DNA from: Bacillota bacterium
GTDB lineage: Bacteria; Bacillota; Sulfobacillia; Sulfobacillales; Sulfobacillaceae
NCBI GenBank assembly: GCA_021784595.1
Contig: JAJYHT010000029.1
Coordinates: forward strand, 1 to 34,182
DNA: 34,182 nt
Reading direction: 5' to 3'
Part shown: positions 1-34,182 of the stretch, in pieces
Numbering within the stretch: position 1 is the stretch's first letter
Layout of the letters: each line of letters begins with the position of its first letter
Made by a program: the position numbers and the translations under genes
The notes under the pieces: generated by a model
Told to the model about the DNA's origin: nothing
What the model saw: the letters and a program-made list of their open reading frames with translations, nothing else
The model's database searches: none

Positions 1-9
1 CGGTGATCT

Positions 10-252
10 ATGGCTATTATAGCGTTAACCCTGTCATTAAGCCAAGTACTCCGGGGTGATCGCGGGCCCTGTCCGTCGTGCCCCACCGATGCCGATCATA
101 TCCTCGTGCGGAACGGAACCTATACGCGTCATGTGCAAGACGGACGCGGGGTGTCCGTCCTGACCATTCAGCGCTACCGCTGTCACACCTGTGCGATCAC
201 CTACAGTGCCTTGCCGTATGATTGTCGCCCGTACACGGCCAATACCTGGGCC
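10..252 (+). pseudogene. Zinc-ribbon protein fragment, probably IS- or element-associated
   Basis: This is the N-terminal part of an open frame starting at ATG 10. It carries two Cys-x2-Cys pairs (C21/C24 and C58/C61) separated by a basic, strand-rich stretch, which is a classic zinc ribbon. The pattern resembles the zinc ribbons at the N-terminus of some transposase-associated proteins (DUF6431-like); that assignment is from memory and weak. After about residue 80 the frame stops looking like this family and instead matches the C-terminal half of a PIN domain, so the gene appears cut near 245-255. No partner gene lies downstream. The segment is probably non-functional debris inside an integrated element. 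Confidence 0.45.
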
Positions 253-392
253 TTGGTGCGCGATGCTTCGGATCGTCCTATTCTTCGCGCTGCCGTTGCC
301 GCGATGTGGACATACTCATTACCGGAGACAAGGATTTTCTGGAAGCGGGCATTACGACGCCGCACGAATTTGTTCAAATGGACGAATGGTAG
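253..392 (+). pseudogene. C-terminal fragment of a PIN-domain (VapC-like) toxin, frameshifted
   Basis: The frame from 253 reads LVRDASDRPILRAAVA, typical of the second half of a PIN nuclease (the R-D-x-x-D-x-P-I-L motif). At about 302 it changes frame. In frame 3, from 303, it reads DVDILITGDKDFLEAG and then TPHEFVQM, which is the conserved end of PIN domains (the T-G-D-x-D-F/L motif with its metal-binding aspartate), and stops at TAG 390-392. Adding one base after position 302 restores a continuous PIN sequence. The N-terminal half, with the first catalytic aspartate, is absent and replaced by the zinc-ribbon fragment. No antitoxin gene is visible. The PIN assignment is by motif and the loss of function is inferred. 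Confidence 0.55.
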
Positions 393-633
393 CGATCCCA
401 TGACCTACCAGATGGACGGAAGGCGTGGGAGCTGATACTTAAGTCTTGCCCTGACTTGGTGGTGCCGGACTGGAAGGTATTTAACCGGTTGGCGCGCGTC
501 ACCACGGCGTCACCAGGAAGGGATGGAATGGCCATTTTGGGAGCGACAGGGTAGACGCTCCGAAAATCCGGAATCGGCGACATATAAGTATTGTAGCGCA
601 TCGAGAAGACGCCCTAGACCCCTGAGTGCGGTT

Positions 634-678
634 CTTCTAATCCCGGCGTCGCAGGTTCGAATCCTGCCGGGGACACCA
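634..678 (+). repeat. 3' half of tRNA-Arg(UCU), likely attachment site (attR)
   Basis: The segment reads as an anticodon loop CTTCTAA (634-640, anticodon TCT at 636-638), an anticodon 3' stem TCCCG (641-645), a five-base variable loop, a perfect T arm (GCAGG 651-655, TTCGAAT 656-662, CCTGC 663-667), the acceptor 3' strand CGGGGAC (668-674), discriminator A and an encoded CCA (676-678). The 5' half is missing. No GTCCCCG acceptor strand occurs in the preceding 100 bases, and the bases before the loop do not pair with 641-645 as an anticodon stem should. A break exactly at the anticodon loop is the usual crossover point of tyrosine integrases that use tRNA genes. The sequence is therefore best read as the partial copy left at the far end of an integrated element, not a working tRNA. 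Confidence 0.7.
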
Positions 679-698
679 TCGTTAAACCCTTTCACCGC

Positions 699-717
699 AA
701 GCGATTGGGGCTTTTTT
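699..717 (+). terminator. Weak terminator-like element after the tRNA remnant
   Basis: AAGC at 699-702 can pair with GCTT at 710-713 across a seven-base loop, followed by a T run ending at 717. The stem is only four pairs, so the call is weak. Its position 20 bases after the CCA would suit the terminator of the original tRNA gene. Confidence 0.25.
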
Positions 718-883
718 ATTTCCCAGAGACATGACGTATTTTCCTTGGCGTCACCACGAGGGGTGGGACGGAATACAGCGCTCGAAGCTTCCGATTCGGC
801 GGTTGAACGAATGTCGGACGACAGAAAGTTGAAACTGCATTAACACTGGGAGAGAGTCTTGTGGAAACTGTTAGCGTACCTGA

Positions 884-1114
884 TTACCGGGTCCGGTTTC
901 TGATTCGGAATGGGAAGATGAATATTATGGCAGGCACGATAAGAAAAATCCCGCCAAATAACACTTCGAACACAAGAATTCCAAGGATAAGGTCTCGTAT
1001 CCAGATTGAAGTGAGATGGTACCCTGCAACACTCGCGGAAACTCCTACGAACGCGGCAATGATGGAAATGACGGTAGAGAATGACAACGCTATAAAGACC
1101 CTGGATACACTCAT
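884..1114 (-). CDS. Possible small membrane protein, two TM segments
   Basis: The frame encodes about 76 residues from ATG 1114 (the open frame reaches back to GTG 1156). It has two strongly hydrophobic segments, roughly residues 4-30 and 38-65, and ends in a basic tail (FRIRNRTR). No family was recognised. Support comes from the membrane-protein composition: the plus-strand frame opposite it is rich in N, R and K, as expected for the antisense of a hydrophobic gene. Against it, there is no Shine-Dalgarno sequence before either start, and its 5' end overlaps the start of the plus-strand frame at 1068. It could be a decayed or spurious frame. Confidence 0.35.
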   Translation of the reverse strand: MSVSRVFIALSFSTVISIIAAFVGVSASVAGYHLTSIWIRDLILGILVFEVLFGGIFLIVPAIIFIFPFRIRNRTR

Positions 1115-1493
1115 CCGCGAAGGTGTGATACACAATTCGAGACAGGACTGGAGCACGTGGGATCACACTTCTGACTGGTTTGAGCGTGCGAAGCGTTGTG
1201 TGGAGGTTCTTCGCGAGCCTGGCGATCTGAACTTATACAGCGAACCGACGCTGCCATGGTATTCGACCGAACAAACGGTGCGCTCGTACAATCAACAGGT
1301 CGCCGCGCTGGTTGGCAAATTAGAAGGACTAGCGATGCGCTTTTGGACACGCTCTCTTAACATCCCACTTGACATGGGCCCGAGGCAACCGAATTATGGC
1401 TTTAGCCTCGTGGATGCGCATCAAATTCGGTTCGTGCTATACTCGAATTACGAAGCCTATGGCCCTGATCAAGATCGAAGGAGGGTTTCAGCG
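1068..1493 (+). pseudogene. Hypothetical ORF running in frame into hicB, likely a remnant
   Basis: From ATG 1068 this frame encodes a soluble, acidic, tryptophan-rich sequence (TLDTLIREGVIHNSRQDW onward) that looks protein-like up to about 1355 and then loses character. It has no stop of its own and reads straight into hicB at 1494. The promoter and ribosome binding site of hicB lie inside its last 60 bases, so the end is unlikely to be coding. The simplest reading is a gene that lost its C-terminus and stop in a deletion next to the toxin-antitoxin pair. No family was recognised. A true fusion to HicB is possible but less likely, because hicB has its own strong ribosome binding site. Confidence 0.35.
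1435..1443 (+). promoter_or_regulatory. Extended -10 promoter for hicBA
   Basis: TGCTATACT is a TGn-extended -10 (hexamer TATACT at 1438-1443), about 50 bases before the hicB start. No good -35 hexamer is seen 16-18 bases upstream, which is common for extended -10 promoters. HicB proteins often repress their own promoter, but no operator palindrome was identified here. Confidence 0.4.
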
Positions 1494-1739
1494 ATGTCTG
1501 AGGTATTGGTCCGATTTTTCATCGAGCAACTTCCCGAGGGAGCCTACCTCGTGACGAGCGATGACGTCCCGGGACTTGTCGCACAGGGGCGCACTGTGAC
1601 AGAGGCCACGGAGATTGCCCAAGACGTCGTACGGAGGCTGGTTGAGTCTTATCGAGACCACGGGGATCCCCTACCCCCTAGCCTGCAGCGCGTCTTTTCA
1701 GGGCATGGGGAAGTCATTGCGCCGGTCGCGGTCGATTAA
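1494..1739 (+). CDS. hicB: HicB-family antitoxin
   Basis: This 81-residue protein has the compact partial RNase H-like fold signature of HicB: an N-terminal strand pair (VLVRFFIEQLPEGAYLVTS), the motif D-V-P-G-L-V-A-Q-G-R-T near residues 24-34, and the helix T-E-A-T-E-I-A-Q-D-V-V-R-R-L. It binds and neutralises the HicA mRNA interferase encoded immediately downstream. Start ATG 1494 was chosen because GGAGGG (1480-1485) sits eight bases upstream and the homology begins there, although the frame is open far upstream. No added C-terminal DNA-binding helix-turn-helix is evident, so any autorepression would have to use the short form. The gene order is antitoxin first, as in many hicBA pairs. Confidence 0.85.
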   Translation: MSEVLVRFFIEQLPEGAYLVTSDDVPGLVAQGRTVTEATEIAQDVVRRLVESYRDHGDPLPPSLQRVFSGHGEVIAPVAVD

Positions 1740-1964
1740 GTGGGGCTGTTGTCCGGCTTGTCCTACCGCGATGTGACTCGCAAACTTCGCGTTGCGGGAT
1801 TCGAGTTTGATCGGACGGCGAAGGGCAGTCACGAAATTTGGAGAAACGCACTCGACGGGCGTCGCACGACGGTACCCCATCATCCTGGGGCGCTGCCAGA
1901 GGGGACTGTTCAAGCCATTGTGCGGCAGGCGGGGTTATCCGTATCCGAATTTATTAATCTATAG
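1740..1964 (+). CDS. hicA: HicA-family mRNA interferase toxin
   Basis: This 74-residue protein has the double-stranded RNA-binding-like fold pattern of HicA: LSYRDVTRKLRVAGFEF, then K-G-S-H with the catalytic histidine at residue 31, then RRTTVPHHPG and a C-terminal helix ending LSVSEFINL. HicA cleaves mRNA and slows growth when HicB is lost. The GTG start at 1740 follows the hicB stop with no gap, so translation is probably coupled. No separate ribosome binding site is clear. All expected landmarks are present, so the toxin looks intact. The pair sits among decayed mobile DNA, consistent with horizontal acquisition. Confidence 0.85.
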   Translation: MGLLSGLSYRDVTRKLRVAGFEFDRTAKGSHEIWRNALDGRRTTVPHHPGALPEGTVQAIVRQAGLSVSEFINL

Positions 1965-2184
1965 ACGACTAATCTAGTATGATCCATCCACGGGGAATTT
2001 TGCATAGTTGGGTCGTTAAATCACCACGGTCAACCGTCGACCGCGACGTGCCCGGGGAGGCTATTTTCCATAACATGGGTGGTTCTATGACAATCGGAGC
2101 CCATTATTTTGATCTCCTCGTCATTTTAAATCGAACCACCCCACGCCGTCATTGGAGAGTTTTACTATCGCTGGAAAAGAAGCG
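1965..2184. other. Intergenic stretch with an inverted repeat
   Basis: No gene was recognised between hicA and the group II intron remnant. A perfect nine-base inverted repeat has arms GGGTGGTTC (2077-2085) and GAACCACCC (2133-2141), separated by 47 bases. An open frame at 1979-2245 has no family resemblance or ribosome binding site. The upstream border of the intron remnant must lie somewhere near 2150-2190. Confidence 0.4.
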
Positions 2185-2736
2185 GTATACGATGCGCAAT
2201 GGTTCGCAAGGGCCTTGCCGCAACGTTTGGCGCAGTTCTCTCTGAAGGTGGCCGAAGAGAAGACGCGCCTTCTCCCGTTTGGACGGCGTGTCTGGGCTCA
2301 CACGAAATCCCAACCTCGCACACGGGAGACGTTTGACTTTCTGGGGTTCCGGCACGTGATGGGAACATCACGACAGGAAAATTTTCGGCTCGTCCGAATC
2401 CCGACACCGAAGAGCGTTCGGAAATTGTATGTCGCGACGAAACAGTGGATGCAGGCCAATCGCCACGCGCCACCCGCGCTTCAGCAGCAGGAACTGACCC
2501 AACGGCTTCGCGGGTTCTCCCAGTATTTTGGGTATGGCACCGCGATACCGGTGCTGACGCGGGTCCGCCAGGCGATTCATCGTGCGTGGTGGCAATCGCT
2601 TCGTCGACGAAGTCAGCGCAGCCCCCGAGCCTGGACAGATTGGGCCGTGACACCGTGGTTCCACCTCCCATCGCCGCGGGTGACGCAACGAACAGGAAGA
2701 TTCAGGGTGAGTGTTTTGGGGAGCCGGATGCGTTAA
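2185..2736 (+). pseudogene. ltrA: Group II intron reverse transcriptase/maturase, C-terminal remnant
   Basis: The frame begins in the middle of the reverse transcriptase. DAQWFARALPQRLAQFSLKV matches the helix after the YADD motif, followed by EEKTRLLPFGR (the P-D-K-T-x-x-I-x-F-G region) and FDFLGFRHV (the FLGF motif), then the maturase/thumb region with RLRGFSQYFGYG. RT motifs 1-5, including the catalytic YADD, are missing, so the protein cannot be active. The frame stays open upstream to a TTG at 2152 but without homology. It stops at TAA 2734-2736, inside intron domain V. The loss of 5' sequence means the intron cannot splice or move on its own. Confidence 0.8.
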
Positions 2737-2754
2737 TTGCGCACGTCCGGTTCT
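2721..2754 (+). ncRNA. Group II intron domain V
   Basis: This 34-nt segment begins GAGCCGGATGCG and ends GCGCACGTCCGGTTCT. It folds as the standard domain V hairpin, with GAGCCGGA pairing with TCCGGTTC through a G.U pair and an internal bulge, and TGCG pairing with CGCA, and it carries the AGC catalytic triad near the 5' end. A domain VI-like region and a CTACCTACTCG end (about 2813-2823), resembling the 3' end of bacterial group II introns, follow. The 5' domains were not found. The exact 3' splice site is uncertain. Confidence 0.8.
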
Positions 2755-2877
2755 GAGGGAGTTCGCGGCCCAAGAGAAACTCGCCATGACGGCCAAGCCT
2801 CAAGGCAGCGTTCTACCTACTCGATCTTGCTGATATGCGGAACGTGCGTTTTAACGAACGCGTGAAAGACAACGAAA

Positions 2878-2903
2878 GGGCCTGGAATTATCGATCCAGG
2901 CCC
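2878..2903 (-). terminator. Rho-independent terminator of the acetate transporter gene
   Basis: A perfect nine-pair stem (GGGCCTGGA 2878-2886 with TCCAGGCCC 2895-2903) encloses an eight-base loop. Read on the minus strand, it is followed by TTTCGTTGTCTTT, and it lies 16 bases after the transporter stop codon. The plus-strand side has no T run, so it works for the minus strand. Confidence 0.8.
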
Positions 2904-2918
2904 CGATCAAAGTGCGAC

Positions 2919-3506
2919 TTAAGCGGATTGCGAAGATGTGGTTGCCGGGGTCTTCTTAAACGGACCTACCGGGAGCACAGTTCGCTCGTGATATTCGTTA
3001 ATAACTTCAGCTGCAGATAGGTAAAAGGCTAAGATAGCGGTGATAAGACCCATGTATCCACCCACGATAGTCATGGATGGCAAGCCCCATGCTCCGATGG
3101 CTAGCAGTACAAAGGTAATCCACAGAGCAAGAAACACCAGTTGTAAGGCCATCGTGGTCTTTAGGGTAGCGACCCACATGTAAAAGGTGAAAATGCCCCA
3201 CACGAATAGATACCATCCTATGAACGACGCAGGCACGGTGGATCCAAAATAATGGGCAAACAACGCAAACGACCACCAGAACGCCCCATAAGAGAAAAAC
3301 GCTACGGTACCAAAGGTGTTGCCGCGCCGGAATTCCAACACGCCAGCGACCAGTTGCGCGGTGCCTCCATAGGCCATGGCCAATGCAATGACCATTCCCA
3401 GTGCGGTCGCACTATACCACCCGGCATTAATCATGCTCAGCATCCAGGTGGTAAAGGCAAACCCGGCTAATCCCAGAGGACCCGGGTTTCCGAGCTTTCC
3501 TGTCAT
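2919..3506 (-). CDS. satP: Acetate uptake transporter, GPR1/FUN34/YaaH (SatP) family
   Basis: This 195-residue membrane protein starts with the family signature G-N-P-G-P-L-G-L-A-G-F-A (canonical N-P-A-P-L-G-L) and has about six hydrophobic segments with the expected GWYLFVWGIFTFYMW region in the middle. Members carry acetate or succinate with protons across the cytoplasmic membrane. ATG 3506 was preferred over the upstream frame start at 3527 because AGGAGGG lies just before it. The gene follows acetyl-CoA synthetase on the same strand, which fits uptake followed by activation of acetate. A terminator separates the two, so this gene probably has its own promoter, which I could not place with confidence. 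A strong terminator follows. Confidence 0.88.
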   Translation of the reverse strand: MTGKLGNPGPLGLAGFAFTTWMLSMINAGWYSATALGMVIALAMAYGGTAQLVAGVLEFRRGNTFGTVAFFSYGAFWWSFALFAHYFGSTVPASFIGWYLFVWGIFTFYMWVATLKTTMALQLVFLALWITFVLLAIGAWGLPSMTIVGGYMGLITAILAFYLSAAEVINEYHERTVLPVGPFKKTPATTSSQSA

Positions 3507-3592
3507 ACTATCCCTCCTGTGCAACAATAGTTTTTCAACGCTGTTGATTCAGAATCGGGATGCTTTTTAAGGCTTTTTACGGTGTTTCAAAA

Positions 3593-3619
3593 AAACCAGA
3601 CACCATAGGTGTCTGGTTT
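3593..3619 (-). terminator. Terminator overlapping the acs stop codon
   Basis: A twelve-pair perfect stem (AAACCAGACACC 3593-3604 with GGTGTCTGGTTT 3608-3619) has a three-base ATA loop. On the minus strand the descending arm runs into a T tract of seven (3595-3589). The TAA stop of the acs gene (3620-3618) overlaps the base of the stem. Confidence 0.85.
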
Positions 3620-5642
3620 AGGGACGTACCAAATGGTGAATGGTGTCCACCACTTCAGGGTTGGACAACGTGGTTACGTCCCCAATCTCTCGATTGTCTG
3701 AGATCGATGCCAAAATACGGCGCATAATCTTTCCAGACCGCGTTTTGGGCAAATCCGGCACCATCCAAATCTTTCGCGGACGTGCAATGGGCCCAATTTC
3801 TCGGACAATGGCATCGACAATCTTTTGCGACAACGCGTCATCAGGGATTACGCCTGGATGCAAGGACACGTAAATCTCGGGGACACTGCCCTTGATGTCG
3901 TCGTGGGCTGCCACAACAGCCGCTTCCGCTACTTCGGGCAAGCGCAGCACTGCCGATTCGAGTTCCTTGGTTCCCAGCCGGTGTCCCGCCACATTAATGA
4001 CGTCGTCGATACGGCCCAGGATTCTGAAATAGCCATCCGCCGCCTCCATGGCACCGTCACCGGCCATGTAGGGCCAATCGCGCCAATCTTTACTTTCTGG
4101 GTTCTTATTATACTTCCCGTAATAGGTGCGTACGAATCGGTCCGGATCGCGCCAAATGGTCTGGGTAATTCCAGGCCAGGGATTGCGAATGCAAATGTTG
4201 CCGCCTTCTCCTGAACCGGCAGGCACTTCATGGCCTTCGTCGTCGAAAATGACGGGATGGATGCCGGGGATTCCGGGACCTGCACTGCCCGGTTTCATAG
4301 GCTTAAGAGCGGGTACTGTACTGCACAAAAATCCGCCGTTTTCAGTTTGCCACCAGGTATCGACGATTACTGCCTCGCGTTTTCCCACTATGTTGTAATA
4401 CCAGCGCCATACATCGGGTTCAATGGGTTCGCCTACGGTAACCATCAGTTTAAAATGATAGTTGTACTGACCCGGTATCGTATCGCCGTGTTGTCTTAAG
4501 CTGCGGATGGCGGTCGGCGAGGTGTGAAAGATATTGACGCCGAGTCTCTCGGCTATGCGCCAAACTCGCCCCGCGTCCGGATAGGTAGGTCCTCCTTCGT
4601 AAATCACCGAAGTGGCACCTAAAGATAGGGGACCATACACAATGTAGGAATGACCGGTGATCCACCCAATGTCAGCCATGCACCAGTAAACATCATCAGC
4701 TTGAATGTCCAGAATGTTCTTGGCGGTGGCGGTGGCATAGGAAAGGTACCCGCCGGTTCCATGTTGGATTCCCTTAGGCTTTCCCGTTGATCCCGAAGTA
4801 TACATCAAAAACAAAGGGTCTTCCGCTGGCATGGGTTCGGGGTCTACTATGGTTCCCCGATACTGAGGCAGCAAATCATTAACAACATAATCCCGGCCTT
4901 CTACCAATGGGGACCCGCCGTAATGGCCTGGATTTCTCTCGAATATCAGGACGCGGTTCAGGGTGTACCCGTTTTCTAAGGCGTGTTGTGCGGCGATATC
5001 GGCTTTTTCTTTATGGTCAAGCCATTTCCCATTGCGGTAATAACCATCAATGGTTATTAAAAGCGAGCTCTCCGAATCGACAATGCGGTCAGCACAGGCT
5101 TGACCACTAAATCCTCCGAAGACAACGGAGTGAATTACGCCTAACCGGGCGCAGGCAAGCATGGCTATGGGGAGCTCTATCACCATCGGCATATGGATAG
5201 TAACGCGGTCACCCTTTTTGACGCCAGCGAAATCCCGCAACAACGCAGCAAATTCGTTTACTCGCCAATAGAGTTCGCGGTAGGTGATCGTAATGATCGG
5301 GTCATTTTCCTGTTCGCCCACAAAGTAGTAAGCAACCTTATCGGGGTGGTTGGGAAGATGTCGATCAACACAATTATAGGAAGCGTTGAGTCGCCCTCCT
5401 ACAAACCATCGCCAAAACGGAGGATGGGAAGAATCTAAAACAGTATCCCATGGTTTGTACCAGTCCAAGAGTTCGGCATATTCTACAAAACAGTCTGGAA
5501 AGTTTTCTAAGGAAAAGCGGTTATACACGTCAGGATCTTGAAGATTGGCTTGGGTTACGAAGCTTAGGGGTGGTTCGTAGTAGTCTTCTTCCTGCCAGTG
5601 CACTTCAATATCATGCTCTTGGGAGGAAATGTCGTCTGCCAT
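3618..5642 (-). CDS. acsA: Acetyl-CoA synthetase (acetate-CoA ligase)
   Basis: The 674-residue protein activates acetate to acetyl-CoA through acetyl-AMP. In order it shows an N-terminal ACAS domain with PPFWRWFVGGRLNASYNCVDRH (two adjacent pieces, residues about 74-95), the P-loop-like YTSGSTGKPKG at 281-291, the adenylate-binding DTWWQTE at 428-434, and a C-terminal PKTRSGKIMRR with the acyl-adenylate lysine K638. That lysine is the site acetylated by Pat-type enzymes in other bacteria. The length is slightly longer than the usual 650. ATG 5642 was chosen because AAGGAGAG lies upstream; the frame continues to 5690. The gene has its own -10 and a strong terminator, and its neighbour is the acetate transporter, so acetate scavenging is the likely role. 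Confidence 0.93.
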   Translation of the reverse strand: MADDISSQEHDIEVHWQEEDYYEPPLSFVTQANLQDPDVYNRFSLENFPDCFVEYAELLDWYKPWDTVLDSSHPPFWRWFVGGRLNASYNCVDRHLPNHPDKVAYYFVGEQENDPIITITYRELYWRVNEFAALLRDFAGVKKGDRVTIHMPMVIELPIAMLACARLGVIHSVVFGGFSGQACADRIVDSESSLLITIDGYYRNGKWLDHKEKADIAAQHALENGYTLNRVLIFERNPGHYGGSPLVEGRDYVVNDLLPQYRGTIVDPEPMPAEDPLFLMYTSGSTGKPKGIQHGTGGYLSYATATAKNILDIQADDVYWCMADIGWITGHSYIVYGPLSLGATSVIYEGGPTYPDAGRVWRIAERLGVNIFHTSPTAIRSLRQHGDTIPGQYNYHFKLMVTVGEPIEPDVWRWYYNIVGKREAVIVDTWWQTENGGFLCSTVPALKPMKPGSAGPGIPGIHPVIFDDEGHEVPAGSGEGGNICIRNPWPGITQTIWRDPDRFVRTYYGKYNKNPESKDWRDWPYMAGDGAMEAADGYFRILGRIDDVINVAGHRLGTKELESAVLRLPEVAEAAVVAAHDDIKGSVPEIYVSLHPGVIPDDALSQKIVDAIVREIGPIARPRKIWMVPDLPKTRSGKIMRRILASISDNREIGDVTTLSNPEVVDTIHHLVRP

Positions 5643-5675
5643 ACGTGACTCTCCTTTCCAACACAATTCATTATC

Positions 5676-5681
5676 ATTATA
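5676..5681 (-). promoter_or_regulatory. Possible -10 of the acs promoter
   Basis: TATAAT on the minus strand lies about 34 bases before the acs start. A convincing -35 hexamer was not found. The site gives a short leader and is the best match in the 133-base gap after ispH. Confidence 0.4.
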
Positions 5682-5775
5682 CTCTGACATGGCTAAAAAT
5701 AGGAAAATTTATAGCGGAGTAGTGAATATTGATTAGTGTAAAGGAAGGATATTAGAAGGGATTAGACTAACCAAA

Positions 5776-6675
5776 TTAGCCCTGCTGAAAGTCGGTGGAC
5801 TTGCCCCATGCCTCTAACTGTTGAACGACCTCACGGGTAATGTGGCTAGGAGTGGAGGAGCCTGCTGTAACGGCTACGTATTGTATGTCGGAAAACCATT
5901 CAGGTCGCAAATCGTCCACGCTTTCCACACGAACTGACGGTTTCCCGGCAATTTTTTCGACCACCTCAACGAGCCGATTGGAGTTGTTGCTCCGACGGTC
6001 GCCCACCACCACCACCATGTCGACATCGGCGGCAGCTTTGACCGCAGCCTCTTGGCGCAATTGGGTTGCCAGGCAAATTTCGTTATGGACTTCGGCCAGA
6101 GGATACTTGGTTAACAGCGCATCTATCACATTTTGAGTATCCCACTGACTGAGCGTAGTTTGAGTGACAATGGCCAACATCTGGCTAGGCGCAAACGATA
6201 GATTTTGAATATCGTCAATGGTTGTAACCAGCGAGACTCGGCCGATGGGCGCCTCGCCCATCGCGCCTTCTGGCTCAGGATGGCCTTTGGTTCCTATGTA
6301 TATGATAGAATACCCTTGGGCAATTTTCTCTCGAATTAAAACATGGGTTTTGGTGACATCGGGGCATGTTGCATCGTAGAAGCGCAACCCGCGCTCCGCT
6401 GCTTTGGCTTTGACCGCAGGAGAGATCCCGTGCGCGGTGAATATCACGGTCGCGCCATCAGGGACTTGATCTAAAAGATCTATCCGCTGGCCTCCGTCTA
6501 AGGTTTGGATGCCATATTGCTCAAGTTCCAATACAGTGTGTCGATTATGTACAATTTGGCCCAATATGAAGATCGGTCGAGGCACATTGGGATCCTTAGC
6601 AATTCTTTTGGCTAGCGTAATGGCGTCGACTACTCCATAACAATATCCGCGGGGATGAACCTTCAGCACGTCCAT
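5776..6675 (-). CDS. ispH: 4-hydroxy-3-methylbut-2-enyl diphosphate reductase
   Basis: IspH is the last enzyme of the MEP pathway. It uses a [4Fe-4S] cluster to reduce HMBPP to IPP and DMAPP. The three cluster cysteines are present: C12 in PRGYCYGV, C104 in DATCP and C201 in NEICLAT. The active-site GHPEPEG (131-137), the TQTTLSQWDT segment, SNNSNRL and AGSSTP are also seen. The length of 299 residues is normal. The start ATG 6675 is preceded by AAAGGAGCC. The gene stands alone, followed after 133 bases by acs on the same strand with no clear terminator between them, so some read-through is possible. Confidence 0.95.
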   Translation of the reverse strand: MDVLKVHPRGYCYGVVDAITLAKRIAKDPNVPRPIFILGQIVHNRHTVLELEQYGIQTLDGGQRIDLLDQVPDGATVIFTAHGISPAVKAKAAERGLRFYDATCPDVTKTHVLIREKIAQGYSIIYIGTKGHPEPEGAMGEAPIGRVSLVTTIDDIQNLSFAPSQMLAIVTQTTLSQWDTQNVIDALLTKYPLAEVHNEICLATQLRQEAAVKAAADVDMVVVVGDRRSNNSNRLVEVVEKIAGKPSVRVESVDDLRPEWFSDIQYVAVTAGSSTPSHITREVVQQLEAWGKSTDFQQG

Positions 6676-6716
6676 CGTTGTTGGCTCCTTTCTTGATATC
6701 CATAGACCAGATGTTC

Positions 6717-6733
6717 ATTGTATCATTGTACCA
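6717..6733 (-). promoter_or_regulatory. Two overlapping extended -10 elements before ispH
   Basis: On the minus strand, TGGTACAAT (6733-6725) and TGATACAAT (6725-6717) share one base. Both are TGn-extended -10 boxes, 40-60 bases upstream of the ispH start. No clear -35 is seen. They may give two start sites eight bases apart. Confidence 0.45.
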
Positions 6734-6819
6734 TGCCGCTCAAGGCTTGTTGTGGCTCATCGTTCATCGACATCGGACACCTTGGGCGAAATACTTATGT
6801 GTGGAGCGCCAAAAAACCT

Positions 6820-7737
6820 ATGAAGTCTTCTACTTTAGGATCTATCCTGTTGTCTTTGGCCGCCGCCATTTGGGGTAGCATGTATGTGGTCAGCAAAATC
6901 GTGTTGCGAACTATTCCACCGCTGACACTGGTATGGATGCGTTACGTGATTGCGTTAGCGATATTGTTAGGGATCATGTCGGGGGCGCGCATTTCGTGGC
7001 GGTTGGACCGAAGGGACTTCGGCCGGGTGCTCCAAATAGGGCTGATCGGTTACGTCGTGTCCATTGCGGCGCAATTTATTGGAACCAAGTTGGCAACCGC
7101 TCAGTTAGGGTCGTTGATTACGGCCAGCACGCCGGCATTTATGATTTTATTCGCCTATGTTATCTTGCGCGAGCGTATCAACACCAGTAAGCTGATTGCC
7201 TTATGTTTGGCTGCCATGGGCGTACTGCTGATTGTGGGTCTGGGCCATCAGGCTGGTTCGGTGCGATTAGGAGAGGTCATTTTGGGAATAGCGGCGGTCA
7301 GCTGGGCTTGGATGTCGGTACTGGTCAAGACTGTGCCGCAACGATATTCAATTCTCACCGTGACCTTTTATTCCATGTTGGTGGCTACGGCATTAATGAC
7401 ACCCATCGCTTTTTGGCAAATGGGCATCCACCGTATGCTCACGGTTTTCACCCAAGAACCGCGGCTTGATGGGTACGTTCTGTATCTGGGCGTGGTAGCC
7501 ACCGCGGCAGCGTTTTTTATGTGGAATGCCGGATTGCAAAGAGTACAAGCTGGCGTGGCAGGGTTTTACTTATTTTTTCAACCCGTGGTGGGTGGTGTAT
7601 TAGGTTGGCTGTTGTTGAACGAGCATTTCACCTGGAGTTTAGGATTGGGGGCCGCTGTCATTGTCTTGGCCGTGGTGTTGGCCCTGAAAGGTGGCGGTGG
7701 GCGTGCTCAAACGAAACCCCACGGCAGCACCGATTAA
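6820..7737 (+). CDS. DMT-superfamily transporter, EamA type
   Basis: The 305-residue protein has about ten hydrophobic helices arranged as two EamA repeats, with the typical start of the first repeat (AAAIWGSMYVVSKIVL, WMRYVIALAILL) and of the second (AVSWAWMSVLVKTVPQ, then FFMWNAGLQRVQAGVAGFY and PVVGGVLGWLLLNE near the end). Such proteins export amino acids or other metabolites; the substrate cannot be told. The open frame extends to 6718, but the homology starts at MKSSTLGS, so ATG 6820 was used. A GGAG at 6803 is the only possible ribosome binding site and is rather far away. The last 99 bases overlap the opposing Lgt-like gene. Confidence 0.85.
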   Translation: MKSSTLGSILLSLAAAIWGSMYVVSKIVLRTIPPLTLVWMRYVIALAILLGIMSGARISWRLDRRDFGRVLQIGLIGYVVSIAAQFIGTKLATAQLGSLITASTPAFMILFAYVILRERINTSKLIALCLAAMGVLLIVGLGHQAGSVRLGEVILGIAAVSWAWMSVLVKTVPQRYSILTVTFYSMLVATALMTPIAFWQMGIHRMLTVFTQEPRLDGYVLYLGVVATAAAFFMWNAGLQRVQAGVAGFYLFFQPVVGGVLGWLLLNEHFTWSLGLGAAVIVLAVVLALKGGGGRAQTKPHGSTD

Positions 7738-8388
7738 GGCCACCCATTGGGCGACTGTGAACGGCACGGTGGGCTGCGGCAGGGTAAGGCTGGTGACAAG
7801 CCAGGCCAGGGCAATTCCTAAGGTCAGAAGTCCAGCGGTGACACCGGGGTGGGATTGATGAAAACGTCGATAAAGGAGAACACCGACCCCGCCGACAACC
7901 AAAAGCATTAGGGTCCACAGCGCATAACTGGGAAATTGCGCGGTGCCGCCGAATTTCACGGCTAAGGTGGCAAGAAGTGAGGGAATCTTAACGCCCAATA
8001 GATTTTGTCCCGGCCCTCGAATGACTAGCATGATGGCCAGGGCCAGACCAACAATGTCTAGGTCCCCACGGCTCCATTGCCCGCGGTGTTTTCGATATGC
8101 CCATCCAAGACCGATAAGGCCGCCGATAACCAGTCCCATCACACCCCAGGTACTGATGGGCGTAAAGATGAGGTGACTGGGCTGGTGAATATAGTAGCCG
8201 AGATCACTGGCAATGTAGATGGCTTTATCACCAAAGACAGCTCCGATAATGATTGCTCCCAGCAGTTCAACCACGCGTTGGGAGGGATCTAAACGAGAAG
8301 CCGCGGCAAGGGCCGCCATCAGGGAAGCGACCAGCAAGATTGTGCTAAGCGGGAAGGGACCGACGTAAGCATAGGCTGGGACGTACAT
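7639..8388 (-). CDS. Lgt-like polytopic membrane protein, catalytic residues not conserved
   Basis: This 249-residue protein has about seven hydrophobic segments and a layout like prolipoprotein diacylglyceryl transferase (Lgt): a start resembling G-P-F-x-L-S-T-I-L-L, a central glycine-rich loop (STWGVMGLVIGGLIGLGWAY) where Lgt has its H-G-G motif, and IRGPGQNLLG where Lgt has R-I-G-N-F-x-N. The histidine of the H-G-G motif and the R-I-G-N-F pattern are absent, so lipoprotein lipidation activity is unlikely. It is translated after tlpA and ccdA with AAAGGAGGG before ATG 8388. A membrane partner role for the thiol-redox pair is inferred from position only. Distant Lgt homology should be treated as tentative. 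Confidence 0.55.
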   Translation of the reverse strand: MYVPAYAYVGPFPLSTILLVASLMAALAAASRLDPSQRVVELLGAIIIGAVFGDKAIYIASDLGYYIHQPSHLIFTPISTWGVMGLVIGGLIGLGWAYRKHRGQWSRGDLDIVGLALAIMLVIRGPGQNLLGVKIPSLLATLAVKFGGTAQFPSYALWTLMLLVVGGVGVLLYRRFHQSHPGVTAGLLTLGIALAWLVTSLTLPQPTVPFTVAQWVALIGAAVGFRLSTPTATFQGQHHGQDNDSGPQS

Positions 8389-8393
8389 CGCGG

Positions 8394-8912
8394 TTACCCT
8401 CCTTTGGCGGCTAAGCGAAGGTCGTGGGCCAAAAGGGCCGGGTTCATGGGCCCAATAACTTTGGCCACGATTATGCCGTAACGATTGACAAAGAGTGTGG
8501 TCGGAAGCGTGCTGATCATAAATTGGCTAAACACTTGACCTGTGGTGTCGTAATAGGCATGGGCAAGAGCTACTCCGGCGTGCGCCAACACCGGTTGCGA
8601 GGCGCTCTGGGTGTCGTTTGTCACCAGCACAATCCGAGAATTCGGGAATGCTGTTGAAAAGTCCGGCAATTCCATTTTGCAGGCGGGACACCAGGGAGCC
8701 CAAAAGTTTACTAGTCCACTTCGCCCTGAAAACAAGTGGGACAGTGCTTCGGAACGCCCGGTTTCGGATACCACAGCCAGAGATGGTAGCTTTTGCCCGA
8801 CCGAGGCCGTGAACACATCGGCAGCCGTCGCTGGCTTTACTACGATGATTACTGCCACTAGGGCGACAAGAGCGCCCAAGACATTACGCCATCTGATCAA
8901 GGGTTGCTTCAT
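8394..8912 (-). CDS. TlpA/ResA-like membrane-anchored thiol-disulfide oxidoreductase
   Basis: The 172-residue protein has an N-terminal hydrophobic segment (about residues 9-30, ending in an A-T-A-A that could be a cleavage site or part of an anchor) and a thioredoxin fold with FWAPWCPACKMELP. The active site is C75-P-A-C78, and the cis-proline loop is STLPTTLFVN. Members work outside the membrane, reducing apocytochrome c or other exported thiols, with electrons from CcdA. The start overlaps the ccdA stop by four bases (ATGA), so the two are translationally coupled. CPAC rather than CEPC suggests TlpA-like and not strictly ResA chemistry, but the exact partner is unknown. Confidence 0.87.
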   Translation of the reverse strand: MKQPLIRWRNVLGALVALVAVIIVVKPATAADVFTASVGQKLPSLAVVSETGRSEALSHLFSGRSGLVNFWAPWCPACKMELPDFSTAFPNSRIVLVTNDTQSASQPVLAHAGVALAHAYYDTTGQVFSQFMISTLPTTLFVNRYGIIVAKVIGPMNPALLAHDLRLAAKGG

Positions 8913-9622
8913 GGTAAGATTACCGTGGCGGTCACCAAGTTGGGAATCAGGTCAAACCAGCCCGTGATCAGCAAGATGCCGAGAACCACCAAAAACGCGC
9001 CCGAAATGCGTTCAATCCAAGGCAAATACTGGCCCATCCGCCGCGTCCACTGAGCGGCTTGCCCTAAAAAGACAGCCAAAGCTAAAAATGGGATAGCGAG
9101 ACCCAGAGCGTAGCTGGCCAACAGAACGGCTCCAGACATGACGGTGTTGGATCGGGCCGCCAATATCAAGATGCTGGCTAGAATTGGGCCTACACACGGA
9201 GTCCAGCCTGCTGCAAATACAATCCCTAATATTAAGGAGGACCAGCGTTGGGTGCTGGGCTTGACCCCAATGTGAACATCGCGCTTGAACAGTCCAATTT
9301 CGATTAGTCCACTGATTTCAAGTCCAAAGACAATGATTACCAAACCGCCCAGTTCGGCGATTAGACGCCGGTGATGCGCGACAAATTGTCCTAGGCTGCT
9401 GGCGCCTAGTCCTGCGGCAATCAAAATTAACGAAAATCCTAAGATGAAGAGCAGGGAATTTTGAATCACCCGCGTTCGGACGCGGTGGTTGGCAATTGTT
9501 TCAGGGGTCAGGGCAGTGCCTGCCATCGAAGACAGATAAGAAGGAATCAAGGGTAAAACACATGGCGAGAGGATCGACGCTAGTCCCGCGACGAAGGCAA
9601 CCCCTAGCGATACCAAGGACAT
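8909..9622 (-). CDS. ccdA: Cytochrome c biogenesis protein CcdA (thiol electron carrier)
   Basis: The 237-residue membrane protein has six predicted helices in two repeats. The paired redox cysteines are C21 in LSPCVLPLIP and C143 in GWTPCVGPIL, the defining pair of the CcdA/DsbD-beta family. It carries electrons from cytoplasmic thioredoxin to extracytoplasmic thiol proteins, here probably the adjacent TlpA-like protein. The start ATG 9622 follows a GGGGGG-type ribosome binding site. It is first in a three-gene minus-strand operon (ccdA, tlpA-like, Lgt-like) and shares a 142-base divergent region with ftsE. No cytochrome c maturation gene (ResB/ResC) is in view. Confidence 0.9.
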   Translation of the reverse strand: MSLVSLGVAFVAGLASILSPCVLPLIPSYLSSMAGTALTPETIANHRVRTRVIQNSLLFILGFSLILIAAGLGASSLGQFVAHHRRLIAELGGLVIIVFGLEISGLIEIGLFKRDVHIGVKPSTQRWSSLILGIVFAAGWTPCVGPILASILILAARSNTVMSGAVLLASYALGLAIPFLALAVFLGQAAQWTRRMGQYLPWIERISGAFLVVLGILLITGWFDLIPNLVTATVILP

Positions 9623-9660
9623 TTTTGCAATCCCCCCGTCCGTTCATTGAGCTACGGGTC

Positions 9661-9669
9661 ATTATATCA
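9661..9669 (-). promoter_or_regulatory. Extended -10 promoter of the ccdA operon
   Basis: TGATATAAT on the minus strand is a perfect TATAAT (9666-9661) with the TGn extension, about 40 bases upstream of the ccdA start. No matching -35 is obvious. Confidence 0.55.
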
Positions 9670-9709
9670 TGACATGCTAAAAAATCTGGATCGGTGCACT
9701 ATGGCAGGA

Positions 9710-9738
9710 TTGTTACGCTTCGTGTCGAAAGATATCAA
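9710..9738 (+). promoter_or_regulatory. Candidate ftsEX promoter
   Basis: TTGTTA (9710-9715) and TATCAA (9733-9738) are spaced by 17 bases and lie 27 bases before the ftsE start. The -35 is a good match and the -10 moderate. It diverges from the ccdA promoter. Confidence 0.4.
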
Positions 9739-9764
9739 TATAGGGAATAAAGTGAGGTGGGTTC

Positions 9765-10451
9765 GTGATCCGATTGGATAAAGTCAGCAAACGCTATCCC
9801 AATGGCCATTATGGATTGGTGGATGTTTCGCTCACTATCCGTCGCGGTGAATTTATTTTTTTAGTGGGTCCATCCGGCGCGGGGAAATCTTCGTTAGTTC
9901 GTCTCCTATATAGGGAAGAAGCGGCTAGCCAGGGAGAAGTATATGTCGACCAGTTTAAACTGTCGACTTTGCGTCGAGGGCAAGTGGCGCGTTTAAGACG
10001 CCAGTTGGGCGTGGTGTTTCAAGATGTCAAATTGTTGCCGCAACGGACGGTATACCAAAACGTGGCCTTCGCTATGGAAGTGGTTGGCGCTTCGACCCGT
10101 GATATTCACAAACGGGTGCCGCAAGTATTAGAGTTGGTTGGCTTAGGCCGAAACCGCGAAAATTTTCCTCATCAGCTCTCGGGCGGCGAGCAGCAACGGG
10201 TGGGGATAGCCCGGGCATTGGTTAATAATCCGATTTACGTGATTGCAGATGAACCTACCGGGAATTTGGACCCCGAGACGGCGCACGAAATCATGAAGCT
10301 ATTTGTGGAAATCAATCGCCGTGGCGCCACCGTGATCATGGCAACGCATGCCAAAGAGATTGTCAACCAAATGCAACGCCGCGTAGTGGCCATTGAGCAG
10401 GGGCGCGTGGTGCGCGACGAAGTGCGAGGTGTTTACGGTTATGAATCTTAA
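9765..10451 (+). CDS. ftsE: Cell division ATP-binding protein FtsE
   Basis: The 228-residue ABC ATPase has Walker A GPSGAGKS (35-42), a Q-loop (VFQDVKLL), the signature LSGGEQQR (138-145), Walker B YVIADEP (158-164) and the switch histidine in MATHAKE. With FtsX it forms the FtsEX complex, which transmits ATP hydrolysis to cell-wall hydrolases during division or elongation. The GTG start at 9765 is preceded by GTGAGGTGG. Its last 11 bases overlap ftsX. The order ftsE-ftsX followed by a C-terminal processing protease matches that in Bacillus. The usual prfB upstream neighbour is absent here. Confidence 0.93.
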   Translation: MIRLDKVSKRYPNGHYGLVDVSLTIRRGEFIFLVGPSGAGKSSLVRLLYREEAASQGEVYVDQFKLSTLRRGQVARLRRQLGVVFQDVKLLPQRTVYQNVAFAMEVVGASTRDIHKRVPQVLELVGLGRNRENFPHQLSGGEQQRVGIARALVNNPIYVIADEPTGNLDPETAHEIMKLFVEINRRGATVIMATHAKEIVNQMQRRVVAIEQGRVVRDEVRGVYGYES

Positions 10452-11328
10452 TGGCATAGGATATATTGTTCGAGAAACCTTGCGTAATTTGGCGCGGAAC
10501 AGTTGGATGTCGCTCGCGTCGGTCTCGACGGTGGCGATTTCAATGTTTGTTTTGTCATTTTTCTTGGTGCTTACCACCAATCTCAACCACGTTACCACGG
10601 TCTTGCAGAGCCAGGTGGAGATGAAGGTCTTTGTCAATCCCAAGGTAGGGAGGCTCAAAGAAATTTCTCTTCTTAATAAGGCTCGTCACTGGCCCAATGT
10701 GCGGCACATCGACTTTTTCACCAAGCAGCAAGCGGCGAACAGCTTAAAACGGGAATTTCCCAATCAACGCGATTTGGTTGCCTTGATTTCCAAATCCAAT
10801 CCTCTGTTCGATGGGTATGACGTTTTCACCTACCGTCCGCAAGCGATTCCACGGTTAGCCACCCGATTTGAAAAAGATCCGATTGTGCACGCGGTAGTTT
10901 ACGAAGGACAAGTCGTCACACGGTTGGCCAAGCTGTCCAAAGTTTTAAGATGGGTAGGATGGGTTGTGGAGGGACTTTTGGGATTGGCCACTCTTTTTAT
11001 TATTGTCAATACCATTCGGCTGGCGGTGTTTGCTCGGCGGCGCGAAGTTCAGGTGATGAAACTTGTCGGTGCCACTGATTGGTTTATTCGTTGGCCGTTT
11101 GTGCTGGAAGGAGTCATTTTGGGTCTGTTGGGAGCCGTGGTAGCGGACCTGGTAGTGGATGCCGGCTATCGATGGCTGACGGGGGTTGCGGCGATTGCCC
11201 TACCCTTTTGGCCGTTGGCTTCACTAGCCAGCGTGATGACCCAAGTCTTGTTGTTCACCTTGATTGGCGGCGTCTTTGTCGGTATTTTGGCTAGTTTGGT
11301 GGCCTTGCGCCGGTTCTTGCGCGTCTAG
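10441..11328 (+). CDS. ftsX: Cell division protein FtsX (permease subunit)
   Basis: The 295-residue protein begins with the conserved Y-I-V-R-E-T-L-R-N-L-A-R-N stretch and a first TM (SVSTVAISMFVLSFFLV). An extracellular domain follows (about residues 60-170, with VKVF-type MKVFVNPK), then three C-terminal helices (WVVEGLLGLATLFIIVNTIRLAVFARRREVQ onward in pieces), and the family motif R-R-x-E-V-Q-V-M-K-L-V-G-A. It couples FtsE to cell-wall hydrolases outside the membrane. ATG 10441 was chosen over the upstream frame start because it begins the homology and has GAGGTG upstream. The 11-base overlap with ftsE implies coupled translation. Confidence 0.92.
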   Translation: MNLNGIGYIVRETLRNLARNSWMSLASVSTVAISMFVLSFFLVLTTNLNHVTTVLQSQVEMKVFVNPKVGRLKEISLLNKARHWPNVRHIDFFTKQQAANSLKREFPNQRDLVALISKSNPLFDGYDVFTYRPQAIPRLATRFEKDPIVHAVVYEGQVVTRLAKLSKVLRWVGWVVEGLLGLATLFIIVNTIRLAVFARRREVQVMKLVGATDWFIRWPFVLEGVILGLLGAVVADLVVDAGYRWLTGVAAIALPFWPLASLASVMTQVLLFTLIGGVFVGILASLVALRRFLRV

Positions 11329-11378
11329 CCCCCGTGATCGTCCCCAGTTCCCGCGCGGCCTCTCCAAACAAATCGGCA

Positions 11379-11387
11379 TGATATAAT
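11379..11387 (+). promoter_or_regulatory. Extended -10 promoter of the ctpA-uvr operon
   Basis: TGATATAAT has a perfect TATAAT hexamer (11382-11387) with the TGn extension, 23 bases before the ctpA start and just ahead of the AAGGAGGGG ribosome binding site. A -35 match is lacking. It would give a leader of about 17 bases. Confidence 0.55.
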
Positions 11388-11410
11388 GTAGGAATATAAG
11401 GAGGGGCCAC

Positions 11411-12601
11411 ATGCGGCGAAGAGCACTCGGAGTTTGGGCAGCGCTGACCGTCTTTTTAATGGCGGGCTCCTCAGCGGGAACTTGGTGGGCCACACAGAAC
11501 GGCATGCTGGGCAGCAGCGGAATTCCGGCTAGCATGCGCCAAAATGAAGAGTTCACCCGCTTCGTTCAGGTATATGACTCAATTCGCAGCGATACCATTT
11601 GGCATAACACTCCGCATCAGTTGTTGGTGGGGGCCATTAATGGCATGGTAGGCACCTTGCACGACCAATTTTCGAATTATTTTTCTTCTTCGCAAAACCA
11701 ATCTTTTCAACAGATGCTCAACCCGACATTCGTTGGCATTGGGGTGGAGGTTTCCGACACCTCGTCCGATTTGGTGATCCAACAAGTGTTTGCCAATTCA
11801 CCAGCGTCTAAAGCAGGATTGAAGTCGGGTGACGTCATCACCGCAGTGGACGGACAAAACGTCACCAAGATAGGGGACGCCCAAGCGGTGAACTTGATAC
11901 ACGGCAAGGTCGGAACCGCAGTCCACCTGGCGGTAACCGTCAACGGTCATTCCAGATTTTTTGTGTTGAAACGTGCCGTGATTGACGCGCCGACGGTCTA
12001 TAGCTACATGATGCCGCATCACATTGCCTATATGAATATTCTTGAGTTTGGCAACAACACGGGCCAAGAAGTAGTCAATCAATTTCACCAAATGGTCAAG
12101 GAAGGGGCCAAGGGCTTGCTCTTGGATATGCGGGACAATCCTGGTGGAGAAGTGACAGAGGCGCTAGATGCGGCCAATGTTTTGGTCCCAGCGGGGCCTG
12201 TGGTATCACTTCATTACAAAAACCCGGCAGACAACCAGACGTTCGATTCTAGCGGTCCGGGCACCAAATTGCCGATTGTGGTATTGGTTAATGGAGGGAC
12301 GGCGTCAGCAGCCGAAATTTTGTCCGCGGCGATTGTAGAACGGCAAGGGGGCACCTTAGTAGGTACTAAAACCTATGGCAAGGGCATCGTGCAGGAATTA
12401 ATTCCGTTAGCTAATCACGCGGCGCTAAAGCTGACCATTGCCAAGTATTACACGCCCAATGGCCAGTACATTGAGCACAAGGGGCTAACTCCCAGCGTGT
12501 ATGATCCAGAGCCTTCCAACATCATTCCGTCAGACATCCCGGCTCAAGATCCTCAGTTGGCGAAGGCGGTAAGTGTGTTGCTGAACAAAATGGCCAGGTA
12601 A
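11411..12601 (+). CDS. ctpA: C-terminal processing protease, S41 family
   Basis: The 396-residue exported protease has an N-terminal signal or anchor ([19 protein letters not shown]), a short helical region (50-95), a PDZ domain (about 100-190, with G-I-G-V-E-V and [12 protein letters not shown]) and the S41 catalytic core. The nucleophile is S299 in NGGTASAAE and the general base K324 in TYGKGIVQ, the normal 25-residue spacing. Substrates are the C-termini of exposed proteins. In Bacillus the neighbouring CtpB acts in sporulation signalling, but that role is only a possibility here. AAGGAGGGG precedes ATG 11411. It is the first gene of a tight run leading into uvrB, 32 bases later. Confidence 0.92.
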
Positions 12602-12633
12602 ATAGATGGGCATGGCAAGGAGGGTGCGATAAT

Positions 12634-14643
12634 ATGGGAGTGTTTCAGTTGGAGGCGCCATACGCGCCAGCAGGCGACCAACCAAACGCCATCGCCAAAC
12701 TGTCACAAGGTATTGCGCAGGGTTTGCGTGAGCAGGTGTTGTTGGGTGTCACCGGCTCGGGCAAGACCTTTACGATGGCTAATGTGATCCGTGAGGCCAA
12801 CCTGCCAACTTTGGTGGTAGCACCCAACAAGACGTTGGCAGCGCAATTGGCGGGCGAACTGAAAGTGTTTTTCCCCCACAATGCCGTGGAGTATTTCGTC
12901 AGTTACTATGATTACTATCAACCAGAAGCCTATATTCCGCAAACGGATTTATACATCGAAAAAGACGCTCAGATTAATGACGAAATCGATAAATTGCGCC
13001 ATTCGGCTACATCATCGCTGTTGGAGCGACCTGACGTCATTATTGTAGCCAGTGTGTCCTGTATCTATGGATTAGGTTCGCCCGAGGACTACCGTGATTT
13101 GGTGCTGTCGTTGCGGGTCGGAATGGAGCGAGATCGCCAAAGTATCCTGAAAAAGTTAGTGGACATTCAGTATGAGCGCAATGACGCCAATTTTGTTCGG
13201 GGAAAATTTCGCGTTCACGGTGATGTGATAGAGGTATTTCCGGCCAACCAGAGCGAACAAGCCATCCGGATCGAGTTGTTCGGGGACGACATTGAGCGGA
13301 TTCGAGAGTTTGATGCGTTGACCGGGGAGATTATGGGAGAGCGCGAACATGTGGCGATTTATCCCGCTTCCCACTATGTTATGGGCAAAGATCGCAGAGC
13401 CCCGGCCATTATAAGCATCAGGGCCGAACTGCAAGAGCGCTTGAAGGAATTGCGCCAAATGGGTAAGGATTTAGAAGCTCAACGTTTGGAACAGCGGACG
13501 CAATATGATTTGGAAATGCTGGAAGAAGTAGGGTTTTGTTCGGGCATAGAAAATTACTCGCGCCATTTTACCGGTAAGGCGCCTGGCCAAGCGCCCTATA
13601 CGTTGCTGGATTATTTTCCTAAAAGGTTTTTAACGCTTATCGACGAGTCTCATGTCACAGTCGGGCAAATTCGCGGAATGTATGCAGGAGATCGGTCCCG
13701 AAAGGAAAATCTGGTTGAACATGGGTTCCGGCTCCCGTCGGCATTTGACAACCGGCCGCTGATGTTTGATGAGTTCCATGCCCATTTATCTCACGTGGTG
13801 TATGTATCGGCAACCCCGGCCGCGTATGAACGGGGAGTAGCCCAGCAGATTGTTGAACAAATTGTGCGGCCTACGGGGCTTTTGGATCCGCAAATTACGG
13901 TCAAACCGACCAAGGGACAAATTGACGATTTGTTGGCAGAAATTCGCGCCCGCACCACTCGCAACCAGAGAGTGTTGGTAACCACCCTAACCAAGCGGAT
14001 GGCGGAAGATCTCACTGAATTTTTACGCGAACATGGCGTGCGGGTGCGTTATTTGCACTCGGACATTGATACGTTGGAGCGAATGGCAATCATTCGCGAC
14101 TTGCGGCTAGGGGACTTCGACGTATTGGTAGGAATCAATTTGCTGCGTGAAGGACTTGACTTGCCTGAGGTGGGATTGGTGGCCATCTTAGACGCCGATA
14201 AGGAAGGATATTTGCGATCTTCTACATCGCTGGTGCAAACGATAGGTCGCGCGGCCCGAAACCTTGAAGGAGCAGTGGTGATGTATGCCGACAGGATCAC
14301 CGATTCGATGGGGCATGCCATGGAAGAGACGGAGCGCAGGCGAGAGATTCAACGGCAGTTCAACATCGACCATCACATTGTTCCGCAAGGGGTGTCCAAG
14401 GCAGTGCGCGACATTATTCAAGCGACCAAGGCCGCTGAGGAGAAACCGGTTGAAAAGCCAATAAAAGACATGACACCCCGCGAACGCATTCAAATGACCA
14501 ACCGACTGCGTAAAGAAATGAAGGAAGCCAGCCGCAATTGGGAATTTGAGCGTGCGGCCGTTCTGCGAGATCTTCTGATGGAATTGGAAAAGGAACGTCC
14601 GATCAAGGCGGTGGCAGGAGGGTCAAAAAAGTCCCATGGCTAG
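12634..14643 (+). CDS. uvrB: Excinuclease ABC subunit B
   Basis: This 669-residue helicase-like damage verifier of nucleotide excision repair has Walker A GVTGSGKT (38-45), the DNA-clamping beta-hairpin region with [16 protein letters not shown]-type LIDESHVT, motif VI-type TIGRAARN, and a C-terminal UVR motif ([19 protein letters not shown]) that contacts UvrC. The length is typical. AGGAGGGTG precedes ATG 12634. Its last eight bases overlap the start of uvrA, so UvrB and UvrA are made together. No LexA/DinR box was recognised upstream, though the operon promoter lies before ctpA and I did not exclude a degenerate box. Confidence 0.97.
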
Positions 14644-17479
14644 TCAATGGATTCGTGTGCGGGGTGCCAGGCAGCACAATTTAAAAAATATCAATGTGGA
14701 TATTCCTCGGGATCAGTTGGTGGTGATTACCGGGGTGTCGGGATCCGGGAAATCGTCCCTAGCATTCGATACCATTTACGCCGAAGGACAGCGGCGTTAT
14801 GTGGAGTCGCTGTCTAGTTATGCCCGACAGTTTTTGGGTCAAATGGACAAACCCGACGTGGATGCGATTGAAGGCTTATCGCCCGCGATTTCTATTGATC
14901 AGAAGACCACCAGCCACAATCCCCGCAGCACCGTGGGCACCGTCACCGAAATTTATGACTACCTGAGGCTTTTGTACGCACGGGTGGGACAGCCCCACTG
15001 TCCGCAGTGCGGGCGCGAAGTGGCCCAGCAAACCATTGACCAAATGGTGGATCATATCATGACCCTACCAGAAGGCACTCGGCTGGAAGTGCGAGCTCCG
15101 ATTGTTCGCGGCCGCAAGGGCACCCATGATAAGACGTTGGCGGATATCGGACGTCAAGGCTACACACGCGCGCGGATCGACGGGCAAACGGTGGAGCTGG
15201 ACACTCTGCCCTCGCTTAATAAGAACCAAAAACATAGTATTGCCGTGGTTGTCGATCGCATTATAATCAAACCAACGGTGGTGTCCCGGTTAGCTGAATC
15301 TTTAGAGCACGCTTTGGACCTGTCAGGCAACGTCGTGGAGGTGGGGCCACCCGACGGACCAGGAGACGTGTTTGCCCGGGAGTTGGCCTGTGCCCATTGT
15401 GGAATTTCGCTCGAAGAGTTAACACCCCGAATGTTTAGCTTCAACGCCCCCTTCGGAGCGTGTCCTGCGTGCACTGGATTGGGCTTTAAGCTGGAACTGG
15501 ATCCCGACTTGGTGGTGCCTGATCCGTCGTTAACGCTGCGGGAAGGGGCGGTAGCGCCCTTTTTGCGGAGCACTTCGCGGTTTTATCCCGATCTCTTGGA
15601 AACCGTGGCGCGTGTGGCGGGTATTCCCATGGACCGTCCCTATCAAACATTGTCTGATGAAGCCAAGCAAATTGTCTTGTATGGCTATCCGGATCCGGTG
15701 CCGTTTACTTTCGAAAGCCATTATGGACCGCACCACCAGCAATTTCGGTACAATGGCGTGATGCCAATTTTAGAGCGGCGGCATAAAGAGGCTGGTTCGG
15801 AATCGGCCAAAGCGGAAATTGAAGAATACATGACATCTAAGGCCTGCGCCATGTGCCATGGGCAGCGGCTGAAACCGGAAGTTTTGGCGGTCACCGTGGG
15901 GGACTTGTCGATTGCCGCTTTGACTGACCTCTCGATAGTCAAAGCGCGCACATTTTTTGAAACGCTGTCTTTGAATCAGCGCCAATCAATGATTGGGGCC
16001 CCGATTTTAAAAGAAGTGCTGGAACGGCTCACCTTTTTAATTGACGTGGGACTAGGATACCTTACATTGTCGCGTGCCGCGGGTTCCTTATCCGGGGGAG
16101 AGGCGCAGAGAATTCGATTAGCCACTCAAATCGGGTCGTCGCTGATGGGAGTACTATACATTTTGGACGAACCCTCGATTGGCTTGCATCAACGGGACAA
16201 TGATCGATTGATTGGAACGCTTAAGCGATTGCGGGATTTGGGCAATACCGTATTGGTGGTGGAGCACGACGAGGAGACGATGCTCACCGCTGACTACTTG
16301 ATTGATATTGGGCCAGGACCTGGAGCCTATGGAGGGCACGTGGTGGCTCATGGGACGCCAGGCGAAGTGATGGCCACCCAAGAGAGTATTACTGGGCAAT
16401 ATTTGGCTGGGGTACGCCAGATGCCAGTACCTCAAATGCACCGAGCGCCCAGCACGCGGTGGCTGGCGATAAAAGGGGCCAGCGAGCACAATTTAAAGAA
16501 TATTACAGTACGCATTCCATTAGGATTAATGGTGGCGGTCACCGGTGTCTCAGGATCAGGCAAGTCTACCTTGGTCAATGACATCTTACGAAAATCCTTG
16601 GAATTGAAACTTAACGGCGCGCACAATCGACGAGTCGGAGCGCATGAGAGCATTATCGGTATAGAATACCTCGATAAGGTGATCGCAATTGACCAAAGTC
16701 CCATTGGCCGCACCCCACGCTCCAACCCGGCGACGTATACCGGAGCGTTTGACTTGATTCGCGAGATCTTTGCGGGAACAACCGAAGCCAGTATTCGCGG
16801 ATACAAGGCAGGGCGATTTTCTTTCAATTTACGGGGCGGACGTTGTGAAGCCTGCAAAGGCGACGGCATTCTTAAGATCGAAATGCATTTTTTGCCTGAT
16901 GTGTATGTGCCGTGCGAAGTCTGCAAAGGACGGCGCTATAACCGGGAAACGATGGAAGTGCATTATCGTGGCAAAACGATTGCTGACGTCTTGGAAATGA
17001 CCGTAGATGAGGCGACAGAATTTTTTCAGCATCATTCTCGCCTTCAGCGCAAGCTGCAAACGCTTCGTGACGTCGGGCTGGGTTATATTCATTTGGGGCA
17101 GCCAGCCACGACCTTGTCTGGCGGGGAAGCCCAGCGTGTCAAACTGGCTACGGAGCTATCGCGAAAATCTGACGGGCGGACTCTGTATATTTTGGATGAG
17201 CCTACCACGGGTTTGCATGCGGAGGACATTCGCCATCTTCTGGGGGTTTTAGAACGGCTCGTGGCCCAAGGAGACACAGTACTGGTGATTGAGCATAATC
17301 TGGATGTCATCCAATATGCCGACTGGATTATTGACCTAGGACCCGAAGGCGGAGATGCTGGCGGAACCATTATTGCAGAGGGCGCGCCAAACGAGGTTAT
17401 GAGCAATTCCGATTCTTATACCGGGCAATACCTTAAACGGCATGCTGCGCGCCATCAAACGGTCGATACAGCGCGTTAA
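14636..17479 (+). CDS. uvrA: Excinuclease ABC subunit A
   Basis: This 947-residue ATPase is the damage sensor of nucleotide excision repair. Two ABC modules are seen: Walker A GVSGSGKS at 33-40, and a second GVSGSGKS in the C-terminal half followed by TLVNDIL. The matching signatures are SLSGGEAQR and TLSGGEAQR. Zinc modules are intact (CPQCG; CAHC with CPAC; CAMC; CEAC with CEVC), as is the UvrB-binding region. It starts at ATG 14636 inside the uvrB end, with GGAGGG upstream. The length is standard. It binds DNA as a dimer and loads UvrB. Confidence 0.97.
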
Positions 17480-17497
17480 CAAGGGGGCGTGTCGTCA

Positions 17498-19381
17498 GTG
17501 GTCGATAATATTGCCGAACAACTCGAACACAAGCGCCAAGCGTTGCCGGACAAACCCGGAGTATACATGATGAAGGACGCTGACGATCGGGTAATCTACG
17601 TCGGCAAGGCGGTAAGCCTAAAACAACGGGTGCGAAGCTATTTTCAGGACGCTGCCAGGCTACAGCCTAAAGTGGCTGCCATGATGCGTCACGTGGTGGA
17701 CTTCGAGATCATTACCACCGATACCGAAGTCGAAGCTCTGATTTTAGAGGCGACCCTGGTCAAGCAAATGCAGCCGCACTACAACATTCGCCTCAAAGAT
17801 GATAAGGCGTATCCATATTTGCGGTTGACCTGGGAAGAGGATTTCCCCCGTCTTTTGATTGCACGAAAGCCATCGGAAACCAAAAGCCGTTACTTTGGCC
17901 CATACACCCGGTCGCAGTCGGTTCATGAAACCATTCGCTTGCTGCGCAAGATCTTTCCGATTCGCAACTGCACCAACATGAAATTCAAGAACGCCGCCCG
18001 TCCATGTTTGGAATACCATATCCAACGATGCCAAGCGCCGTGCCAAGATCTCATCGACAAGAGCGCATACCGTGACATGATGAAATCGGTTGAGCTTTTC
18101 TTGGAAGGGAAAGCAGAAGATGTACGGGATGGATTGGTGCGCCAATTGACTGAAGCGGCTGCTCTTCTCCAATTTGAACGCGCGGCAGTGCTGCGCGACC
18201 AAGTGCGAGCCATCGAGGAGATCACCGCGCAACAAAAAGTGGCGGCAGAGGCGGGACGCAATTTGGATGCCGTCAGTTGGGTGGTGGACGGTCAGGACGC
18301 CTATGTTCAGGTGTTCCGGGTGCGTGATGGACGGCTGTCCGGCAGGGAGTCGATGGTGATGACGGGATTGGATGGCACCGACGACGGCGAACTGGCTCGG
18401 GCTTTTATGTTGCAATACTACGGCCGAACAACCGAAATACCACCTGAAATTCTGGTGGAGCACCTGCCGGATGAAGTCGATGACGTGCGGGCTTGGTTGC
18501 ACGAAGAGCGCAAAGGTAAAGTGGAGTTAAAGGTTCCACAGCGCGGGGAAAAACAACGGCTATTGGCGATGGTGCGGCAGAACGCCATCTTGGCGCGTGA
18601 CGAGGCCATGCGGCGGATGGAGGTCAAAGAACGCGAACGGGAGGATGCATTGTTGGGACTTCAGGCGACTTTAGGCTTGCCCAGGATCCCGGCCCGCATT
18701 GAATGCTACGACATTTCGAATACTCAAGGCACTGAGTCGGTGGCCTCGATGGTTGTGTTTACGAACGGCAAGCCGGACAAGAGCCAATACCGGCGGTTTA
18801 AGATTCAAACCGTTCAAGGTCCCAATGACTTTTTATCGATGAAGGAAGTCATTTCGCGCAGGTTTCGCCATCAGCAGTTGGCAGAAGAAAGCGTCCATAC
18901 TAAACGTTTTGCCAAAACTCCCGACCTGTTGATTGTTGATGGAGGCCGTGGTCAACTAGGATATGCCAATGCCGCCATGCTAGAAGCGGGAATAAAAGAC
19001 ATCCCGGTATTTGGGCTGGCAAAAGAGCACGAGTGGTTGTTTGAACCCCATTCGCCCGATCCCATCATTTTGGACAGGGACTCGCCCCCCTTGAAGCTTT
19101 TACAGCATATTCGGGACGAAGCGCATCGATTTGCCATCACATTCCATCGGAAGTTGCGCACGAAACGCAATTTAGCATCGTTGCTGGATGATATTCCGGG
19201 CATAGGTCCTCAACGCAAGAAGGCGGTTTTGCGCCACTACCCAGATCTGGCGGCATTGGCGCATTCCCCCTCGTCAATGGAGGACTTGGCGAAACTTCCG
19301 GGCATGACCAAAAAGGCGGCAGAAGCGGTGGTGACTTACTTGCATAGTGCTTATGCGGAAAATACGGGAGGGGAAAGTTGA
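17498..19381 (+). CDS. uvrC: Excinuclease ABC subunit C
   Basis: The 627-residue dual nuclease makes both incisions in nucleotide excision repair. It has an N-terminal GIY-YIG domain (PGVYMMKDADDRVIYVGKA, here with G-V-Y), the Cys-rich segment (NCTNMKF to CQAPC), a UVR motif ([14 protein letters not shown]), an RNase H-like domain (IECYDISNTQG, LLIVDGGRGQLG) and C-terminal helix-hairpin-helix repeats (LDDIPGIGPQRKKAV, LAKLPGMTKKAAE). The frame also offers a GTG at 17489, but AAGGGGG (17481-17487) is badly placed for it and correctly placed for GTG 17498, so the latter was used. It follows uvrA by 18 bases. A uvrB-uvrA-uvrC operon is sensible but not universal. Confidence 0.95.
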   Translation: MVDNIAEQLEHKRQALPDKPGVYMMKDADDRVIYVGKAVSLKQRVRSYFQDAARLQPKVAAMMRHVVDFEIITTDTEVEALILEATLVKQMQPHYNIRLKDDKAYPYLRLTWEEDFPRLLIARKPSETKSRYFGPYTRSQSVHETIRLLRKIFPIRNCTNMKFKNAARPCLEYHIQRCQAPCQDLIDKSAYRDMMKSVELFLEGKAEDVRDGLVRQLTEAAALLQFERAAVLRDQVRAIEEITAQQKVAAEAGRNLDAVSWVVDGQDAYVQVFRVRDGRLSGRESMVMTGLDGTDDGELARAFMLQYYGRTTEIPPEILVEHLPDEVDDVRAWLHEERKGKVELKVPQRGEKQRLLAMVRQNAILARDEAMRRMEVKEREREDALLGLQATLGLPRIPARIECYDISNTQGTESVASMVVFTNGKPDKSQYRRFKIQTVQGPNDFLSMKEVISRRFRHQQLAEESVHTKRFAKTPDLLIVDGGRGQLGYANAAMLEAGIKDIPVFGLAKEHEWLFEPHSPDPIILDRDSPPLKLLQHIRDEAHRFAITFHRKLRTKRNLASLLDDIPGIGPQRKKAVLRHYPDLAALAHSPSSMEDLAKLPGMTKKAAEAVVTYLHSAYAENTGGES

Positions 19382-19382
19382 T

Positions 19383-19724
19383 ATGCGCTGGGTTGTGGTT
19401 TTTGCACTTACGGCATTGGCGTTGGCGGTGATAAGCCATATTGGCATCGGGATTTATGCCCTAAAGGCTTCGAGCATCATATGGGCTAGTTTGGCACTGG
19501 GGATCGTCAATACTTTTGTTCGGCCCATTGTGCGGCTCATCGCGCTGCCTATCACGCTGTTGACGTTAGGCCTTTTTGGTTGGGTAATCAACGCCCTCAT
19601 GCTCTGGTTGGTTTCGGATTTGGTGCCGGGATTTATCGTGCAGGGTTTCATGCCTGCGTTGTGGGGTGCTCTTTTGTTAGGTCTAATCTCGGGAGGAACA
19701 CATTGGCTGATAAAACACACATAG
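19383..19724 (+). CDS. YvlD-like (phage holin 4 superfamily) membrane protein
   Basis: This 113-residue protein has about four hydrophobic helices and the family pattern A-S-x-x-x-A-L-G-I-V-N-x-x-V-R-P-I-V, then LPITLLTLGLFGWVINALMLWLVS. The family is widespread in bacteria. The name comes from a profile match to holins, but lysis is not implied. In Bacillus, YvlD sits near uvrBA and is linked to envelope stress, so the position here is conserved. ATG 19383 follows the uvrC stop by one base, with GGGAGGGG upstream inside uvrC. Its end overlaps the next gene by 22 bases. Confidence 0.82.
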   Translation: MRWVVVFALTALALAVISHIGIGIYALKASSIIWASLALGIVNTFVRPIVRLIALPITLLTLGLFGWVINALMLWLVSDLVPGFIVQGFMPALWGALLLGLISGGTHWLIKHT

Positions 19725-20524
19725 CGATGATAGCGTTGGATTTGGACGGTACATCGGTTAATACCTCAGGTGCGATTAGCGGGCGGCTGATCGCCGCCGT
19801 AGAGAGAGCCGCCGCCCAGGGTATTCGTGTGATGTTGGCGACTGGACGTATGGTGCAATCGGCAAGACCATTTTGGCTGCAATTAGGTTTGGGTCAAGGG
19901 CCCTTGATCGCCTACAACGGGGGACAGACGGTTATGATGCCCGAGGGGACGCCGCTCTTTGCCACCAGTTTGTCGGACCAGGCGGCTAAGTTTGTAGTGA
20001 CCGAAGCGCTAGCCTATGACTTGTTGGCGCAAGTATATGTAGGCAATGAATTATGGATTTCACGCGAAGACATTCGAGCCCGTCATTATATCGAGACCAA
20101 TCATATTCCCGGCTGGGTGCGGCCAGCGCAAGACATTTTAGAATGGCCGGAGCCGCCAATAAAAATCTTGTTGCAGGCAGATCCACAGATCTTGAATCAA
20201 TTTCGTCCGATTTTGGAGAGTCGGGCCCAGGAACTAGGCATGAGAATTTTCAAATCACAGGCAGATTATCTGGAAGTGGTGCGAGAAGGGGTTGGCAAAG
20301 GGCCTGCGTTGAAAGCTCTCGCCCATCGGTTAAATATTCCTCAAGAGCAGGTAATGGCGATCGGCGACGCCGAAAATGACGCGGACATGCTGGCTTGGGC
20401 AGGCTGGGGTGTTGCCATGGGACAAGCGCCGGCCGATGTGAAATCAGTTGCCCGGGCAGTGACCAAGTCGGTCGACGAGGACGGGGCGGCGCTAGCTATT
20501 GAGAAGTGGGCGCTAGGGAACTAG
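19703..20524 (+). CDS. HAD-superfamily (Cof-type) phosphatase
   Basis: The 273-residue protein has motif I DLDGT with the nucleophile D in MIALDLDGTSV, motif II ATGR, a C2B-type cap region, a motif III lysine near GVGKGPALKAL and motif IV GDAENDADM. This is the pattern of Cof-like sugar-phosphate or nucleotide phosphatases, and the substrate is not predictable. A TTG start at 19703 was chosen because GGGAGGA (19691-19697) lies six bases upstream; ATG 19727 is the alternative and begins right at the catalytic motif. It overlaps the preceding gene. Four bases at its end overlap a small gene on the other strand. Confidence 0.85.
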   Translation: MADKTHIAMIALDLDGTSVNTSGAISGRLIAAVERAAAQGIRVMLATGRMVQSARPFWLQLGLGQGPLIAYNGGQTVMMPEGTPLFATSLSDQAAKFVVTEALAYDLLAQVYVGNELWISREDIRARHYIETNHIPGWVRPAQDILEWPEPPIKILLQADPQILNQFRPILESRAQELGMRIFKSQADYLEVVREGVGKGPALKALAHRLNIPQEQVMAIGDAENDADMLAWAGWGVAMGQAPADVKSVARAVTKSVDEDGAALAIEKWALGN

Positions 20525-20772
20525 AGCACCAGGTGCCAGTGGGCGAGTACAGCGATGCCCCAGGGACTGCGCATCACTAAATAGAGAGTGGTTGCCGACA
20601 CGACGACCGCAAAGGTCCATGCAAACCGCCGTTCAATTTGGCGTTCGCGTTTGAGACGGCCCCGCAAACTTCGGCTGTTGGATCCCATGGGCATATTGGA
20701 GCCCGGGATTTGGCTTGATGGTTTGGAGCGTTCCGCCCGGGAGCGCGACTTATACGGCGAAGAATATGCCAT
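20521..20772 (-). CDS. Small single-pass membrane protein, unknown function
   Basis: The 83-residue protein has a basic, serine-rich N-terminal half (about residues 1-47, with many R and S) and one hydrophobic segment (FAWTFAVVVSATTLYLVM), then a short tail. A near-perfect ribosome binding site, AAGGAGGT, lies seven bases before ATG 20772, which is the main reason to accept it. No family was recognised. It is divergent from rapZ and convergent with the HAD gene. The layout resembles small basic membrane-tethered proteins found near division genes in Gram-positives, but that is only a resemblance. Confidence 0.6.
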   Translation of the reverse strand: MAYSSPYKSRSRAERSKPSSQIPGSNMPMGSNSRSLRGRLKRERQIERRFAWTFAVVVSATTLYLVMRSPWGIAVLAHWHLVL

Positions 20773-20934
20773 GGGTGACCTCCTTCATTGCTCTACTTTA
20801 CAGCAGTCCTTATTCGACATGATGCCTGATTTTCCTGCTGGGAATCCGTGGAATGCTGATATTCGAAAGGATGAAACGCCAAAACCTTGTCGACCCAGCG
20901 TGTAGAAAGTTTTCCAATTTTGATGCGGTGACGC

Positions 20935-20940
20935 TACAAT
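20935..20940 (+). promoter_or_regulatory. Candidate -10 of the rapZ-yvcK-whiA operon
   Basis: TACAAT lies 35 bases before the rapZ start in a 203-base divergent region. A -35 match was not convincing. Confidence 0.35.
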
Positions 20941-20975
20941 AAGAGAAATCGGGCGAAAATGGGGGTCTTGGGCTA

Positions 20976-21854
20976 ATGGAAGCGGCGCGCCTAGTCATTA
21001 TTTCAGGCCTGTCCGGTGCGGGACGCACTGAGGCGATGCGTGTGTTTGAGGACCTCGGGTACTTCTGCGTCGACAACTTGCCGCCCAATCTGGCTGCCAA
21101 GTTTGCCGAGTTGATTCAAAAAAGTCCAGATGTAAAAGGAGCCGCGCTGGTAATGGATGTACGCGGTGGGGCATTCTTTCAAGAGCTTGAAGCCACGCTG
21201 AAGGCGTTTGACGAAAGTGGCATATCCTATCAAGTCGTGTTTCTAGAGGCTGATGAGGAAACTTTGATTCATCGCTACAAACTCTCCCGACGCCGCCACC
21301 CTTTGGAATCCCAAGGGCGCCTGGTTGAGGCCTTGCGTCGTGAAAAAGAAGCCTTAGGGGCTTTACGTGGGCTGGCTCATGTCGTCATCGACACCTCTGG
21401 TCTTAGTTCGCTTCAGCTTCGCCAACGCATTTCAGATGTCTTCCGGCTGGACGGCGGCACTTTACCATTTCAAGTCCGTTTGGTGTCCTTTGGATTTAAA
21501 TACGGATTGCCTAAGGATGCCGATTTGGTGTTTGATGTGAGGTTTCTCCCCAATCCCTATTATGTTGATGCATTAAGAAATTTAACCGGCAATGCCGATG
21601 AGGTGCGAGACTACGTACTGCGGTTTCCCTTGGCTAAGGAAACCGAACAACGTCTGGAAAGTCTGTTGGAATTTTTGATGCCTCACTTTCAACAAGAAGG
21701 CAAACCGCAAGTTACGGTGGCGGTCGGGTGCACCGGCGGACAGCACCGGTCGGTGGTTTTTGCCAACCAATTAGGCTCGTTTTTAGAAAACGCAGGACAG
21801 CGGGTACTGATTGAACACCGCGATCTGGAACGCCAGGGGGGGCCAGGCGCCTAG
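20976..21854 (+). CDS. rapZ: RNase adapter / nucleotide-binding protein RapZ (YvcJ)
   Basis: The 292-residue P-loop protein has an N-terminal nucleotide-binding motif GLSGAGRT (11-18), the DLGYFCVDNLPP segment, LEADEETLIHRYKLSRRRHPL in pieces, and a C-terminal domain with GCTGGQHRSV and HRDL, all typical of the family. In Escherichia coli it steers RNase E to the sRNA GlmZ; in Gram-positives the YvcJ role is less clear and linked to competence and cell envelope. The Walker A lysine is arginine (R17), as also seen in actinobacterial members. It heads the rapZ-yvcK-whiA cluster and abuts yvcK directly (stop TAG then ATG). Confidence 0.95.
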   Translation: MEAARLVIISGLSGAGRTEAMRVFEDLGYFCVDNLPPNLAAKFAELIQKSPDVKGAALVMDVRGGAFFQELEATLKAFDESGISYQVVFLEADEETLIHRYKLSRRRHPLESQGRLVEALRREKEALGALRGLAHVVIDTSGLSSLQLRQRISDVFRLDGGTLPFQVRLVSFGFKYGLPKDADLVFDVRFLPNPYYVDALRNLTGNADEVRDYVLRFPLAKETEQRLESLLEFLMPHFQQEGKPQVTVAVGCTGGQHRSVVFANQLGSFLENAGQRVLIEHRDLERQGGPGA

Positions 21855-23165
21855 ATGTGGAGATTGTTGGCACCAGGACTTAAGTTGAAACGATATTTGG
21901 CATTGGTGGCGCTTGGTTTCATGGGATTGGGAGCAGCTCTCCTGACGATTCTAGCTTCCGTGAAGTTTCGCCCCTGGTGGGAAGTGTTAATGGCGTCCAG
22001 CAGCTTGGCCTTAGTGATTTGGGGGTCCCGCCGCATCGGGCAAAGCATCACCGAAGTTTTGGGGTCGGACCGCTGGGCCGGACTTTTATATTCTCGCCGC
22101 CACTTAAGCCGTGGGCCACGCATCGTGGCGTTGGGCGGCGGTACCGGTTTGCCGGCGGTGTTGCGGGGATTGAAACATTTCACCTCAAATCTCACAGCCA
22201 TTGTCACGGTAGCGGATGATGGCGGGAGTTCGGGCAGACTGCGGGGCGATTTGGGCATGCTTCCGCCCGGAGATATGCGTAATTGCATGGTCGCGCTAGC
22301 CGACACGGAGCCGTTGATGGAGCAGTTGTTTCAATACCGGTTTTCCAGTGGAGAATTGGCTGGGCATAGTTTTGGAAATTTGTTTTTAGCAGCCATGGAA
22401 CAGGTGGTAGGAGATTTTGTGACGGCGCTTCGGGAATCGAGTCGAGTGCTGGCTGTGCGCGGTACGGTTCTGCCGGCCACGCTGGACCAAGTGGTGCTGC
22501 GCGCCCGACTGTCAGATGGGCGCATAGTGCAGGGAGAAAGCAGCATTGGTCACGCTCCCCTGCCCATTGTCGAGGTGTGGATGGACCCGTCGGATGCCAC
22601 CCCGTTAGCCGAGACGGTTGAGGCGATAATGGGGTCGGACATGATTGTATTGGGGCCGGGTTCGCTTTATACGTCGGTGCTGCCCAACCTTTTGGTGACG
22701 CCCATTGCGCAGGCAATCAGGCGTAGCCCAGCGCTGAAGGTCTACGTAGCCAATGTGATGACGCAACCCGGAGAAACGGACCATTTTTCGGTGGAAGATC
22801 ATGTAAAGGCACTAGGCCGGCATGTAGGCGAGGGATTAATCGATATAGTGCTGGTGAACAACCAATTGGTGCCAGTGGACAGCCTGCTTCGGTATCAAAA
22901 AGAAGGGGCCGAGCCGGTAATTAGTCCTACGAATGAGCGGATCGAAATGGCGCAAGTAGTCTCGGAACCCTTATTGTCGATTGATACCGTGATTCGCCAT
23001 GATCCTGACAAACTAGCACGCGCCCTGCTGCGGATACTAGTGAAAATGCGGCCCAAATGGGCTGAGGGACGACTGGGGGATGCCTTATGGCTCGAAAACC
23101 GTTTACGCGGCAAAAATTCCCTATACCCCGATGGAGTTACTCCCGACAGGTCAAGGCAGAATTAG
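21855..23165 (+). CDS. yvcK: Gluconeogenesis factor YvcK/GlmR with N-terminal membrane segment
   Basis: The 436-residue protein has a C-terminal CofD-like core from about residue 92, with ALGGGTGLPAVLRGLK, TVADDGGSSGRLR and GDMRNCMVAL, and later LGPGSLYTSVLPNLL and ANVMTQPGETDHFS. YvcK binds UDP-GlcNAc and directs carbon into peptidoglycan precursors. Bacillus YvcK is about 317 residues. This one carries roughly 90 more at the N-terminus, including two hydrophobic segments (residues about 14-36 and 42-56), so it is probably membrane bound. The gene begins with ATG right after the rapZ stop and overlaps whiA by 79 bases. Confidence 0.92.
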   Translation: MWRLLAPGLKLKRYLALVALGFMGLGAALLTILASVKFRPWWEVLMASSSLALVIWGSRRIGQSITEVLGSDRWAGLLYSRRHLSRGPRIVALGGGTGLPAVLRGLKHFTSNLTAIVTVADDGGSSGRLRGDLGMLPPGDMRNCMVALADTEPLMEQLFQYRFSSGELAGHSFGNLFLAAMEQVVGDFVTALRESSRVLAVRGTVLPATLDQVVLRARLSDGRIVQGESSIGHAPLPIVEVWMDPSDATPLAETVEAIMGSDMIVLGPGSLYTSVLPNLLVTPIAQAIRRSPALKVYVANVMTQPGETDHFSVEDHVKALGRHVGEGLIDIVLVNNQLVPVDSLLRYQKEGAEPVISPTNERIEMAQVVSEPLLSIDTVIRHDPDKLARALLRILVKMRPKWAEGRLGDALWLENRLRGKNSLYPDGVTPDRSRQN

Positions 23166-23965
23166 CCAGCGCCACCCTGCCCCGCGAAGAGTGTGTATGG
23201 GCCGAACTCTTGGGGATGATGGGGCTTTCTTACCTGGCCGCAGGAGAGTTGGTTTTCGGCGTCCGCAGTGTCGTGGTGGCCCGCCGTGCTTTTCGGTTAA
23301 TGAAAGCGGTGGGACTCGGACCGCGCATGACGTCCATTCGGCCGCATAACCGGATCCAGTATACGATGCGGGCAGACCTTGCAATGCCTGTCCATCTTAA
23401 GCTGGCCTGTACAGCACAATTTGTTGCGGGGTGGTTTTTGGTCCGCGGCTATCTGGCTCATCCTGACAAAGGGCCGGCGCATCTAGAGCTGCTAGTGCCT
23501 TTAGAGAGCGATGCGGCAATCCTGGTCAGGGCGCTGGACGATCTTCATATTAGAGCCAAAACGGTCCCGCGACGCGGTGGAACATCAGTTTACCTAAAAG
23601 ACCGAACGCAAATCCGAGCTCTTTTGGGGAAAGTGGGTGCGCACCGAGCCGTGCTGCAGTGGGAAAGCGTCGATGTGGTGCGGCACATGAAAAATCAAGT
23701 CAATCGATTGGTGAACTCCGAAACGGCTAATTTGCGGCGGGCGGTGGAGTCTGGACTGACCCAGGCGGCATTGCTGCAGAGTGCCCTGGGCGACGGCCAG
23801 GATGGAGATTGGGATGAGGTGGCGCGAGCCTTGGCCTGGTTGCGCATCAAACACCCGGATTGGTCTTTGAGAGAACTGGGACAGGCACTGACGCCTCCTT
23901 TAAGTAAATCTGCAGTCAATCACCGCATGCGCCGGCTTTTGCAAGGGTCCAAAGATCGGGGATAA
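23087..23965 (+). CDS. whiA: Sporulation/division regulator WhiA
   Basis: The 292-residue DNA-binding protein has the WhiA N-terminal pattern (YSRQVKAELA), a degenerate LAGLIDADG-like domain (FVAGWFLVRGYLAHPDKGPAHLEL) without nuclease residues, and a C-terminal helix-turn-helix (WSLRELGQALTPPLSKSAVNHRMRRL). It acts in sporulation in Streptomyces and in division or growth in Bacillus. The start at ATG 23087 has GGGGGATG upstream. It adds about 16 basic residues before the usual beginning, and no other standard start codon lies close to the canonical N-terminus. The last 79 bases of yvcK are therefore shared in another frame. Confidence 0.9.
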   Translation: MARKPFTRQKFPIPRWSYSRQVKAELASATLPREECVWAELLGMMGLSYLAAGELVFGVRSVVVARRAFRLMKAVGLGPRMTSIRPHNRIQYTMRADLAMPVHLKLACTAQFVAGWFLVRGYLAHPDKGPAHLELLVPLESDAAILVRALDDLHIRAKTVPRRGGTSVYLKDRTQIRALLGKVGAHRAVLQWESVDVVRHMKNQVNRLVNSETANLRRAVESGLTQAALLQSALGDGQDGDWDEVARALAWLRIKHPDWSLRELGQALTPPLSKSAVNHRMRRLLQGSKDRG

Positions 23966-24016
23966 CTGATTTGAGTGAATTGTCACAACCATGTGAAGAA
24001 TACGTCCTTGGGAATC

Positions 24017-24025
24017 TGATACAAT
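24017..24025 (+). promoter_or_regulatory. Extended -10-like element upstream of nuoA
   Basis: TGATACAAT is a TGn-extended -10 about 98 bases before the nuoA start, in the 157-base gap after whiA. No -35 was evident. Confidence 0.35.
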
Positions 24026-24063
24026 GAGACTATGAGTTGGTCGACGTTAAAAAATGTTAGGCG

Positions 24064-24069
24064 TATAAT
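24064..24069 (+). promoter_or_regulatory. Candidate nuo operon -10
   Basis: A perfect TATAAT, 53 bases upstream of the preferred nuoA start, would give a leader of roughly 45 bases. The -35 region is weak. No terminator was seen between whiA and this point. Confidence 0.4.
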
Positions 24070-24122
24070 ACTACATGTGAATTGACGAACTTTCGTCTGG
24101 TGGGATGAAGGGTGGCGTGGAA

Positions 24123-24473
24123 ATGAGCGGCTATGCGGCATTGTTGCTGTATTTAGCGGTGGCGTTTTTGGTGGCCTTGGGCATCTCGTTTGCCTCAGAA
24201 ATGCTCGGGCCCAAGGCGCCCGGGGGTCTAAAACGGACGACTTACGAATCGGGTATTGTTCCTGAAGCGCCGGTTGGATATTTTTCCGTGCGATTTTATC
24301 GCGTGGCGATGTTCTTTATGATTTTTGACGTGGCGGTTATGGCCCTTTACCCTTGGGCAACCAGCCTCAAGACGCTCCATCAAGCCGGGTTCGAGAAAGC
24401 CCTGCTCTTTTTGACTGTGATAGGGATTGCCTTTGGCTATGTGTGGAATAAGGGGGGATTCCGGTGGGATTAA
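24123..24473 (+). CDS. nuoA: NADH-quinone oxidoreductase subunit A
   Basis: The 116-residue membrane subunit has three hydrophobic helices and the conserved loop [14 protein letters not shown] between TM1 and TM2, followed by [24 protein letters not shown] in pieces, where the F-D-V/I-E region has D-V-A. It helps form the quinone site and the E-channel start at the interface with the peripheral arm. ATG 24123 was preferred because AAGGGTGG lies upstream; ATG 24105 in the same frame is possible. It is the first gene of the nuo operon and overlaps nuoB by ten bases. Confidence 0.93.
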
Positions 24474-24997
24474 CATCGCCCGTGCAAAAAGAGGCGGAAA
24501 AGTCGATTTTATTGACCTCGGTGGAAAAGATGGGTCGCTGGGCGCAGAAATCCTCCTTGTGGCCGGCGACGTTTGGGTTGGCATGTTGTGCCATCGAAAT
24601 GATGAGCGTCACCAATTCACGGTACGACTTGGCGCGATTTGGCTCAGAGGTGTTTCGCGCATCGCCTAGACAAGCCGACCTGATGATTGTGGCGGGCCGA
24701 GTCAGCCAAAAGATGGCACCGGTGCTGCGGACGATTTGGGAACAGATGCCTGAACCTAAATGGGTCATTTCGATGGGGGCTTGCGCTTCGTCGGGTGGAG
24801 TATTTGACAACTACGCCATCATTCAAGGTGTGGATCATGTTGTCCCGGTGGATGTATACGTACCGGGGTGTCCGCCTAATCCGGAAGCGTTGATGTTTGG
24901 CATTTTGAAACTCCAAGAGATGATTTTAGAGGGAGTTCCTCCCAAATATCTTCAATTGCAGAAAGAAGAGGAGGCATTGGCTCGTGAATCGCAATGA
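24464..24997 (+). CDS. nuoB: NADH-quinone oxidoreductase subunit B
   Basis: The 177-residue subunit holds the terminal [4Fe-4S] cluster N2. Its four ligands are present: the tandem C41-C42 in [11 protein letters not shown]107 in MGACASSGG and C136 in [11 protein letters not shown]. It passes electrons to quinone at the junction with NuoD. The GTG start at 24464 has AAGGGGGG upstream and overlaps the nuoA end. The length is normal. Confidence 0.96.
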
Positions 24998-25445
24998 TCC
25001 CGAGATTTTGGATCGGCTCGATGCTCGCTTTCCGGGTACCCTGGAACGTGTGACCACGGTCGATCAACCGACCGTCATAGTTCCTAAAGAGATGATCTTG
25101 GCTTTTTTGGGGCACGTTAGGGATCTTGAGGGATATGCTTTGTGTCTTGATGAGCTGGTGGTGGATAACTTTCCTGCGCAACCACGTTTCGAATTGGTCT
25201 ACCATCTCTACCATCCTGCTAAATATGCGCGACTGCGTGTCAAGACCCGGGTGGGGGTAGACGAAGAGATGCCGTCCGCAACCGGAATTTGGCCTGGCAC
25301 CAATTGGCCTGAACGCGAAGCGTTTGATTTGTTTGGCATTCGCTATACCGGTCATCCGCAGCTGACGCGGATATATATGCCCGACGATTGGGACGGGCAT
25401 CCATTACGCAAGGATTATCCCTTGGCAGGGAATCGGGTCGACTAA
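24984..25445 (+). CDS. nuoC: NADH-quinone oxidoreductase subunit C
   Basis: The 153-residue peripheral-arm subunit carries the 30 kDa subunit signature near its end: [18 protein letters not shown] followed by [20 protein letters not shown]. It has no cofactor and supports NuoD and NuoB. The GTG start 24984 lies ten bases after GAGGAGG and 14 bases inside nuoB. It is a separate gene from nuoD, unlike the NuoCD fusion of enteric bacteria. Confidence 0.94.
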
Positions 25446-25457
25446 GGGGGCGACAAT

Positions 25458-26657
25458 ATGGAGACAACGGAACCGCAACGTCTGATGGACGGCGAGACCA
25501 TGATTATCAATATGGGACCGCAGCACCCAAGCACGCACGGGGTGCTCAGAGTACGTCTTGAACTGGATGGCGAACGCGTGGTCCACGCCGAACCGATCGT
25601 TGGGTATTTGCATACCGGATTTGAAAAAACCGCGGAAAGTCTTACATATCAGCAATGCAATACCATCACTGATCGCCTCGACTATTTGGCGCCCATGACC
25701 AACAATTTAGCCTACGTGCTTGCGGTGGAAAAATTGATGAATTTAGAGGTTCCTAAGCGTGCTCAGTACATTCGGGTTCTGTTTTCGGAGCTGACACGGG
25801 TCGCTAGTCACTTGGTGTGGCTGGGGACGCATGTGATGGATTTAGGGGCCATGAGTCTCTTCTTTTACACCATGCGGGAACGAGAAGTGATCTTGGATTT
25901 GATTGAAGCCGCGGCCGGAGTGCGGATGAACCCAAGCTACTTCCGTGTTGGAGGATTGGCTTATGATCTGCCCGATGGGTTTCATGAAAAAGTCACGGCG
26001 TTGATAAAGGATTTTCCTCGATGGATGAAATCTTACCGCAATCTGTTTGAGGGTAATCCGCTGATTAACGAACGTCTGATGGGAATTTCCTACATTAGTC
26101 AGGAGCAATGTCTGGCCTGGTCGGTGACGGGACCGAATCTTAGAGCCACCGGACTGGCGTTGGATCTCCGCAAAGTGGAACCGTACTGTTTTTACGATGA
26201 ATTTGATTTCAAAGTGCCGATTCGGACCGAAGGCGATGCTTATGCGCGGTTTTGGGTTCGTGTAGACGAAATCTACGAATCTATGAAGATTATCGAACAG
26301 GTGCTAGAAAAGATTACGCCCCACGGTCCCTATACGACCTCCGATCGGAAAGTGGCTTTGCCGCCTCGAGAAGAAATTTATGGCAACATGGAAGCGCTAA
26401 TACACCAGTTCAAATTGGTCACGGCAGGATTTCCGGTTCCGCGCGGCGAGGTGTATCAATCGGTGGAGGGTCCGCGGGGAGAAATGGGATTTTACTTGGT
26501 TTCCGACGGAGGTCCCAAACCCTATCGCTGGCGTGCCCGCACTCCATCGTTTTATAATCTGCAAACACTGCCGATTCTTTGCCAGGACGGGTTGGTTGCG
26601 GATGTGATTACTGCCATTGGGAGCATCGATATTATGTTGGGAGATGTCGATAAATGA
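25458..26657 (+). CDS. nuoD: NADH-quinone oxidoreductase subunit D
   Basis: The 399-residue 49 kDa-type subunit lines the quinone pocket with NuoB. It shows NMGPQHPSTHGVLR with the quinone-site histidine, TGFEKTAESLTYQQ, SVTGPNLRATG and the C-terminal DIMLGDVDK (canonical I-D-x-V-x-G-E-V-D-R). The length is standard. AAGGGGGCG precedes ATG 25458. It ends overlapping nuoE by four bases (ATGA). Confidence 0.96.
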   Translation: METTEPQRLMDGETMIINMGPQHPSTHGVLRVRLELDGERVVHAEPIVGYLHTGFEKTAESLTYQQCNTITDRLDYLAPMTNNLAYVLAVEKLMNLEVPKRAQYIRVLFSELTRVASHLVWLGTHVMDLGAMSLFFYTMREREVILDLIEAAAGVRMNPSYFRVGGLAYDLPDGFHEKVTALIKDFPRWMKSYRNLFEGNPLINERLMGISYISQEQCLAWSVTGPNLRATGLALDLRKVEPYCFYDEFDFKVPIRTEGDAYARFWVRVDEIYESMKIIEQVLEKITPHGPYTTSDRKVALPPREEIYGNMEALIHQFKLVTAGFPVPRGEVYQSVEGPRGEMGFYLVSDGGPKPYRWRARTPSFYNLQTLPILCQDGLVADVITAIGSIDIMLGDVDK

Positions 26658-27121
26658 AACCGGAGTGGAAGGCATGGGCCCAAGAGGCCAAAAACGAGTT
26701 TCCTCGGGCAAATTCGGCATTAATGCCCTTGATGCATCGCATTCAATTGTCAGAGGGCTGGCTGTCCAATGAGACCATCCGCGATGTAGCCGAATTGATG
26801 GAACTTCCGGTGCAATATGTGGAATCCGTAGCTTCCTTTTATTCCTTGTTTCATCGCCAGGCAGTAGGCAAACGTGTAATCCATGTATGCGTCGGACTAT
26901 CTTGTGCGCTAAAGGGGTCCGATGAATTAATGCATGCCTTGGAAGAACGGTTGGGCATCAAAGAAGGGCAAACCACGGAGGATGGGGCGTATACCCTATT
27001 GGAAGCCGAGTGTTTGGCAGCATGTGACAAAGCGCCGATGGTGCAGGTCAACCTTCGTTATGAGGGACCGGTACGGCCAGAAGACGCGGAGCGGCTACTG
27101 TCTGAGGAGGTGCCGTCGTGA
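26654..27121 (+). CDS. nuoE: NADH-quinone oxidoreductase subunit E
   Basis: The 155-residue thioredoxin-like subunit binds the [2Fe-2S] cluster N1a. Its ligands follow the expected spacing: C79-x4-C84 in VCVGLSC and C120-x3-C124 in AECLAAC. With NuoF it forms the NADH dehydrogenase module. It is coupled to nuoD and nuoF by four-base overlaps at both ends. Its presence means NADH is the likely electron donor. Confidence 0.95.
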   Translation: MKPEWKAWAQEAKNEFPRANSALMPLMHRIQLSEGWLSNETIRDVAELMELPVQYVESVASFYSLFHRQAVGKRVIHVCVGLSCALKGSDELMHALEERLGIKEGQTTEDGAYTLLEAECLAACDKAPMVQVNLRYEGPVRPEDAERLLSEEVPS

Positions 27122-28410
27122 GCGCTCAGCATTATCTGTTGCGAAACCGAGACGTTGAAGGCATCGATCGGATTGAGGTCTACGAGGCCAACAGGGGCTA
27201 TGCCGCCTTGCGCCAAGCGTTAAAAGACTATCAGCCTGATGAATTGGTTGCCATGGTAAAAAAGTCAGGTCTTAGAGGACGCGGCGGCGCAGGTTTTCCC
27301 ACGGGAATGAAGTGGGGATTTCTGCCTAACGATGGCCGGTCGCGATATTTAGTGGTGAACTCAGACGAAGCCGAGCCAGGGACTTTTAAAGATCGCGAAT
27401 TGATTGAAGAAAATCCCCACCAGTTGGTGGAGGGAATTATCATTTCGAGTTATGCTACCCGCGCTTCTGAGGCTTATATATACTGCCGGGGAGAATTTTT
27501 ACGAGGAGCCGAGCAACTCAAACGCGCAGTAAAAGAAGCATATGACCACGGCTATTTGGGCAAGAACATTTTGGGTACGGACTATTCTCTGGAATTAAAG
27601 GTTTATCGGGGTGCCGGGGCCTACATCTGCGGCGAGGAATCGGCTCTTTTAGAGTCGCTAGAAGGAAAGCGCGGCAACCCGCGGTTAAAGCCTCCCTTTC
27701 CGGCAGTGGCCGGCCTTTATGGAGGGCCCACGGTGGTCAACAATGTGGAGACGATTTGCAACTTGCCCCCACTGGTGACCTATGGTCCCGAATGGTATAC
27801 CAGCATGGGAACTGAGAAAAGTCCGGGACTAAAGATCATGTCAGTGAGCGGTGCGGTCAAACGGCCCGGGAACTACGAGATTCCTTTGGCAACACCCTTG
27901 CGCACGCTGATTGAAGAATATGCAGGGGGCATGTTGCCGGGACGCACCGTCAAAGCGGTTATCCCCGGTGGCAGTTCGGTTCCACTTCTTATGCCTGACC
28001 AATTGGATACACCTTTGGATTATGAGTCCGTGGTTAAGGCGGGCTCCATGTTGGGTTCGGGAGGGTGCATCGTGCTCGACGACCGGGTCTGCATGGTGGG
28101 TGCCACCGCGCGGTTGGTCAAATTTTACCGTGAGGAGTCCTGCGGTAAATGCACTCCCTGTCGCGAAGGTACGTACTGGATGACGGATGTGTTGGAACGA
28201 ATCGAGTACGGACAAGGTCAACTGAGCGATTTAGACTTGTTGGCTGATGTGGCGGATAATATTGCGGGCAAGTGCTTCTGTCCCTTGGGAGATGCCTCGT
28301 TAGGGGTTCTCGTCAGCGCCTTGAAGCATTTCCGCCATGAATTTGAGGCACACGTGGCCGACCACGGGTGTCCGATGGGAGCGAGGTTGTATGATACGGT
28401 TAACCATTGA
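27118..28410 (+). CDS. nuoF: NADH-quinone oxidoreductase subunit F
   Basis: The 430-residue subunit binds NADH, FMN and [4Fe-4S] cluster N3. It shows the glycine-rich GRGGAGFPTGMKW (54-66), NSDEAEPGTFKDR, GAGAYICGEESALL, an SLBB domain, and cluster ligands C342, C345 and C348 in SCGKCTPCREG plus C388 in CFCPLGD. The GTG start overlaps the nuoE stop by four bases. The length is standard. Confidence 0.96.
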   Translation: MSAQHYLLRNRDVEGIDRIEVYEANRGYAALRQALKDYQPDELVAMVKKSGLRGRGGAGFPTGMKWGFLPNDGRSRYLVVNSDEAEPGTFKDRELIEENPHQLVEGIIISSYATRASEAYIYCRGEFLRGAEQLKRAVKEAYDHGYLGKNILGTDYSLELKVYRGAGAYICGEESALLESLEGKRGNPRLKPPFPAVAGLYGGPTVVNNVETICNLPPLVTYGPEWYTSMGTEKSPGLKIMSVSGAVKRPGNYEIPLATPLRTLIEEYAGGMLPGRTVKAVIPGGSSVPLLMPDQLDTPLDYESVVKAGSMLGSGGCIVLDDRVCMVGATARLVKFYREESCGKCTPCREGTYWMTDVLERIEYGQGQLSDLDLLADVADNIAGKCFCPLGDASLGVLVSALKHFRHEFEAHVADHGCPMGARLYDTVNH

Positions 28411-30703
28411 CGGGCAGGAAGTCACCGTTCCACAAGGGACCATGATTGTGGATGCCGCAGCGAAACTTGGCGTGGATGTTCCCATATATTGCTATCATCA
28501 GGCATTGGGTCCGCTTGGAGCCTGCCGCATGTGTCTGGTAGAAGTGGAAAAAATGCCTAAACTCGCCACAGCCTGCACTACGGCGGTGAGCGAAGGAATG
28601 GTTGTGCGCACCAGTGGACCAGCGGTTGACAAGGGGCGCCGGGGTGTACTGGAATTTCTGCTGATAAACCATCCGCTGGACTGTCCGGTTTGCGACAAGG
28701 GCGGCGAATGTTTCCTGCAAGACTATACATTTGAATACGGGCCCGGTGGTGGACGATTTCAAGAGCCCAAGATTGAGAAGGTAAAAGATGGTCCTATCAA
28801 TCCGTTTGTGTTGATTGACCAGGAACGCTGTGTCTTGTGTCAACGATGCGTGCGGTTCATGCGGGAATATGTGGGAGAAGAGCAACTGCTGCTCGAAGGA
28901 CGCGGTGTGGAAACCGTGGTGACCACCGTGGAGCACGAGCCGGCAACTTCTCAGTTTACGGGCAACGTGATTGACTTGTGTCCGGTAGGAGCGTTGCTTT
29001 CTGCTCCCTACCATCATAAAGGGCGGCCTTGGAACATAGAACGGGAAGAATCAGTCTGTCCTCATTGTCCCGTGGGTTGCACCAGCAAAATCACCGCCCG
29101 TGAAGGGCACGTCATTCGGATGGAAGGGCGGCCTATACCTGACCGGGAATGGGGATGGCTCTGTGATCGGGGTCGCTTTGGCTATGACTTTGGCTACCAT
29201 CCGGATCGCTTGGCAACGTCTATAGTCAAGGGAAAAGAAAACACTGCCGCGCAGGCCACCCGTCAAGTAGCCGAGTGGCTGAAAACGGTGGTGGACCAGG
29301 AAGGTGGACGCGGGGTGGGATTCATCATCGGCGGCGGCCACACCACCGAAGAAGCCTATCAATTGCGCCGTTTTGCCGCGGAGGTGATTGGAACCGACCA
29401 GCTGGCCATAAGCCGGACGGAAGCCGGCTATTTGCCGCGCGGTTTGAACGGAACGTTTGATGATGTTAAGCAGGCAGATACGGTAGTGCTCCTGGGTTCG
29501 GATCCCTATGACACGGTGCCAGTGGTGCACTTAAAACTTCGGGACCGGTTGTTGCACTATCCTGCCTTACGGGTCATCGGTCTTGGCCCCTTGCCGTTAA
29601 CACGTGATACGCTGCCAGGGTTGGACGTCCTGGTGCCTCCGGGTCAAGAGTCGCTAGCCCTAGCACTGGCGATGGCGGCGCAATGGCCCCAAAATTCCGA
29701 CGTGCAAACGCTTGTGGGCAGTTTGAAAGAATTTGAACTCCAGGGTGTAACGGCCCAAACGTTGGTTCAGCTTGGACAATATTTGCAGGGAGCCGAGCAT
29801 TTGGTGCTGCTGTGGGATGGGAAAGAGCCTGAAATGGCGATGGTCTTGGGCGTTTTGGCTCGGTTACGGGAAAAGCCTACGGCTGTGCTGCCCACCTTTG
29901 GACCTGCTAATTGGCGAGGTTACGAACATGCCGGATTTTCGCCCCGTTTTGAAGATTTAACAGCAGTGTTGGAAAAAGCGCGCGATGGCGAGATAAAGAT
30001 ATTGATGGTGTTTGGGGCGGACTTGTTACGAGAGTATCCCAACCGGCAACTGGTGGAATCGGCATTTAACCAGGTCGAGTATTTAGTGGTTGAGGGCATT
30101 TTGCCGCCCCAAGGAGCTCAACACGTCGACGCGTTGTTGCCAGGCGCGGCATGGGCTGAGGTCTACGGCACGTATATTAACATGGAAGCACGGCTGCAAG
30201 TCGCCATGGCGGGCGTTCAACCGCCCGGTCAGGCACGTCCGATAAAAACGTACGTCAATACCTGGGCCCGCATGTTGATGAAGCCCTTAAACTGGGATGA
30301 GGAATGGGATCCCTTTGATGACGACAGCGGCGATCTGCTTCCTTTTGAGCCCGTGCCGGACCACGTTGTGGCATTGGCAATGCCCCCCGAGGCCGTGGGC
30401 CCAATGACTTTGGTGACCGGAGCGTTTATCTGGGAATCCGGGCAGCCTTCGGAGATCTTGGTTCCGCGGGTGCCTCAGTTTCCCGGTCGAATCAATCCCG
30501 CCGAGGTTAAAGACATGGGTCTATCCACAAAACGGGGTCATATTATGGTGAGCCAAGGGTCTGAAAGCATCGTGGTCGCTGTGACTGCCGATCCTCAAGT
30601 GCCCAAAGGCATTTTGTGGGTGCCGCAAGGCCTGTTTGGAACTAATCATTTAATTGAAGGCACCGTAACCATCAGCGGAGTCACGGAGGAGGTTACGGTA
30701 TGA
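28391..30703 (+). CDS. nuoG: NADH-quinone oxidoreductase subunit G
   Basis: The 770-residue large peripheral subunit carries an N-terminal ferredoxin domain (C34, C45, C48, C62), a His-Cys cluster (H94, C98, C101, C107), a [4Fe-4S] site (C147, C150, C153, C197) and the extra N7 site (C223, C226, C230, C258). A molybdopterin-oxidoreductase-like domain follows. N7 is found in only part of the family, for example E. coli and Thermus. ATG 28391 was chosen because MIRLTIDG begins the ferredoxin fold and GGAGCGAGG lies upstream; the frame extends to 28337. It overlaps the nuoF end by 20 bases. Confidence 0.95.
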   Translation: MIRLTIDGQEVTVPQGTMIVDAAAKLGVDVPIYCYHQALGPLGACRMCLVEVEKMPKLATACTTAVSEGMVVRTSGPAVDKGRRGVLEFLLINHPLDCPVCDKGGECFLQDYTFEYGPGGGRFQEPKIEKVKDGPINPFVLIDQERCVLCQRCVRFMREYVGEEQLLLEGRGVETVVTTVEHEPATSQFTGNVIDLCPVGALLSAPYHHKGRPWNIEREESVCPHCPVGCTSKITAREGHVIRMEGRPIPDREWGWLCDRGRFGYDFGYHPDRLATSIVKGKENTAAQATRQVAEWLKTVVDQEGGRGVGFIIGGGHTTEEAYQLRRFAAEVIGTDQLAISRTEAGYLPRGLNGTFDDVKQADTVVLLGSDPYDTVPVVHLKLRDRLLHYPALRVIGLGPLPLTRDTLPGLDVLVPPGQESLALALAMAAQWPQNSDVQTLVGSLKEFELQGVTAQTLVQLGQYLQGAEHLVLLWDGKEPEMAMVLGVLARLREKPTAVLPTFGPANWRGYEHAGFSPRFEDLTAVLEKARDGEIKILMVFGADLLREYPNRQLVESAFNQVEYLVVEGILPPQGAQHVDALLPGAAWAEVYGTYINMEARLQVAMAGVQPPGQARPIKTYVNTWARMLMKPLNWDEEWDPFDDDSGDLLPFEPVPDHVVALAMPPEAVGPMTLVTGAFIWESGQPSEILVPRVPQFPGRINPAEVKDMGLSTKRGHIMVSQGSESIVVAVTADPQVPKGILWVPQGLFGTNHLIEGTVTISGVTEEVTV

Positions 30704-31686
30704 TTTCAACCATTCTTCTGATAATCAAGATCTTGGTTCTGATTGGTATTTTGATGGGTGGATTTGCGTACACCACACTGGTTGAACGGCGTTTGCTGGG
30801 ATTTTTCCAGCTTCGTCTAGGACCTAACCGGGTTGGTCCCCAAGGGCTGTTGCAACCATTGGCGGACGGTTTGAAAATGGCTTTGAAAGAAGATCTGATG
30901 CCTCTGGGTGCGGATCCTATCGTCTATCGAATGGCTCCGGTGTTTTCATTGTTTGCTGCCTTATCAGTAGATGCGGTGATCCCGTTCGGAGCGCCCATTC
31001 ATATCTTTGGGCAGTCGGTGAGCCTGGATATTGCCAATCCCAGCATTGGCCTCTTAATTGCTTTTGCATTCAGCTCTTTAGGCATTTACGGCATTGTTCT
31101 GGGCGGATGGGCTTCGCAAAACAAGTATTCCTTGTTGGGTGGCATCCGTGCTTCAGCGCAGATGATTTCGTACGAATTGGCTATGGGGTTGTCAGTTTTA
31201 GGAGTCTTGATGATGGCGGGAACGGCCAACTTGGAGAACATTGTATTGGCTCAACGTACCCAAGGGTGGTTCTTTATACCACAGATAGTGCCCTTCGTGA
31301 TTTATTTCATCACGGCAATAGCCGAGACCAACCGAACCCCGTTCGACTTGCCAGAGGCGGAGTCGGAGTTGGTGGCGGGATACCACACGGAATATTCCGG
31401 AATCCGGTTCGCGATGTTCTTCATGGCCGAGTATATCAATGTGCTGACGGTCAGTGGACTAGCGGTGACTCTGTTCTTTGGCGGGTGGCTGGGACCCAGT
31501 TTTTTACCTCCGATTCTCTGGTTTGTGATTAAGGTTGCTGTCTTTGTCTTCGCCTTTATATGGATTCGTGCCACCTTTCCGCGGTTCCGCTATGATAAGT
31601 TGATGTCTTTTGGCTGGAAGGTACTGCTTCCGATATCCTTTATTTACTTTTTAGGGACGGCGGCGTTTGTTAGCGGATTGCTCTAA
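30700..31686 (+). CDS. nuoH: NADH-quinone oxidoreductase subunit H
   Basis: The 328-residue membrane subunit with about eight helices links the quinone site to the proton path. It shows ERRLLGFFQLRLGPNRVGP, GLLQPLADGLKM, and the acidic loop AETNRTPFDLPEAESELVAG (written here as consecutive conserved residues), followed by YHTEYSG. All key glutamates of that loop are present. ATG 30700 overlaps nuoG by four bases. The length is typical. Confidence 0.96.
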   Translation: MISTILLIIKILVLIGILMGGFAYTTLVERRLLGFFQLRLGPNRVGPQGLLQPLADGLKMALKEDLMPLGADPIVYRMAPVFSLFAALSVDAVIPFGAPIHIFGQSVSLDIANPSIGLLIAFAFSSLGIYGIVLGGWASQNKYSLLGGIRASAQMISYELAMGLSVLGVLMMAGTANLENIVLAQRTQGWFFIPQIVPFVIYFITAIAETNRTPFDLPEAESELVAGYHTEYSGIRFAMFFMAEYINVLTVSGLAVTLFFGGWLGPSFLPPILWFVIKVAVFVFAFIWIRATFPRFRYDKLMSFGWKVLLPISFIYFLGTAAFVSGLL

Positions 31687-31727
31687 CATTGACCGCAGGC
31701 GGTCAGAATCAAAGGAGGATGGGTGTC

Positions 31728-32165
31728 ATGTTGGATGGCGTAAAAGCGATGACAAAAGGGCTCGGAGTAACCTTTAAGGCATTATTTGAGCCACGCGACA
31801 CCATCTCGTATCCCGAGAAGCGGCGCGAATATGCTCCGCGTTTTCGGGGCAAGCACATGCTGGCCAAAGACGTCGATGGCCATGAGTTGTGTGTTGGGTG
31901 CGGATTGTGCGAAGCGGTCTGTCCCGCGCACGCAATTCGGGTGGTTGCCGCATCGGCGCCCGAAGGGCAGCCCATTTCTTGGACCAACCGATATGCGGTG
32001 GACTATGAGGTAGACTTAATCCGTTGCATTTTTTGCGGGATGTGTGAAGAAGCCTGTCCGACCAATGCGGTGCGTTTAACGCCATTTAATGAGCTAGCAG
32101 CGGCGGACCGGCTGGAAATGATCGCTGATAAGGAAGAATTATTGCATCCACCGGTAAGGAAATGA
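31728..32165 (+). CDS. nuoI: NADH-quinone oxidoreductase subunit I
   Basis: The 145-residue ferredoxin-like subunit has two complete [4Fe-4S] motifs, CVGCGLCEAVCP (C55, C58, C61, C65) and CIFCGMCEEACP (C100, C103, C106, C110), for clusters N6a and N6b. The frame is open from 31689, but AAAGGAGG (31711-31718) positions ATG 31728 as the start. It follows nuoH after 41 bases. Confidence 0.96.
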   Translation: MLDGVKAMTKGLGVTFKALFEPRDTISYPEKRREYAPRFRGKHMLAKDVDGHELCVGCGLCEAVCPAHAIRVVAASAPEGQPISWTNRYAVDYEVDLIRCIFCGMCEEACPTNAVRLTPFNELAAADRLEMIADKEELLHPPVRK

Positions 32166-32178
32166 GGGAATTGGCGAG

Positions 32179-32709
32179 ATGATTCCGTTTAGTATCTTGG
32201 CGGTGGTAGCCATCGCCGGGGCGTTAGGTGTGATATTGGGAAAGCAGCCGGTTCATAGTGCACTGTTCCTGGTTGGGAACATCTTGGCATTAGCGGTGCT
32301 TTATCTATTGTTGTCTGCAGAGTTTCTTGCAGTAGCGCAAGTCATTGTCTATGCTGGCGCTATTATGGTGTTGTTTTTGTTTGTGGTTACCTTATTGACC
32401 GCAGGCAAAGAAGAGAGCGAGCCGCCAGAAGACTTGTCTGGCCAACGCTGGACAGCCGGAATTCTGGCGATAGGCGTTGGGGGGGCATTGGCTGTCCTGG
32501 CGGCAGGTCATCCCGGGCCCAAGGTTGCTGCCGGGTTGCCTGTCAACTTTGGGAATTTGCATGGGATTGGCCATTTGCTGTGGGGTTCGGATTTCCTCTA
32601 TTTGATGGCTCTGGCCATCATGCTGCTCACCGCCGCCTTGGGCATCCTGGTGCTTAACCGACCGATGCGGCGTACTCACGTTCGCCATCAAAGGAGGAAA
32701 GAAGCATGA
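32179..32709 (+). CDS. nuoJ: NADH-quinone oxidoreductase subunit J
   Basis: The 176-residue membrane subunit has five helices and the conserved TM3 region SAEFLAVAQVIVYAGAIMVL, whose pi-bulge is important in gating. It forms part of the E-channel with NuoK and NuoA. GAGGGAATTGGCGAG precedes ATG 32179. It overlaps nuoK by four bases. Confidence 0.95.
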   Translation: MIPFSILAVVAIAGALGVILGKQPVHSALFLVGNILALAVLYLLLSAEFLAVAQVIVYAGAIMVLFLFVVTLLTAGKEESEPPEDLSGQRWTAGILAIGVGGALAVLAAGHPGPKVAAGLPVNFGNLHGIGHLLWGSDFLYLMALAIMLLTAALGILVLNRPMRRTHVRHQRRKEA

Positions 32710-33008
32710 TTCCTGTCAACTGGGTGGTGGCCCTAGCTGCTATTATTTTTGCCATTGGGGCGATCGGGGTGATGACCCGGCGAAATCCCCTGATTATGTT
32801 TATGTCGGCCGAAATGATGTGGAATGCAGCAGCCCTGGCCTTTATCGCCTTTGCCAGGCAGTGGCATTCCATGTCAGGGCAGGTCATGGCTTTTCTTATT
32901 GTAGGAACTGCGGCAGCCGAAGTGGGCATTGGGTTGGCCATTATCGTCACCGTTTATCATCGACGGCATCGCCTGGATATTGATGAGATATCGGGAATGA
33001 AGGGTTAA
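32706..33008 (+). CDS. nuoK: NADH-quinone oxidoreductase subunit K
   Basis: The 100-residue membrane subunit has three helices. The two conserved glutamates of the proton path are present: one in MSAEMMWNAAALAF (E. coli E36) and one in TAAAEVGIGLAI (E. coli E72). ATG 32706 overlaps the nuoJ stop, and GGAGGAAAG lies upstream. The length is normal. Confidence 0.96.
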   Translation: MIPVNWVVALAAIIFAIGAIGVMTRRNPLIMFMSAEMMWNAAALAFIAFARQWHSMSGQVMAFLIVGTAAAEVGIGLAIIVTVYHRRHRLDIDEISGMKG

Positions 33009-33040
33009 TGCTGGATCGTAAAAGAAGGAGCGTTTGAGGC

Positions 33041-34182
33041 ATGCAACTTCTGACTGAGATTTTGCTACTCCCGTTAATTGGGGCAGTCACCATAACGACA
33101 TTTAAGGGCCTAATGCCCAAAAAACTGCCAGGCATCTGGGCGAGCTTATTGGTTGGCATCAGTTTTTTGCTAAGCATTATGGCTGATGTAAATGTCTCGC
33201 ATTTGTCGGCTAGTCATCGGGTGATTACAGGGACCTTGTGGACATGGGTCAGTGGATTTGGGCCCTCGATAGGGGTTCGACTATATCTAGATCCCTTGGC
33301 TGGAATTTGGCTCTTGGTGATAACTGGTGTTGGAATGTTAATACATATCTATTCCATTGGGTACATGCACGACGACCCAGGCCGAGCGCGATACTTTTCC
33401 TATTTGAATTTTTTCATCTTTTCGATGCTGCTCTTGGTGCTCGCCGGCAATCTCATTATCCTCCTGATTGGCTGGGCTTTAGTAGGATTGGCGTCGTACT
33501 TCCTAATCGGGTTTTGGTATCAAAGACCCTCTGCGGTGCGGGCTGCCAAGAAGGCTTTTGTCATGAATACAGTCGGCGATGTGGGGATTCTTTTAGGACT
33601 CTCGCTTCTCTATTACCATTACCACACCATTGGATATCCGCACTTGTTCGCGCTCTTTGCCAATGCGGCGCCGGGCAGCGCATTTTTTGAATGGACGGCA
33701 TTTTTACTCTATGTAGGAGCCATGGCGAAATCAGCGCAGTTCCCATTACATATGTGGCTTGCTGATGCGATGGAAGGTCCAACCCCGGTTTCTGCGCTCA
33801 TTCATGCCGCTACTATGGTTACCGCAGGCGTGTATTTGATGGCCCGCCTGTATCCTTTGCTGCGATTGGCCCCTGATGTGCATTATCTGATAGGGGCGAT
33901 TGGCGCTTTTACTGCCATATTTGCGGCCAGTATTGCGATTTTCCAAAGGGACATCAAGAAAGTTCTCGCATACTCCACGCTTAGTCAATTGGGCTATATG
34001 TTCTTGGCCATTGGCGTCGGCGGTTTCGTGGCGGGAGTTTTTCATTTCATGACGCATGCCTTCTTTAAAGCCCTTCTGTTCTTAGCAGCGGGCAGTGTTA
34101 TTCATGCATTGCAAGGAGAGCAGGATCTCAACCACATGGGCGGGCTGGCAAAGAAAATGCCATGGACTGCAATGGCATTTTT
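33041..34182 (+). CDS. nuoL: NADH-quinone oxidoreductase subunit L, 3' end outside window
   Basis: The first 380 residues of the antiporter-like proton pump subunit are seen. The start ATG 33041 has AAGAAGGAG ten bases upstream. Conserved parts include YLDPLAG, the VMNTVGDVG segment with D180 (E. coli D178), K230 in AMAKSAQFPLHMWL (E. coli K229), PTPVSALIHAATMVTAGVYL and LAYSTLSQLGYM. The TM5 motif normally G-W-E-G-V-G-L reads G-W-A-L-V-G-L, so the conserved glutamate (E. coli E144) is A146. The rest of the gene, and probably nuoM and nuoN, lie beyond the end. Confidence 0.94.
   Translation, partial: MQLLTEILLLPLIGAVTITTFKGLMPKKLPGIWASLLVGISFLLSIMADVNVSHLSASHRVITGTLWTWVSGFGPSIGVRLYLDPLAGIWLLVITGVGMLIHIYSIGYMHDDPGRARYFSYLNFFIFSMLLLVLAGNLIILLIGWALVGLASYFLIGFWYQRPSAVRAAKKAFVMNTVGDVGILLGLSLLYYHYHTIGYPHLFALFANAAPGSAFFEWTAFLLYVGAMAKSAQFPLHMWLADAMEGPTPVSALIHAATMVTAGVYLMARLYPLLRLAPDVHYLIGAIGAFTAIFAASIAIFQRDIKKVLAYSTLSQLGYMFLAIGVGGFVAGVFHFMTHAFFKALLFLAAGSVIHALQGEQDLNHMGGLAKKMPWTAMAF

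Follow-up and report, generated by a model that had tools for sequence, protein, structure and literature searches.

The NuoL encoded in the window, the stretch of 34,182 nucleotides analyzed here, lacks the conserved TM5 glutamate that is paired with the TM7 lysine, and has Ala146 in its place. On present sequence evidence it is probably a working NuoL of an ancient natural subtype, in which the outer half of a double ion pair is gone and the pump would run on K229–D178 alone (E. coli numbering, unless window residues are named). The loss is shared by bacteria of several phyla and is linked to two further replacements, at positions 175 and 228.

Identification of the window protein as NuoL

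The translation of positions 33041-34180 (+) corresponds to NuoL residues 1-380, and the gene lies in a nuoA-N operon between nuoK and nuoM, with nuoM on C79, another contig of this draft genome of 101 contigs (Table 1). Judged by its gene content, nuoE, nuoF and nuoG included, the operon is predicted to encode a complete NADH-type complex I. NCBIfam TIGR01974 gave 505 bits for the window part of NuoL, passing the curated cut-off of 407.5 bits despite the truncation, while the 3′ part scored 114 bits; L039, a full-length relative with 92% identity, scored 670 bits with TIGR01974 and 675 bits with NF005141 (curated cut-off 556 bits). The best profiles of the window protein were those of NuoL, MrpA profiles scoring no more than 271 bits where their cut-offs exceed 900. 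Because NuoL profiles score better, an identity as an MrpA, DabB or hydrogenase-4 type antiporter-like protein was ruled out. An AlphaFold2 model (mean pLDDT 86.4) shows the NuoL fold and superposes on E. coli NuoL (7p7e_L) with a Z score of 44.9 and 1.9 Å over 374 residues.

Table 1. Genes of the nuo operon and key residues of NuoL (window positions unless a contig is named)
Feature	Position	Strand	E. coli equivalent and role	Basis or remark
nuoA-K, whole upstream nuo operon	24105..33008	+		genes named from translations
nuoA	24105-24473	+		ORF translation
nuoB	ends 24997	+		ORF translation
nuoC	24984-25445	+		ORF translation
nuoD	25458-26657	+		ORF translation
nuoE	26654-27121	+		ORF translation
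nuoF	27118-28410	+		ORF translation
nuoG	ends 30703	+		ORF translation
nuoH	30700-31686	+		ORF translation
nuoI	31689-32165	+		ORF translation
nuoJ	32179-32709	+		ORF translation
nuoK	32706-33008	+		ORF translation
nuoL 5′ part, codons 1-380	33041..34182	+		gene interrupted by contig end
nuoL 3′ part	contig C79, same genome (L038 7934-8566)	minus		followed by nuoM, nuoN
Ala146, codon GCT	33476..33478	+	E144 (TM5)	HMMER alignment
Thr177, codon ACA	33569..33571	+	R175 (TM6), partner of E144	alignment
Asp180, codon GAT	33578..33580	+	D178 (TM6), remaining counter-ion of central lysine	alignment
Ala229, codon GCG	33725..33727	+	G228, adjoins central lysine; third clade-diagnostic residue	
Lys230, codon AAA	33728..33730	+	K229 (TM7 break)	alignment, model
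His255	33803..33805	+	H254 (TM8), kept	alignment

Ala146 lies in the motif GWALVGL, which HMMER aligns without gaps to GWEGVGL of E. coli (3RKO_L) and T. thermophilus (4HE8_L); in the same alignment D180, K230 and H255 match D178, K229 and H254, so that the central TM7 lysine and the TM8 histidine are both present. The placing of the GCT codon at E144 in the initial annotation, and the numbering behind it, are confirmed by this alignment. In the model, residue 146 sits in the middle of helix 138-156 (TM5), and K230 at the TM7 break.

A second nuoL, which the initial annotation had suggested looking for, was not found in the window genome among the nuoL-like matches identified on C28, C71, C17 and C79, a further match lying on C1: the C28 match is DabB/NuoL-like and scores under the curated cut-off, those on C71 and C17 are hydrogenase-4/Ehr-type subunits, and that on C79 is NuoM. 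The C28 protein (G000:C28 15255-16106, L002) is itself without a TM5 Glu (FWVVTSLF). On C71 and C17, the hydrogenase-4-like membrane subunits may belong to Ehr-type complexes, which have been described in Sulfobacillus.

Three linked replacements around K229

E. coli NuoL has a double ion pair, K229–D178 inside (3.3 Å) and E144–R175 outside (2.9 Å) (PMC13324432). Among 292 deduplicated NuoL sequences, E144 occurs with Arg or Lys at 175 in 119 and a non-Glu residue occurs with a non-basic 175 in 172; Glu without a basic 175 is found once (L261) and a non-Glu residue with Arg never. R175 is thus lost in every natural E144-less NuoL read. A pattern scan of Actinomycetota (general pattern matched in 173 of 246 genomes) returned neither mixed combination, and one of Chloroflexota (159 of 201 genomes) returned two cases of Glu with a non-basic 175 and no true case of a non-Glu residue with Arg, the lone match of that kind (L338) having no similarity to NuoL. 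Two Chloroflexota proteins, L261 (G700:C531) and L337 (G570:C264), combine E144 with a non-basic 175 and Ala228, apparently having regained Glu inside the Glu-less clade. For L261, MAFFT and BLAST disagree at window column 229, and the raw sequence, VAAAAKSAQ, gives Ala.

Comparison of full-length columns singled out the same region: only positions 144, 175 and 228 (window 146, 177 and 229) split the clade (almost) perfectly from ordinary NuoL, with divergences of 0.97-1.00 against 0.71 for the next best NuoL column, and all three lie around K229 in E. coli. Ordinary NuoL proteins (E. coli, Thermus, Paracoccus, mycobacteria) have E144, R175 (or K) and G228 (or S), whereas the clade replaces all three: E144 by A, G or T, the basic residue at 175 by V, T, A, I, M, L or Q, and G228 by A. 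Position 146 is restricted to A, G or T in all 172 Glu-less sequences. Since E144 and R175 both give way to small or non-polar residues, the net charge is unchanged. The initial annotation, which held all other checked channel residues to be present, had overlooked the loss of R175 (T177) and also missed G228 (A229). As separate variants, three actinobacterial NuoL (L287, L289 and L310) have Lys for Arg at 175 with Glu144 kept.

In the rest of the route the two types agree. Position 178 (window 180) is D or E in all NuoL compared; K229, H254, K305, H338, K342 and K399 are kept in the Glu-less clade, H334 nearly so, and at the TM12 exit K399 and an acid (D or E) at 400 are each found in 154/154, the window's own TM12 stretch lying at the contig break. 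D178, the sole acid near K229, is common to ordinary NuoL as well. Nowhere along full-length NuoL does a column turn acidic as Glu is lost, which speaks against the compensation by another acid considered in the initial annotation. With the fold, the place in the operon and the match to NCBIfam NDH_I_L also shared, this shows that NuoL is not defined by the TM5 glutamate, since in everything else the clade belongs to the NuoL family.

Some variation was seen at the acidic positions themselves. At position 400 (E. coli D400), Glu is found in 64/154 Glu-less and 7/114 ordinary NuoL, and 6/114 ordinary NuoL have Gly. A Bacillota sub-group of Glu-less NuoL has Glu for Asp at 178 (L077, L080, L089, L090, L068, L070, L071, L092, L150 and L195), mostly with Asn in the place following the lost glutamate (GWANVG, GWTNVG); L092 reads GWGCVG.

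Distribution and origin of the Glu-less NuoL

NuoL was sought in 34 genomes of the window's family and 42 of its order, and was found once per genome in 32/34 and 40/42, respectively. The E144 position is Ala, or Gly in some genera, in 32/32 NuoL of the family, and Ala in 8/8 from elsewhere in the order. Farther out in the class the motif reads GW[AG][GA]VG, and in others of the phylum GW[AT]NVG or GWGCVG. Several distant relatives have a second, ordinary NuoL, which the family does not; with no other NuoL available, complex I of the family must use the Glu-less one.

When 84,980 species genomes were scanned for the motif lacking Glu, at least 118 stretches matched, and among the matches listed these came from Bacillota, Chloroflexota (Ktedonobacteria), Actinomycetota (Thermoleophilia), Nitrospinota, Vulcanimicrobiota/Eremiobacterota and a few otherwise-named records. 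In marine Nitrospina the Glu-less state is fixed, as it is in Ktedonobacteria and Thermoleophilia of soils and geothermal sites. The loss of the glutamate is an ancient inherited change common to bacteria of several phyla, not a local oddity. Two records titled Bifidobacterium breve (L110 and L159) have a Glu-less NuoL beside nuoM and nuoN. To our knowledge, Bifidobacterium is not expected to have a respiratory complex I, and the titles look wrong.

In NuoL trees rooted on MrpA and built without the four trait columns (L261 included, L337 left out), the Glu-less NuoL and L261 form a single clade nested in ordinary NuoL, with a FastTree support of 93 and an ultrafast bootstrap of 91 under an IQ-TREE mixture model. 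The tree requires two changes at the Glu position (one loss, one regain), one at the basic 175 and one to Ala228. A quick LG+G4 tree put four actinobacterial NuoL of the E-R-G type inside the clade, which the mixture-model tree places outside, and suggested at most one extra event. The association of the triad therefore goes back to roughly a single event that has been retained over a very long time and not to repeated co-loss, so the counts among sequences are no count of independent events and an independent-pair coevolution test is of no use. Glu has apparently been regained without Arg at least once and Arg without Glu was never seen, as would be expected if Arg cannot be tolerated buried and without a partner.

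Acid placement in NuoM, NuoN and MrpA

In 100 operons with a Glu-less NuoL, the TM5 acid of NuoM is Glu in 85 and Asp in 15, and the TM7 and TM8 lysines are present in all; NuoN has the TM5 Glu and both lysines in 78/78. In Eremiobacterota-like genomes, NuoM has Asp for Glu on TM5 (FWDLM; L102, L103, L108, L109, L161, L196 and L203). Several columns of NuoM, NuoN, NuoK and NuoJ differ with the state of NuoL, in comparison with an ordinary sample that is small (18-19 for NuoM and NuoN) and partly mis-picked; these differences are given no weight here.

The acid is on TM5 alone in NuoM, NuoN and MrpA, on TM5 and TM6 in ordinary NuoL, and on TM6 alone in Glu-less NuoL. Like NuoM and NuoN (ND4 and ND2), the window NuoL has a single acid as counter-ion of the TM7 lysine and no double ion pair, but theirs is on TM5, with Ser, Thr or Gly at the TM6 site, whereas the window protein has its acid on TM6 and Ala on TM5. 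MrpA of the Mrp antiporters, a homologous subunit, is likewise without an arginine at the R175 position; it differs in keeping the TM5 Glu, in having Gly at the D178 position and in having Thr before the lysine (five MrpA-like proteins). In each antiporter-like subunit, then, the TM7 lysine retains one acid or more.

How a NuoL without E144 may work

In the reading we favor, K229–D178, already drawn as the NuoL pair in PMC9271201, would open and close as the only pair and so gate the NuoL half-channel. D178, perhaps with water, would take over the role of E144, Ala228 may tune the packing beside the central lysine, and the pump would keep working. The paired loss would be tolerable because no unpaired arginine is left behind. 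The E. coli mutants E144A and E144Q have lost the same residue; according to the passages on them in PMC3046159 and PMC4938563, which cite Nakamaru-Ogiso 2010, either replacement alone abolishes or strongly lowers activity. This counts against our explanation, since D178 is evidently insufficient in that background. The mutants differ from the natural form, however, in keeping R175 and G228, where the natural protein has no R175 and has A228, which suggests that they fail because R175 is left unpaired.

The same mutants speak for a weakened distal module, which would take up or pass fewer protons and give less than 4 H+ per NADH, yield being traded for driving force; E. coli variants disturbed in distal transfer are also reported to have a lower stoichiometry (NuoM E407K, 1.5 H+/e-; PMC9271201). 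An altered distal pump was a fair inference of the initial annotation, but a weakened one is rather unlikely: all other residues of the NuoL route are kept, exit lysine and acid included, the restriction of position 146 to three residues is unlike a decaying channel, and Paracoccus mutants, though slow, stay strictly coupled at 4 H+ (PMC9802314). We give very little weight to a substitute acid at another site in NuoL or where NuoM and NuoL meet. Glu at position 360 is commoner in the subtype (96% vs 31%), but this position is not in the TM5-TM7 region and often has Glu in ordinary NuoL too, and the full-length columns hold no acid that follows the loss.

Hardly credible, too, is the suggestion that a steep external proton gradient makes the carboxylate unnecessary, which the initial annotation had raised as relief at low external pH. 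Near relatives do come from acid mine and solfatara sites, judged only by record names (CF.Solf) and the Sulfobacillus literature, yet the change is inherited and older than the family, and the same residues are equally fixed in marine Nitrospina/Nitrospinota, many Ktedonobacteria and Thermoleophilia. As to an error of sequencing or assembly, or a pseudogene where the contig ends, the gene is indeed cut there and the genome is a draft, but this reading is refuted by the open frame and by the relatives, the initial annotation's own check: none has Glu, and 40/40 NuoL of the order have A or G, in differing codons (GCT, GCG, GCA, GCC, GGC and GGA), while the 3′ part of nuoL is present on C79.

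Implications for complex I

The Glu-less NuoL is a version of a known protein. The TM5 glutamate is described as conserved in all such subunits (PMC4938563, PMC10212512). Literature searched by full text, with most subscription journals outside its scope, held no description of a natural loss of E144, and R175 was named there only by PMC13324432; the natural loss is thus seemingly undescribed, and prior notice is possible. How complex I is coupled is still debated, and most models treat the TM5 glutamate–TM7 lysine pair as universal. The domino model requires a proton site at NuoL TM5 (PMC10212512), and NuoL of the Glu-less clade has no such protonatable site.

A bolder proposition, to which we would give slightly less than an even chance, is that a complex I found across phyla pumps at full yield without a protonatable group on TM5 or R175, that D178 is the essential distal carboxylate, and that R175T/V with G228A would rescue E144A in E. 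coli. If this is true, models with a proton stop at NuoL TM5, among them the 'domino effect', a hop between NuoL TM5 and NuoM TM12, would be incomplete. As an evolutionary double mutant, in effect, of the most distal module, the clade allows the parts played by E144 and D178 to be told apart; it predicts that E144 mutants fail through an unpaired R175 and not for want of a proton-carrying carboxylate. It offers three residues (144, 175 and 228) for transfer into E. coli, and culturable hosts, by record titles, in Thermogemmatispora aurantia, Dictyobacter aurantiacus, Tengunoibacter tsumagoiensis and Thermosporothrix hazakensis. Current models do not foresee such a natural version of the pump.
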